The notes under the pieces: model-generated
The model's database searches: none
The model's input: only the letters and a program-made list of their open reading frames with translations
Told to the model about the DNA's origin: nothing
Translations under genes and position numbers: made by a program
In this document: piece by piece, positions 1 through 58,624 of the stretch
How the letters are laid out: every line of letters starts with the position of its first letter
How positions within the stretch are numbered: position 1 is the stretch's first letter
Source of the DNA: Sphingosinicella sp.
GTDB taxonomy: Bacteria; Pseudomonadota; Alphaproteobacteria; Sphingomonadales; Sphingomonadaceae
Reading direction: 5' to 3'
DNA length: 58,624 nucleotides
Assembly (NCBI RefSeq): GCF_013911755.1
Contig: NZ_JACESP010000024.1
Coordinates: 1-58,624 of the forward strand

Positions 1-78
1 GGGGAAGTATATGATGTTGTCGGCGGCGGGGCGGTTTTCGGGGGGGAGCGTCGGGCCGATGTAGACGCTTAGAGGCAT
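1..78 (-). CDS. TfuA-like protein, N-terminal 26 codons (runs off the window)
   Basis: An ATG at 78 opens a frame that stays open to the window edge. The first residues, MPLSVYIGPTLP, match the start I know for TfuA-like proteins, a hydrophobic strand followed by a GPTL motif. TfuA proteins partner certain YcaO enzymes and are thought to supply activated sulfur for backbone thioamidation, as in trifolitoxin loci and methyl-coenzyme M reductase modification. The start codon lies inside the last codons of the YcaO gene (overlap 69-78), so the two are probably translationally coupled. Only 26 codons are visible, so the family call rests on the N-terminal motif plus the YcaO neighbour. Confidence 0.7.
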   Translation of the reverse strand, partial: MPLSVYIGPTLPPENRPAADNIIYFP

Positions 79-1247
79 TGTTCGGCGCCCAGCAGACCCG
101 GCATCCAGAGCCGCACGACGCTGACGCCGGGTAGTGAGAGGTCGCATCGCAGCATGTTTCGCACGCCGTCTTCCGCAAGGCCCGTGCAGAGCGCCGGTAA
201 GGACGGGCGCGCGTAATAGGCATCGCGCACGCGGCGCCAGTCCGTGCTTTGACCGGTCGGCGCCCCGAGCGCGCGGCGGCCGGCCTGCGTGGGCTCTTCG
301 GGCGTGATATCGTCGCGCGCGCCGCTGATGATGGTGAGGCGCGACTGCGCCGCCTCCGCAAAGGCGCGGAACAGCGCGTCGTCGGGATCGGGGCGGCAGG
401 CGGCGCCGAGAAACGAGGGCGCATAGCCCGGATCGTCGAGACGGCACATCACCACGGGCAGCCGGCCGACGCCTTCGACGATGTAGACGGCAATGGCGAT
501 GCCGAGATCCGCGAGATGATCGACCAGCGCGTGGAACCACGGGGCTTCGATCGTTTCTGGATCGACGCGCGCGCGGGCCTGCCCGGCCATGCCGCTTTTC
601 AGCCAATACGCCTGCGCGTCGCGTTCGATGCGTTCGAAGAGCGCCGCGCGCGTGGCGTCCTCAAGGCTTGCCCCCGCACCGAGGCCGAGGCTCGACCGCG
701 CGAACGGGCTGTCGCCGTCGAAGGTGAAATCCACCGAAACCGTGTCGAAGGGAACGAAGACGCGGCCGCCTTCGGGGAAGCGTTCGGCCGCGTACCAGCG
801 GATCGGCGCGTCCGGCCACTGCGTGCGGCTCGGCCGCACCTCGCCATAATCGAGGAAGCGAGGCAGACGCGCCTCTTCGGGAAGATCGTCAAAACGGCAG
901 AAAGGCCCGTCCGCCTGCACCGACTCCGCGCAGGCCCCCTCGATTGCTTCCATCGCTGCGGAAATGCGCGCATCGGCCTCGCAGCGCCCCTTGCCCTGAT
1001 GCACGGCGAGAGACCGGCTCATCGGCCGCACCGCCTGAAACACCGGCAGACCGATGCGGTCGAGGTGCGTCACCTCGCCGATCCGGGTGACGCCCGCCCA
1101 CTCGAGCGCCGGGCCAAGGCGTGCCAGCATTTCGGCGGCATCGACCTGCCGCCAGCGGTCCGAGGGCGGTACCAGCGTCAGCCATTCGGGAAGCAATCGG
1201 TCATGACCATCCGCTCGCCGCCGGGCTCCGGCAGCGTCACCGTTCAT
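69..1247 (-). CDS. YcaO-family ATP-dependent peptide-modifying enzyme
   Basis: A protein of about 392 residues with the YcaO nucleotide-binding signatures. Glutamates lie in MEAIEG near residue 101, ExxERD in FERIERDAQAYW near 206-216, and E-x2-QSR near 299-304. The SLGLGAG turn precedes the second motif. YcaO enzymes use ATP to activate a peptide amide, making azolines, amidines or thioamides. The C terminus lacks the PxPxP tail typical of azoline-forming YcaOs, and the next gene encodes TfuA; both favour the TfuA-dependent thioamidating group. GTG at 1250 and ATG at 1247 are adjacent candidate starts and I prefer the ATG; the ribosome binding site is weak. The gene follows the 90-residue peptide gene by about 19 bases, so one transcript is likely. 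The substrate is unknown. Confidence 0.88.
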   Translation of the reverse strand: MNGDAAGARRRADGHDRLLPEWLTLVPPSDRWRQVDAAEMLARLGPALEWAGVTRIGEVTHLDRIGLPVFQAVRPMSRSLAVHQGKGRCEADARISAAMEAIEGACAESVQADGPFCRFDDLPEEARLPRFLDYGEVRPSRTQWPDAPIRWYAAERFPEGGRVFVPFDTVSVDFTFDGDSPFARSSLGLGAGASLEDATRAALFERIERDAQAYWLKSGMAGQARARVDPETIEAPWFHALVDHLADLGIAIAVYIVEGVGRLPVVMCRLDDPGYAPSFLGAACRPDPDDALFRAFAEAAQSRLTIISGARDDITPEEPTQAGRRALGAPTGQSTDWRRVRDAYYARPSLPALCTGLAEDGVRNMLRCDLSLPGVSVVRLWMPGLLGAEQCL

Positions 1248-1266
1248 CACGAACCGGCTGCCCGCT

Positions 1267-1539
1267 TTACCTGCCGCCGCCCCAGGTCTGCTGGAAGGCC
1301 ATGACGTTGTTGGACTTCGGCAGCTTCACGGCCTCGACAGAATCCCCGGCCTTCTTCGCAGCCTCGAAGATGCGGACGAGGTTTTCGACGTCGCTCTTTT
1401 CCTGCGCGGTCGTCGCCTTCGCGAGTTCGTAGGTCGCGACCGACTGGGTGACGTAATACGTCTCGCCATCCTTGATGATGAAGGTCGGGTCACTGGAGCC
1501 GCCGAGCTCAACGCGCGTGATCGTCGGGGGAATGCTCAT
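1267..1539 (-). CDS. Small protein (90 aa) upstream of YcaO; candidate RiPP precursor
   Basis: I do not recognise this family. The ATG at 1539 is preferred over an in-frame ATG at 1575 because a good AGGAGG lies about seven bases upstream of it. The 90-residue product has no cysteine, signal peptide or membrane segment. A possible beta-hairpin (FIIKDGETYYVTQ, about 20-32) is followed by a likely charged helix (about 42-64). It ends in a short Asn/Gln/Trp-containing tail finishing WGGGR. That leader-like N half plus a short glycine-rich tail, directly in front of ycaO and tfuA on the same strand, is what a ribosomally made, modified peptide precursor looks like. It could instead be a binding partner or leader-recognition protein. 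The precursor role is inference from context. Confidence 0.6.
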   Translation of the reverse strand: MSIPPTITRVELGGSSDPTFIIKDGETYYVTQSVATYELAKATTAQEKSDVENLVRIFEAAKKAGDSVEAVKLPKSNNVMAFQQTWGGGR

Positions 1540-1623
1540 GGGTTCTGCCTCCTGCCTGATGGATTCAGTCCGCATTGCCTACGTCCGGCCGCGGAAAAGC
1601 GCCAGAGACAAAGAGGGTGAAGA

Positions 1624-1854
1624 TCATATTTCGAGGAGGTTGGCAAAGGGCGCGTCCTCCTCCCCTGCACACTTCCCGATCCGGATTCTGCTCGGACGGT
1701 GCTCGCCGACGAAGGTTTGTTTCGCCGCATCGGCACCCGCAAGCATCGCGGGCGCGCCCTGCATGTGGACGGCGCGACTGGCGGGCGCGGTGGCGTTGAA
1801 CGCGGCGGCGGCGAGCGCGGCGGTAATAAGGACGCGCTTGAGATCGGACGGCAT
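1624..1854 (-). CDS. Putative small secreted protein (76 aa)
   Basis: From an ATG at 1854 the frame encodes 76 residues. They start with a plausible Sec signal peptide: basic residues, then LITAALAAAAF, then an Ala-rich APASRA cleavage region near residue 28. The mature part is about 48 residues, holds a single cysteine, and matches no family I know. A longer reading from 1923 exists, but the signal peptide only makes sense from 1854. The ribosome binding site is poor. It ends 84 bases before the candidate precursor gene on the same strand, so it may share its promoter region. The chance that this is a spurious frame in GC-rich DNA is real. Confidence 0.35.
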   Translation of the reverse strand: MPSDLKRVLITAALAAAAFNATAPASRAVHMQGAPAMLAGADAAKQTFVGEHRPSRIRIGKCAGEEDAPFANLLEI

Positions 1855-1990
1855 GGTTTCGTGCTTTCGAATGAAATTCCGTGCCGGCAGCGGCTGCGAC
1901 CACCACCACCGACACGTGCTCATCTAGGCCACCAGCGTCAGCGGCCGCGCGAACGCTCCGTCAGATCATCGTCAAATCGGGGCGGTGTAC

Positions 1991-2025
1991 GGGGATTCGC
2001 CCATGCCGGGCTGGATCGAATCCCC
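1991..2025. terminator. Hairpin after egtD, candidate terminator
   Basis: A perfect nine-base inverted repeat (GGGGATTCG at 1991-1999, CGAATCCCC at 2017-2025) encloses a 17-base loop that can itself pair GCCC with GGGC. It begins 22 bases past the egtD stop on the minus strand. No T-run follows on that strand, so it may be a transcript-end stabiliser or a Rho-assisted stop rather than a classical intrinsic terminator. Confidence 0.45.
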
Positions 2026-2047
2026 ACCATACCCAGTGAAATGAGCG

Positions 2048-3010
2048 TCAGGGCTCCATTTCGTCCGCGCCGCCGCGCCAAAGATGCAGGCTGAACAGGC
2101 CGCGCGCGTCCATCCAGTAGCGGACTGGTCGCCACCCGGCGGCGCGGGCGAGCAGGCGCGCCTCCTCGATCGTGTACTTGTGGCTGTTTTCGGTGTGGAT
2201 CGTCTCGCCCTCACGGAGGCTGAATGTTTCGCCGACCGCATGAAAGCGGACGTCGCGCGTCGCGGCGAGGTGCATTTCGATGCGCCCCAGATCGTCGTTC
2301 CACAGTGCGCGGTGTTCGAAGGCATCCAGCGGGATATCGCCGCCGAGTTCGCGATTGATGCGCGCCAGCAGGTTGAGGTTGAACGCGGCGGTGACGCCTG
2401 CTGAATCGTCATATGCCGCCTCGATCAGGCGCGGGTTCTTGCGCAGATCGATGCCGATGGCGAGCCACGGCGCCTCTCCGAGCGTGGCACGGAACGCGCG
2501 CAGCAGGTCAACGGCGGCGGCATGGGTGAGGTTGCCGATCGTCGAGCCGGGGAAGAAGCCGATCATCGGGCGGTCCCGGGCGGCGTGCGGCAGCATGATC
2601 GGTTTCGTGAAGTCGGCCGCCACCGGCAGGATATCGAGGCCGGGCAGCACCTGCTCCAGCCGCGCCGCCGCATCGCGCAGGAAGCCCGCGGAAATGTCGA
2701 TGGGCACATAAGCGGCGGCGCGCACCGCCTCCACGAAGATCGGTGTTTTCGTCGATGATCCGGATCCGAATTCCACGACGACCTTGCCCGCACCCGCGAT
2801 CCATCCGATTTCATCGGCGTGCGCGTCCAGAAGCCCGGTTTCGGTGCGGGTCGGGTAATATTCGGGAAGCGTGGTGATCGCTTCGAAAAGCTCCGAACCG
2901 CGCCGATCATAAAGGTAGCGCGCCGGAATCACCTTGCGGGTCTGCGACAGGCCCCGCACCACGGCATCCGCGAAATCGTCTTTCACCAGGTCTTCTGTTG
3001 CTGACGTCAT
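2048..3010 (-). CDS. egtD: EgtD, histidine N-alpha-methyltransferase (ergothioneine biosynthesis)
   Basis: The 320-residue product should trimethylate the alpha-amino group of histidine with three S-adenosylmethionines to give hercynine, the first ergothioneine step. Visible family landmarks are RYLYDRRGSELFEAIT at 31-46, EYYPTRTE at 50-57, the SAM loop EFGSGSSTKT at 80-89, a GFFPGSTIGN segment, and ENS in TENSHKYT. The last carries the glutamate and serine that bind the substrate amino group in characterised EgtD. I chose ATG 3010 because the product begins just ahead of the conserved domain; a longer open frame upstream overlaps egtB in another frame and is artefactual. It follows egtB by 13 bases and is co-transcribed. 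Confidence 0.95.
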   Translation of the reverse strand: MTSATEDLVKDDFADAVVRGLSQTRKVIPARYLYDRRGSELFEAITTLPEYYPTRTETGLLDAHADEIGWIAGAGKVVVEFGSGSSTKTPIFVEAVRAAAYVPIDISAGFLRDAAARLEQVLPGLDILPVAADFTKPIMLPHAARDRPMIGFFPGSTIGNLTHAAAVDLLRAFRATLGEAPWLAIGIDLRKNPRLIEAAYDDSAGVTAAFNLNLLARINRELGGDIPLDAFEHRALWNDDLGRIEMHLAATRDVRFHAVGETFSLREGETIHTENSHKYTIEEARLLARAAGWRPVRYWMDARGLFSLHLWRGGADEMEP

Positions 3011-3023
3011 GACGTGTCCGTTC

Positions 3024-4214
3024 CTAAATGTCCTTCGCCAGCCGCACGCCGGTGAATTGCCAGCGCTGGTGGGGATAGAAGAAGTTGCGGTAGGTGGGGC
3101 GGGCATGGCCTTCGGGTGTCGCGCACGACGAGCCCCGCAGGATGAACTGCCCGCACATGAACTTGCCGTTATACTCGCCCACAGCGCCGGCCGCCGGACG
3201 GAAGCCGGGGTAGGCGGCGTAGGCGCTCTGGGTCCATTGCCAGCAGGTGCCGAACAGCTGCGAAAGCGCCGCGTTTTCGGCCATCGCTTCCCATTCCGCC
3301 TCGCGCGGCAGACGCGCGCCGGCCCAGCGCGCGAAGGCATCCGCTTCGAAGTAACTGACATGCGTTGCCGGTGCCGCGGGATCGACTGCCTGCCGCCCCG
3401 CGAGCGTGATCGTGGACCAGCCGCCGTCCTCGCGCCGCCAGTAAAGTGGTGCCGTGACGTCATTCTGCTCGGCCCATGCCCACCCGTCCGAAAGCCAGAG
3501 TGTCGGCATGCGGTAGCCGCCATCGTCGATGAACGCGGCCCATTCGGCGTTCGTTACCAGCCGCGATCCGAGCGCGAAGGGTTGCAGCAGTTCGGGGTGG
3601 CGGGGGGTTTCGCAGTCGAACGCGAAGCTGTCTCCGGCGTGGCCGATGGAAACGATGCCGCCGGGATGCGCCAGCCAATCATGGGCATCGGCGTTCAACG
3701 CAGGGAAGGGCGCGTCCTCCGCATAAACGGGCGCGAAGGGGTTTTCCGAAAACAGGTGCAAGATGTCGGTCAGCAGCAGTTCCTGATGCTGTTGCTCGTG
3801 GTGGCAACCGAGTGTGATCAGCGTCCGCGCGGAGTCCGGCAGATCATCGATCGCGCGGTCGAGCGCAGCATCGACGTGAGCGCGCCAGGCGAGGATTTCG
3901 GCGAGCGCCGGCCGCGTCAGCATCCCGCGCCGGTCGCGGCGAAGGCGCGGCCCGGCGGCTTCGTAATAGCTGTTGAACAGGAAGCCGTATGCCGGATCGA
4001 ACACGCTGTAGCCCGGCACATGCGGGGCAAGCACGAAGGTTTCGAAGAACCATGTCGTGTGCGCGAGGTGCCATTTCGCCGGGCTCGCATCGGGCATCGA
4101 CTGCGCGCTCGCATCCGTGTCCGAAAGCGGCGCGACGAGATCAACGCTGTGTCGCCGAATCTTTGAAAGGAACCGGCGGAGCGCGGCGTGCGCGCAAATC
4201 GTTTGTGAAGCCAT
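3024..4214 (-). CDS. egtB: EgtB, hercynine oxygenase / sulfoxide synthase
   Basis: A 396-residue protein with an N-terminal DinB-like four-helix domain and a C-terminal formylglycine-generating-enzyme (FGE-sulfatase) domain, the normal EgtB layout. The iron-binding histidines are visible: H52 in WHLAHTTWFFETF, and H139 and H143 in CHHEQQHQE. The C-terminal domain shows ARLPREAEWE, WQWTQSAY and FILRGSSC. The enzyme joins hercynine to a thiol (gamma-glutamylcysteine or cysteine) with oxygen. No egtA, egtC or egtE is in the window, as expected if this strain uses cysteine directly or keeps the lyase elsewhere. It is the first gene of the egtB-egtD pair. Confidence 0.95.
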   Translation of the reverse strand: MASQTICAHAALRRFLSKIRRHSVDLVAPLSDTDASAQSMPDASPAKWHLAHTTWFFETFVLAPHVPGYSVFDPAYGFLFNSYYEAAGPRLRRDRRGMLTRPALAEILAWRAHVDAALDRAIDDLPDSARTLITLGCHHEQQHQELLLTDILHLFSENPFAPVYAEDAPFPALNADAHDWLAHPGGIVSIGHAGDSFAFDCETPRHPELLQPFALGSRLVTNAEWAAFIDDGGYRMPTLWLSDGWAWAEQNDVTAPLYWRREDGGWSTITLAGRQAVDPAAPATHVSYFEADAFARWAGARLPREAEWEAMAENAALSQLFGTCWQWTQSAYAAYPGFRPAAGAVGEYNGKFMCGQFILRGSSCATPEGHARPTYRNFFYPHQRWQFTGVRLAKDI

Positions 4215-4243
4215 GCGTCCTCCCTGTTCGGGAAGGGCCGCGT

Positions 4244-4804
4244 TCAGCCTTCCCGGTTGGCGCCCGGAACCCAGAGCACGTCGGCCCTGCCCTTGTCGTT
4301 GCAGTGACGTGCCATGACAAACAAATGATCCGACAATCGGTTCAAATATTTGATGGGCAGCTCGCCGATCGCATCGGTCTCGTTCGCCTCCACGGCGATT
4401 CGCTCGGCGCGGCGAACGACCGTGCGGGCGACGTGAAGCTGGGCCGCAAGCGCGGATCCGCCGGGCAGGATGAAGCTGGTGAGGGGTTCCAGATCAACGT
4501 TCATCGCGTCGATTTCGCGCTCCAGCCGGTCAACCTGCGCCTGCGTGACGCGGAGCGCGCCCGTGATCTCTCCGGGCGTCGCGAGGTCGGCGCCGAGATC
4601 GAACAGGTCGTTCTGGATGCGCGCGAGCATTGCATCGTCCGCGCCTTCGGCATGGAGCCGCGCGACACCGATCGCGCTGTTCGCCTCGTCGGCGGTGCCG
4701 TAGGCGGCGACGCGCGCGTCGTGCTTGGCGCGGCGGCTGCCGTCGACAAGGCCCGTCGTGCCGTCGTCGCCGGTGCGCGTGTAGATCTTGTTGAGCTTGA
4801 CCAT
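4244..4804 (-). CDS. pduO: PduO-type ATP:cob(I)alamin adenosyltransferase
   Basis: A 186-residue, full-length PduO-type adenosyltransferase, which attaches the adenosyl group of ATP to cob(I)alamin to make coenzyme B12. The N-terminal ATP-binding TRTGDDGTTGL loop (9-19), YGTADEANS (about 35-43) and the C-terminal YLNRLSDHLFVMAR stretch are present. A trimeric helical-bundle enzyme is expected. It lies four bases downstream of the small HIG1-like membrane protein and 29 bases upstream of egtB. No B12-dependent enzyme or cobalamin synthesis gene is nearby, so it probably serves a mutase or reductase encoded elsewhere. Confidence 0.93.
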   Translation of the reverse strand: MVKLNKIYTRTGDDGTTGLVDGSRRAKHDARVAAYGTADEANSAIGVARLHAEGADDAMLARIQNDLFDLGADLATPGEITGALRVTQAQVDRLEREIDAMNVDLEPLTSFILPGGSALAAQLHVARTVVRRAERIAVEANETDAIGELPIKYLNRLSDHLFVMARHCNDKGRADVLWVPGANREG

Positions 4805-4808
4805 GAAA

Positions 4809-5012
4809 TCAGCCGCCGTTCCGGGTCATCATGATAAGGATGATGACAAGGATGACGGTAATCCCCTGCAGCAGCACGCGGTAGCTCATCAGCTTGTTCG
4901 ACTGCTGGCCGGTGATGTCCTTTCCGCGCGCCATCACGATGATGCCGCGCACGAGCACGGCGGCGGTCGCAAGCGCTCCGATAACGATGAGGGCAATGAC
5001 GAGTCCGGTCAT
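4809..5012 (-). CDS. HIG1-domain-like twin transmembrane protein (67 aa)
   Basis: A 67-residue protein with two hydrophobic helices (about 3-24 and 45-62). They flank a short polar loop containing MARGKDITGQQSNKLMSYRV. The loop-plus-second-helix pattern is that of bacterial HIG1_N proteins, which in alphaproteobacteria are small inner-membrane proteins linked to respiratory supercomplexes. It is immediately upstream of the adenosyltransferase gene with a four-base gap, an arrangement I have seen in other alphaproteobacteria. The ribosome binding site before ATG 5012 is weak. Function here is inferred only from family. Confidence 0.75.
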   Translation of the reverse strand: MTGLVIALIVIGALATAAVLVRGIIVMARGKDITGQQSNKLMSYRVLLQGITVILVIILIMMTRNGG

Positions 5013-5082
5013 GAGGCAAGAGTAATACGGGTTTCGGCGCCCATGTCACGCCGCAGCGTGCCGGCGATCAGAATTTGTAGAA

Positions 5083-6024
5083 TCAGAATTTGTAGACGAG
5101 GCTGGCGCGCGTCACCGTGTCGGTCTTCACCTTGTCGTCGGGCGGATCGGTTTCGTGCTTCACGTCGAACGATAGCCGCGTCGAGAGATTGCCGATGAGC
5201 TTGGTGGTGAGCGCGCTGTTCGCGAACAGCGTGTCGTTGCCGTCACCGACGACGAAGCCGGCTTCCTCGGTGAAGATCAGGTCGCCGACCACGGTCCAGC
5301 GGAGATTCGTCCTGCCGCGCACACTGAGCTCGTTCCGGTTGCGATCCGCATCCGGCTCCAGCTCGTCGAAGACGGAGCGCGTCTGGCGGAGCGCCGGGCC
5401 GCCTTCGAAGGCAAGCCGGACCCGCGGCCTTTCCGCAGCGATCCAGCCGAAACCGGCGGATTCGGTGAAACGACGGTTGAAGCCGGCGAAGCGGTCACTT
5501 TCCCAGCCGACGAAACCGAACGTGTAGAAACGCGGGCTGAAACGGTGGTCGGCCTGATAGGACGCGCCATAGCGTTCGCGCGTGCGCTCGCCGTCCGATT
5601 CCTGGAAATCGGCTTCGGCGAAGATCCGGTGACGCCACGTGAGGCCCTGTTTCACCAGATCGATCTTGCCGGAAGCGCCGCGCTCGTCGGTGTTGCCGCT
5701 GGTGAGGGTCGCGCCGAGCGCGGCCTCGCCCTCCCAGCCGTTGGTGAAGCCCTGCGTGGCGAGCGCCTGACGGCGTTGCTTTTCGGCTTCATGCGCGGCG
5801 CGGATTTCCGAAACCATCGCATCGATCTCGGCCATCGCCTGCGGCTGCGTTCGCCGTGCGAGTGCGGCAATGGTATCGAGCTGGCCGGGCTCGGCGGCGC
5901 GGATCATCTCTGCAACGGGCGCGGGAAGAACGCCTTCCGCGGACCGCTGTTCTGTCGGCGGCGTCTGGGAGAGCACCGCGGCGGATGCAAGGCAAATGGG
6001 AGCGGCGAGCGCGATACGCCACAC
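5083..6024 (-). CDS. DUF481 (YdiY-like) outer-membrane protein
   Basis: The likely start is GTG at 6024, since AAGGAG sits eight bases before it and a signal peptide (WRIALAAPICLASAAVLS) follows at once. The upstream in-frame extension to 6090 has no such site. After the signal comes a charged helical linker (about residues 40-95), then a beta-rich domain with alternating aromatic strands. The domain begins GWEGEAALGATLTSGNTDERG, characteristic of DUF481, and the protein ends in VYKF with the terminal phenylalanine of outer-membrane barrels. Members are predicted barrels of unknown role, sometimes linked to salt or acid stress. It appears monocistronic. Confidence 0.82.
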   Translation of the reverse strand: MWRIALAAPICLASAAVLSQTPPTEQRSAEGVLPAPVAEMIRAAEPGQLDTIAALARRTQPQAMAEIDAMVSEIRAAHEAEKQRRQALATQGFTNGWEGEAALGATLTSGNTDERGASGKIDLVKQGLTWRHRIFAEADFQESDGERTRERYGASYQADHRFSPRFYTFGFVGWESDRFAGFNRRFTESAGFGWIAAERPRVRLAFEGGPALRQTRSVFDELEPDADRNRNELSVRGRTNLRWTVVGDLIFTEEAGFVVGDGNDTLFANSALTTKLIGNLSTRLSFDVKHETDPPDDKVKTDTVTRASLVYKF

Positions 6025-6082
6025 GTGTCGATCTCCTTGTTTCTCGCCCCCCGGCGCGCACCGCCTAACAAAACTTGCCGCG

Positions 6083-6964
6083 TCAGGCAAAACCGAGTTG
6101 ATGCTTTATCGCCTCTGGCGGGACGCCCCGTGCGCGAAGTTCGGCGAGCGTTTCGGCACGGTCGCGTTTGGCGAGGCGTTTGCCGTCCGGGCCGGTGAGC
6201 AGCGCGTGGTGGTGGTAATGTGGCGTCGGCAGGCCGAGCAGCGCCTGCAGCAGCCGGTGGATATGCGTCGCCGCAAACAGATCCTCGCCGCGCACGACGT
6301 CGGTGATGCCCTGCAGTGCATCGTCGACGGTGACGGAGAGGTGATAGCTGGTGCCGGCGTCCTTGCGCGCGATCACCACATCGCCCTCGACCTCGGGCGC
6401 TGCCGCGATCTCGCCGCGTGCAGCGTCTTGCCATGAAAGCGGCCCGGCAAGGGCGGCGGCGCGGGCGATGTCGATGCGCCATGCGTGCGGTTCCGCCATG
6501 CGCCGCGCGCGCGTTTCCGCGTCCAGCGCGCGGCAGGTGCCGGGGTAGAGCGGCTGCGCGCCGTGCGGGGCGCTTGCGGCTGCGGCGATGTCGGCGCGCG
6601 TGCAGAAGCACGGATACACCACGCTGAGCGCCTTCAGCCGTGCAAGCGCCGCGGCATAATCGTCCATGTGTTCGGACTGGCGGCGCACCGGCATTTCCCA
6701 TGCAAGGCCGAGCCAGGCGAGATCTTCGAAAATGCCGTCCGTGAATTCGGGGCGGCAGCGGCCGGTGTCGATATCCTCGATGCGCAGCAGGAAACGGCCG
6801 CCGTGCGCGGCGGCGAAGCGGAACGCCGTGAGCGCCGAGAAGGCGTGGCCGAGATGCAGGCGCCCCGTGGGGCTCGGCGCGAAGCGTGTGACGACCGTTA
6901 TGATGGACTCCCCGAAATTCTTGGCGCAGTCTGCACAAAGCGCATTGACCTCACCCCAGATCAA
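6083..6964 (-). CDS. gluQ: GluQRS, glutamyl-queuosine tRNA(Asp) synthetase
   Basis: A truncated glutamyl-tRNA synthetase paralogue that activates glutamate and transfers it to the queuosine of tRNA(Asp). It shows TRFAPSPTGRLHLGHAFSAL with the HIGH-type motif, a GKRLAKRD motif in place of KMSKS, and zinc ligands CFC with YPGTC. It has no anticodon-binding domain and is near the usual 290 residues. The start is odd. Homologues begin two or three residues before VVTRFAPSP, but no ATG, GTG or TTG exists there in frame. The only conventional candidate is TTG 6964, 25 codons upstream and without a clear ribosome binding site. A GGGGAG lies just before ATC-ATA codons, so a rare start is possible. 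Confidence 0.9.
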   Translation of the reverse strand: MIWGEVNALCADCAKNFGESIITVVTRFAPSPTGRLHLGHAFSALTAFRFAAAHGGRFLLRIEDIDTGRCRPEFTDGIFEDLAWLGLAWEMPVRRQSEHMDDYAAALARLKALSVVYPCFCTRADIAAAASAPHGAQPLYPGTCRALDAETRARRMAEPHAWRIDIARAAALAGPLSWQDAARGEIAAAPEVEGDVVIARKDAGTSYHLSVTVDDALQGITDVVRGEDLFAATHIHRLLQALLGLPTPHYHHHALLTGPDGKRLAKRDRAETLAELRARGVPPEAIKHQLGFA

Positions 6965-7100
6965 GTGGTGTCATAGCGGCGACACACAATACGCTGTATG
7001 GTGCGTGCAGTAAGGTTACGGACGGCCGGTGCGGCCGCCTTGCGTGCGACAGGGTACGGGTAGCGCCCCGGCAGTCCGCGAAAAAGCGGACTGGGGCTCA

Positions 7101-7679
7101 ATGTATACGACCGAACTTCTTGATACGCGTGTGGTTTCGCCGGAAAGTTGCCCGGCGCTGGTGCTGAACGCCGATTATACGCCGCTCTCTTATTATCCGC
7201 TCAGCCTGTGGTCGTGGCAGACCGCGATCAAGGCGGCATTCCTCGACCGGGTTTCGGTGGTCGCCGAATACGACCGCGTGGTGCACAGCCCGCGCTTCGC
7301 GATGCGGCTGCCTTCGGTGATCGCGCTTCGGGATTATGTGAAACCGTCGTCGCACCCCGCGTTCACGCGCTTCAACCTGTTCCTGCGCGACCGGTTCAGC
7401 TGCCAGTATTGCGGCGGGCGGCACGATCTCACCTTCGATCATGTCGTGCCGCGCGCATACGGCGGGCGCACGACGTGGGCGAATGTCACCACCGCGTGCG
7501 CGCCCTGCAACCTGCGCAAGGGCGGGCGTACCCCGGCGGAGGCGCACATGGCGCTGCGCTCGGCGCCGCGCCAGCCGACTGCGCACGAACTGCAGGTGAA
7601 CGGCCGGGCCTTCCCGCCGCACCACCTCCACGAAACGTGGCGCGATTACCTCTATTGGGACTCCGAACTCGAGGCGTAG
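7101..7679 (+). CDS. HNH endonuclease-family protein
   Basis: A 192-residue protein with a C-terminal HNH fold. Zinc-binding pairs are CQYC (101-104) and CAPC (133-136), and the catalytic stretch is TFDHVVPRAYGG with D113-H114 and N128. The N half (ALVLNADYTPLSYYPLSLWSW) is the conserved lead-in of a chromosomal HNH family found next to housekeeping genes in most alphaproteobacteria. The target is not known, and the single-copy, non-mobile context argues against a restriction or homing enzyme. ATG 7101 is preferred over earlier in-frame codons because the family normally begins 15-20 residues before ALVLNAD. It lies 47 bases upstream of ppc on the same strand. Confidence 0.87.
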   Translation: MYTTELLDTRVVSPESCPALVLNADYTPLSYYPLSLWSWQTAIKAAFLDRVSVVAEYDRVVHSPRFAMRLPSVIALRDYVKPSSHPAFTRFNLFLRDRFSCQYCGGRHDLTFDHVVPRAYGGRTTWANVTTACAPCNLRKGGRTPAEAHMALRSAPRQPTAHELQVNGRAFPPHHLHETWRDYLYWDSELEA

Positions 7680-7726
7680 GCCTTCTGCTGTTGCGGTGCA
7701 GCATCGGCGCGAATAGCCTTGTCGGC

Positions 7727-10426
7727 ATGAGCCCTGTTCCGCATCGCCAGCCCGCCACGCTTTCCGACCGCGACGAGGTGCGCCACCTCGGGCGCCTGCT
7801 CGGTGACGTCATCCGCGATTTCGACGGCAAGGCCGCGTTCGACACGATCGAGGCGCTGCGGCAGGCTTCGGTCGCGGTGCACCGCGACGACGGGCCGGAA
7901 CGACGCGCGGAGCTGGCGCGGCTGCTCGCAGGGCTCAGCCTCGACGACGCGGTGCGCTTCATTCGCGGCTTCCTGAACTTCTCGCTGCTCGCGAACATCG
8001 CCGAAGACCGGCAGGCGGCGACCGTGCCGGAGGGGTCCGAAACGCGGCCCGAACGCCTGGAAGGCGCGCTCGCCGAACTCGCGCGCCACGGCATCGCGCC
8101 GGGGGAAGTCGCCGCGACGCTCGCGGGCGCGCTGATCTCGCCCGTGCTCACGGCGCACCCGACCGAGGTGCGGCGCAAGAGCGTGATCGACCGGGAAAGC
8201 GCCATCGCCGAACTCGTCGCGAACCGGCCGTCGGCGGGTGATAAACGGGCGGTGGACGCGGAGCTTTACCGCCAGATCGCGCTGCTTTGGCAGACGCGCC
8301 CGCTGCGTGCGGTGCGCCTGCTCGTCGTCGATGAAATCGCGAACGCGCTCAGCGTCATGCGCGAAAGCCTGCTGCCGGTGCTGCCCGCGCTGCACCGCCG
8401 CGCCGAAGCGCTGATGGGCGCGGCGGTCGGCAGCTTTCTGAAGCCGGGAAGCTGGATCGGCGGCGACCGCGACGGCAACCCGTTCGTGACCGCCGAAACG
8501 CTGCGGACCGCGCTCGCGGGGCAGGCGCGCGCCGTGCTGCAATATTATCTGGACGAAGTGCACCGATTGGGTGCCGAGCTTTCGATCAGCGCCTCGATCG
8601 CGGGCATCACGCCGGACCTTGCCGCGCTTGCCGACGAAAGCGGCGACGAATCCCCACACCGGCAGGATGAGCCCTATCGCCGCGCGCTTTCGGGCATCTA
8701 CGCGCGGCTCGCGGAGACCCATGCGGAGCGGACCGGCAGCCGCGCGCCGCGCGCCTCCGCGCTGATCGCGGAGAGCTATCCGGGACCGGACGCACTGATC
8801 GCCGACCTTGAGGTGGTGCGCGCGAGCCTTGTCGCGCACGGCGGGGAGCGGCTGGTCGGCAACCGCCTTGACGATCTGATCCGTGCGGCACGCATTTTCG
8901 GGTTCCACCTCGCCTCGCTCGACATGCGGCAGAACAGCGGCGTCCACCGCGCCGTGGTTGCCGAATTGCTGCGGGAGGCGGGCGTCTGCGACGATTACGA
9001 TGCGCTGAGCACAGAGGCGCGCACCGCGCTGCTGCGCCGCGAGCTCGCGCACCGGCGTCTTCTCGCCAGTCCGTTCGCGGACTATTCGGAAACGACCCGA
9101 AGCGAACTCGCCATCCTGCGCGCCGCAGCCGACGCGCACGCGCGCTACGGCCCTGCGTCGGTCCGCAACTACCTGATCTCGCATTCGACGTGCGTCGCCG
9201 ACCTGTTCGAGGTGTACCTGCTTTTGAAGGAGGTCGGCCTCTACCGCCCCGGCGACGTGCCCGCATGTGACGTCATGGTCTCGCCGCTGTTCGAGACGAT
9301 CGAGGATCTCGAAGCCGCGCCCGCGGTGATGCGCGACTTCCTCGCGATGCCGGAGGCGCAGGCGCTCGCCGAAGCGCGCGGCGGCGTGCAGGAAGTGATG
9401 ATCGGCTATTCGGACAGCAACAAGGACGGCGGTTATCTCACGTCGAGCTGGGCGCTCTTCGAGGCCTCGCGCGCGCTGGCCGCCGTGTTCGCCGAGGCGG
9501 GCGTGCGGCTGCAACTCTTCCACGGACGCGGCGGCACGGTCGGGCGCGGCGGCGGCTCGGCGTTCGCGGGCATCCGCGCGCAGCCGCCGGGTACGGTCGG
9601 CGCACGCATCCGCATCACGGAGCAGGGCGAAGTGATCGCCTCCAAATACGGCACGCCCGCGCTCGCCGCGCTCAGCCTGGAGACGATGACGTCAGCGACG
9701 CTGCTCGCGACGCTGGCGCCGCCCGAAACCGATCCCGCCGATCTCGCGCGCTTCCGCACCGCGATGGAGACGCTGAGCGGCACGGCGCGCTCGGCGTATC
9801 GCGGGCTCGTTTACGAGACGCCCGGTTTCAACACTTACTTTCGCGCCGCAACGCCGGTGGGCGAAATCGCCGAACTCAAGATCGGATCACGGCCCTCGTC
9901 GCGCACGAAGTCCGACCGGATCGAGGATCTGCGCGCGATCCCGTGGGTTTTCAGCTGGTCGCAGTCGCGCGTGATGCTTCCCGGCTGGTACGGTGTCGGC
10001 GCGGCGCTCGCCGGGTTCGAGGACAAGGGGCTACTGCGCGCGATGAATGCCGAGTGGCCGTTCTTCGCGGCGACGCTTTCGAACATGGCGATGGTGCTCG
10101 CGAAATCCGACATCGATATCGCTGCGCTTTACAGCGATCTCGTGGAGGATGAGGCGCTGCGGACGAAGGTATTCGGCGCGATCAGCGCGGGCTGGCACCG
10201 CACGTGCGACGCGCTGCTGGAAATCACCGGGGAGTCCGACGTGCTCGGTGACGATCCGGTGCTCGCCCGCCGCATCCGCATGCGGCTGCCGTATATCGAA
10301 CCGCTGAATGCGCTGCAGGTGGAACTCATCCGCCGCTACCGGCGCGGCGAGACGGACGCCCGTGTGCGCGAGGGTATCCACCTCACGATCAACGGCATCG
10401 CGGCGGGGCTTCGGAACAGCGGGTAG
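7727..10426 (+). CDS. ppc: Phosphoenolpyruvate carboxylase
   Basis: The 899-residue enzyme carboxylates phosphoenolpyruvate with bicarbonate to oxaloacetate, refilling the TCA cycle. Key segments are the catalytic histidine in LTAHPTEVRRK near residue 144, GGDRDGNPFVT, GYSDSNKDGGYLTSSW near 559, the glycine-rich FHGRGGTVGRGGG loop and RITEQGEVIASKYG. The protein ends in the NSG tail close to the usual terminal NTG. Size and motifs are complete. ATG 7727 is the first good start after the HNH gene; the longer open frame upstream runs through that gene in another frame. It is convergent with dapE 14 bases away. Confidence 0.97.
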   Translation: MSPVPHRQPATLSDRDEVRHLGRLLGDVIRDFDGKAAFDTIEALRQASVAVHRDDGPERRAELARLLAGLSLDDAVRFIRGFLNFSLLANIAEDRQAATVPEGSETRPERLEGALAELARHGIAPGEVAATLAGALISPVLTAHPTEVRRKSVIDRESAIAELVANRPSAGDKRAVDAELYRQIALLWQTRPLRAVRLLVVDEIANALSVMRESLLPVLPALHRRAEALMGAAVGSFLKPGSWIGGDRDGNPFVTAETLRTALAGQARAVLQYYLDEVHRLGAELSISASIAGITPDLAALADESGDESPHRQDEPYRRALSGIYARLAETHAERTGSRAPRASALIAESYPGPDALIADLEVVRASLVAHGGERLVGNRLDDLIRAARIFGFHLASLDMRQNSGVHRAVVAELLREAGVCDDYDALSTEARTALLRRELAHRRLLASPFADYSETTRSELAILRAAADAHARYGPASVRNYLISHSTCVADLFEVYLLLKEVGLYRPGDVPACDVMVSPLFETIEDLEAAPAVMRDFLAMPEAQALAEARGGVQEVMIGYSDSNKDGGYLTSSWALFEASRALAAVFAEAGVRLQLFHGRGGTVGRGGGSAFAGIRAQPPGTVGARIRITEQGEVIASKYGTPALAALSLETMTSATLLATLAPPETDPADLARFRTAMETLSGTARSAYRGLVYETPGFNTYFRAATPVGEIAELKIGSRPSSRTKSDRIEDLRAIPWVFSWSQSRVMLPGWYGVGAALAGFEDKGLLRAMNAEWPFFAATLSNMAMVLAKSDIDIAALYSDLVEDEALRTKVFGAISAGWHRTCDALLEITGESDVLGDDPVLARRIRMRLPYIEPLNALQVELIRRYRRGETDARVREGIHLTINGIAAGLRNSG

Positions 10427-10440
10427 AGTGGGCACCGCCC

Positions 10441-11577
10441 TTACGTGAAATACGCCTGTAAGATGCGCCCGTAGATGCGCGTGAGCGCATGGAGATCGTC
10501 CACTGCAACATGCTCGTCGGTCTTGTGCATCGACTGGCCGGGCAGGCCGAACTCGACGACCGGGCACAGGCGCCGGATGAAGCGCGCGTCGGATGTGCCG
10601 CCGCTGGTCGAAAATTCGGTTTCGATCCCCGCTTCGGCGCGGATCGCATCGGCGAGAAGCGCGCTGAATTCGCCGGGCTCGGTGAGGAACGCCTCGCCCG
10701 AAATCTTCGCCTCGACGCTGGCGCCGGCAGTCTCGCGCGCGGCGACCGTCTCGATCCACTGGACCAGCTCCGCGCCGGTGTGCTCGTCGTTGAAGCGGAT
10801 GTTGAGCCGCGCTTCCGCATGCGCCGGGATCACGTTCGTCGCCGGGTTGCCGACGGTCATGTCGGTGATTTCGAGGTTCGACGGATCGAACCACGCATTG
10901 CCGGTATCGAGTTCGCGCGCCTGCAGCGCGTGGAGAATGTTGACGAGGTGGCGGACGGGATTGTCGGCCATGTGCGGATAGGCGACGTGTCCCTGCGCGC
11001 CGGCCACGCGAATCCACACGTTCACCGAACCGCGCCGTCCGATCTTCACCATGTCGCCGAGCCGGTGGCGGCTGGTGGGTTCACCGACGAGGCAGTGATC
11101 GGGGACGTTGCCGGTCGCCTCCATCCAGTCCAGCAGCGGCTTGGTGCCGAACGTGGCCGGGCCTTCCTCGTCGCCAGTGATAATGAGGCTGAGCGAGCCC
11201 ACAGCGGGAATATTCCCGGCTGCCGCCGCGACGAACGCGGCGATGGCGCCCTTCATGTCGGCGGCGCCGCGCCCGACGAGTTGGCCGTTTCGCACCTCGG
11301 CGGCGAACGGTTCGACGGACCAGCCGTCGCGATTGCCCACGGGCACGACATCGGTGTGCCCGGCGAAGGCGAAATGGGGGGCGCCGCTGCCGATGCGCGC
11401 GAAGAGGTTGTGCACGGGGCCATCGGGTGCCTCGCCCCACACGTGACGCCACACCCTGAAGCCGATCGCCTCCAGCGCTTCGGCGAGTACCGCCTGCGCG
11501 CCCTCGTCGCGCGGGGTGATGCTGGGGCAGTGGATGAGCGCGCGGGCAAGCGCGAGCGGGTCGATGGCAGCAGACAT
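10441..11577 (-). CDS. dapE: DapE, succinyl-diaminopimelate desuccinylase
   Basis: A 378-residue M20-family metallohydrolase that removes succinate from N-succinyl-LL-diaminopimelate in lysine and peptidoglycan synthesis. Metal ligands are visible: H74 and D76 in FAGHTDVVPVG, D107 in GRGAADMKGA, the catalytic and ligand glutamates in GDEEGP at about 137-138, and a late histidine in GQSMHKTDEH. The dimerisation domain occupies about 180-290. The gene starts 41 bases from the divergent cupin gene, so the two share a promoter region. No other dap genes are in the window. Confidence 0.95.
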   Translation of the reverse strand: MSAAIDPLALARALIHCPSITPRDEGAQAVLAEALEAIGFRVWRHVWGEAPDGPVHNLFARIGSGAPHFAFAGHTDVVPVGNRDGWSVEPFAAEVRNGQLVGRGAADMKGAIAAFVAAAAGNIPAVGSLSLIITGDEEGPATFGTKPLLDWMEATGNVPDHCLVGEPTSRHRLGDMVKIGRRGSVNVWIRVAGAQGHVAYPHMADNPVRHLVNILHALQARELDTGNAWFDPSNLEITDMTVGNPATNVIPAHAEARLNIRFNDEHTGAELVQWIETVAARETAGASVEAKISGEAFLTEPGEFSALLADAIRAEAGIETEFSTSGGTSDARFIRRLCPVVEFGLPGQSMHKTDEHVAVDDLHALTRIYGRILQAYFT

Positions 11578-11618
11578 GAGAGGTGCTTATAATGGCGCTG
11601 CCAGGTTAAGGAAGCGCC

Positions 11619-12071
11619 ATGCCCAAACTCGATCTCGATACGATTCCGGAAGTCTGCCGCACCGGCTATCCCGCCCCCTACAATGCCGATGTCGCGGGGC
11701 GTCATTATCGCCGCCTCACCGGTCCGGGCGGGCTTACCGACTTCGGCGTCAATCTCTGCCGTCTCGAACCCGGCGCGTGGTCGAGCCAGCGCCACTGGCA
11801 CAGCAAGGAAGACGAGTTCGCCATTCTGATTTCGGGTGAGGCCGTGCTGGTGACGAACGCGGGCGAGACCGTGATGCGCCCCGGCGACTGCGCGGCGTTT
11901 CCGAAGAACGACGGCGATGCGCACCATTTCGTGAACCGATCGAATGCAGACGCGGTGCTGCTCGTCGTCGGCAGCAACGTTCCGGACGATACGTGCACCT
12001 ATCCCGATATCGACATGCACCTGCCGCGGAATGACGGCCCGTTTACGCGCAAGGACGGCAGCGCGTTTTGA
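11619..12071 (+). CDS. Cupin-domain protein
   Basis: A 150-residue single-domain cupin. The first metal motif is H59-x-H61 with E65 (RHWHSKEDEF), then G-rich MRPGDCAAFPKN, and a second histidine region at 102-103 (DAHHFVN). This is the family in which a small barrel binds a divalent metal, and several members act as sugar isomerases or regulators. The actual substrate cannot be told. Its stop overlaps the TTG start of the GNAT gene by four bases, so the two proteins are probably made together. ATG 11619 is the only start that includes the whole first strand. Confidence 0.85.
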   Translation: MPKLDLDTIPEVCRTGYPAPYNADVAGRHYRRLTGPGGLTDFGVNLCRLEPGAWSSQRHWHSKEDEFAILISGEAVLVTNAGETVMRPGDCAAFPKNDGDAHHFVNRSNADAVLLVVGSNVPDDTCTYPDIDMHLPRNDGPFTRKDGSAF

Positions 12072-12643
12072 TCGCCGACGCACGCGATGCCGATGCGGCA
12101 GGCGCGATCATTGCGCGCGCGTTCGATGACGACCCGGTCAACCGCTGGGTGTTCGGCGCGCGGCCCATGGCGCCGACATTCACGGCGCTTGCACGCCACC
12201 TCTATCTGGCGCGGGGTTTCGGACACGTCGCCGGCGGCGATGGGGCGACGCTCTGGCTGATGGATGCGCGCGACAAGGATGCGGGGCTGATCGCCACGCT
12301 GAAGGTCGCAGCGGTGCTCGGCCGGAGCGCAGGGTTCGCCGCGATGCGACGCGGGCTCGCGCTCGATGCCGTGTTCAGCAAGGCGCATCCGCCGGAGCCG
12401 CACGCTTTCCTGTTCGCGGTCGGCGTCGTGCCGGAGGCGCAGGGCAAAGGGCTTGGCGGCGCGCTGATTCGGGCGGGCCTCGCACGCATCGATGCCGCCG
12501 GCCTGCCCTGCTATCTCGAAAGCACGAAGGAGCGGAACCTGCCGCTTTACCGACACTTCGGGTTTCAGGACCTGCCCATGCTCGCTCCACCGCCCGGCTG
12601 TCCGCCGGTCTGGCCGATGTGGCGCGCTAGCCGAACTGCCTGA
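12068..12643 (+). CDS. GNAT-family N-acetyltransferase
   Basis: A 191-residue acyltransferase starting at TTG 12068 inside the TTGA overlap with the preceding cupin gene. The acetyl-CoA pyrophosphate loop is visible as VVPEAQGKGLGGALI (about 122-136), and the C-terminal strand includes GFQDLP. Residues ahead of it form the usual helical substrate-side lid. The target amine is unknown. The last 17 bases overlap, tail to tail, the end of the alpha/beta-hydrolase gene on the other strand. Coupling to a cupin suggests a joint role in small-molecule metabolism, but nothing more specific is supported. Confidence 0.85.
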   Translation: MIADARDADAAGAIIARAFDDDPVNRWVFGARPMAPTFTALARHLYLARGFGHVAGGDGATLWLMDARDKDAGLIATLKVAAVLGRSAGFAAMRRGLALDAVFSKAHPPEPHAFLFAVGVVPEAQGKGLGGALIRAGLARIDAAGLPCYLESTKERNLPLYRHFGFQDLPMLAPPPGCPPVWPMWRASRTA

Positions 12644-13397
12644 GGAAGCTGTCCATCTCCGCCGCGACCTTGTCGCGGACGGGATCGTGGAACAGCCAGT
12701 GACCTGCGCCCATGATCTCGCGGTAGTCGGTGTGGCCGGTGAGCGCGCGTGCCGTCGCGCGGGCGACGGCGATGGGGGTGATGCGGTCGCGGTCTCCGAC
12801 GACCACCAGCGCGGGCATCGAAAGCCTGCCGTAGTCCACCCGCGTCGCGCGCGTCTTGTCGGCCCACGGCATCGACATCTGGAAGAGCACGCGGCCCGAA
12901 TCCCACACCAGCTTTGCGATTTCCGCGCTGGCGACATCAAAGGGCACTTCGTTGAATATGCCCCAGCGCGCGCGCTCGGCGTCGATCTTCGTCGGCTGCT
13001 TCCACCACTGGCGCTTGACCGCGATGCCGAACACGGTGCGCAGCGGCGCGAGCGAAATGCTCTGCGTTTCGGCGGTCGGTCCCGGCGACAGCAGGATGAG
13101 GCCGCGCGCGCCGGTGGCCTCCGCGACCTTCTGCGCAAGCATACCGCCCATCGAATGGCCCACGATCACCGGGCTTTCGGGCAGCGTGCGCACGACGGCG
13201 GCGACGGCGTCGACATAGTCCTGCACGCCGATGGTGGCGAGAATGGGCGACGGCGGCTCGGCGGGATCGACGTCGTGATAGGGCAGCGCGGGCACATGGA
13301 CGTCATGTCCGGCGGCGCGATAGCGATCCGCGAACCAGTCCCACACATGCGGCGTCGACCACATGCCGTGGATGAAGAGAAGCGGCGGCTTGCTCAT
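12627..13397 (-). CDS. Alpha/beta-fold hydrolase
   Basis: A 256-residue serine hydrolase. The oxyanion segment is FIHGMWSTPHVWD, the nucleophile elbow GHSMGG has S82, the acid lies in VGDRDRITP, and the histidine in GAGHWLFHD. I set the start at ATG 13397, which has GGAGGG ten bases upstream; a TTG at 13442 would add 15 residues overlapping the end of maeB and has no such support. It is an esterase or lipase-like enzyme of unknown substrate. It is downstream of maeB on the same strand with a 34-base gap and may be read with it. Confidence 0.87.
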   Translation of the reverse strand: MSKPPLLFIHGMWSTPHVWDWFADRYRAAGHDVHVPALPYHDVDPAEPPSPILATIGVQDYVDAVAAVVRTLPESPVIVGHSMGGMLAQKVAEATGARGLILLSPGPTAETQSISLAPLRTVFGIAVKRQWWKQPTKIDAERARWGIFNEVPFDVASAEIAKLVWDSGRVLFQMSMPWADKTRATRVDYGRLSMPALVVVGDRDRITPIAVARATARALTGHTDYREIMGAGHWLFHDPVRDKVAAEMDSFLRQFG

Positions 13398-13431
13398 GGA
13401 CGGGCCCTCCGGTTCGCCGAACAGGGGCAGG

Positions 13432-15693
<2,262 letters not shown>

Positions 15694-15737
15694 ATGTTTT
15701 CTCCACCAAGGCGCCTGAGATCGCTATTAGCGTCCGC

Positions 15738-18377
15738 ATGTGCGCCGACGCCAGTCCCCAATCCGTGAAATCTGTAAAAGCGGATTCCCCTTCGCCCATG
15801 ATGGAGCAGTACCTCGCGCTGAAGGCAGAGGCCGGGGACAGCCTGCTGTTCTTCCGCATGGGCGATTTCTACGAGATGTTCTTTCAGGATGCTGTCGCGG
15901 CGGCCGGCGCGCTCGATATCGCGCTTACGAAACGCGGCCAGCACCTGGGCGAGGACATCCCGATGTGCGGCGTCCCCGCACACAGCCACGAGACGTATCT
16001 TTCGCGGCTGATCTCCAAGGGCTTCCGCGTCGCCATCGCCGAGCAGGTGGAGTACCCCGCGGAGGCGAAGAAGCGCGGTTCGAAATCGGTGGTGCGCCGC
16101 GCGGTGATCCGTGTCGTGACGCCGGGTACGCTCACCGAGGAAAACCTGCTCGACGCGCGAAGCGCGAACCGGCTCGCCGCGGTGGGCGAAGCGGAGGGGC
16201 GCATGGGTCTTGCGTGGTGCGACCTGTCGTCGGGCGAGTTCATGACCGCGCCTGTCGACACCGCGCTCGTCGGCGCCGAGCTGGCGCGGCTGCGGCCTGC
16301 CGAGCTTCTGGTCGCGGACGGCAAGACGGCGCCCGCCGGGCAGCTCGTCGCCGTACGGCCGCGCAGCGACTTCGACAGCACGGTGGGCGAGCGAAAGCTG
16401 TGCCGCCGCTTCGACGTCGGCACGCTCGACGGGTTCGGTGCGTTCACGCGCGCCGAGCTGGCGGCCGCGGGTGCGCTCATGGCGTTTGTCGAGGCGACGC
16501 AGAAAGACGCCGCCGTGCGACTGCGCCCGCCCGCGCGGCACCTGCCTGAAAGCGCCATGCTGATCGACGCGGCGACGCGCGCCAGCCTGGAACTTGCCGA
16601 AACCATGGCGGGCAGCCGCAAGGGCTCGCTCCTCGATTGCATCGACCTCACCGTCACCGGCGCGGGCGCGCGGCGCCTCTCCGCCGACCTTGCCGCGCCG
16701 CTCACCGATCCTGAAGCCATTGCGCGGCGGCTCGATCTCGTCGGCTGGTTCGTCGGCGCGCCGACCATCCGTGAACGCGTCCGCGCTGCGCTGAAACGCA
16801 TTGCCGACATCGAACGCGCGCTTGGTCGTCTTTCCGCCGGACGGGGCAGTCCGCGCGACCTTGGTCTGCTCCGCGATGCGCTGCAGGGCGCGCTCGATCT
16901 CAAACGCCTGCTCTCGGAAAGCCAGCTCGGCGTACCGGCGATGCTCGCGGATTGCCTGGAGCGTATCGGGCCGCACGGCGCGCTTGTCGAAGGCCTTGCC
17001 GCCGCGCTCGTACCCGAGCCGGGCTTTTCGGTGTCCGACGGTGGTTTCATCGCCGAAGGCTTCGACCCGGCGCTCGACGAGCTGCGCGGGCTCGCGCAGG
17101 ACGGGCGCCGCCACATCGCCGCGCTGGAGGCACGCTACCGCGATGCGACCGGGATCGCCGCGCTCAAGATCCGCCACAACAACGTGCTCGGCTATCATGT
17201 CGAGGTTTCGGCGCGCCATGCCGACCCGCTGATGGCGGCGGACAGCGGCTTCACGCACCGGCAGACGCTCGCAGGTGTCGTGCGCTTCAACAGCGTCGAT
17301 CTCGCCGATCTCGCCGCGCGCATCGCAGAGGCATCGACGAAGGCGCTGGCGGTTGAAACCGCGCATTTCGCAGCGCTTCGCGACACCGTGCTTGCAGAGG
17401 CCGAAGCCGCCGGCGAAACCGCCGGTTCGCTCGCGCGCATCGATGTCGCGGCGGCGCTCGCCGAGCTCGCCGCACGCGGCGGCTGGGCGCGCCCGGAGGT
17501 GGATAGCAGCACCGCTTTCGATATTCGCGGCGGCCGGCATCCGGTTGTGGAGGCGGCGCTCGGTGCGAAGCGCGAGGCCTTTGTTGCGAACGACTGCGAC
17601 CTCGGTCCCGAACGCCGCCTCTGGCTGCTGACCGGCCCCAACATGGCGGGCAAATCGACCTTCCTCCGCCAGAACGCGCTGCTCGCGGTGCTCGCGCAAA
17701 CGGGCAGTTTCGTGCCCGCGCAGTCGGCGCATATCGGTGTCGTCGACCGGCTGTTCAGTCGCGTCGGCGCATCGGACAATCTCGCCGAGGGACGCTCCAC
17801 CTTCATGGTCGAGATGGTGGAGACGGCGGCGATCCTGCGCCAGGCGACGGCGCGCTCGCTCGTCATCCTCGACGAGGTCGGACGCGGCACCTCCACCTAC
17901 GACGGGCTCGCCATCGCGTGGGCGGTGGTGGAGGCGGTGCACGACAGCCTTGCCAGCCGCTGCCTGTTCGCAACGCACTATCACGAGCTGACCGTGCTCG
18001 CCGATCGCCTCTCCGCCGTGCATCTCGCCACCGTGAAGGTGCGCGAATGGAAGGGCGATCTGGTGTTCCTCCACGAGGTGATCGCAGGTGCGGCGGATCG
18101 CAGCTACGGCCTTGCCGTCGCACGCCTTGCGGGTCTTCCCGAACTCGTGACGCACCGCGCGTCCGAAGTGCTCGCGCGGCTGGAGCAGGGCAAGGCGAAG
18201 ACTGGCGGCATTGCCGCGGGCCTCGGCGACCTGCCGCTGTTCAGCGCCGCCGCGCCGTCCGCCCCGGCCAGCGATGCGCTGCGCGATGCACTCGCCGCGC
18301 TCCGGCCCGACGAGATGAGCCCGCGCGCCGCGCTCGATGCGCTCTACGACCTCAAGCGCTTGGCAGACGGGGGCTGA
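15738..18377 (+). CDS. mutS: DNA mismatch repair protein MutS
   Basis: About 879 residues with all MutS landmarks. The mismatch-reading F44-x-E46 lies in MGDFYEMF, connector and lever domains follow, then the ATPase with Walker A GPNMAGKST near residue 633, and DEVGRGTSTYDGLA as Walker B and signature. The C terminus holds the short DALRDALAALRPDEMSPRAALDALY dimer or clamp tail in two helices. I chose ATG 15738; an ATG at 15687 would overlap the start of the divergent maeB, and the residues it adds have no family support. No clear ribosome binding site precedes either. glnD follows after 11 bases on the same strand. Confidence 0.96.
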   Translation: MCADASPQSVKSVKADSPSPMMEQYLALKAEAGDSLLFFRMGDFYEMFFQDAVAAAGALDIALTKRGQHLGEDIPMCGVPAHSHETYLSRLISKGFRVAIAEQVEYPAEAKKRGSKSVVRRAVIRVVTPGTLTEENLLDARSANRLAAVGEAEGRMGLAWCDLSSGEFMTAPVDTALVGAELARLRPAELLVADGKTAPAGQLVAVRPRSDFDSTVGERKLCRRFDVGTLDGFGAFTRAELAAAGALMAFVEATQKDAAVRLRPPARHLPESAMLIDAATRASLELAETMAGSRKGSLLDCIDLTVTGAGARRLSADLAAPLTDPEAIARRLDLVGWFVGAPTIRERVRAALKRIADIERALGRLSAGRGSPRDLGLLRDALQGALDLKRLLSESQLGVPAMLADCLERIGPHGALVEGLAAALVPEPGFSVSDGGFIAEGFDPALDELRGLAQDGRRHIAALEARYRDATGIAALKIRHNNVLGYHVEVSARHADPLMAADSGFTHRQTLAGVVRFNSVDLADLAARIAEASTKALAVETAHFAALRDTVLAEAEAAGETAGSLARIDVAAALAELAARGGWARPEVDSSTAFDIRGGRHPVVEAALGAKREAFVANDCDLGPERRLWLLTGPNMAGKSTFLRQNALLAVLAQTGSFVPAQSAHIGVVDRLFSRVGASDNLAEGRSTFMVEMVETAAILRQATARSLVILDEVGRGTSTYDGLAIAWAVVEAVHDSLASRCLFATHYHELTVLADRLSAVHLATVKVREWKGDLVFLHEVIAGAADRSYGLAVARLAGLPELVTHRASEVLARLEQGKAKTGGIAAGLGDLPLFSAAAPSAPASDALRDALAALRPDEMSPRAALDALYDLKRLADGG

Positions 18378-18388
18378 GGGGCGATATC

Positions 18389-21124
18389 ATGAGCATGACC
18401 GACCGTTTTCACCGCGTTACCGACCGCCGCGCGATCATCGATCGCCGCGAGATAGCCGAGGCTCTGGCTGCGATTCCCGCCGACCGCGCCGCTGCCGTCG
18501 GCGTGCTTCGCATCGCGCTTGCGGACGCGCGCACCGAACTCAAGCGGCGCCTGGAAGCAGCACCCAACAAGGGACTGGAGCTTGCGAACGGCTACGCGTT
18601 CCTCACCGACCAGCTGGTGCGGCTCGTTTTCGATTTCGCGACGCAGCGGCTCTATCCCGCAAGCAACCCCAGCGCCGCCGAGCGCATCGCGGTGTGCGCG
18701 GTCGGCGGCTACGGCCGCGCCGAGATGGCGCCGTTTTCGGACGTCGACATCCTGTTCCTCACCGCGCAGAAATCCACGGGCTGGATCGAGCAGGTCGTCG
18801 AGACGATGCTCTACACGCTGTGGGATCTCGGGCTGAAGGTCGGCCACGCCACGCGCTCGATCGCGGATGTCGTGCGTCTGTCGCGCGAAGATGTGACGAT
18901 CCGCACCGCGATGCTGGAGGCGCGCTACGTGTGGGGCGACGAGGCGCTTTACGACGAGTCGAACGCACGGTTCCTGAAGGATGTCGTCTCCGGCACCGAA
19001 CGCGACTTCACGCAGGCCAAGCTCGCCGAGCGCGACGCGCGCCACACACGCATGGGCGACAGCCGCTATGTCGTCGAGCCCAACATCAAGGAAGGCAAGG
19101 GCGGGCTGCGCGATCTCCATACCTTGTTCTGGATCGGCAAGTACGTGCTGCGCGTGGAACGCGCTGCTGATCTCGTCGACAAGGGCCTGCTGACCCCGCG
19201 CGAATACCGCCAGTTCAACAAGGCCGAGAATTTCCTGTGGGCGGTGCGCATCAACCTGCACGACATCGCGAAACGCGGCGAGGAACGGCTGACCTTCGAC
19301 ATGCAGCGCGAGCTTGCGCAGCGGCTTCATTATCAGGACCGCGCGGGCATGTCGGCCGTCGAGCGCTTCATGCGCCATTATTTCCTTATCGCGCGGCAGG
19401 TTGGCGATCTCACCGGCTTGTTCCTCTCGCACCTTGAAGAGACATATGCGGAAAGCCGCATCCGCCTGCCGAGCATGCGCCGCGCGCCCAAAAAGCTGAA
19501 CGGCTTCACCGTGCAGCGGGGCCGCCTCGGCGTGCCGAGTGACGACTTTTTCGCGAAGGACCCCGTGCGGCTTCTCGAAATGTTCGCGCTTGCCGAAAAG
19601 CATGAACTTGAAATCCATCCGCAGGCGATGCGGCAGGCGGGCCGGGATGCGAAGCTGATCGACGCGCGGGTCCGCCGCGATCCGCGTGCGAACACGCTGT
19701 TCATGGATGTGCTCACCAGCCGCCGCGCGCCCGACACGGTGCTGCGCTGGATGAACGAGGCCGGCGTCTTCGGCCGCTTCGTTCCCGATTTCGGCCGCGT
19801 CGTCGCGCGCATGCAATACGACATGTATCACCACTACACGGTCGACGAGCATACGATCCGCGCCATCGGCCTGCTCGCACGCATCGAGAACGGCGAGCTG
19901 ACGGCGGAGCATCCGACGAGCGCGGTGATCATCCACCAGATCGCCTCGCGCCGGGTCATCTACGCGGCGGTGCTGCTGCACGATATCGCCAAGGGGCGCG
20001 GCGGCGATCACAGTCTGCTCGGCGCCGATGTCGCGCTGGCGCTCTGCCCGCGCCTTGGCCTTACGCCGGCGGAGACCGAAACCGTCTCGTGGCTGGTGCG
20101 CTATCACCTGCTGATGTCGGAAACCGCGACGCGCCGCGACCTTTCGGATTTCAAGACGATTCAGGATTTCGTCGCGGTGGTGCAGGACGTGGAGCGCTTG
20201 CGGCTGCTGATGATCCTCACCGTTGTCGATATCCGCGCGGTCGGCCCCGGCCGCTGGACGGAATGGAAAGCGCAGCTGATGCGCGACCTGTATGTCGCCG
20301 CCGAGGAGATGCTGCGCCTTGGCCACCAGCAGCGCGGGCGCGCCGAGCGCATCGCCGCGAAGAAGGACGAATTGAAGGCCGCGCTGGGTTGGAGCGACCG
20401 GGTCTTCAACACCCATGCGAAGCGGTTTTTCGACAGCTACTGGGTCGCTGAGCCCGCCGGCTCGCTGCTCGCCAACGCCCGGCAGATCGCGGAGGCGAAA
20501 GACGAGATTTCGGTTGCGATGACGTGCGACGACGCGCTCGGCGCTACGCAGGTGTCGGTCTACGCACCCGACCATCCCGGCCTTTTCTACCGGATCGCGG
20601 GCGGCATCACGCTCTGCGGCGCGAACATCGTCGATGCACGCATCCATACGACGCGCGACGGCATGGCGATCGACAATCTCGTCGTGCAGACGCCCGCGGG
20701 CCGCGCGCTCGAGGAGGCGCACGCGCTCGAGCGGCTGAAGACGACGATCATTGAGGCGGCTTCGGGGCAGGTGAAGCTTGCGGAGCGGCTTGCGGCGCGG
20801 CCGCTGACGCGGCACCGTGCCGATGTGTTCAAGGTCGAGCCGAACGTGCTTGCCGACAACAAGGCATCGAACCGCTACACGGTGATCGAAGTGCATGCGC
20901 TCGATCGCCCGGCGCTGCTCTATGGGCTGACGCGCACATTGTTCGATGCGCGGCTTTCGATCAGCTCGGCGCATATCGCCACCTACGGCGAGCGCGCGGT
21001 CGACGTTTTCTACGTGACCGATCTCACCGGCGACAAGATCGAGAACGCGCAGCGGCTGAAGAGCATTACGCGCAAGCTGCTGGCCGTGGCCTCGGGCGAC
21101 ATTGAGGCGAAGGCCGCCGCCTGA
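18389..21124 (+). CDS. glnD: GlnD, bifunctional PII uridylyltransferase / uridylyl-removing enzyme
   Basis: The 911-residue nitrogen sensor modifies PII proteins. In order it shows a nucleotidyltransferase domain (GGYGRAEMAPFSDVDILF near residue 105), a GlnD/GlnE-like helical domain, an HD hydrolase domain with LLHDIAKGRGGDHS near 528, and two ACT domains that bind glutamine (about 715 and 815 onward). The start ATG 18389 is preceded by GAGGGG at a proper distance; earlier open codons belong to another frame of mutS. It may share the mutS transcript. A strong hairpin follows the stop. Confidence 0.97.
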   Translation: MSMTDRFHRVTDRRAIIDRREIAEALAAIPADRAAAVGVLRIALADARTELKRRLEAAPNKGLELANGYAFLTDQLVRLVFDFATQRLYPASNPSAAERIAVCAVGGYGRAEMAPFSDVDILFLTAQKSTGWIEQVVETMLYTLWDLGLKVGHATRSIADVVRLSREDVTIRTAMLEARYVWGDEALYDESNARFLKDVVSGTERDFTQAKLAERDARHTRMGDSRYVVEPNIKEGKGGLRDLHTLFWIGKYVLRVERAADLVDKGLLTPREYRQFNKAENFLWAVRINLHDIAKRGEERLTFDMQRELAQRLHYQDRAGMSAVERFMRHYFLIARQVGDLTGLFLSHLEETYAESRIRLPSMRRAPKKLNGFTVQRGRLGVPSDDFFAKDPVRLLEMFALAEKHELEIHPQAMRQAGRDAKLIDARVRRDPRANTLFMDVLTSRRAPDTVLRWMNEAGVFGRFVPDFGRVVARMQYDMYHHYTVDEHTIRAIGLLARIENGELTAEHPTSAVIIHQIASRRVIYAAVLLHDIAKGRGGDHSLLGADVALALCPRLGLTPAETETVSWLVRYHLLMSETATRRDLSDFKTIQDFVAVVQDVERLRLLMILTVVDIRAVGPGRWTEWKAQLMRDLYVAAEEMLRLGHQQRGRAERIAAKKDELKAALGWSDRVFNTHAKRFFDSYWVAEPAGSLLANARQIAEAKDEISVAMTCDDALGATQVSVYAPDHPGLFYRIAGGITLCGANIVDARIHTTRDGMAIDNLVVQTPAGRALEEAHALERLKTTIIEAASGQVKLAERLAARPLTRHRADVFKVEPNVLADNKASNRYTVIEVHALDRPALLYGLTRTLFDARLSISSAHIATYGERAVDVFYVTDLTGDKIENAQRLKSITRKLLAVASGDIEAKAAA

Positions 21125-21128
21125 AAAA

Positions 21129-21156
21129 GGACCCGCGCCCCTCAGGGCACGGGTCC
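21129..21156 (+). terminator. Hairpin downstream of glnD, candidate terminator
   Basis: Twelve-base arms GGACCCGCGCCC and GGGCACGGGTCC, with one mismatch, enclose a four-base CTCA loop five bases after the glnD stop. An A-run precedes the hairpin, but no T-run follows it on the plus strand. It therefore looks like a stable 3-prime end structure rather than a textbook intrinsic terminator. Confidence 0.6.
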
Positions 21157-21436
21157 AACTCCCCGGGTCAGCGTGGAGTGTCTCCGAATTTCCCCATCAC
21201 GGCTGCAAAACCGGAACTACAGCCGGACGCACGCGCGAAACCTGCCGAGAGCGTCTTCTCGCGTAAAGACCTAACTTGGGACGAAGCGCACAAAGCTGCA
21301 ACCGCCCGTTTCGGATGCAGCCGTGTTGCTGTCCTGCATCCCCGCTTTCTGTTGCCGAAAGATCACAGATTCGGGGTGGGCGCCGGAACATATCGGCTGG
21401 GCATGGCTTTGAACCTTCGGAAGCAAGGAGAACGCG
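21157..21436. other. Intergenic stretch without a recognisable gene
   Basis: Between the glnD hairpin and the next start I see only an open frame with no family signal and no good ribosome binding site (GTG at 21178). It lacks the codon pattern of its neighbours. The end of the stretch carries GCAAGGAG, the ribosome binding site of the small membrane protein. It presumably holds that gene's promoter, but I could not assign boxes with confidence. Confidence 0.4.
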
Positions 21437-21730
21437 GTGCTCGAGGTGGTGAAGTGGACGGCGTCGATCAGCGGCATGATTGCGGCGTGCGCGGTTGCCG
21501 CCGATCTCGGCCGGCGTGTCACCGGCTGGGGGTTCGTCTTGTTCCTGCTGTCGAGCGCGGCGTGGATCACAGTCGGGCTGCTCGACGAGGAGGCGGCGCT
21601 CTCGACGCAGAACGCCGTGCTCTTCGTCATCAACGTCGTCGGTGTTTACCGCTACCTGATCCGCAAGGTGTCGCCCGTCAGTGCGACAGCACCAGCGGCA
21701 GCGGCGCGTCCGCCAGCAGCGAGCGGGTGA
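21437..21730 (+). CDS. Small inner-membrane protein (97 aa), unknown function
   Basis: Starts at GTG 21437 with AAGGAG seven bases before it. Three hydrophobic helices are visible (about 8-25, 30-47 and 58-77). The stretch from WGFVLFLLSSAAWITVG through QNAVLFVINVVGVYRYL resembles small YgjV/PnuC-like half-transporter proteins, with a conserved Trp, Gln-Asn and Tyr-Arg, but I cannot name a family with confidence. The C-terminal tail is an Ala/Pro-rich low-complexity stretch. Its last 53 bases overlap, tail to tail, the end of the universal stress protein gene. Confidence 0.7.
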   Translation: MLEVVKWTASISGMIAACAVAADLGRRVTGWGFVLFLLSSAAWITVGLLDEEAALSTQNAVLFVINVVGVYRYLIRKVSPVSATAPAAAARPPAASG

Positions 21731-22475
21731 CGCCGCCCAGGATGAACTCCGCGAACCGCGAGCGGCCATACGCGCCCATCACCAGATAACCGGCGCTGAT
21801 CTCGGCGGCGATGCTGCAGAGCGTATCCGCGACGCTGCCGCCCTTCGCGCGGGCATGGACATCGGCCTTGATCCCGTAGCGGGAGAGGTAGGAAGCCGCC
21901 TCTCGCGCCGGGATGTGCGACGCGAAATCCTCTTCGATGCAGGCGATATGAACGCCCTTCGCGACGCTCAGCATGCTCATCGCGTTGCGCACGGCCTGCG
22001 CCGCCTCGGGCGAACCGTTCCACGCGATGAGCGCGGCGCCCGAGGGATCGAAGCCGATCTGGTCGTCACGAACCGCGAGCACCGGCGCGCGGACTTTCGT
22101 GGCGATTTCGCCGACGATCGGCAGCGCCGCGTCGGGATCGGTAAGTTTGCCGCTCGGGCTCAGCACGATGAGGTCGGTGAGCTGGCTGTGCATCATCACC
22201 GCGACCGATCCGCTGCCGCGCGAATCGATCCAATCCCAAGGCACGCCTTCCTTCTGGAGCTGCGCCTCGATGCGCGTGCGCGTCGCCTCCATCGTTTCGG
22301 CGTAGGCCTCGTAGGCGATCATCGCGCCCGTGAAGGGTTCGCCGGCATAGGCCGCGAAGGGCATGGCCTGCAGGCAGGTCAGGTGTCCGCTGTAGTAGCG
22401 CGCCATGTCGAGCGCCGCCTGAAGGCGCGCGTTCTGTCCGGCATCGTCATGGATATGGACGAGAATCGATTTCAT
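21678..22475 (-). CDS. Universal stress protein, tandem UspA domains
   Basis: A 265-residue protein with two UspA-like halves (about 1-140 and 150-265). The second half has the ATP-binding signature GAYGRSRFAEFILGG followed by VTRSLL. The first half is degenerate, with MHSQLTDLIVLSPSGK where the glycine-rich loop should be. Proteins of this kind bind ATP or AMP and help survival under stress or growth arrest. It is downstream of gyrB on the same strand, 89 bases after its stop, but probably has its own promoter. Confidence 0.9.
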   Translation of the reverse strand: MKSILVHIHDDAGQNARLQAALDMARYYSGHLTCLQAMPFAAYAGEPFTGAMIAYEAYAETMEATRTRIEAQLQKEGVPWDWIDSRGSGSVAVMMHSQLTDLIVLSPSGKLTDPDAALPIVGEIATKVRAPVLAVRDDQIGFDPSGAALIAWNGSPEAAQAVRNAMSMLSVAKGVHIACIEEDFASHIPAREAASYLSRYGIKADVHARAKGGSVADTLCSIAAEISAGYLVMGAYGRSRFAEFILGGVTRSLLADAPLPLVLSH

Positions 22476-22564
22476 CTTCCGCTCTCCTGCTGTTCACCCG
22501 GAAAGGGTGGTACCACCGCCAACGCAAGCAACATTGCGGCAGATCAAGAAGGAGTGCGCGCCGC

Positions 22565-26027
<3,463 letters not shown>

Positions 26028-26039
<12 letters not shown>

Positions 26040-26129
26040 GGCGGCCCCGTCTATCGCGTGCTAGTCTTGGGCGAAAGGGAGACGTCCATGATCCGTGCCG
26101 CCGCGTTGGCCGCCATCCTGCTGTTTTCG
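26028..26129 (+). repeat. Direct repeat, copy 1 of 2 (leader and signal-peptide region)
   Basis: This 102-base stretch recurs at 26844-26945, exactly 816 bases away, with four differences and no gaps. It covers the first four codons of recF on the minus strand, the short region to the next gene, that gene's ribosome binding site (AAGGGAG) and its first 14 codons, which encode the signal peptide. Similarity then drops sharply in the mature coding part. Confidence 0.9.
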
Positions 26130-26810
26130 CCTGCCGCATTTGCCGACCAGACCGCCGTCTACAAGAGTAAGGACGGGAGCCAAATGACGCTGGAAATCGC
26201 AGATAGCGGTCTTGTTCATGTCACGGGAATGGCACCAGGCGGGTCCGGCATTGTTCGCGATGGAGAGTTTTTTCTCATTTTTCATCATAAGGGCGCGGTT
26301 CGTGTAATTCGCAGCACGGACTGGGCCGCGGTTATGGAAAAAACAATCGGCGCTCGGATGCGGCAAATTCGCGAAAGGTTGGGCAAGTCAGAAGCCGAGC
26401 CATCCCCAGCGCCTGTTATCAAACATATGGGAACGGCAAGGGTCGCGGGATTTTCGGGCGAACGGTATATCGTGGATAGATCGGACGAACTCGGAGAGGA
26501 CGAACTGGAATGGGTTGCTACGCGCGATCCGAAGTTCGCCAGGGTAGGTGCCGCATGGGAAAAATTGATGCGCAGCATGAGAACGGTGAGGTCATCACTC
26601 CAGGGGACGGCCGCTGCCAACAAGCAGGACATGGAAATTCAACTGTTTGCGCTTGGAACGCCGCTTCGTACTGCGAGATATGAACTCGTCAGTATGAAGG
26701 CAGGGAAGATTGATCCCGCACGCTTCGTCCTACCGGCTGATCCCATTAGCCGTGCGCAGTTACTGGAAGAAATGACAAACCCTCGGATACCCCACATCTC
26801 GATCCAATAA
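26088..26810 (+). CDS. Putative secreted protein, copy 1 of a tandem paralogous pair
   Basis: A 240-residue product with a signal peptide (MIRAAALAAILLFSPAAFA, cleavage near residue 19). The mature domain begins DQTAVYKSKDGSQMTLEIAD. I do not recognise the family. It aligns along its length with the next gene, most clearly in the ends (FALGTPLR, DPARF, PISRAxLL), but the middle has diverged. Base use is visibly poorer in GC than in neighbours, with runs such as GAGTTTTTTCTC. The start ATG 26088 has AAGGGAG upstream. It is divergent from recF with only 48 bases between. This looks like a relaxed or foreign-like copy joined to a local leader. Confidence 0.75.
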   Translation: MIRAAALAAILLFSPAAFADQTAVYKSKDGSQMTLEIADSGLVHVTGMAPGGSGIVRDGEFFLIFHHKGAVRVIRSTDWAAVMEKTIGARMRQIRERLGKSEAEPSPAPVIKHMGTARVAGFSGERYIVDRSDELGEDELEWVATRDPKFARVGAAWEKLMRSMRTVRSSLQGTAAANKQDMEIQLFALGTPLRTARYELVSMKAGKIDPARFVLPADPISRAQLLEEMTNPRIPHISIQ

Positions 26811-26843
26811 GTAAATCAGCTGGTCGCGCATGAAGGGATGGCC

Positions 26844-26945
26844 CTGCGTCGGCATGGCGGCCCCGTCTATCGCGTGCTAGTCTCGGGCGAAAGGGAGACG
26901 TCCATGATCCGTGCCGCCGCGTTTGCCGCCGTCCTGCTGTTTTCG
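26844..26945 (+). repeat. Direct repeat, copy 2 of 2, carrying a vestigial recF start
   Basis: Second copy of the repeat at 26028-26129. On its minus strand ATGCCGACGCAG still reads as the first four recF residues (MPTQ) before diverging, though recF is 0.8 kb away. This shows the duplication had one endpoint just inside recF. Confidence 0.9.
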
Positions 26946-27620
26946 TCCGCCGCGCTCGCCGACCAGACGGTCGTCTACAAGGGCGATGACGGCAAGAACC
27001 TGACGCTCGAGATCGCGGACAGTGGCGCCGTGCACGTCGGCGGGCCGACACCGGGGCAGACGGCGGTGATCCTGAATGGCGAGCTTTATCTCGTCGATAC
27101 CACGCGTCCCGAGGCGCGCGTCATGCGGATCGCCGATTTCGCCGCGGTGGTCGATGAAGCGATAGGGCCGATCTTCAAGGGCCTGTTCGAGGCGGCGGCG
27201 AAGGCCGACCCCAAGCCGAAAGCCCCGCTTGTCATCGAGGCGGCCGGTACGGCGAGTGTCGCGGGCTTCACCGGCGAGCGCTATCGCGTGAAGGGCCTCG
27301 ATGATCAGAAGCCGGACGAGGCGGTCGAATGGATCGCGACGCGCGATCCCGCGCTCGCCCCCGCCGGAAAGGCGATGCAGCAGTTCATAGAGGCGACGAT
27401 GGTGCTCGCCGTGCCGTTCCTCGGCGAGGCGGCGCCGGAGATGATCGGCGAAATGCGACAGGCGTTCGCGCTCGGCACGCCCCTCCGCGCGGGGACGAAA
27501 TTCGAGCTGGTCAGCGTGAAGGACGGTGCCGTCGATCCCGCCCGCTTCAAGCTGCCGGCCGAACCGATCAGCCGCGCGGCGCTGCTGAACGAGATGAAGG
27601 CGGGGATGCCGGCACAGTGA
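26904..27620 (+). CDS. Putative secreted protein, copy 2 of a tandem paralogous pair
   Basis: A 238-residue protein with the same signal peptide as copy 1 (MIRAAAFAAVLLFSSAALA) and a mature start DQTVVYKGDDGKNLTLEIAD. GC-rich codon use matches the surrounding genome, so this is probably the resident copy. An AGTASVAGFTGERYRVKG segment and a C-terminal RFKLPAEPISRAALLNEM are shared with copy 1. Function is unknown; a periplasmic location follows from the signal peptide. The last 53 bases overlap, tail to tail, the end of the next gene on the minus strand. Confidence 0.8.
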   Translation: MIRAAAFAAVLLFSSAALADQTVVYKGDDGKNLTLEIADSGAVHVGGPTPGQTAVILNGELYLVDTTRPEARVMRIADFAAVVDEAIGPIFKGLFEAAAKADPKPKAPLVIEAAGTASVAGFTGERYRVKGLDDQKPDEAVEWIATRDPALAPAGKAMQQFIEATMVLAVPFLGEAAPEMIGEMRQAFALGTPLRAGTKFELVSVKDGAVDPARFKLPAEPISRAALLNEMKAGMPAQ

Positions 27621-28842
27621 GGTGACGGCCGCGCGCGGTCTCTGCCTTGCATTCCGGTTCGGCTGCAGGCGCAGCGCCTTCAGCGAAGGGGCGAACCTTC
27701 AGCAGCGCGCCGAGCACGCGGCCCGGTTCTTCCGTCACAAGGAAGTGCGCGGAATTTTCGATCACGATCATTTCCGTGTGCGGCGCGCACAGCTCGGCGG
27801 CGAGCCGGGCCGCTGCCGCCATCGGCGTCTGCAGATCATGGCGGCCGGAGACGAAAATCATCGGCACATCGAAATCGTGGCCCAGTGTCTCGCGGAAATC
27901 CCAGTCTGCCACAGAGGCCATCAGTGGATCGAGGGCAAGTTCCGCGTCGGTATTCAGCATGCGCCACATGCCGCGGAGCGACAGCGTGGGCGAGGCAAAT
28001 GCCGTCATGAGCATCCGGCTGGCGATATCTTTCGCACCGGCGCTGTTGTACCAGGAGCCGCGTGCCGCGGAGAGATGCGTCTGTATCTTCGCAATCCACG
28101 CCGAAAAGGCTTCGGTGTCATGGGCGTCCGGCGCCGGACCCGCATCGGCCATGGCTTTTACAAGCGCTGCATTGCCCGTGGTGCGGCCGATCTCGGCAAG
28201 CGCCGCCCGCGTTTCCTCCATATTGCGTTTCCAGCCGGTCAGCTGCCCGAAGCCGACATAGGCATAGAGCAGGTCGGGCCGGCGTTTGGCGACCTCGGCG
28301 CCCAGCACCGTGCCCCAGCTGTGCCCAAGAAGGATCACCTTCTGCTGGCCGGTGCGGCGACGCAGATGCTCGATGAGCGCGATGGCGTCGTCGACGAGCT
28401 GGGTCTTGGTTATGGTACCGCGCAGGGCTTCGCCATCGATCGCGGATCGACCAAAGCCCCTTTGGTCCCACTGCACGACGGTGAAATAATCCTCCCACGG
28501 ACGCTGGAAGCTATAGGCCAGATCGCTCGTCGTTCCGCCGGGACCGCCGTGAAGATAGACGAGGATCGGCTGCCGGCGGTCCTGTCCGCGAATCGTCACC
28601 CACTGGCGGGCACCGCCCAGCTGCACGTATCCCGCTTCGTTGATGCCGCGGGGCGAAACGATGCGCGCGTCTGCAGAATTGGCGCTTTGCAGGAACGCCC
28701 GTACGCCGAGCACAGAGCCGACAGCGACCGCAAGAAGCAGCACCGGCAGCAAAACAAGGTAGCGCAGCACAAACCGCAGCACCTTCCTCTTCCGTGATAC
28801 GGAAGTTTGCGGGGCAGCGGTCACGTCCGGCGAGGATGGCAC
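27568..28842 (-). CDS. Membrane-anchored alpha/beta hydrolase, proline-iminopeptidase-like
   Basis: A 424-residue protein starting at GTG 28842. A basic N terminus (SRKRK) and one transmembrane helix (about 25-47) anchor it, with the enzyme domain probably periplasmic. The domain shows HGGPGG (98-103), WDQRGFGRS (125-133), the nucleophile S175 in LLGHSWGTVLG, an acid in VSGRHDLQTP and a histidine in NSAHFL, the set seen in peptidase family S33. The substrate may be a short peptide or ester. The C-terminal 45 residues are low-complexity. It starts seven bases after the dnaN stop and is probably co-transcribed with it. Confidence 0.87.
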   Translation of the reverse strand: MPSSPDVTAAPQTSVSRKRKVLRFVLRYLVLLPVLLLAVAVGSVLGVRAFLQSANSADARIVSPRGINEAGYVQLGGARQWVTIRGQDRRQPILVYLHGGPGGTTSDLAYSFQRPWEDYFTVVQWDQRGFGRSAIDGEALRGTITKTQLVDDAIALIEHLRRRTGQQKVILLGHSWGTVLGAEVAKRRPDLLYAYVGFGQLTGWKRNMEETRAALAEIGRTTGNAALVKAMADAGPAPDAHDTEAFSAWIAKIQTHLSAARGSWYNSAGAKDIASRMLMTAFASPTLSLRGMWRMLNTDAELALDPLMASVADWDFRETLGHDFDVPMIFVSGRHDLQTPMAAAARLAAELCAPHTEMIVIENSAHFLVTEEPGRVLGALLKVRPFAEGAAPAAEPECKAETARGRHLTVPASPPSSRSAAPRG

Positions 28843-28849
28843 TTGCGCG

Positions 28850-29950
28850 TCAGACGCGCATCGGCATCAGCACGTAGAGCGCCGGCGAGGACTGGCCTTC
28901 GCGGATCAGCGTGGGCGCAGCCGCGTCGGCGAGGTGAATCTCGATCTCGTCGGTCTCGATCTCGCTGAGGATATCCAGCAGATAGCGCGCATTGAAGCCC
29001 ACATCGAGGCTCTCGGACGCGTAGTCGGCGGGGACTTCTTCGGCGGCGGTGCCGGTTTCCGGGCTCGTCACCGAAAGCACGATGCGATCGCGGTCGATGC
29101 TCATCTTCACCGCGCGCGTCTTCTCGGTGGCGATCGCCGCCACGCGGTCCACGCCCTCGGCGAGCGCCTTCGTATCCACCTTCAGCAGCCGGTCGTTCTT
29201 CGTCGGGATCACCCGCGAATAATCGGGGAAGGTGCCGTCGATCAGCTTCGAGGTGAGCACGGCGGTGCCCGCGCGGAAGCGGATCTTGGTGGAGGAGAGC
29301 GAAATCTCGATCTCGCCCGTCACCTCGTCGAGGAGCTTGCGCACTTCGGCGACGCACTTCCGGGGCACGATGATGTCGGGCATCCCGTCCGATCCCGCAG
29401 GCGCGTCGAGCGCGACGCGTGCCAGGCGGTGGCCGTCGGTCGCGACCGCAAGCAGCTTGCCGTCGACGACATGCATGAAGATGCCGTTCAGGTAATAGCG
29501 CGTCTCTTCGGTGGAGATCGCAAAGCGCGTCTTGCCGATGATCTGCTTCAGCGTTTCGGCCGGAAGCTGGAACTTCGTCGGCAGGTCGCTTTCGGCGATC
29601 ATCGGGAAGTCGTCGCGCGGCAGCGTCGCGAGGTTGAAGCGCGCGCGGCCCGCCGCGATTGACATCTTGTCGCCCGCAACCGCGATCTCGACCTGGCTGC
29701 CTTCGGGCAGCTTGCGCACGATGTCGAACAGCGTGTGCGCCGAAACCGTCGTCGCGCCCGCCGTTTCCACCTGCGCGGCGATCGAATCGACCACCTGCAG
29801 GTCGAGGTCGGTCGCCATCAGCTTGAGGCCGCTGTTCTCGACCTCGATAAGGACGTTCGACAGGATCGGGATCGTGTTGCGACGCTCCACCACCGACTGG
29901 ACGTGACCAAGGCATTTGAGCAGCGTCGCCCGCTCGACCGTCGCCTTCAT
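28850..29950 (-). CDS. dnaN: DNA polymerase III beta subunit (sliding clamp)
   Basis: A 366-residue clamp with the three-domain repeat of DnaN. It opens MKATVERATLLKCLGHVQSVVERRNTIPILSN in two parts, includes MMPDII-type central strands, and ends ALYVLMPMRV, matching the conserved terminal VxMPMRL. It forms the ring that tethers polymerase to DNA. dnaA is not adjacent, and no cluster of DnaA boxes was noticed in the 100 bases upstream, so this is not evidently the origin. The gene heads a minus-strand unit with the hydrolase gene. Confidence 0.97.
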   Translation of the reverse strand: MKATVERATLLKCLGHVQSVVERRNTIPILSNVLIEVENSGLKLMATDLDLQVVDSIAAQVETAGATTVSAHTLFDIVRKLPEGSQVEIAVAGDKMSIAAGRARFNLATLPRDDFPMIAESDLPTKFQLPAETLKQIIGKTRFAISTEETRYYLNGIFMHVVDGKLLAVATDGHRLARVALDAPAGSDGMPDIIVPRKCVAEVRKLLDEVTGEIEISLSSTKIRFRAGTAVLTSKLIDGTFPDYSRVIPTKNDRLLKVDTKALAEGVDRVAAIATEKTRAVKMSIDRDRIVLSVTSPETGTAAEEVPADYASESLDVGFNARYLLDILSEIETDEIEIHLADAAAPTLIREGQSSPALYVLMPMRV

Positions 29951-29985
29951 GCGTTTCCCTTCAAACCCCCGATTGTGAGCGCGAG

Positions 29986-29991
29986 ACTATA
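29986..29991 (-). promoter_or_regulatory. Candidate -10 box for dnaN
   Basis: On the minus strand, TATAGT lies about 36 bases upstream of the dnaN start in an otherwise GC-rich gap. No convincing -35 TTGACA is found 16-18 bases further up, so this is a tentative call. Confidence 0.3.
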
Positions 29992-30050
29992 GCGCCTGCG
30001 CCAGCCTTCGGTAGGGTGAATCCGGCCTAGAATGCAAGCCCCCCGCGTCC

Positions 30051-30737
30051 TCAATCGATGCGTTCCACGCGCCCGTCGAGCATGTGGATGCGCCGGTGTG
30101 CCGACGCGGCCACTTCGGGGTCGTGCGTTACGCAGACGATGGTGCGGCCCTCTTTCGCGGCAAGATCGTGGAAGATCTCGATGACGCGCGCCGAATTGAC
30201 GCTGTCGAGGTTGCCGGTGGGCTCGTCGCCGAGGATCAGCGCGGGGTCGTTGGCAAGCGCGCGGGCGATAGCGACGCGCTGGCGCTGCCCGCCGGACATC
30301 TTGTCGGGCGTTTTGTGCTCCTGCCCATCGAGGCCCATCGCGCCCAGCAGGTCGCGGCCGCGCGCGGCTGCCTCCCGGTCGGTGAGACGCCCGAGCCGCC
30401 GCATGGGGAGCGTCACGTTTTCAAGCGCGGTGAACTCGGGCAGCAGGAAGTGGAACTGGAACACGAAGCCGAAGCGCGCGAGGCGCATGTTCGCGCGCGC
30501 ATTGCCGTCCGTATCCGTCGTGTCCTCGCCGTCGAAGAACAGCCGGCCCTCCGTTGGCCGGTCGAGCAGGCCGAGCAGGTAGAGCAGCGAGGACTTGCCG
30601 CACCCCGAAGGGCCGATCACCGCGACGAACTCGCCCTGCCTGATCTCGAACGACACGTCCCGGATCAGCGTGACCGGCGGCTCGACGGCGAGCACGCGTG
30701 TCAGCCCCTCGGCGCGGATCAGCGGCGCGGGCGTCAT
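30051..30737 (-). CDS. ABC transporter ATP-binding protein, LolD/MacB-like
   Basis: A 228-residue nucleotide-binding protein with Walker A GPSGCGKSS, signature SGGQRQRVAIARAL, Walker B ALILGDEPTGNLD and the H-loop VTHD. Around the Q-loop it reads VFQFHFLLPEFTALENV, strikingly like LolD of the lipoprotein-release system. The partner permease and adaptor, however, fit a MacAB-type export pump. The ATG start overlaps the permease stop (ATGA at 30734-30737). It is the last gene of the adaptor, permease, ATPase unit. Confidence 0.92.
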   Translation of the reverse strand: MTPAPLIRAEGLTRVLAVEPPVTLIRDVSFEIRQGEFVAVIGPSGCGKSSLLYLLGLLDRPTEGRLFFDGEDTTDTDGNARANMRLARFGFVFQFHFLLPEFTALENVTLPMRRLGRLTDREAAARGRDLLGAMGLDGQEHKTPDKMSGGQRQRVAIARALANDPALILGDEPTGNLDSVNSARVIEIFHDLAAKEGRTIVCVTHDPEVAASAHRRIHMLDGRVERID

Positions 30738-31984
30738 ACCGCGCCCCGCAGGATATCGACCGGATCCACCTGCGCGGCCTTCCGAGCCGGCAGCCACGCC
30801 GCGATGATCGCGGAAAACAGGCTGGCGCCGGCCGAAATCGCGTACTGGAAGAACGAGCGGTCGAGCGGTATTGTTTCGGTCGCGCCCTGGATGTTGAACT
30901 CGATGCCGCCGAGCACCTGCATCAGCCCGAAGCCGAGCGCCCAGCCGGCGAGCACGCCGATGCACGCGAGCGTGAAGCCTTCCATCACGAACACGGCCTG
31001 AAGGTCGCCCGAGGAGAAGCCCATCGAGCGCATGATCGCGATGTCGCGGCGCTTGTCGGCGACGCTCGTCGACACGACGGTGTAGATGCCGAACGAGGCG
31101 ACGAGCAGGATCGCGGAGATCACCGTGTACATGATGACGTTGCGGGTCACGAGGAGGCTGAGGAAATCGGCGGAACGCTCCTGCCAGCTTTCCGCCTTGT
31201 AGCCGTAGCGCGCCTCCAGCCGTTTCGCGATGTCTTCGGCGGCGTAAGGGTCGTCGAGCCGGATGCCGATGCGGTTGATGACGAACGGCTGGCTCGTCAG
31301 CGACTGTGCCTCGCGCAGCAGCACATAGCCGGACGAACCGCCGAACTGGCCGCGGCCGCGCTCGAACAGTCCGACGATCTTCAGTGTCCGCGTCACTCCG
31401 CGCGCCGAAGTCGCGGCCATGATGTCGCCCATGCGCACACCGAGGCGGCTCGCCATTTCCTCGCCGATGATGACGCCGCCCTGCGTGGTTTCCAGGTTCC
31501 GGAGGCGGCCTTCCTTCAGATACTGCTCGACGTCGGAGACCTGCGCCTCGATGCCCGGCTCGACGCCGACGATGGCGAGTGCCTCCTCGCGGCCGCCGAC
31601 GCGCAGCGTGACCGCGCCCGACAGCGACGGTGACGCCACGGCGTCGGACCGTGCGCCGATCGTGCGCATGATCCCCTGCCAGTCCTTGATGCCCCGCACT
31701 TCGTTGCGCGTTTTGTAGTGGCGTACTTCGACTGCGGCATCCGGGAAGGCAAGGACCGCAGGCTGCGGTGTCGGGCTGCGGATCTCGTCGGAAATGATGA
31801 TGTGCGGCGCCGCGTCGATCAGCGTTTCCACGAAGTCGTTCTGGCTGCCGATCATCAGCGCCGAGACGGCGAGGAAGAAGCCGACGCCGATGCCGACGCC
31901 CGCGATGGCGACCAGCGTCTGCCGCTTGCGCTTGGAAATGTGGCGGAGCGCGATCCCGAGCAGCAGGGAAAAGCGGCGTAGCAC
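30734..31984 (-). CDS. ABC transporter permease, FtsX/MacB family
   Basis: A 416-residue permease. It has an N-terminal transmembrane helix (about 22-45, VAIAGVGIGVGFFLAVSALM), a large periplasmic domain of about 230 residues, and then three C-terminal helices with the FtsX-type coupling sequence VADKRRDIAIMRSMGFSS. This is the mechanotransmission layout of MacB and LolC/E, which move substrates already in the periplasm or outer leaflet. It lies four bases after the adaptor gene and overlaps the ATPase gene. No outer-membrane partner is encoded alongside. Confidence 0.9.
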   Translation of the reverse strand: MLRRFSLLLGIALRHISKRKRQTLVAIAGVGIGVGFFLAVSALMIGSQNDFVETLIDAAPHIIISDEIRSPTPQPAVLAFPDAAVEVRHYKTRNEVRGIKDWQGIMRTIGARSDAVASPSLSGAVTLRVGGREEALAIVGVEPGIEAQVSDVEQYLKEGRLRNLETTQGGVIIGEEMASRLGVRMGDIMAATSARGVTRTLKIVGLFERGRGQFGGSSGYVLLREAQSLTSQPFVINRIGIRLDDPYAAEDIAKRLEARYGYKAESWQERSADFLSLLVTRNVIMYTVISAILLVASFGIYTVVSTSVADKRRDIAIMRSMGFSSGDLQAVFVMEGFTLACIGVLAGWALGFGLMQVLGGIEFNIQGATETIPLDRSFFQYAISAGASLFSAIIAAWLPARKAAQVDPVDILRGAV

Positions 31985-31988
31985 CGGC

Positions 31989-32999
31989 TCAGCGTGTCTC
32001 TGCGCTCACGGTGCTGCGCACGCGCGTTCCGTCTGCCATGCCTTCCGGCGGGTTCGCGAGAATCGTGTCTCCGGCGGAGAGGCCCTCCGTCACCTCGGTG
32101 CGGTCGGTGCCGACGATGCCCGTTTTCACCGGCGTGCGCTTTGCCCGCCCGTCCGCGACGCGCCAGACGTGGTCGTCTTCGACCGCGCTGTCGGGCACGA
32201 GCAGCGCGCCTTCCTTCTCGCGGGTGACGATGTTGACCTCCAGCGTCATCCCCACGGGCAGCGGATCGTTCGAAAGCGGCTCCAGCCGCACGCGGAACGA
32301 ACGCTGATCGGGGTCGCCCCCGGGCGTGATCTCGCGCACGCGCGCCGGGAAAATGCGCCCCGCATAGGCATCGCTCGACATCAGCGCCTGCTGGCCGACG
32401 CGCACGCGCGGAATATCGCGCTCGTCGACGGTTGCGGTGATCTTGATGCGCGCCGGGTCGCCGATCACGAAGAGCGTGCGGCTCGGGCTCGCGAGGTCGC
32501 CGGGCTCGGCATCGCGGCGCAGAACGACGCCGTTCACGCCGGCACGCAGCGTATAATTCTCCAGTCGGTCGCGTGCGGCTCTCTCGGCAGCCCGCGCGGC
32601 GTCGCGTGCGGCGATCACGTTGTCGCGCGCCGCTTTCGAAGCGAAGCCGCGTTCGACGAGCACCAGCGTCCGCCGCGCTTCGGCCTCCGCGCCGCGTGTC
32701 TGCGCGGCCAGCCGGGCGATTTCGGAATTGAGATCGGCGATGTCGAGCGTGGCGAGCAGCGTGCCGCGCGTCACGCGGTCGCCCTCCTTCACGCGGATGT
32801 CGACGATGGGCGCAGTGACACGCGCGGCGATCTCGACGGGTTCCTCGACCTCGACGAAACCGGTCGCGTAAACGACCTCCACGGCCTTGCCGCGCGTCAC
32901 CTCGGCGGTTTCGACCGGCGTCGGCCGCAGGGTGCGATAGGCGAAGGCCGTGGCGACGAGTGCCACCAGAAGCCCGAGGAAGATCCAGCGCGCGCGCAT
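31989..32999 (-). CDS. Periplasmic adaptor (HlyD/MacA-type membrane-fusion protein)
   Basis: A 336-residue protein anchored by one N-terminal helix (about 4-21). It has two lipoyl-like halves (VEEPVEIAARVTAPIVDIRVKEGD in two blocks, and LRAGVNGVVLRRDAEPGD) flanking an Ala/Arg-rich helical hairpin of about residues 95-145, then beta-barrel and membrane-proximal domains. It bridges the permease to an outer-membrane channel. It is the first gene of the three-gene ABC unit; with no TolC-like gene here, the channel must be shared with another system. Confidence 0.9.
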   Translation of the reverse strand: MRARWIFLGLLVALVATAFAYRTLRPTPVETAEVTRGKAVEVVYATGFVEVEEPVEIAARVTAPIVDIRVKEGDRVTRGTLLATLDIADLNSEIARLAAQTRGAEAEARRTLVLVERGFASKAARDNVIAARDAARAAERAARDRLENYTLRAGVNGVVLRRDAEPGDLASPSRTLFVIGDPARIKITATVDERDIPRVRVGQQALMSSDAYAGRIFPARVREITPGGDPDQRSFRVRLEPLSNDPLPVGMTLEVNIVTREKEGALLVPDSAVEDDHVWRVADGRAKRTPVKTGIVGTDRTEVTEGLSAGDTILANPPEGMADGTRVRSTVSAETR

Positions 33000-33054
33000 G
33001 TGCGATTGCTAGGCTGAAAGCCCTTGCGTCGCAACGACCTGGATCAAATTGCCG

Positions 33055-33702
33055 CTACTGTTGGAGCGCGACCTCGTAGTGCGCCTCGGTCTTCGCGGCG
33101 ACCTCCTCGAGCGTCACGTCGGGCGCAAGTTCGATCAGGCGGAACGGCTGGCCCTTTGCCGGGCGCTCGAACACGCCGAGATCGGAGATCACCATGTCGA
33201 CCACGCCCTTGCCGGTCAGCGGCAGCGTGCAGGCCTTCAGGAACTTCGATTCGCCCGCCTTGTTGGTGTGGTCCATCAGTACGATGATGCGCTTCACGCC
33301 CGCGACGAGGTCCATCGCTCCGCCCATGCCCTTCACCATCTTGCCGGGGATCATCCAGTTGGCGAGATCGCCGTTCTCCGCGACTTCCATCGCGCCGAGG
33401 ATCGAAAGATCGATATGGCCGCCGCGGATCATCGCGAAACTGTCGGCGGAGCTGAAATAGCTCGTGCGGCGCAGTTCGGTGATCGTCTGCTTGCCCGCGT
33501 TGATGAGATCGGCGTCGACTTCATCTTCGGTCGGGAACGGCCCCATGCCGAGCATGCCATTCTCGCTCTGCAGCGTGATGTCGATGCCGGGTTCCACGTG
33601 GTTCGCGACCAATGTGGGCATACCGATGCCGAGGTTCACGTAGAAGCCGTCCTTCAGTTCCTTCGCGGCGCGCGCCGCCATGCCGTCGCGGTTCCAGGGC
33701 AT
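33055..33702 (-). CDS. scoB: Succinyl-CoA:3-ketoacid CoA-transferase subunit B
   Basis: A 215-residue CoA-transferase beta subunit. The catalytic glutamate is E47 in QSENGMLGMGP, and GGAMDLVAG and the conserved N-terminal YVNLGIGMPTLVANH are present. With subunit A it moves CoA from succinyl-CoA to acetoacetate or another 3-ketoacid. The start overlaps by one base the stop of an unrelated phosphatase gene, which separates it from scoA. The protein itself looks complete. Confidence 0.95.
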   Translation of the reverse strand: MPWNRDGMAARAAKELKDGFYVNLGIGMPTLVANHVEPGIDITLQSENGMLGMGPFPTEDEVDADLINAGKQTITELRRTSYFSSADSFAMIRGGHIDLSILGAMEVAENGDLANWMIPGKMVKGMGGAMDLVAGVKRIIVLMDHTNKAGESKFLKACTLPLTGKGVVDMVISDLGVFERPAKGQPFRLIELAPDVTLEEVAAKTEAHYEVALQQ

Positions 33703-34550
33703 CAGTGGTTTCCTTTGTACGTCCAGCGTTGGTCGGGCGCGACGACGTCGTCGCGGTTCATCGGCGGGTTGTTCCAGCCGCCGTAAAGGGGGTTGGGGAA
33801 CACGAACCAGTCTGCGCCCCAGTGTGCGCCATGGCGCGCGGCGGCGATGTCGCGCCGCTCCGCCATCGGGCGCTTGCCGGCGGCGCCGTTGTCGATGCCG
33901 TCGGTGAAGTCGCCGTTCTGATCGCCCGCGAGCGCGAGCACGCAGAAGCGCTTGGCGATCTCCGCGCGGCGGCCGTCCTTGCCGGATTTGCCGTCGACGT
34001 CGCCCTTCAGGAACAGCGTCTCACCGTGGACGGCCGGGCCGAGACCCGTATGCGCGAGCGCAGCTTCGGTGTGCTTTGCGTTTTCGGCGTTGCGGTTGGT
34101 GTTGAACACCGGCGTCACGCCCATCGCGCGCAGCGCATCGAGCGCGGCCTTCGCGCCGGGGACCGCCACGGCCTTTTCGGCACCTTCGCGTTCCCACGCG
34201 CCCCAGGCTTTCTCGTCGAACGGCGCATCGCCGCGCGCTTCATAATACGCGTGGCCGACATTCCAGATAAGCGTTTCGTCCACGTCGAACACGGCCGCCG
34301 GGCGCTGCGCCGTCTCGGCCGTGCAAGGCAGCGGCGTTCCGTCCGCCGCAAGAATCGCGGAAGGCGTGCCTGCCGCGACCGGCAGCCGCGCCTCCACCGC
34401 ACGCACCAGCGCGCGGTACGTCTGCGTCGTGATCGCGCTCGCTTCCGCCGAACCCAGCGTCCACGCGAGCGGCTGCGTCGTGCGCGGCACGCCCGTTGCC
34501 GCGCAGCCATGCAGCGCCGCCATCAGGCAGACCGCTGCGAGGCGGTTCAC
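33702..34550 (-). CDS. HAD-superfamily acid phosphatase, class IIIB, probable lipoprotein
   Basis: A 282-residue protein starting at GTG 34550, inside the last codon of scoA. It has a lipoprotein-like signal (LMAALHGC, lipid cysteine at C16) and the HAD nucleophile motif DVDET at 89-93. Further matches are NTNRN as motif II and GDQNGDF near the C terminus, as in outer-membrane e(P4)-type acid phosphatases that strip phosphate from nucleotides. Homologues usually stand alone. Here it is overlapped with scoA (GTGA) and scoB (one base), so all three are translated together; no shared pathway is obvious. Confidence 0.9.
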
Positions 34551-35251
34551 GCCGCCTGCCTCACGGTGCGCTGTTCGATGCGCTTTTCGTAATTCTTGCC
34601 GACGATCAGCCGCTGCACGAAGATGCCCGGCGTGTGGATGTGGTCGGGGTCGAGCTCGCCGGGGCCGACAAGCTCTTCCACCTCGGCGACCGTCACCTTG
34701 CCCGCGGTCGCCATCATCGGGTTGAAGTTGCGCGCGGTCTTGCGGAACACGAGGTTGCCGTAGGGGTCCGCCTTCCACGCCTTCACGATGGAAACGTCTG
34801 CAACGAGCCCGGTTTCGAGGATGTACGTCTCGCCGCCGAACTCCTTATGCTCCTTGCCCTCTGCAACGAGCGTGCCCACGCCGGTCTTCGTGTAGAAGCC
34901 TGGAATGCCCGCGCCGCCCGCGCGGATGCGCTCGGCGAGCGTGCCCTGCGGGTTGAATTCAAGCTGCAGCTCACCGGAAAGATACTGGCGCTCGAACTCC
35001 TTGTTCTCGCCCACGTAGGACGAGATCATCTTGGCGACCTGACGTGTCTTCAGCAGCAGGCCGAGCCCGAAATCGTCGACGCCGGCGTTGTTGGAGATGA
35101 ACGTCAGGCCCTTCGTGCCCGAATCGCGGAGCGCCGCGATCAGGTTTTCCGGAATGCCGCACAGCCCGAAGCCGCCGGACATCACCGTCATACCGTCGAA
35201 AAGCAGGCCATCAAGGGCGCTCACCGCGTCGTCGTAAAGCTTGTTCGCCAA
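34547..35251 (-). CDS. scoA: Succinyl-CoA:3-ketoacid CoA-transferase subunit A
   Basis: A 234-residue CoA-transferase alpha subunit with the glycine-rich [16 protein letters not shown] near the N terminus, [14 protein letters not shown], and a C-terminal IFVQRLIVG. The start is TTG 35251, supported by GGGAGG seven bases upstream and by alignment with the family N terminus (ANKLYDDA); the longer frame to 35362 would overlap the divergent gene. With ScoB it activates acetoacetate. The order is scoA, phosphatase, scoB. Confidence 0.94.
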
Positions 35252-35355
35252 GGGGAACCTCCCGCGCTGCAGCAAAGAATGTGGCCCTGCTAGCGCACGC
35301 GCTTCGCTTAGGAAAGAGTAGGTTTTCTGTAAAATTCTTTGCATAAGCGCGCACC

Positions 35356-35997
35356 ATGACACCCACGCTCTATCTCGCCCGCCACGCGGAAACCGTGTTC
35401 AATGCCGCCGCCCGGATGCAGGGGCACATGGGGCACACGCCGCTCACCCGAAACGGCATCCGGCAGGCGGAAGACATGGGCCGCGCGCTTCGCGACATCC
35501 TCGGCCCGAAGCCCGACATCGATCTCTGGGCGTCGCGATCGGGCCGCACGATGCAGACCGCCGCGATCATCGCCGAGCATCTGGAGCGCGACTTCTTCGA
35601 TATCCGCGCCGACGACCGGCTGCTCGAAATCGACGTCGGCGACTGGGAAGGCCGCAGCTATCAGGACATCGTCGCGGAATCCGGGCCGATCGTTTGTCCG
35701 GACCGCCGCGTGTTCCTGAGGAAGCCGCCGAACGGCGAATGGTATCCCGATATCGCGCAGCGCCTTGCAAGCTGGATCGCGGACCTCGACCCCGCACGCC
35801 CCGCGCTCGTCATCAGCCACGGCATCACCGCCCGCGTGCTGCGCGGCGCGCTTGTCGGCGGCACCCCGTTCGAGCCTGGATGCGTGCCGCTCGCACAGGA
35901 TGCGCCGCAAGGCACGGTGTTCCGCATCGAAGCCGGCCGCGAGGAGCCGATCCACGTCGGCCACGGCTCGGTCGACGGTAAATCGAAGGGCTTCTAG
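35356..35997 (+). CDS. Histidine phosphatase family protein
   Basis: A 213-residue phosphoglycerate-mutase-like enzyme. Catalytic H10 sits in [12 protein letters not shown], with the phosphate-pocket [10 protein letters not shown] and E-containing [16 protein letters not shown], and the second histidine in [13 protein letters not shown]. It is probably a phosphatase rather than a mutase, given the short length. The gene starts 104 bases from the TTG of the divergent scoA and precedes rlmN by 33 bases on the same strand. Confidence 0.9.
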
Positions 35998-36030
35998 GCA
36001 AAACGCCCGAAAAGCCTTACATGGCGCGCC

Positions 36031-37245
36031 ATGCCGACTGCAGCCATGACGATTCCCGGCGGGGCCGATCCCGTCCCCGTGCCGCGCGCACCCACTGCGC
36101 GTGAGGACGGACGCGTCGATCTCGTCGGCCTGAACAAGGCCGAAATGGCGGCGGCGCTGATCGCTGCGGGCGTTCCCCAAGGCCAAGCGAAGCTGCGCGC
36201 CAAGCAGGTCTGGCACTGGATCTACCACCGCGGCCTCACCGATTTTTCGGGCATGACCGACATCGCGAAGGACACGCGCGTGCTGCTGGCCGAGCGCTTC
36301 GTCGTCGGCCGCCCGGAGGTGACGACGCTGCAGGTGTCGACCGACGGCACGCGCAAATGGCTGCTGAGGACCGATGACGGCAACGAATACGAGATGGTGT
36401 TCATCCCGGATGCGGACCGGGGCACGCTCTGCGTGTCGAGCCAGGTCGGCTGCACGCTCAACTGCCGTTTCTGCCACACCGGCACGATGAAGCTCGTCCG
36501 CAACCTGACGGCGGGCGAGATCGTCGGGCAGGTGATGCTCGCGCGCGACACGCTCGGCGAATGGCCGCAGCCGGGCGAGGATTTGACGGGCGAAGCGCGG
36601 ATGCTCTCCAACATCGTGATGATGGGGATGGGCGAGCCGCTTTATAATTTCGACAATGTTTCCAAGGGCCTCGGCATCGTCATGGACGAAACGGGCCTCG
36701 CGCTCAGCCGCCGCCGCATCACGCTGTCGACAAGCGGTGTCGTGCCGATGATGGCGCGCGCGGGCCAGGAGATCGGGGTCAACCTCGCCGTCTCGCTCCA
36801 TGCCGTGACGAAGGAGGTGCGCGACGAGATCGTGCCGATCAATCGCAAGTACGGCATCGAGGAGCTATTGAAGGCGTGCGCCGCGTATCCCGGCGCCAAC
36901 AACGCCCGCCGCATCACGTTCGAGTACGTGATGCTGAAGGACAAGAACGATTCGGACGAGGATGCGCACGAACTCGTGCGCCTCATCCGCAAGTACAAGC
37001 TGCCCGCGAAGGTGAACCTCATCCCGTTCAACCCGTGGCCGGGTGTCGCTTACGAATGCAGCGACGACGACCGCATCGCGCGCTTTTCGGACATCATCTT
37101 CAAGGCGGGCATATCGGCGCCGGTGCGCACGCCGCGCGGGCGCGATATCATGGCTGCCTGCGGCCAGCTGAAAAGCGAAAGCGAGAAGCTGTCCCGCGCG
37201 GAGCTCGATCGGATCGCGGCGGAAAAGCAGGCTGCGCTCGCCTGA
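36031..37245 (+). CDS. rlmN: RlmN, dual-specificity 23S rRNA/tRNA adenine-C2 methyltransferase
   Basis: A 404-residue radical-SAM enzyme that methylates C2 of A2503 in 23S rRNA and A37 in some tRNAs. The CxxxCxxC cluster is C141-x3-C145-x2-C148 (CTLNCRFC), followed by [12 protein letters not shown] and STSGVVPMM. The conserved C-terminal [11 protein letters not shown] includes the active-site cysteine. About 25 N-terminal residues are a poorly conserved extension, so a slightly later start is possible. A long inverted repeat follows 19 bases past the stop. Confidence 0.96.
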
Positions 37246-37264
37246 GCGCCGACATCAGTCTGGT

Positions 37265-37345
37265 GCGTCCCCTCGACTTCGCTCGGGATGATGCACGTTT
37301 TTGCAAGGTACAAAGGCCTTCATCCCGAGCAAAGTCGAGGGACGT
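37265..37345. repeat. Long inverted repeat between convergent rlmN and rlpA
   Basis: Arms of about 26 bases (37265-37291 and 37320-37345) pair nearly perfectly around a 28-base spacer. The left arm includes CTCGACTTCGCTCGGGATGA, and the right arm is its complement with one substitution and one base fewer. From memory, this arm sequence recurs in many sphingomonad intergenic spaces as a REP-like element. Sitting between convergent genes, it could also terminate both transcripts. Confidence 0.85.
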
Positions 37346-37368
37346 AGGGCAGTCCTGTCAGCAAAAAA

Positions 37369-37836
37369 TCAGGCGGTGGGGAGCAGTTCCAGCGTCACCT
37401 CGGTGAGCCCGGCGTTGAGCATGCCGAGTTCGCGTGCCGCCGCTTTCGAGACGTCGATCACGCGGCTGCCGGTGAAGGGGCCGCGGTCGTTGACGCGTAC
37501 GGTCACGCTGCGGCCGGTCTTTTCACAGGTTACCTTCACGAGGCTGCCCATCGGCAGCGTACGGTGCGCGGCGGTCAGTTCGTCCTGGTCGAAGATTTCG
37601 CCGCTGGCGGTGCGGCGGCCATCGAACTTGTCGGCATAATAGCTCGCGCGGCCGGCGCCGATAAGCTGGGTTTCGCTCGCAAAAACCGCATCTTCGGCGT
37701 CGAGCGTCGCGGAAAGTTCGTCGGAGAGCGGAGCGGGTGATGAGGCGTCAGCAAAGGCGCACAGCGCAAGCGCCGTGGCCGCCGCAGCAGCAGCGCGGAT
37801 CCAGCGTCCGCGAATCTGAACGAGAGTAGCCCCCAT
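37369..37836 (-). CDS. rlpA: RlpA-like septal-ring protein (double-psi beta-barrel)
   Basis: A 155-residue secreted protein. A signal sequence (AAAAAATALALCAFA) precedes a short linker and the RlpA DPBB domain: ASYYADKFDGRRTASGE, AAHRTLPMGSLVKV, and VNDRGPF with the catalytic aspartate. A final stretch, VIDVSKAAARELGML, follows. RlpA cleaves denuded peptidoglycan glycans or assists septal ring function. It lacks a C-terminal SPOR domain, so this is the short form. The C in LALC may be a lipobox cysteine, but the surrounding residues are weak for lipidation. Confidence 0.9.
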   Translation of the reverse strand: MGATLVQIRGRWIRAAAAAATALALCAFADASSPAPLSDELSATLDAEDAVFASETQLIGAGRASYYADKFDGRRTASGEIFDQDELTAAHRTLPMGSLVKVTCEKTGRSVTVRVNDRGPFTGSRVIDVSKAAARELGMLNAGLTEVTLELLPTA

Positions 37837-37964
37837 CGCGGTTTTTCACTGACGACTTCGCTTCACCGCATCCACTCGCCTGCGACGAAGCGTTCTGTCC
37901 CTGCGTTCCGGCGAGCCGTTCAACGGGGATTTGCACGCGCCAAGTTCTTGATTAGGGTCAGATC

Positions 37965-39188
37965 ATGCTGCTGCTCGATCGCATGCTGAAGCGGCTCGTC
38001 CGCGACGGCGAACTGACGGTCACGACCACGGATCGGCGCGTGCGCCGTTACGGCAGGCCGCACCCGGCACGGGTGCCCGTCTCCCTGCATTTCACCGATG
38101 CGCGCACGCCGCTCCGCATCGCGCTCAATCCCGCGATCGGGGCTGCGGAAGCCTATATGGACGGGCGGATGCAGTTCACGGCGGGTGGAATATCGGAGCT
38201 GCTCGACCTCGTCGCGTGGAACGCGCGCTGGTCGGACGACAATACGATCCGCAGCGAAACCCGCCGCGCGCAGAGCATCGGCGCCTACCTCTATCAGCTG
38301 AACTACCGCCGCGCCGCGAAGCGCAACGTCGCGCACCACTACGACCTTTCGGATCGCCTCTACGACCTCTTCCTCGATGCCGACCGGCAATACAGCTGCG
38401 CCTACTACCGCGCCGGGGACGAGACGCTCGAACAGGCTCAGGCCGACAAGAAGGCGCACATCGCTGCGAAACTGGCCCTGAAGCCGGGGCAGACCGTGCT
38501 CGACATCGGCTGCGGCTGGGGCGGCATGGCGCTGTACCTCAACCGCGTCGCCGATGTGGACGTGCTCGGCATCACGCTTTCGGAGGAACAGCTCAAGGTC
38601 GCGCGCCGCCGCGCCGCCGAGGCCGGGGTCGCGGACCGTGTGCGCTTCGAACTGATCGACTACCGGGATGTCAAAGGCGCGTTCGACCGCATCGTTTCGG
38701 TCGGCATGTTCGAGCATGTCGGCATCCCGAACTACCGCACTTTCTTTCGCCGCGTGCGCGAATTGCTTGCCGAGGACGGTGTAGCGCTGCTCCACACGAT
38801 CGGACGGGCGGACGGTCCGGGCGCGACCGACACGTTCACCGCGAAATACATCTTCCCCGGCGGCTATTCGCCCGCGCTTTCGGAAATCGTGCCCGTCATC
38901 GAGCGTGAAATGCTGTGGATCACCGATATCGAAGTGCTGCGGCTCCACTATGCGAAGACGCTGGACGAATGGCTGCGCCGCACCGAGGCCGCCAAGGCGG
39001 AGATCGTGGCGCTGTATGACGAGCGCTTCTACCGCATGTGGACCTTCTATCTTGCAGCCGCGCGCGGCGCCTTCCGCCACGACGGCCACGTCAATTTCCA
39101 GATTCAGCTCACGCGCCGCCGCGATGCGCTGCCGACCACCCGCGACTACATGGCCGAGGCCGAAGCGCGTTACACCGGGATGATATGA
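37965..39188 (+). CDS. cfa: Cyclopropane-fatty-acyl-phospholipid synthase
   Basis: A 407-residue SAM-dependent enzyme that adds a methylene across unsaturated acyl chains of membrane lipids. The SAM loop VLDIGCGWGG is near residue 178, YDLSDRLYDLFLDADRQYSCAYY lies ahead of it in two blocks, and FEHVGIPNYRTFF and IFPGGYSP follow. Length and motifs are typical. Its stop overlaps the ATG of the acyltransferase gene (ATGA), so lipid synthesis and modification are coupled. Product size and the N-terminal domain match the group found in alphaproteobacteria. Confidence 0.95.
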   Translation: MLLLDRMLKRLVRDGELTVTTTDRRVRRYGRPHPARVPVSLHFTDARTPLRIALNPAIGAAEAYMDGRMQFTAGGISELLDLVAWNARWSDDNTIRSETRRAQSIGAYLYQLNYRRAAKRNVAHHYDLSDRLYDLFLDADRQYSCAYYRAGDETLEQAQADKKAHIAAKLALKPGQTVLDIGCGWGGMALYLNRVADVDVLGITLSEEQLKVARRRAAEAGVADRVRFELIDYRDVKGAFDRIVSVGMFEHVGIPNYRTFFRRVRELLAEDGVALLHTIGRADGPGATDTFTAKYIFPGGYSPALSEIVPVIEREMLWITDIEVLRLHYAKTLDEWLRRTEAAKAEIVALYDERFYRMWTFYLAAARGAFRHDGHVNFQIQLTRRRDALPTTRDYMAEAEARYTGMI

Positions 39189-39925
39189 GCCACCGCTTCT
39201 TCGGGCGCTCGCGCGCCGCGCTCGGTCTTGCAAGTGCCGCCCTGCTGGTTCCGCCCTGGCTCCTGATGCCGCCCGCGAGCCTCCCCGCCAAGGCGCTCGA
39301 ACGCCGCTTCCACCGCATGATCGCAGCGGGCTTCGGCCTTCGCCCAAAGGTCGTCGGAACCCCGGGCGCGGCGGGCACCATGTTTGTCGCCAATCACATC
39401 AGCTGGGCGGATATCATCAGCGTCGCGGCGGTGGTGGATACGGATTTCGTAGCGAAGGCGGACGTCGCCGCCTATCCCGGCATCGGTGCGCTCGCGGGGC
39501 GCACGGGCACGATCTTCGTCGAGCGCGAGCGGCGATCGCAGGCCGGAAGCCAGATGGAGGCGATCCGCGAGCGTCTGCTCGCCGGGCGGCGCGTGCTCAT
39601 GTTCCCGGAAGGCACGACGTCCGACGGGCGCGGGCTGCTGCCGTTCCGCAGCAGCCTCTTTGCGGCGGCGGATGCGGCTGTCGCCGTGCAGCCCGTCACG
39701 ATCCGGTATACCGCGCCGGGCGGTGCGCCGCTCGATCCGGCGGCGCTTGATGCGATCGCGTGGATCGGTGACGAGGACATGCTGCCCAATGCGCTCGCGC
39801 TTGCGCGTCAACGCGCCGGTATCGTTCTCCATTTCCACGAGCCGGTCGCGCCTTCCGCGTTTGAAACGCGCAAGGCGCTCGCCGAGCATTGCCGCGACGT
39901 GATGCTCCGCCACTACCGACCGTGA
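39185..39925 (+). CDS. Lysophospholipid acyltransferase (PlsC-like)
   Basis: A 246-residue membrane-associated 1-acylglycerol-3-phosphate acyltransferase family protein. The catalytic H71-x4-D76 is in NHISWAD, the glycerophosphate motif reads FPEGTTSDGRG near 138, and a hydrophobic N-terminal helix (about 10-32) should anchor it. It is coupled to cfa by a four-base overlap. Whether it acts on lysophosphatidic acid, or on an ornithine-type lipid as some coupled acyltransferases do, cannot be told. Confidence 0.92.
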   Translation: MSHRFFGRSRAALGLASAALLVPPWLLMPPASLPAKALERRFHRMIAAGFGLRPKVVGTPGAAGTMFVANHISWADIISVAAVVDTDFVAKADVAAYPGIGALAGRTGTIFVERERRSQAGSQMEAIRERLLAGRRVLMFPEGTTSDGRGLLPFRSSLFAAADAAVAVQPVTIRYTAPGGAPLDPAALDAIAWIGDEDMLPNALALARQRAGIVLHFHEPVAPSAFETRKALAEHCRDVMLRHYRP

Positions 39926-39984
39926 AACGGGGCGGCCGCTTTTCCAGAGATTTCTTCAATATATTCATGTGGGCTGCAGGGAAT

Positions 39985-40009
39985 ACGCTGTACGTCGCAC
40001 GTATGGCGT
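39985..40009. promoter_or_regulatory. Imperfect dyad upstream of the efflux operon
   Basis: ACGCTGTACGT and ACGTATGGCGT pair at 9 of 11 positions around a CGC centre, 43 bases before the first gene of the exporter operon. The size and symmetry fit a TetR- or MarR-type operator, but no regulator gene sits next to it, so the binding protein is unknown. Confidence 0.4.
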
Positions 40010-40052
40010 CTGTGGCGATGCTCCGTTGCCGCCGAATATCGAAAAGGTGCGC

Positions 40053-41453
40053 GTGAAGAAGCTGTTTCCCCTCCTTTCCGGGCTGGCGCTCGCCGCGTGC
40101 GCGGCCGGGCCGGACTACCGGGCGCCCGTCCCAACAGCGCTCGGCGTGCCCGCCGCATGGAGCGACGGCAGTGCCGCGCCGGAGGGCGATGCCGCGCTTG
40201 CCGAATGGTGGCGCGTCTACAATGATCCGGTGCTCGATGGGCTCGTCGCGCGCGCCGTCGAAAGCAACCTCGATATCGCGCAGGCGGCATCGCGGCTGCG
40301 GCAGGCGCGCGAATCGCTTCGGCAGGCGCAGGCCGATTTCCTGCCATCGGTCAGCGCATCGGGCAGGGGCGGGCGCAATTTCCGCGAAGGCTCGTCCGAC
40401 AACAGCAGCTATTCGCTTGGCGCCGATGCGTCGTGGGAGATCGACCTCTTCGGCGGCACCCGCCGTTCGGTGGAAGCCTCGCGCGCCGATCTTCAATCCG
40501 CCGGCTACAGCCTTGCGAACGTGCGCGCGGCGATCGTCGCGGAAACGGTGCGCAACTATGTCACCGCGCGCCTGGCGCAGGAACGGCTGCGCATCGCGCG
40601 CGACACGCTGAAAACGGTCGAGGACAACTACGATATCGCGCGCTGGCGCGTGCAGGCGGGTCTTGTCTCGTCGCTCGACGAGGAACAGGCGCGCGCCCAG
40701 CTTGCGCAGAACCGCGCCTCGATCCCGTCGATCGAACAGAGCCTCGCAGGCGCGCTCAACCGCATCGCGGTCCTGACGGGCGATGCGCCCGGCGAGGCGA
40801 CGCGCGCACTTGAAACCGCCGCGCCGATCCCGGATGCGCCCGATACGATCACCGTGGGCATCCCCGCCAATACGCTCCGTCAGCGGCCCGATGTGCGGCA
40901 GGCGGAGCGCGCGCTCGCGGCCGCCACGGCGCGCATCGGCGTCGCGGAGTCCGCGCTTTACCCGTCGCTTCGCATCAGCGGCGACGTGGGCACCAGCGCG
41001 CTCTCGCTTGGCGGTCTCGGCGATGTCATCACGGGCGGCCTGTTCGCCTCGATCGGCCAGCTCATCTTCGACGGCGGCGCCACGGCTTCGCGTGTCCGCG
41101 CGCAGGAAGCGGCGGCGGAAGGCGCGTTCGCGGCCTACAAGGGCTCGGTGCTCGGCGCGCTTGAAGACGTGGAGAACGCGCTCGTTGCGCTCCGCGCCGC
41201 GCGGGAGCGGCAAGTGCAGTTCGCCGACGCGTATGACGCGGCGAACAACAGCGCCATTCTGGCGCGCAGCCAGTATCAGGCGGGTCTCACCGATTTCCGG
41301 ACGCTGCTCAGCGCCGAACAGTCGCTGCTGTCGGCGCGGCAGGGTCTTGCCGATGCGGACGCGGACGAGGTGTTCGCGGCGGCGCAGCTTTACAGCGCGC
41401 TCGGGGGCGGATGGCAGACAATGAACACGATCGACGGATGGCAGCCCGAATGA
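40053..41453 (+). CDS. TolC-like outer-membrane efflux lipoprotein (NodT family)
   Basis: A 466-residue NodT-type channel subunit. A lipobox (LALAAC) follows GTG 40053; the start choice is supported by AAAAGG before it. The body shows two homologous halves rich in long amphipathic helices with SYSLGADASWEIDLFGG and QLIFDGG strands, as in TolC. It should form the outer-membrane part of the exporter whose adaptor, ATPase and permease follow immediately. Its stop overlaps the adaptor start in ATGA. Confidence 0.93.
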   Translation: MKKLFPLLSGLALAACAAGPDYRAPVPTALGVPAAWSDGSAAPEGDAALAEWWRVYNDPVLDGLVARAVESNLDIAQAASRLRQARESLRQAQADFLPSVSASGRGGRNFREGSSDNSSYSLGADASWEIDLFGGTRRSVEASRADLQSAGYSLANVRAAIVAETVRNYVTARLAQERLRIARDTLKTVEDNYDIARWRVQAGLVSSLDEEQARAQLAQNRASIPSIEQSLAGALNRIAVLTGDAPGEATRALETAAPIPDAPDTITVGIPANTLRQRPDVRQAERALAAATARIGVAESALYPSLRISGDVGTSALSLGGLGDVITGGLFASIGQLIFDGGATASRVRAQEAAAEGAFAAYKGSVLGALEDVENALVALRAARERQVQFADAYDAANNSAILARSQYQAGLTDFRTLLSAEQSLLSARQGLADADADEVFAAAQLYSALGGGWQTMNTIDGWQPE

Positions 41454-42826
41454 ACGACACGAACACCCAGTCACTCGATGACTTCCTGGGCGCACAGCCG
41501 GAAAAGCCGTGGCGCAAATGGGCGATCTACGCGGGCGTGGCCGTGGCGCTGGTCGTTCTTGTCCTCGTCATCCGCAACTTCCTCTCCGACGACACGCCGC
41601 AATACGACACGCGGCCTGTCGAGCGCGGCGACCTCACCGTCACCGTCGCGGCGACGGGAAACCTGAAGCCGATCAACCAGGTCGATGTCGGTTCCGAACA
41701 GTCGGGTCTCATCACCAAGGTGTTCGTCGACGTGAACGACCGCGTCACGCGCGGCCAGCAGCTTGCCGAACTCGATCCCTCGCGGCTTCAGGACGCGGTG
41801 GCGCAGGCGCGCGCGCAGGTCGCGTCCGCCGAAGCCGGCATCGCGCAGGCGAAGGCGAGCGTCTCGCTTTCGAAAGCGACGCTCGATCGGCAGGAAGAGG
41901 TCTCCCGCCTGTCGGGCGGCCGTGTGCCCTCGAAGACAGAGCTGGACAGCGCGCGGGCGAGTTACAGTCAGTCCATCGCGAGTCTGCGCTCGGCGGAAGC
42001 CCAGCTTCTCGTCGCGCGCGCGCAGCTGTCTTCGGCGGAAACCAATCTTTCCAAGGCGCGCATCGTCTCGCCGGTCACCGGCGTCGTGCTCTCGCGCGAT
42101 ATCGAGCCCGGCCAGACCGTCGCCGCCTCGTTCAACGCGCCGGTGCTGTTCACCATTGCCGAGGATCTGCGGCAGATGGAGGTCGAGGTCTCCGTCGACG
42201 AGGCGGACGTCGGCCAGGTGAAGGACGGCCAGAGCGCGAATTTCAGTGTCGATGCGTTTCCTGGCCGCACGTTTCCGGCGAAGGTGACCCGCGTGAACGT
42301 CGGTTCGAACGCGAGTTCGAGCAGCAGCGGTTCGTCGTCCTCGTCCTCGGGTGCCAGCACCAACACCGTCGTCGCCTATACGGCGGTGCTCAATGTTGAC
42401 AACCGCGACGAAACGCTCCGCCCCGGCATGACCGCGACGGCGGACATTGTCGCGAGCCGCGTGGAAAACGTGCTGCTCGTGCCGAATGCTGCGCTGCGCT
42501 TCAATCCGGCGACGCAAGCGGGCGCGTCGCAGGGCGGCGGCATCACCAGCCAGCTGGTCATGCGCCCGCGCCGCGGCGGCAATGCGCAGAAGTCGGTGGG
42601 CTTCGGCGCGGGCAGCACGCAGACCGTTCATGTCGTCGGCGCGGACGGCCAGCCCAAATCGGTCGAGGTCGTCGTCGGCGACAGCGACGGGGCCAACACG
42701 GCGATCCTGAGCGGCGATATCAAGGAAGGCATGAAGGTCATCGTCGGCCAGCTCGTCGCCGGGCAGGAAGCGCCGCCTGCGCGGGGCAACCGGCGTTCGG
42801 CGGAAAAGGCCGGCAATGGCCGATGA
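41450..42826 (+). CDS. MacA-like periplasmic adaptor with a serine-rich insert
   Basis: A 458-residue membrane-fusion protein with one N-terminal helix (about 24-42), lipoyl halves (QSGLITKVFVDVNDRV and RIVSPVTGVVLSRDIEPG), a long helical hairpin (about 100-200) and a beta-barrel. Residues about 285-303 form an unusual serine-rich stretch (SNASSSSSGSSSSSSGAS) within the barrel region. The tail is glycine- and arginine-rich. Its coding end overlaps the ATPase start by 11 bases. Order TolC, MacA, ATPase, permease makes a complete tripartite pump, probably for a peptide, lipid or macrolide-like substrate. Confidence 0.92.
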   Translation: MNDTNTQSLDDFLGAQPEKPWRKWAIYAGVAVALVVLVLVIRNFLSDDTPQYDTRPVERGDLTVTVAATGNLKPINQVDVGSEQSGLITKVFVDVNDRVTRGQQLAELDPSRLQDAVAQARAQVASAEAGIAQAKASVSLSKATLDRQEEVSRLSGGRVPSKTELDSARASYSQSIASLRSAEAQLLVARAQLSSAETNLSKARIVSPVTGVVLSRDIEPGQTVAASFNAPVLFTIAEDLRQMEVEVSVDEADVGQVKDGQSANFSVDAFPGRTFPAKVTRVNVGSNASSSSSGSSSSSSGASTNTVVAYTAVLNVDNRDETLRPGMTATADIVASRVENVLLVPNAALRFNPATQAGASQGGGITSQLVMRPRRGGNAQKSVGFGAGSTQTVHVVGADGQPKSVEVVVGDSDGANTAILSGDIKEGMKVIVGQLVAGQEAPPARGNRRSAEKAGNGR

Positions 42827-43520
42827 TCCGATCATTCGCCTGCGCGGGATCACCAAAACCTACGGCACAGGCGCGACCGCCTTTCAGGCGCTGAAAAGCA
42901 TCGATCTCGATATCACGCGCGGCGATTTCGTCGCGGTGATGGGCCCGTCGGGATCGGGCAAGTCGACGGCGATGAACATCCTCGGCTGCCTCGATGTGCC
43001 GACGAGCGGTGAATATCTGTTCCGCGGCCACCACGTCGAAACGCTGGACCGCGATCAGCGCGCGCTGCTCCGCCGCCGCTATTTCGGCTTCGTGTTCCAG
43101 GGCTTCAACCTGCTGTCGCGTACCACCGCGCTCGAAAACGTCGAGCTGCCGCTGCTTTACCGCGGCGAGGACCGGCGGACACGCTACGAACGCGGCATGG
43201 CGGCGCTCGACAAGGTGGGGCTCAAGCCGTGGTGGGACCACACGCCCGCCGAGCTATCGGGCGGCCAGCAGCAGCGTGTTGCGATCGCACGCGCGATCGT
43301 GACGAGCCCCGACGTGCTGCTCGCCGATGAACCGACCGGCAACCTCGATACGGAGCGCTCGTTCGAGATCATGGAGCTGCTCACCGATTTGAACCGCAGC
43401 GGCATCACCGTGCTGATGGTGACGCACGAGCCCGACATGGCCGCCTACGCGCGCACCATCGTGCATTTCCGCGACGGCCTCGTCGAACGCGTCGAAAACA
43501 CTGGAAAGGCGGGGGTGTAA
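42816..43520 (+). CDS. MacB-type ABC transporter ATP-binding protein
   Basis: A 234-residue ATPase with Walker A GPSGSGKST (43-51), the Q-loop VFQGFNLLSRTTALENVELP, signature LSGGQQQRVAIARAI, Walker B LLADEPTGNLD and the H-loop VTHEPD. The LLSRTTALENVELP tract is the usual MacB-family reading. ATPase and permease are separate proteins here, unlike fused E. coli MacB. The start is within the adaptor coding end, and the permease follows after three bases. Confidence 0.95.
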   Translation: MADDPIIRLRGITKTYGTGATAFQALKSIDLDITRGDFVAVMGPSGSGKSTAMNILGCLDVPTSGEYLFRGHHVETLDRDQRALLRRRYFGFVFQGFNLLSRTTALENVELPLLYRGEDRRTRYERGMAALDKVGLKPWWDHTPAELSGGQQQRVAIARAIVTSPDVLLADEPTGNLDTERSFEIMELLTDLNRSGITVLMVTHEPDMAAYARTIVHFRDGLVERVENTGKAGV

Positions 43521-43523
43521 CCG

Positions 43524-44732
43524 ATGCTCGGCACCACGATCACGCTCGCCTTCCGCGCCATCATGCGCCACAAATTGCGCTCGTTCCTCACCACGCTCGG
43601 CATCATCATCGGCGTCGCCGCGGTCGTCACCATGACGACGCTCGGCAACGGCGCGACCGCCGCGGTGCGCGAGCAGATCGCAAGCCTCGGCGCGAACATC
43701 CTGCAGCTTCGCCCCGGTCAGGGCTTCGGCCGTGGCGGCGGCGGGCCGCGCCCGCCGGACTTCAAACCCGAGGATGTCACCGCGATCGCGAACCAGCTCA
43801 CCGGCGTGCGTGCGGTCGCGCCGATGGCGCAAAGTTCGGGCACCGCGATCTACGAAGGCAACAACTGGAACACGACCGTGAACGGCACCTCCGCCTCCTA
43901 TTTCGAGGCGCAGCAGTGGCCGCTGAACAGTGGCCGCCTGTTCATGCCGGAAGAGGAGCAGGCGGGTAAGCCCGTCTGCATCATCGGCAACACGCTGAAG
44001 AACAACCTGTTCCGGCAGACCGACCCGCTCGGCAAGCGCTTCCGCATCAAGGGCGTTTCCTGCCAGGTAATCGGCGTACTCGGCACGCGCGGGCAGGGCG
44101 GCTTCGGTCAGGATCAGGACGATGTCGTCGTCATGCCGATCAAGTTCGTGCAGCGGCGGTTCACGGGCGACCGCGAGATCGGCCAGATCATGGTCGCGGT
44201 GGACGATGCCTATGATACGCAGACCGTGCAGGCCTCGCTCGAAGACCTGATGCGCGAGCGGCGCAAGATCAAGCCGGGCGATCCCGACAACTTCAACGTG
44301 TTCGATACCAAGCAGATTTCGGACACGCTGACCGGCACCACCACGATTCTCACGCAGATCGTCGGCGCGGTCGCCGCGATCTCGCTGCTCGTCGGGGGCA
44401 TCGGTATCATGAACATCATGCTGGTGTCGGTGACGGAGCGCACGCGCGAGATCGGCATCCGCCTCGCGATCGGTGCGGTGGCGCGCGAGGTGCTGATGCA
44501 GTTCCTCGTCGAAGCCGTGGTGCTCTCGTGCCTCGGCGGGCTCATCGGCCTCGTCATCGCGCTGTTCGCCTCGATCGCGATCGCGCCCCTGATGCAGGTG
44601 CCCTTCATCTTCGATCCGAAGATCAACGTGCTTGCGTTCATCTTCTCGGCGGCAATCGGCGTGGTGTTCGGCTATTTCCCCGCGCGCCGCGCGGCGTCGC
44701 TCAACCCTATCGACGCGCTCCGCCACGAATGA
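43524..44732 (+). CDS. MacB-type ABC transporter permease
   Basis: A 402-residue FtsX-family permease: one N-terminal helix (about 20-42, FLTTLGIIIGVAAVVTM), a large periplasmic domain, and three C-terminal helices with the coupling sequence VTERTREIGIRLAIGA. A glycine-rich linker (GQGFGRGGGGPRP) lies near residue 70 in the periplasmic part. It ends SLNPIDALRHE, the consensus terminus of the family. It completes the exporter encoded from 40053 and is convergent with the methyltransferase gene four bases away. Confidence 0.95.
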   Translation: MLGTTITLAFRAIMRHKLRSFLTTLGIIIGVAAVVTMTTLGNGATAAVREQIASLGANILQLRPGQGFGRGGGGPRPPDFKPEDVTAIANQLTGVRAVAPMAQSSGTAIYEGNNWNTTVNGTSASYFEAQQWPLNSGRLFMPEEEQAGKPVCIIGNTLKNNLFRQTDPLGKRFRIKGVSCQVIGVLGTRGQGGFGQDQDDVVVMPIKFVQRRFTGDREIGQIMVAVDDAYDTQTVQASLEDLMRERRKIKPGDPDNFNVFDTKQISDTLTGTTTILTQIVGAVAAISLLVGGIGIMNIMLVSVTERTREIGIRLAIGAVAREVLMQFLVEAVVLSCLGGLIGLVIALFASIAIAPLMQVPFIFDPKINVLAFIFSAAIGVVFGYFPARRAASLNPIDALRHE

Positions 44733-44736
44733 ACCT

Positions 44737-45489
44737 TCAGCCGCGCCGGCGGCGATATTCGGCAAGGCCCGTGGCGATGGGGCGCGTCAGCCAGCCGCGC
44801 AGCTTGCCGAGCTTGTAGGCATGGACGCCCGGGTGGGAGAGCGGCAGTGGCCGTTCGAGCAGGCCGCGCAGCGAGGCCTCGCCGAAGCGCTGTACGGCCT
44901 CGGGAATCTCGCCGCGGAAATAGCCGATCAGGTTCTGGCGATACCACGGCGCGATGCGCGCGTCGGTCCACAGCGCGTAGCGCAGGAAGTCGAACGGCCG
45001 GTAGCCGCGCGCGCGGAATTTTTCCGCCCAGTATTCGGGCCAGCGCTCGTTGACATGGCCGGTGCCGCCCTGATGCGGCGCGGCGGCGGAAATCAGCAGC
45101 GTGTCCGAAAGCGAAGCCATCAGGTCCGCGAAGGCGTCGGCGCGCGTTTCATCCAGATGCTCGGCGACCTCGAACGACATGGCAAGGTCGAAACGCGCCT
45201 GCGGCAGCGGCGGACGGAATGGTGTCGGCGCGCTGCCGAGGTCGAAGCGCACGAAGTCGCTTTCGGCGATCCGCAGGCTTTTCGCGGGCACCCATGGACC
45301 GTCAAGGCCGATCGCCGTCTCCACGCCCTCGGCGCGGAATCCGTTCAGCCAGATGCCGTCGCCGCAGCCGATATCGACCACCGACGATGGGCCGATCAGA
45401 TCGACGACAAGCGGCACCAGCGCCTGCGCGGAGCGGGCGGCGCGATCGGCGCGGCGCGTGTAGAACTGCTTCGAATATTCGTGCTTCAT
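44737..45489 (-). CDS. Class I SAM-dependent methyltransferase
   Basis: A 250-residue methyltransferase with VVDIGCGDGIWL at 37-48 as the SAM loop, an acidic residue at the end of the second strand (GLDGPW) and FEVAEHLDE as the post-loop. The start ATG 45489 overlaps the stop of the glycosyltransferase gene (ATGA), so a longer frame is rejected. Its substrate is probably a sugar or glycan group from the upstream enzyme, inferred only from this coupling. Confidence 0.9.
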   Translation of the reverse strand: MKHEYSKQFYTRRADRAARSAQALVPLVVDLIGPSSVVDIGCGDGIWLNGFRAEGVETAIGLDGPWVPAKSLRIAESDFVRFDLGSAPTPFRPPLPQARFDLAMSFEVAEHLDETRADAFADLMASLSDTLLISAAAPHQGGTGHVNERWPEYWAEKFRARGYRPFDFLRYALWTDARIAPWYRQNLIGYFRGEIPEAVQRFGEASLRGLLERPLPLSHPGVHAYKLGKLRGWLTRPIATGLAEYRRRRG

Positions 45490-46730
45490 TGCACTGTCTC
45501 CCGAACGGCCGCGTGTAGGTACGCGGCGTATCCATCCATCATCGCGCGCAGGCTGAAATCGGCGGCGCGCGACCGGCACGCGGTTTCGCCGCGCGGGCCT
45601 GCGAGGCGCGCCAGCATCGCGCGGGCCATCGCGGCGGCGTCCCCCACGGGCACCAGGGTGCCGCAGCGTTCGGTCAGCACCTCGCGCACACCGGTGGGGC
45701 AGGCGGTGGCGACGACCGGCGTGCCGCAGGCAAGCGCTTCAATCAGCACGTTGCTCGCGCCTTCCCAGCGCGACGACAGCACTGAAAGCGCTGCGCGCGC
45801 GACGAAGGCGTGCGGGTTCGCCTGATAGCCGCCGAGCCACAGGTCGCCGCCGATGCCGAGCGCTCCGGCAAGCGTCTTGAGCCGCGCGCGTTCCGCGGCG
45901 GGGCCGTCGCCGAGGATGACGAGCCGCATCGGGCGCACTTGCCGTGCGGCAGCGAAGGCGCGGATCAGCGTGGCGAAATCCTTTTGCGGGCTCAGCCGAC
46001 CCACGGCGATCACGACGGGCGGCGCGCCGGCGGCGAACCACGGGTGATCGACGGGCGCCTGCGCCTCCCGCACGATCGCGTCGATATCGACGCCGTTCGG
46101 GATCACGGCCAGCCGCTCGGGCGAAACGCCCTGCGATTGCAGATCGTCTCCCAGCTCGCGCGATACGGCGATCACGCCGTCCATCATGCCGTACTGCGCG
46201 CGTTCGAGCGCGGCGGCGCTTCGCCGGATCAGCCCCGCCGCCAGACCGGCGCGCTTCGGCGGCGTGGCTGCGGCGAGGGCGTTGCTCGCGCGCGCCACCA
46301 GCCGCGTCCCGGAAGCGCCGGACAGGCGGTGCGCGGCGCAGGCGAAGGCGTGCATGTGGTTCCCCGAGGAAAACAGCACGACGGGCCGGAGCCGCCGGAT
46401 CGCCGCGGCGAGCGCCGGCACCGCCCGGAGACTGTCGGCAGCGCGTGAGAGGCGCGGCGGGCCTCCCGCGATCACGCGCACGGGCAGGCTGCCCGTATCC
46501 TCGGCGAAGGCGCCGCTGCGGCGCACCACCCACAGTTCGGCGGCAAGCCCCGATGCGGCGGCGGCTCTGGCGATCCTGATCGCATTGCGAACGACACCGC
46601 TTGCGCGCAGGTCATAAACGAGGATCGCCGCCTGAACCGCGACCGTGCTGCGGCGAACCGGGGCATCGGGCGCGCGCAGCGGACGCCATGTGTCGGTCTC
46701 CACGCGGCGAAGGGTGCCGGCACTCTGCAT
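45486..46730 (-). CDS. Glycosyltransferase family 4 protein
   Basis: A 414-residue GT-B enzyme. The donor-binding half has VGRLSPQKDFATLIRAFA, VILGDGPAAERARL and the E-x7-E signature in RWEGASNVLIEALACGTPVVAT. The N half begins ILVYDLRASGVVRNAIRIA, the acceptor-side glycine-rich turn being replaced by GVVRN. It transfers an activated hexose to a surface glycan or lipid. It and the coupled methyltransferase form a two-gene unit with no polysaccharide export gene nearby. Confidence 0.9.
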   Translation of the reverse strand: MQSAGTLRRVETDTWRPLRAPDAPVRRSTVAVQAAILVYDLRASGVVRNAIRIARAAAASGLAAELWVVRRSGAFAEDTGSLPVRVIAGGPPRLSRAADSLRAVPALAAAIRRLRPVVLFSSGNHMHAFACAAHRLSGASGTRLVARASNALAAATPPKRAGLAAGLIRRSAAALERAQYGMMDGVIAVSRELGDDLQSQGVSPERLAVIPNGVDIDAIVREAQAPVDHPWFAAGAPPVVIAVGRLSPQKDFATLIRAFAAARQVRPMRLVILGDGPAAERARLKTLAGALGIGGDLWLGGYQANPHAFVARAALSVLSSRWEGASNVLIEALACGTPVVATACPTGVREVLTERCGTLVPVGDAAAMARAMLARLAGPRGETACRSRAADFSLRAMMDGYAAYLHAAVRETVQ

Positions 46731-46837
46731 AAGGGTCTCCGAAAGCTACGGAGACCCCCTGCGCGACGGGGATGGCGGCGGCGTTGGCCGAAGATTTGGA
46801 TATGTCCATGTTGCGGCGGCGCGGGCGCCGCGCGTGT

Positions 46838-48214
46838 TCAGTTGGCGATGGGCAGCCGCAGTGTGGCGGCGAGACCGGGACTCCTGTTCTGGAAGCCAAG
46901 CTCGGCATGGTGGCAGCGCGCCACGGCCTCCACGAGCGCGAGGCCAAGGCCTTGTCCGGCGGCGGCGGCCTGCGCGGGCGCGCGAAAGAAGCGCTCGGTG
47001 ATGCGCGGCAGGTCGGCGGCGTCGACGCCCGGTCCGTCGTCCGTCACGTCGATCCGCGCGCTCGCTGTCTCGCGGGCCAGAGCGACGCGCACGGTGCCGC
47101 CCGGCGGCGTGTATTTCACGGCGTTGTCGATCAGGTTCGTCACCGCCTGGAACAGAAGGTCGCGGTCGCCGCGCGCGCGGATGCCTGGCGCGATGTCGGT
47201 GGCGAGGTGCAACGCACCCACTTCGGTGGCGGGGGCATAAAGTTCGGCGGCGTCGCTGACGAGCGCCGAAAGGTTGACGCTCTCCGCCGCAAGCGTGTGA
47301 CGCCCGGCCTCGATGCGCGCGATGCGCAGCAGCGCATCGAACGTCGCTTGCAGGCGTGCGGCGCTTTCGTTCGCCTGCGCGATCAGCGTTTCCCGGGTCG
47401 CGGCATCGTCCGCGCTGTCCAGCTCCTCCAGATCCGCGCGGATGCGTGCAAGCGGCGTGCGGAGTTCGTGCGCGATACTGTCGGAAACGCGCGCCACGGA
47501 CTGGATCAGGTTCTCGATCCGATCCAGCATCGCGTTCAGCGTTTCGGCGAGGTGATCGAAGTCGTCGCCGGTGCCGCGAAGCGCCACGCGTCCGGTGAGG
47601 TCGCCCGCCATCACGCGCTCCGCCGTTCCGGCGATGGCATCGATGCGGCGGCCGACCGCGCGGCTCGTCAGCACGCCGCCGATGAGCCCCAGCGCCAGCG
47701 CTACGGCGGTGCCCCAGCCGATCGCCTGCCCGATCAGCTCCTCGCGCTCATCGACATCCTCGGTGTCGCGCGCGATCAGCAGGCGGGTGCCGTCGGGGAA
47801 GCGCTGCTCATAGGTGTAGGCCTCGTTTTCCCGCGCGACGCCGCCGTCGAAGGTTTCGAACTCGAAGCGGAACCACGGGCTTTGGACGAGCGGTGGCGGC
47901 GCGGGCATGTTGGCCGTGATCCATTCGCCGTCGGGCGCGACGAGGGCATGAAAGGCCCGCCGTCTGGAGGGGCTCTCCCGGCGGACGTCGAGCGCATCGA
48001 CCAGCGCATCGTCGCCATGCTTTTCGTGGAGAGCGGAGAGCGTGCGCACCTCGGCAAGAACGGTCGCCCGCACCTCGGCAAGCGGCGCGGTCACGAATAT
48101 CCGCCACGCGATCGCCCCCATTGCCGCGTAGGACACCACGAACCACGCGCTGTAGGCGAGCGCGAGGCGGAACGTCATGCCGCGCGTGAAGCGAAGGGCC
48201 GGGTGCTGTATCAC
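46838..48214 (-). CDS. Sensor histidine kinase with HAMP domain
   Basis: A 458-residue two-component kinase starting at GTG 48214. TM1 is about 15-37, a periplasmic domain of about 120 residues has no named fold, and TM2 is about 168-188, followed by HAMP. The H-box is SIAHELRTPLAR with H249, then NLIDNAVKYTPPGGT (N-box), DDGPGVD (G1) and GQGLGLAL (G2). The signal may be envelope stress or metal, as for related kinases, but this is a guess. Its GTG overlaps the regulator stop by four bases. Confidence 0.93.
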   Translation of the reverse strand: MIQHPALRFTRGMTFRLALAYSAWFVVSYAAMGAIAWRIFVTAPLAEVRATVLAEVRTLSALHEKHGDDALVDALDVRRESPSRRRAFHALVAPDGEWITANMPAPPPLVQSPWFRFEFETFDGGVARENEAYTYEQRFPDGTRLLIARDTEDVDEREELIGQAIGWGTAVALALGLIGGVLTSRAVGRRIDAIAGTAERVMAGDLTGRVALRGTGDDFDHLAETLNAMLDRIENLIQSVARVSDSIAHELRTPLARIRADLEELDSADDAATRETLIAQANESAARLQATFDALLRIARIEAGRHTLAAESVNLSALVSDAAELYAPATEVGALHLATDIAPGIRARGDRDLLFQAVTNLIDNAVKYTPPGGTVRVALARETASARIDVTDDGPGVDAADLPRITERFFRAPAQAAAAGQGLGLALVEAVARCHHAELGFQNRSPGLAATLRLPIAN

Positions 48215-48888
48215 TGGGGCCGCCGCAGGCTGTAACCAGCGCCGCGCACGGTTTCGATCAGCGGCACGTCGAAGCCCTTGTCGATCTTCTGGCGCAGGTG
48301 GCTCACATGCTGGTCGACGATGTTGGTCTGCGGGTCGAAATTATAATCCCACACGGCCTCCAGGATCATGGTGCGGGTCAGCACGTGCCCGGCGTGCCGC
48401 GCCATGTATTCGAGCAGGCGGAACTCGAGCGTGCTGAGCGGGATGCGCCTGCCGCCGCGCGCCACGGTGCGCGCGAGAAGATCGATTTCAAGGTCGGCGA
48501 CGACAAGCGTCGATTTCGAAGGCGCCGCGGCGGGCCGCCGCCCGAGCGCATCGATCCGCGCGAGCAGTTCCGACATCGCGAACGGTTTCGTCAGATAATC
48601 GTCCGATCCGGCGCGAAGCCCCCGCACGCGCTCGTCCACCTCGCCGAGCGCGGAGAGGATGATCACCGGCGTGCGGTTTCCCGCCGCGCGCATCGTCTGC
48701 AGGATGGTGAGCCCGTCGACGCCGGGCAGCATCCGGTCGAGGATGACAACGTCATAGGCTTCGCCCGCCACGCGGTAGAGCCCCTCGCGCCCGTCGGCGA
48801 TATGTTCGGCGATGTGGCCCGCTTCGCCGAGGCCCTTCACCACATAGGCGGCGACGCGTTCATCGTCTTCGATCAACAGGATACGCAT
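48211..48888 (-). CDS. OmpR/PhoB-family response regulator
   Basis: A 225-residue regulator. The receiver has the acidic pair DD at 8-9 and phospho-acceptor D51 in VVILDRMLPGVDG, and the switch lysine in YLTKPFAMSELLAR. A winged-helix domain (about 125-220) follows with LSTLEFRLLEYMARHAGHVLTR in two blocks. The start ATG 48888 begins at the receiver (MRILLIEDDE); an upstream codon would add only four residues. It is translated with the overlapping kinase gene and diverges from the Rrf2 regulator by 84 bases. Confidence 0.95.
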   Translation of the reverse strand: MRILLIEDDERVAAYVVKGLGEAGHIAEHIADGREGLYRVAGEAYDVVILDRMLPGVDGLTILQTMRAAGNRTPVIILSALGEVDERVRGLRAGSDDYLTKPFAMSELLARIDALGRRPAAAPSKSTLVVADLEIDLLARTVARGGRRIPLSTLEFRLLEYMARHAGHVLTRTMILEAVWDYNFDPQTNIVDQHVSHLRQKIDKGFDVPLIETVRGAGYSLRRPQ

Positions 48889-48972
48889 GGGCGGCAACAA
48901 GACGCACGCAGCAAGCGCATGTCAATTCTCGTCTGCCCTTGCATTGCCGCATTGCGCCGTCATAGGAGGAAT

Positions 48973-49410
48973 ATGCTTTCTCAACGGACGCGGTATACAA
49001 TTCGCGCGCTCCAGCACCTTGCTGACCATTACGGCGAGGGGCCGATCCGTCTTTTCGACATCGCCGAGGCGCAGAACATCCCGAAAAAGTTCCTGACCGT
49101 GATCCTGTCGGAGTTCGCCCGGCTCGGCATCGTCGGCACCAAGCGGGGGCCAGATGGCGGCTACTGGCTCGCGGTGCCGCCGGTGGACGTGCGCTACGGC
49201 GATATCGTGCGGCTGACGCGCGGTTCGCTCGCGCTCGTGCCCTGCGCCAGCCGTTTCGACTACAAGCCCTGCGAGAACTGCGTCACCGAAACGGAATGCC
49301 GCCTGCACCGCCTGATGGTGATGGTGCGCGACGAGACGGCGCGCGTCCTCGATACGGTTACGCTCGCCGACCCGATCCCGCTGCCTGAGCCTGAGCCCGA
49401 GCCGCTCTGA
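48973..49410 (+). CDS. Rrf2-family transcriptional regulator with four cysteines
   Basis: A 145-residue winged-helix regulator. The DNA-reading part has DIAEAQNIPKKFLTVIL, and GGYWLAVPP forms the wing. Cysteines C91, C100, C103 and C109 lie where IscR, NsrR and RirA hold an Fe-S cluster, so it may sense iron, NO or redox state; the extra cysteine is unusual. AGGAGGA precedes ATG 48973. The tail is a repetitive PEPEPEP, and its last 53 bases overlap the end of the DUF2783 gene on the other strand. Confidence 0.9.
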   Translation: MLSQRTRYTIRALQHLADHYGEGPIRLFDIAEAQNIPKKFLTVILSEFARLGIVGTKRGPDGGYWLAVPPVDVRYGDIVRLTRGSLALVPCASRFDYKPCENCVTETECRLHRLMVMVRDETARVLDTVTLADPIPLPEPEPEPL

Positions 49411-49576
49411 TCGCGTCCTTCACCAGCGCGTCATTGCCGATCTGATTGATGAGCAGCAGGATGAGCCGCGCCGAAAAGCGCAGGCTTTCCGCCTCGCTCA
49501 TGCCCGCCTGCGCGGCGATCAGCGCCTCGTAGATGTCGTCGGGCCGCGCGACGTTCGGCTTCGTTTCAAGGCTCAT
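49358..49576 (-). CDS. DUF2783-family small protein (72 aa)
   Basis: A 72-residue all-helical protein with DDIYEALIAAQAGMSEAESLRF and LILLLINQIGND in the central part (first phrase spans about 13-34). It resembles DUF2783, which I know as a companion of flavin hydroxylases and metallo-hydrolases in aromatic catabolism loci. It follows the hydroxylase gene here with an ATGA overlap. It might be a small subunit, assembly factor or chaperone. Its end overlaps the Rrf2 gene on the opposite strand by 53 bases. Confidence 0.8.
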   Translation of the reverse strand: MSLETKPNVARPDDIYEALIAAQAGMSEAESLRFSARLILLLINQIGNDALVKDAIRAARAQAQAAGSGRRA

Positions 49577-51135
49577 GCGGCGGCTCCTTCGGCGCGCGCG
49601 ATCGCGGCGCTGATCTTCTGCGGCGTGGGCTTGCGCCAGCGCGCCGTGACATACTGGTCGGGCCGGATCAGGCAGGCGCTGCCGGGCGCAAGGTCATAGC
49701 GGTCCACGATCAGCGCCTCGCCCGTCACGTCGATCACCGGCACGGGCGCCTCGCCCTGCCAGCCGTTCGCGATCAGCCGGAAGCCGCCGCCGAGCCTGCC
49801 GAGCAGCCAGTCCTCTCCGATGGGCGCATCGAGCGCGGGCGATCCCGGCGCGACACCGTCCCAATCCCCATCCTCGTCGGGCGTCGAAAGCGGGCTCGCC
49901 GGATAGGACACCGCCGTCGAAAGCCGCCCGCTGTTCACGAACGGCCGTGCGAACGGATACTCGCCCGCAAGGCTCAGCACCGCGTCGCGATAGGCCGCGC
50001 TCGCAGTCGATTTCGGCGTCAGGAAATCGGTCGAGCGCGTCGAATTCAGGATATTCTCGTCCGCGGTCGTGATCGCCTCGTGGTTGTAGCTTTCAAGGAA
50101 GCTCTCGGGCGCCTTGCCCTCCAGCACCCGCTCCAGCTTCCAGCCGAGGTTGTCGATGTCGGCGAGGCCCCCGTTCGCCCCGCGCGCGCCGAATGGCGAC
50201 ACCAGGTGTGCGCTGTCTCCAGCGAAGAGCACGCGCCCGTGCACGAAGCGCTGCATCCGGCGGCACTGGAAGGTGTAGACGCTGTACCACTCGCGCTCGA
50301 ATTCGATCTGGTCGCCCAGCATTGCGCGCACCAGCGGCTCGACATTCTCGGGGCGCATCGCCGCCTCGCGGTCGATGTTCCAGCCGAGCTGGAAATCGAG
50401 CCGCCACACGTCGTCGGGCTGCTTGTGCATCAGCGCGGACTGGCCGGGATTGAAGGGCGGATCGAACCAGAACCAGCGCTCGGCCGGGTGCTCGCCCTTC
50501 ATTTTGATGTCGGCGATGAGGAAATTGTCCTCGAACACGCGCCCTTCGAAATCGAGGCCCATCAGCCCACGCACGGTGGACTTGTTGCCGTCGCACGCGA
50601 TCAGCCAATCCGTGTTGAGCGTATAGCGCCCGTCCGGCGTCTCCACGGTGACGCTGACGCCGTCAGCGCGCACATCGAGCCCGGTCACCTCGTGCCCCCA
50701 GCGGATGTCGACGTTGGGATAGGCGGCAAGCGCATCCACCAGGATCGCTTCCACATGATACTGCTGCAGGTTGATGAATGCCGGCCGCCGCTGGTCCTTC
50801 ACCGGCAGCAGGTCGAATTCATAGATCGGCGTGGTGTTCTCGCCCCAGAATACCTTGCCGAGGTTCCACACGACGCCCCGGTCCACCATCGCCTGCCCGA
50901 CGCCGAGCCGGTCCCAGATGTCGAGGCTGCGCTTCGAATAGCAGATGCCCTTGGAGCCGGCGGCGATGAAGTCCAGCCGGCTCAGCACCGTCACCTTGCG
51001 CCCCCGCCGCGCGAGGTCGAGCGCCATCGAAAGCCCCACCGGGCCTGCGCCGACGATCAATGTTTCAAGATGTGCGCCATCCGTCCCCACCGGCGAAGCG
51101 CCGATGGGGCGGTGGACCGGAATTGCTGTCGTCAT
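49573..51135 (-). CDS. FAD-dependent aromatic hydroxylase (MhpA/PheA-like)
   Basis: A 520-residue class A flavin monooxygenase. It has an N-terminal FAD-binding LIVGAGPVGLSMAL (27-39), the DG-type IACDGNKSTVRGLMG, and a GD motif FAGDSAHLVSPFGARG near 306 that touches FAD ribityl. A C-terminal thioredoxin-like domain (about 420-520) is as in MhpA. It probably hydroxylates a phenolic or related aromatic substrate with NAD(P)H and oxygen. It is second in the metallo-hydrolase, hydroxylase, DUF2783 operon; the start is four bases after the preceding stop. Confidence 0.92.
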   Translation of the reverse strand: MTTAIPVHRPIGASPVGTDGAHLETLIVGAGPVGLSMALDLARRGRKVTVLSRLDFIAAGSKGICYSKRSLDIWDRLGVGQAMVDRGVVWNLGKVFWGENTTPIYEFDLLPVKDQRRPAFINLQQYHVEAILVDALAAYPNVDIRWGHEVTGLDVRADGVSVTVETPDGRYTLNTDWLIACDGNKSTVRGLMGLDFEGRVFEDNFLIADIKMKGEHPAERWFWFDPPFNPGQSALMHKQPDDVWRLDFQLGWNIDREAAMRPENVEPLVRAMLGDQIEFEREWYSVYTFQCRRMQRFVHGRVLFAGDSAHLVSPFGARGANGGLADIDNLGWKLERVLEGKAPESFLESYNHEAITTADENILNSTRSTDFLTPKSTASAAYRDAVLSLAGEYPFARPFVNSGRLSTAVSYPASPLSTPDEDGDWDGVAPGSPALDAPIGEDWLLGRLGGGFRLIANGWQGEAPVPVIDVTGEALIVDRYDLAPGSACLIRPDQYVTARWRKPTPQKISAAIARAEGAAA

Positions 51136-51139
51136 GGTG

Positions 51140-52099
51140 TCAGTCCTGAAGTTCAGCCCAAACCTCGCGGTCGCGCTCCATCGTCCAGATGCGCGGCCAG
51201 TCGATACCCTCGAATTCGTCCCACAGCCGTTGCACGTCGAAGGGCAGGCAGTGCTCGAAGATCGGCCAGCGGCCGAATTTCGGGAACAGCGCCTCGTGCG
51301 TCGCCTCGAACGCCTGCTTCAGCGTGCCGCCCGCGCGGTGCACGGTGCCGACCTTTTCGATCATGGTCTTCAGGAACTCGCGCGTCTGCTCGATCGCGGC
51401 ATCGGTTTCGGTGAGGCCCCGCGGCACGCGCCCGCGTCCGCCCACAAGGTTCTCCGCGCGGTACGCCTTCACCTTGTCGAGCGTGTCCGCCGCCCAGTCC
51501 ATGTGGAAGGCATCGCCCGTGTAGAGAGCGGCTTCCGCCTCCACGAGATCGCCCGCGAACAGCGTTTTCGATTTCTCATGCCACACCACGATGTCGCCCG
51601 CCGTGTGCCCGCGCCCGCAGAAGGCGAGATCGAGCTTGCCGCGATTTCCGCCAAGCTCGATGCTGAACGTATCGGTGAAGGTCTGCGTCGGCCAGGTGAG
51701 CCCCGGCACCGAATCCGGCTCCTTGAACAGGCGCGGCATCCGGCCGAACTCGCTCGCCCAGTCCTCCATGCCGCGTTCCTCGATCAGCTTCCGCGTCATT
51801 TCGCTCGCGATGATGTGCTCCGCCTCGAACGCGCTCGCGCCCAGAACGCGCACGGCGTGATAGTGCGTCAGGATCAGGTATTTCACCGGCTTGTCGGTGT
51901 GCTCGCGCAGCTTCGCCAGCCAGTCGCGCGCGGCGACCGGCGTCGCCCGCGCCTCGATGGCGACAACGAAATCCTCGCCTTCGAACGCGCCCACATTCGG
52001 GTCGCCCTCGGCGGTCAGCGCGTAAACGCCGTCCGCCAGGATCTCCAGCGTCTCCGTCTTCTCGGCGGTGTCCGCCGACGACGCGAATGGTTTTGCCAC
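51140..52099 (-). CDS. MBL-fold metallo-hydrolase with altered metal site
   Basis: A 319-residue metallo-beta-lactamase-fold protein starting at GTG 52099 with GGAGG upstream. The site-1 histidines H79 and H81 are in ILTHYHAVRVLG, but the following positions that usually hold Asp and His (THxHxDH) are V83 and R84. GRGHTAGD near 165 and FAGDLVEAE near 186 supply the later ligands. It may use a single metal or a lactonase-like mechanism. It is the first gene of the operon after the candidate operator, and pairs with the hydroxylase that follows. Confidence 0.88.
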   Translation of the reverse strand: MAKPFASSADTAEKTETLEILADGVYALTAEGDPNVGAFEGEDFVVAIEARATPVAARDWLAKLREHTDKPVKYLILTHYHAVRVLGASAFEAEHIIASEMTRKLIEERGMEDWASEFGRMPRLFKEPDSVPGLTWPTQTFTDTFSIELGGNRGKLDLAFCGRGHTAGDIVVWHEKSKTLFAGDLVEAEAALYTGDAFHMDWAADTLDKVKAYRAENLVGGRGRVPRGLTETDAAIEQTREFLKTMIEKVGTVHRAGGTLKQAFEATHEALFPKFGRWPIFEHCLPFDVQRLWDEFEGIDWPRIWTMERDREVWAELQD

Positions 52100-52173
52100 A
52101 GGTAAACCTCCTCAAATGTCATGCCGCATTCGCGGACCTTGAGGAGAAGTTTAGCGGAAGCGCAGGCAAGCGT

Positions 52174-52195
52174 CTGTCATTAGCTCTGATGACAG
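52174..52195. promoter_or_regulatory. Palindrome upstream of the hydroxylase operon, candidate TetR operator
   Basis: CTGTCAT and ATGACAG form perfect seven-base arms around an eight-base spacer, between the tetR stop and the start of the metallo-hydrolase gene 75 bases downstream on the minus strand. A 22-base dyad next to a TetR gene is the usual operator layout. Autoregulation is less clear because tetR itself lies upstream. Confidence 0.55.
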
Positions 52196-52208
52196 GGGCG
52201 CTCCTGTC
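52191..52208. terminator. Small inverted repeat at the end of tetR
   Basis: GACAGG and CCTGTC face each other across six bases, partly within the last codon of tetR and partly within the neighbouring palindrome. It may help end the tetR transcript or be an operator half-site pair. The stem is short and has no T-run. Confidence 0.3.
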
Positions 52209-52785
52209 AGCGAAGCCCGTCCAGCATCTGGTCGATCACCGTCCCGGCCAGCGCCTCCACAGTGAAGCGGCCCGTGGGGCGGAACCACGTGTGCGACCAG
52301 TTGATCATGCCGAAATAGAGCATGGCGCGCACGCGGGCGTCCTGCTTCGAAAGCGCGGGCGCGATCTCGCCGATCGTGTGCGCGACAAGGTCGACCAGCA
52401 TCCGCTCGGTATCCACGATATGCCGCCGCCGCTCTTCGGGCAGCTTGTCGAGATCGTTCACCAGCACGCGGTGCCGCGCCGAAGCGTCGGCATAAAGCTC
52501 AAGGAAGCCGTGCGTCAGCTTGCCGAACCGAGCGACGGGATCGGCCTCGCCCCGATACGCGTCCGCCACCTCAGCAAGCGCGCCGATGTGCCCGTCCATG
52601 ATCTCGAACAGGATGTCCTCTTTGGACGCGAAATAATGATACAGCAGCGACTTCGACATGCCACACGCGGCGGCAAGGTCGGCGATCGAGCAGCCGTGAA
52701 ACCCCGAATGCGCATAAAGCTCGGCAGCCTTGTCGAGCACGGCCATCCGCCGCTCGTCATAATCCGCCGCCTGTGTCCGGGCCAC
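52207..52785 (-). CDS. TetR/AcrR-family transcriptional regulator
   Basis: A 192-residue repressor. Its N-terminal helix-turn-helix reads CSIADLAAACGMSKSLLYHYF (roughly residues 35-55), with a ligand-binding helical domain behind it. The family's typical role is to block a nearby operon until a small molecule binds. It lies upstream of, and on the same strand as, the metallo-hydrolase and hydroxylase genes, with the palindrome at 52174-52195 between them, so it is the likely regulator of that operon. Confidence 0.92.
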   Translation of the reverse strand: MARTQAADYDERRMAVLDKAAELYAHSGFHGCSIADLAAACGMSKSLLYHYFASKEDILFEIMDGHIGALAEVADAYRGEADPVARFGKLTHGFLELYADASARHRVLVNDLDKLPEERRRHIVDTERMLVDLVAHTIGEIAPALSKQDARVRAMLYFGMINWSHTWFRPTGRFTVEALAGTVIDQMLDGLR

Positions 52786-52893
52786 TCACGTGCCTTTCGT
52801 TCGGGAATAACAGAGCGTTCGTGTCTAGGCGGTGCGCGCGGTGCCCGCAACGGGTTCGTCTGGTGAATTTCCGCCCGTATGACAACGCCGTGG

Positions 52894-53424
52894 CTATGCC
52901 GGAGCGTACGTCAGCCTGACCACCTGCTCGCTGATACGGTCGTGCGCCAAGAGCCGCAGCGACGGCCGCGATCCGGCAAAGAACGTTTTTCCCTCGCCGA
53001 TCACGACGGGATGAACGTAAACGCGATATTCGTCGATAAGACGCAGTTCGGTCAGGCTCGCGGCCAGTTCCGGCCCGGCGACTTCGATCTCTCCGTCAAA
53101 CCGATCTTTCAGCGCACGGATCGTCGTCTCTACGTCATTGTCGACAAGCATGGCGTTCGGACCGACAGAGTTCAATGTGCGCGACACCACCCACTTCGGC
53201 AGGCTACGCCACGCCGCCGCATAGTCTCGCCGTGCGTCATCCCAATCGGAATGGTCTTCGTCCCAGTACCGCATCGTCTCGTACATGCGGCGACCGTAGA
53301 CCGTGGCGGCCAGTCCACGAACGTCGTCGATGAAATGACGGAAAAGCACAGGATCGGGCGCAAACGCCGTGTGGTCGACATAGCCGTTTAGCGATTGGTT
53401 CAGGGCATAGACGAGCTTCGCCAT
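52894..53424 (-). CDS. Dihydrofolate-reductase-like (RibD C-terminal) family protein
   Basis: A 176-residue member of the bacterial dihydrofolate reductase/RibD_C group: MAKLVYALNQSLNGYVD at the N terminus, a TVYGRRMYETM helix, and IDEYRVYVHPVVIGEGKTFF near the end. Members bind NADPH and reduce unknown substrates. It is separated from tetR and paaK by about 100 bases on each side, without visible coupling, so a link to the neighbouring catabolic genes is not supported. Confidence 0.87.
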   Translation of the reverse strand: MAKLVYALNQSLNGYVDHTAFAPDPVLFRHFIDDVRGLAATVYGRRMYETMRYWDEDHSDWDDARRDYAAAWRSLPKWVVSRTLNSVGPNAMLVDNDVETTIRALKDRFDGEIEVAGPELAASLTELRLIDEYRVYVHPVVIGEGKTFFAGSRPSLRLLAHDRISEQVVRLTYAPA

Positions 53425-53525
53425 AGGGATATCCTACCCGCAACTCTCCCGAAACCCAATGGCACGTCCCGATGTTGTGATCCGCACGGCAGACTTTGAA
53501 GAGACTTCTGTAACTGCACGCGACC

Positions 53526-54818
53526 TTAACGCGACCGCTTGTCGACCACCCGTGCTGCTTTACCCTGTGACCGCGGGAGCGACCCCGCAGGCTGAACGTC
53601 GATCTTCACGCTGATGCCGACCATGGTCTTGATGCGGTGGGCGAGCGTGTAGGCGTGCTCGGCGTGGGTGTTCTGGTCGGTGTCCTCGCGCGCCTCGACC
53701 GAGAGGCGCACCATGTCCATCCGGTCCGGGCGGGTCAGCTCGATCAGGAAGTGCGGCGCCAGTGCGGGGACGGAAAGGATGTGCTCTTCGATCTGGCTTG
53801 GGAACACGTTGACGCCCCGGATGATCATCATGTCGTCGCTGCGGCCCGTGATCTTCGCCATGCGGCGCATGGATCGCGCCGTGCCGGGCAGAAGCCGGGT
53901 GAGGTCGCGCGTGCGGTAGCGCACGATCGGCATCGCCTCCTTGGTGAGCGAGGTGAACACGAGCTCGCCCTCTTCGCCGTCGGGAAGCACCGCCCCCGTT
54001 TCGGGGTCGATCACCTCAGGGTAGAAATGATCCTCCCAGATCGTGAGACCGTCCTTGGTCTCCACGCACTCCTGCGCCACGCCGGGGCCCATCACCTCGG
54101 AGAGGCCGTAGATGTCGACGGCATCGATCGCGAACGCGCTCTCGATCTCGGCGCGCATCGCCTCGGTCCACGGCTCGGCGCCGAAGATGCCCGTCTTCAG
54201 CGAACACTTCGCCGGGTCGATGCCCTGCCGCCGGAACTCGTCGAGGATCGCCAGCATGTAGCTCGGCGTCACCATGATGATTTCCGGCGCAAAGTCCGTG
54301 ATCAGCTGCACCTGCTTCTCGGTCTGCCCGCCCGACATCGGGATCACCGTACAGCCCAGCGCCTCCGCGCCGTAGTGCGCGCCGAGACCGCCGGTGAACA
54401 GGCCGTAGCCATAGGCGACGTGCACCTTCATCCCCGGGCGTCCGCCCGCCGCGTGGATCGACCGCGCGACGAGCCCCGACCATGTCGCGATGTCGGCTTT
54501 CGTGTAGCCCACCACAGTGGCCTTCCCCGTCGTCCCCGAAGAGGCGTGGATGCGGGAGAGCTTCTCCTGCGGCACTGCGAAGAAGCCGAACGGGTACGCG
54601 TCGCGCAAATCCGCCTTCGTCGTGAACGGGAACTTCGCGAGGTCGCCGAGCGATTTCAGGTCGTCAGGATGCACACCCGCCGCGTCGAACTTCGCGCGGT
54701 ACGCGGGGTTCCCCGCATACGCATGGGCAAGGCTCCCGCGCAGACGCTCAAGCTGCAGCGCCGATATCTCGTCCCGGCTCGCCATCTCAATGGCGTCGAG
54801 ACCAACCTTGTCTGTCAT
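53526..54818 (-). CDS. paaK: Phenylacetate-CoA ligase
   Basis: A 430-residue adenylate-forming ligase of PaaK type. The ATP loop is SSGTTGK (93-99), followed by GGQTEKQVQLITDF, a YGLSEVMGPGV motif around the second ATP site, and a C-terminal RGVNVFPSQIEEHI. It converts phenylacetate or a related aryl acetate to its CoA thioester. The rest of the paa pathway is absent, so the true acid may be another arylacetic compound. It is the last gene of the SDR, SDR, VOC, ligase unit. Confidence 0.93.
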   Translation of the reverse strand: MTDKVGLDAIEMASRDEISALQLERLRGSLAHAYAGNPAYRAKFDAAGVHPDDLKSLGDLAKFPFTTKADLRDAYPFGFFAVPQEKLSRIHASSGTTGKATVVGYTKADIATWSGLVARSIHAAGGRPGMKVHVAYGYGLFTGGLGAHYGAEALGCTVIPMSGGQTEKQVQLITDFAPEIIMVTPSYMLAILDEFRRQGIDPAKCSLKTGIFGAEPWTEAMRAEIESAFAIDAVDIYGLSEVMGPGVAQECVETKDGLTIWEDHFYPEVIDPETGAVLPDGEEGELVFTSLTKEAMPIVRYRTRDLTRLLPGTARSMRRMAKITGRSDDMMIIRGVNVFPSQIEEHILSVPALAPHFLIELTRPDRMDMVRLSVEAREDTDQNTHAEHAYTLAHRIKTMVGISVKIDVQPAGSLPRSQGKAARVVDKRSR

Positions 54819-54833
54819 GGGTTCAATGTGCCC

Positions 54834-55388
54834 TTATTCGGCCGGGGGCTGCAACACGCGGATCGGGTCGCTGCCGTCCCAGTTTTCCGACGCGGTCTTC
54901 ATCATCGTGAAGAAGGCCTCGGTCTGGTCGGTCATCTCGATGAGCTCGATCATGCCCGGCAGCACGTCCGACGTATCCATATAGGCCGCGCGCGCGCCGA
55001 CGCCCGCGACGCCGTACAGCGCCATCTCGTGGCCAAGCGCCTTGTATTTCGCAACGTCCGCGTCGAAATCCGCGCACGAGACCGCGAAGTGGTGGAAGCC
55101 CCAGCCGCGCTTCTGCTGCACTTCGGTGTAGACCGAAGGCGTCTCCCAATTGTTCTGCTGAATGAGCTCGAAGCTCATCGAACCCGAAAAGCCGATCGCG
55201 AGCGTGATGTCGAGTTCGGTTGGCGCGCCGCGATACTGCGCGTCGAGCAGGGGGAAATGTTCGATCACGAACCACGGGCCGCAGTTGAGGCGCGGCATGT
55301 AGTGTTTCATCGCGGCGGTGATGTCGGGCACGATGTAGGCGATCTGCATGATGCCGCCCATCGGCTGGCCGAAGTCGAGAGTTCTCAC
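54834..55388 (-). CDS. VOC-superfamily (glyoxalase-like) protein
   Basis: A 184-residue protein starting at GTG 55388. Its ribosome binding site AGGAG overlaps the stop of the upstream SDR. Two beta-alpha-beta-beta-beta units are visible (QIAYIVPDITAAMKHY and HHFAVSCADFDADVAKY), with possible metal ligands H in GFHHFAV and E in GMIELIEM. The family includes dioxygenases, isomerases and epimerases. It sits between SDR and PaaK genes, so a role in the same pathway is likely but unspecified. Confidence 0.88.
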   Translation of the reverse strand: MRTLDFGQPMGGIMQIAYIVPDITAAMKHYMPRLNCGPWFVIEHFPLLDAQYRGAPTELDITLAIGFSGSMSFELIQQNNWETPSVYTEVQQKRGWGFHHFAVSCADFDADVAKYKALGHEMALYGVAGVGARAAYMDTSDVLPGMIELIEMTDQTEAFFTMMKTASENWDGSDPIRVLQPPAE

Positions 55389-55398
55389 GGCAGTTCTC

Positions 55399-56151
55399 CT
55401 AATTGGTCAGGCTCATGCCGCCGTCGACGATGACGGCGGTGCCGGTGATGAAGCGCGCCTCGTCCGACACCAGGAACAGCACGGCGTTCGCGATATCCAC
55501 GGCCTCCTGCCACGTCTTCATCGGCACCTTGGTGAGAAAGGCCTGCGCGGCATCCTCCGCGCTGATGCCGTGTTCGGCGGCGGTGCGCGCGATCAGCACG
55601 TCGTGCATCGGCGTTCGCACCTGACCCGGGTGAACGCTGTTGCAGCGGATCGCGTAGTTCTTTTCGCAGCAGTGCAGCGCGAGCGAGCGCGTGAACTGCG
55701 CCACCGCCGCCTTCGATGCGCCGTAGGCCGCGATGAACGGCGTGGGGACGAGCGCACCGATCGACGACATGTTGACAATCGCGCCGCCGCCGCCCTTCGC
55801 GATGGCGGGCATCGCGTATTTGCACCCCAGGAACACGCTTTCCACGTTCACCGTGTTGATGCGGCGCCAGTCTTCAAGCTCGGCGCCTTCCGGGTCCATC
55901 GGGCTCTTGCTCGACGAGATGCCCGCATTGTTGACGAGCCCGTCGATGCGGCCGTGTTTCGCCATCGTCTCGGTGATCAGCGCCTTCCAGCCCGCTTCGT
56001 CGGCGACGTCCTGCCGGATGATGCCCTCTCCGTCCGCGATGTCGGTGCGGATCACGGTGGCGCCTTCTTCCGTCAGACGCTCTGCGATCGCCGCGCCGAG
56101 GCCCGCCGCCGCGCCGGTGACGATGATGACCTTGGTTGAAACACGTCCCAT
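55399..56151 (-). CDS. Short-chain dehydrogenase/reductase (SDR)
   Basis: A 250-residue NAD(P)-dependent oxidoreductase. It has the TGAAAGLG cofactor loop (12-19), an intact NNAG structural motif, serine of NMSSIGA, and the catalytic YGASK. The C-terminal FITGTAVIVDGGMSL is standard for the classical family. The start ATG 56151 lies five bases after the upstream SDR stop. It probably interconverts an alcohol and a ketone within the surrounding pathway. Confidence 0.93.
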   Translation of the reverse strand: MGRVSTKVIIVTGAAAGLGAAIAERLTEEGATVIRTDIADGEGIIRQDVADEAGWKALITETMAKHGRIDGLVNNAGISSSKSPMDPEGAELEDWRRINTVNVESVFLGCKYAMPAIAKGGGGAIVNMSSIGALVPTPFIAAYGASKAAVAQFTRSLALHCCEKNYAIRCNSVHPGQVRTPMHDVLIARTAAEHGISAEDAAQAFLTKVPMKTWQEAVDIANAVLFLVSDEARFITGTAVIVDGGMSLTN

Positions 56152-56156
56152 GATGT

Positions 56157-56942
56157 TCAGCCTTTCGTATGCGCGCTGGAGGGGCCGGCGAGTTGCGCCC
56201 CGTCGATGATCAGCGGCGACCCGCTCAGCATGGCGGCTTCGTCGGAAACCGCGAAGAGAATGGCGTTTGCAATGTCCTCGGGTTTCGCGATCCGGCCCAT
56301 CGGCACAAGGCTCGCCATCGCCGCCACCATCGCCGCGCGGTCTCCGATTGCGTCGGCGATCGGATCCAGCATCTCGCTGTCCACATACGTCGGATGCACC
56401 GACACGCACCGTATCGGCAGCCTTCGTTCCGCGCAGTAAAGCGCGACCGATTTCGAGAGCGTGGTCACTCCGCCCTTCGAAGCGCAGTACCCCGCGACGT
56501 CCGAAATGCCGACCAGCCCCGCGAGCGACGAGACGTTGACGATCGCGCCGGAACCGCCCGTCTCCGAGATCGCCCGGATCGCCGCTTGGCACCCCAGCAT
56601 TACGCCGGTCAGGTTCACCGCGATCATCTTGTTCCAGTGGTCGATCGTCAGGTCCATGATCGTGCCGGGAAAGCCGATGCCCGCCACGTTCGCGAGGCTG
56701 TCGAGCTTGCCGAAGCGCTTGATCGTGGCGGCGGTCGCCTGCGCCCACGCCGCTTCGTCCGTCACGTCGAGCCGAAGCGCGAGCGCCGCCTCGCCGATCG
56801 TGGCCGCGGTCGCCTCGGCGCCCGTGAGATTGATGTCGGTGACGCCGACCCGCGCGCCTTCGCGTGCGAAGGCGACGGCGGTCGCGCGCCCGATGCCGGA
56901 CGCCGCCCCGGTCACGATGGCGACTTTGCCCTGAAGGCGCAT
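56157..56942 (-). CDS. Short-chain dehydrogenase/reductase (SDR), first gene of the unit
   Basis: A 261-residue SDR with TGAASGIG (11-18), catalytic YCASKGG and the C-terminal GSPLIIDGAQLA. NNAG is altered to NVAG in SLANVAGIG; the first asparagine, which helps proton relay, is kept. GGGGAGAGG before ATG 56942 supports this start over longer readings. It is paired with the next SDR gene and should be transcribed from the region shared with the divergent cupin gene. Confidence 0.93.
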   Translation of the reverse strand: MRLQGKVAIVTGAASGIGRATAVAFAREGARVGVTDINLTGAEATAATIGEAALALRLDVTDEAAWAQATAATIKRFGKLDSLANVAGIGFPGTIMDLTIDHWNKMIAVNLTGVMLGCQAAIRAISETGGSGAIVNVSSLAGLVGISDVAGYCASKGGVTTLSKSVALYCAERRLPIRCVSVHPTYVDSEMLDPIADAIGDRAAMVAAMASLVPMGRIAKPEDIANAILFAVSDEAAMLSGSPLIIDGAQLAGPSSAHTKG

Positions 56943-57023
56943 GATGTCTGAACCTCTCCCCAACGGCCTGCGCGCAGACCTCATGATGCTGCACGAAAGG
57001 CTAGAGGGGCGGCCGGTCATTCC

Positions 57024-57065
57024 AATAGCGGGAAATACCTAAGCACCTAGGTGTTTCCCGCCATT
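57024..57065. promoter_or_regulatory. Long inverted repeat in the divergent SDR/cupin intergenic region
   Basis: Twelve-base arms AATAGCGGGAAA and TTTCCCGCCATT, with one mismatch, surround an 18-base centre that contains the perfect ten-base palindrome CACCTAGGTG. It lies 82 bases from one start and 62 from the other. The symmetric spacing suits an operator controlling both directions; it could also fold in RNA. Confidence 0.5.
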
Positions 57066-57087
57066 CCGCAGCCCGGCGCTTCGGCCC

Positions 57088-57104
57088 ACAATAATGTGCA
57101 TTGT
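57088..57104. promoter_or_regulatory. Short palindrome just upstream of the cupin gene
   Basis: ACAAT and ATTGT flank AATGTGC, with AATG/CATT symmetry inside, in an AT-rich patch 23 bases before the cupin ATG. It may be a promoter element or a regulator site. The AT content stands out from the neighbouring sequence. Confidence 0.35.
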
Positions 57105-57126
57105 TCAAAATGAGGGAGGTTTGATC

Positions 57127-57606
57127 ATGGTCCTGCTGACGCGCGAGGATGCGCCCGACATCGAAGAGACGAAGCGCCACACGCCGGCGTTCTACAATCT
57201 GAAGGACCTGCCCTGGCATGACTGGGTGATGCCGGAGACATGGTTCAAGCTGCTCAACATCAACCCCTTCACCGGCGGCTTCACGATGCTCCTGAAGGTT
57301 GGGCCGAACAACACCGCGCCCGTTCACGGCCACGTCGGTTCGGTCGAGGGCATCCTTCTCGAAGGCGGTTTCGGCTATGGCGACGATCGCGGCCGGGCCG
57401 GCGATTACGTCCGCGAGATGGGCGGCATCAACCACATCCCGAATACCGACGACGACGGCATGGTCATGTTCGCGGTCGTGAACGGGCCGCTGATGGGCTA
57501 CAATGCCGATGGCAGCATCGCCGCTGTTGTCGACGCGAAATTCATGTACGGTCTTGCTGCGGCGCAGGGTGCTGCCGATCACATCGAAAAGCCGGCTGAC
57601 TGGTAA
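57127..57606 (+). CDS. Cupin protein, 2,4'-dihydroxyacetophenone-dioxygenase-like
   Basis: A 159-residue single-domain cupin. It has HGHVGSVEGILLEGGFGYG (about 68-86) with the HxH and a glutamate, and a later INHIPNT with a histidine. I recognise the ChrR/DHAD-like group, some of which cleave the carbon bond of hydroxyacetophenones. GGGAGG upstream of ATG 57127 fixes the start. It is followed after eight bases by the acyl-CoA ligase. A ring-side ketone as substrate would fit the SDRs and ligases nearby, but this is inference. Confidence 0.82.
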   Translation: MVLLTREDAPDIEETKRHTPAFYNLKDLPWHDWVMPETWFKLLNINPFTGGFTMLLKVGPNNTAPVHGHVGSVEGILLEGGFGYGDDRGRAGDYVREMGGINHIPNTDDDGMVMFAVVNGPLMGYNADGSIAAVVDAKFMYGLAAAQGAADHIEKPADW

Positions 57607-57614
57607 GGGGAACA

Positions 57615-58624
57615 ATGCTGGGGTTGATGCAGGCGAGCCCGCTGCTCATCAGCGGGCTGCTCAGCCACGCCGCCGCCGCGCACGGCAAGCGGCCGATCGT
57701 GTCACGACTGGTCGATGAACCGCTGTGGCGCTACGATTATGCCGGTCTCGCTGCGCGCACGGCGCGCGGCGCGCATTTGCTGCGCAGCATGGGCGTGGCG
57801 CCCGGCGACCGGATCAGCTCGCTCGGCTGGAACACGCATCGCCATATGGAGCTGATGTTCGCCGCGCCCGGCATCGGCGCGGTGCTGCACACGGCGAACC
57901 CGCGCCTCACCGACGAGCAGATCGCCTACACGATCGAACATGCGGGCAGTTCGATCCTGTTCTACGAGCGCAGCTTCGCCGATCTCGTCGAACGTCTTGC
58001 ACCGATGCTGCCGCAGCTCACACGCTTCGTGATGTTGAGCGATGCGACGCGCACGGTCCCCGGCAGCGTTGGTGCAGAATCGTGGGAAACGCTGATCGCG
58101 GATCAGCCCGATACGATCGACTGGCCGCGCCTCGACGAGAATACGGCGGCGTTCCTCTGCTACACCTCGGGCACCACGGGGCACCCCAAGGGCGTCGTCT
58201 ACAGCCACCGCTCGACCGTACTCCACGCGATGGCGGCGAGTTTGCCCTCGGCGTTCGGGCTCGATGTGTTCGATTGCATCATGCCGTGCAGCAGCTTCTA
58301 CCACGCGACCGGTTGGGGGCTGCCCTTCGCGGGTGCGCTCAACGGCTGCGCGTTCGCGCTGCCCTGCGACCGCATGGACCCGGCGAGCCTGCATGAGCTC
58401 GTCCTGGGTGAAGGCGTCACCTTCTCGGGCGGCGTGCCGACGATCTGGACAATGTATCTCGATTATCTCGGGCGCACGGGGGAAACGACGGGCAAGCTCC
58501 AGCGCCTGGTGATCGGCGGCTCCGCCGTGCCGCGCGCGATGGCGGAGGCCTATTCGCGCACCTACGGCGTCAAGGTGCTGCAGCTCTGGGGCATGACCGA
58601 ACTCAATCCGCTCGGCGTCGTCGC
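57615..58624 (+). CDS. AMP-dependent acyl-CoA ligase, 5-prime part (runs off the window)
   Basis: The first 336 codons of a fatty-acid or aryl-CoA ligase of the medium/long-chain type. The ATP loop YTSGTTGHPKG is at about 183-193, then IMPCSSFYHATGWGLPF, and the frame leaves the window just after the LWGMTELNPLG motif. The C-terminal lid domain is not visible. It follows the cupin gene closely and should activate an acid to its CoA thioester. The start has a good upstream AAGGGGAAC. Confidence 0.92.
   Translation, partial: MLGLMQASPLLISGLLSHAAAAHGKRPIVSRLVDEPLWRYDYAGLAARTARGAHLLRSMGVAPGDRISSLGWNTHRHMELMFAAPGIGAVLHTANPRLTDEQIAYTIEHAGSSILFYERSFADLVERLAPMLPQLTRFVMLSDATRTVPGSVGAESWETLIADQPDTIDWPRLDENTAAFLCYTSGTTGHPKGVVYSHRSTVLHAMAASLPSAFGLDVFDCIMPCSSFYHATGWGLPFAGALNGCAFALPCDRMDPASLHELVLGEGVTFSGGVPTIWTMYLDYLGRTGETTGKLQRLVIGGSAVPRAMAEAYSRTYGVKVLQLWGMTELNPLGVV

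Follow-up and report, generated by a model that had tools for sequence, protein, structure and literature searches.

Genes at the locus and their enzymes

The analysed window is one whole contig (C17) of 58,624 nucleotides from the genome of a Sphingosinicella sp., at the left edge of which three tightly packed genes are read on the minus strand in the order peptide, ycaO, tfuA. This order, which a first-pass annotation made from the window alone had interpreted as that of a thioamide-forming locus, is confirmed by the coordinates and recurs unbroken in all four loci retrieved from a public genome collection (L030-L033), where the peptide is found at 80-100% identity. These loci belong to two MAGs and to two named species, namely Sphingosinicella microcystinivorans DSM 19791 and S. 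soli DSM 17328, both of which are deposited. One of the records (L030) is titled as a Paracoccaceae MAG and its locus is nearly identical to that of the window genome, so that it is probably a mislabelled MAG.

The first gene (1267..1539, minus strand, stop codon included) encodes a precursor-like peptide of 90 residues and, as had been noted earlier, is preceded by a ribosome binding site, GGAGG (1548..1552, minus strand), located 8 nt before the ATG; the sequence GCAGGAGGCAGA is found at this site in five of the five aligned sequences of the genus. The last codons of the gene, W-G-G-G-R (residues 86-90), occupy positions 1267..1284 (minus strand) together with the stop codon and constitute a variable tail that follows an [NQ]T step at residues 84-85. 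The stop codon of the peptide gene is separated by 16 bp from ycaO (69..1250, minus strand), which starts with GTG and encodes a protein of 393 residues, and the start of tfuA overlaps the ycaO stop codon by 10 bp. The window holds the first 26 codons of tfuA (1..78, minus strand), and the remainder, which had been expected past the left edge, lies on contig C46 (L003:14436-15087): the ends of C17 and C46 share an identical overlap of 19 bp, and the joined reading gives a TfuA of 236 residues. Genome-wide matches at E up to 0.001 comprise one YcaO and one TfuA, the latter at the end of C46. A fourth gene, located outside the window and hence beyond the view of the first-pass annotation, encodes a TPR regulator on the opposite strand (L003:12461-14464, plus strand) and overlaps the 3' end of tfuA by 29 bp.

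Upstream of the peptide gene there is an ORF of 76 residues with a hydrophobic N-terminus (1624..1854, minus strand). It is conserved in the genus, being printed by the filter of our script in four of the five genus sequences, and has no Pfam match, and the DNA stretch upstream of it is also strongly conserved; its membership in the operon is uncertain. Further upstream (2048-4214, minus strand), a histidine-specific methyltransferase and FGE-sulfatase/DinB proteins are EgtD/EgtB-like, which places ergothioneine-type sulfur chemistry next door in the genus. As no such genes were noticed when the ORF starts at seven loci of other genera were inspected, they were left out of the cassette formed by the three genes and the regulator.

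The identities assigned earlier to the two enzymes hold. YcaO reaches 173 bits against the Pfam YcaO profile (cut-off 25.7), with profile positions 1-324 of 325 aligned, and passes the general YcaO-domain model TIGR00702 (147.6 bits vs. 75.65), while TfuA reaches 123 bits in Pfam, as scored on the near-identical L030 copy. The more specific models are not reached by YcaO: its score is 129.6 bits against a cut-off of 365 for the McrA-glycine thioamidation equivalog TIGR03266 and 79.5 bits against 219 for the SagD family, and 9.3 bits against 700 for the ribosomal-protein model YcaO_for_S12 (NF040716), all three being NCBIfam models. Azoline-forming TOMM enzymes of the SagD type have a PxPxP C-terminus, a motif that, in line with the first-pass annotation, is absent from the C-terminus of this YcaO, which ends in LLGAEQCL. 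The nearest solved YcaO structure is that of archaeal MJ1094 (E 1.2e-20, 77 bits, residues 39-317 aligned), a methanogen YcaO that has been studied for thioamidation, and the nearest solved relative of TfuA is 6xp8, a TfuA-domain protein. Moreover, in a tree of 35 YcaO rows, a branch with support 98/97 separates the 13 cassette YcaOs from all the rest, which include two other YcaOs of sphingomonads.

No exporter, protease, or tailoring gene was seen in the three-gene operon. The exporter and sulfur-carrier genes that had been anticipated near it were not seen among the ORFs examined around the cassette, and the ThiS-family and ThiF-family matches of the genome, two of each, all lie on other contigs. 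These ORFs include neither an immunity nor a RiPP-export gene, the transporters among them belonging to nucleoside and vitamin-uptake families. Thioamide-forming YcaOs outside high-sulfide settings are described as tending toward a ThiS-type thiocarboxylated carrier and a TfuA hydrolase (PMC13063428). In another genome of the order (G233), the ORF directly upstream of ycaO-tfuA (L053, 6317-8050, minus strand) displays, by eye, carrier-like, rhodanese-like, and ThiF-like segments, an arrangement that fits a ThiS-type carrier route.

The peptide family and its variable tail

The peptide had been described as lacking a recognisable family, and this description stands: the window peptide has no Pfam match, and its one NCBIfam match reaches 12 bits against a cut-off of 306. 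Searches with 14 family members gave only weak matches (DUF5486, E 0.0024, in 1 of 14; PRK04447.1-5, E 0.0059, in 4 of 14), a PDB sequence search of the family gave three matches, none of them significant (best E 0.055), and PADLOC, run on four proteins, gave no match. The gene reads as coding, since its dN/dS over six sequences of the genus is 0.22.

Searched as a single sequence in 296 genomes of the order, the peptide matched only the window's own genome, and the diverged relatives came to light among the ORFs that precede ycaO in the other 12 TfuA genomes of the order. Relatives of the peptide are known from 15 genomes of four genera, the window's included, and stand before ycaO-tfuA in each of them, the identity to the window peptide between genera being 19-30%. 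Within the genus, TfuA is present in six of six genomes, each of which also carries the peptide. Across the order, TfuA is found in 13 of 396 genomes, and a 14-row family profile detects the peptide family in 10 of the 396, all of them among these 13. All ten matches sit directly before ycaO-tfuA and none lies away from it, the opposite of the finding that would have refuted the first-pass annotation, a family mostly away from the pair; as the profile was seeded from ycaO-linked loci, the weight of this result lies in the lack of matches elsewhere. Regarding the other three TfuA genomes of the order, G155 holds a marginal family member (E 0.0095 over 2183 frames), and in G746 and G233 the pair has other surroundings. 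The ycaO and tfuA matches of G155 (L062) are split over two frames each, so that both genes are broken or misread there.

Beyond the order, a phylum sample of 398 genomes contained no convincing family member outside the window's genome. Weak matches in 11 of the 398 (E up to 0.05) were long ORFs, by eye mostly polysaccharide-export-like, and were set aside as chance. Likewise, scanning with the family profile gave no member ahead of ycaO genes from other orders and, with regard to plasmids, none were found.

Conservation is unevenly distributed along the peptide. In six genus sequences, dN/dS is 0.13 for residues 1-36, 0.46 for residues 37-57, and 0.04 for residues 58-80, followed by 1.1 for the tail region (residues 81-90) and 5.7 for residues 87-90, the last value being based on four codons in a set of six related sequences. 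When windows are ranked by their mean pairwise difference, residues 38-41 and the last four positions share the highest variability, which a random choice of four columns attained in 501 of 100,000 draws. The first-pass annotation had pointed to a glycine-rich, core-like tail and had named a uniformly conserved tail as evidence against its reading; the last residues do vary in the genus alignment, the relatives ending in WGGGN, WGGDN, WFGNR, and WFGKK, and the glycine richness is not general.

The tails that follow the [NQ]T step in the family are WGGGR, DQVP, GDWP, GERPGG, GP, GDDD, GESA, GTSG, GPEEGGG, and DN. In 10 of 11 sequences tested, the step falls among the final ten residues, the exception being that of G155, which was cut by eye at 108 residues, and shuffling each sequence gives values of 0.02-0.07 for such a placement; the step was noticed post hoc, and these sequences represent only about four independent lineages.

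The convergent TPR regulator

The TPR regulator is found tail-to-tail with tfuA, on the opposite strand, in each of the 16 cassette loci fetched besides the window's own, which correspond to 15 distinct places given that L032 and L065 are one contig. The profile used for this purpose was built from ten of the cassette regulators, and with the same profile the regulator is absent from the loci of G746, G233, and G155. The regulator is about 520-682 residues long and, in the 13 cassettes compared, overlaps tfuA by 11-98 bp. Independently of the profile, a single regulator was used as the query against its own genome and three others, one per genus. In each of the three others, its best genome-wide match lies beside tfuA and covers the C-terminal sensor half (182-204 bits, E 4e-60 to 8e-54), and the other proteins of those three genomes reach at most 58 bits.

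The DNA-binding part of the protein is BTAD in the regulator of the window genome and Trans_reg_C in six others scanned, and what is common to all four genera is the sensor half, not the DNA-binding half. A profile restricted to the sensor and built on eight cassette regulators gives 581-664 bits in four cassette genomes, a range that owes part of its height to the way the profile was built, and the highest score of any other protein across 67 genomes is 129 bits; thirteen other sphingomonad genomes contain nothing above 65 bits with this profile. In domain make-up, the regulator resembles BTAD/SARP-like, CadC-like, and cyclase proteins with a C-terminal TPR, whereas the cassette sensor is distinct from them by score and is fused to two types of DNA-binding domain. 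Taken together, the exclusive linkage, the YcaO branch, and the sensor matches indicate that peptide, YcaO, and sensor appear to be inherited together, with a DNA-binding half that differs. TfuA-YcaO thioamidated peptides are already a known kind; the new element, as judged from sequence comparison, is this fourth gene, the convergent TPR regulator that is co-inherited with the cassette.

Related sensors also occur near ycaO elsewhere. For other alphaproteobacteria, the surroundings of ycaO were retrieved as windows of about 12 kb for 20 of 24 matches in other genomes, and a related TPR sensor is present in six of these windows and lacking in 14. All six proteins carry TPR, four of them with Guanylate_cyc and two with BTAD, and one of the six windows (G526, L103) has no TfuA match. 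A whole-genome search of 20 genomes with YcaO places a sensor match (E up to 1e-10) no more than about 4 kb from a YcaO match in six genomes, five of which are also among those of the six sensor windows and three of which are one genus. As these 20 genomes hold at least 34 sensor matches in all at this threshold, the chance expectation for near-YcaO sensors is about 0.1 by estimate and may be higher, 34 being a lower bound.

Some of the loci from other alphaproteobacteria contain repeat-rich ORFs before ycaO-tfuA, namely L093 (6800-7726, minus strand), L095 (7428-7844, minus strand), and L104 (6651-7088, minus strand), with repeat units such as DAGRWAITP, DDSQRHAANFIGTTP, and GGKQRFAAG, and these ORFs look like multi-core precursors. 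In addition, a possible shared leader box of the form [KRQ]x(1-4)[GD]...[YF]x[VIL] occurs upstream of ycaO in 10 of 22 non-cassette loci (L092, L093, L095, L097-L099, L101, L102, L104, and L105), compared with an expectation of 3.3 and a count of 4 for the control strand. Among six cassette loci, it marks the family peptide in three (the window's own, L055, and L057), misses L051 and L058, and matches another frame in L056. This box was not relied on, as it was defined post hoc and the pattern was drawn from some of the same loci.

A putative thioamidated peptide and its possible roles

Thioamidated RiPPs of the TfuA-YcaO type, e.g., thioviridamide, thiovarsolin, and families obtained by mining, share with this locus the ycaO-tfuA pair and a short peptide gene that comes first (PMC6511847, PMC8120280), and the sulfur chemistry is expected to be the same. 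All such RiPPs known in 2021 came from Actinobacteria, while mining predicted 797 TfuA-YcaO precursor families and over a thousand proteobacterial clusters (PMC8120280). The precursor family described here, which has no Pfam or NCBIfam match above cut-off, may sit among these 797; unlike in the known systems, the operon comprises three genes, tailoring, export, and protease functions were not seen in it, and it is accompanied by a co-inherited convergent TPR regulator. The main text of PMC8120280 mentions regulators once, in general terms, and contains no word beginning with TPR, SARP, or Sphingo, and no mention of a TPR regulator together with TfuA was found in the open-licence texts searched. 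The McrA-glycine YcaO-TfuA of methanogens shares with the cassette MJ1094 as the nearest solved YcaO and a TfuA partner, but the equivalog score is far below its cut-off and the likely substrate here is the adjacent peptide. The E. coli YcaO that acts on uL16 has the YcaO family in common with the cassette enzyme, which scores 9.3 of 700 bits in the ribosomal-protein model; the uL16-type group has no TfuA (PMC13063428), whereas the cassette YcaO does.

The sequence evidence supports the earlier interpretation as a thioamide locus and suggests that the genes probably form a compact regulated cassette for a thioamidated peptide. We infer the thioamidation, its site, the processing, and the action of the regulator as follows. 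The precursor of 90 residues would consist of a body that is conserved and leader-like, followed by a short C-terminal tail that varies, and YcaO would use ATP to activate a backbone amide near this tail, the modified bond presumably lying at or next to the [NQ]T step. TfuA would liberate sulfide from the thiocarboxylated form of a ThiS-type carrier encoded at another place in the genome, and C=O would thereby become C=S. General proteases, proposed here because neither a protease nor an exporter was noticed in the operon, could free the peptide end. Finally, the TPR regulator would be a dedicated fourth part, with control of the operon as its most likely task, and it may sense the peptide or the product made from it.

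Several alternatives have to be weighed against this scheme. The peptide might be thioamidated and antibacterial, with the regulator as an ordinary cluster-situated activator, a reading that we consider possible and hold tentatively, and whose chemistry and odds overlap those of the best explanation. Biosynthetic clusters often contain BTAD regulators. For thioamidated RiPPs, activities described include antibiotic, antiproliferative, and cytotoxic ones, and regulators do occur in their clusters (PMC8120280); however, the ORFs examined hold no immunity or RiPP-export gene, the cassette is kept by six of six genus members searched, and the part of the regulator shared by four genera is the sensor and not the DNA-binding half.

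Much of the peptide body is well conserved in the genus, residues 58-80 and the first 36 strongly so, and the peptide could therefore be a modified small protein and not a cleaved RiPP; in that case it would be stable and carry the thioamide at its C-terminus for the sake of its own function, comparable to McrA or ribosomal protein uL16. Neither an exporter nor a protease was seen adjoining its gene, and more protein substrates of YcaO have been argued to await discovery (PMC13063428). This possibility is nevertheless rendered doubtful by the identity of just 19-30% between genera, by last residues that vary as cores do, and by AlphaFold2, which gave no confident fold for the peptide (pLDDT 55.6, pTM 0.45; five-sequence alignment). 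It is quite improbable that YcaO-TfuA acts on another substrate and that the 90-residue protein serves the pair as an adaptor or regulator: although linkage alone is no proof of the peptide as substrate, its position, its linkage, and the variable tail at its C-terminus are typical of precursors. Azoline formation and McrA- or uL16-type housekeeping modification are all YcaO activities, but a misassigned YcaO of any of these sorts is hardly credible in view of the three model scores below cut-off, the lack of PxPxP, and the adjoining TfuA, a partner that no suspected uL16-type YcaO has nearby (PMC13063428).

The regulated cassette for a thioamidated peptide, which is the preferred reading, travels with its own unusual regulator, and this is a hint that the modified peptide may be a signal. 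In peptide-sensing TPR regulators (RRNPP-like behaviour), the TPR domain binds a cognate peptide. As a speculative reading, which we regard as rather unlikely, the thioamidated tail would be the signal, and the TPR sensor would read the modified tail and drive an exchanged output module, so that the cassette would operate as a self-contained signalling unit. In sphingomonads, the exchanged outputs would then be DNA-binding domains of the BTAD or OmpR type; elsewhere in alphaproteobacteria, next to ycaO, they would be BTAD or a nucleotide cyclase of class III. The locus provides a minimal three-gene proteobacterial case with two deposited species and a candidate modification site, and the sensor-regulator pairing gives a testable guess at the purpose of such peptides.
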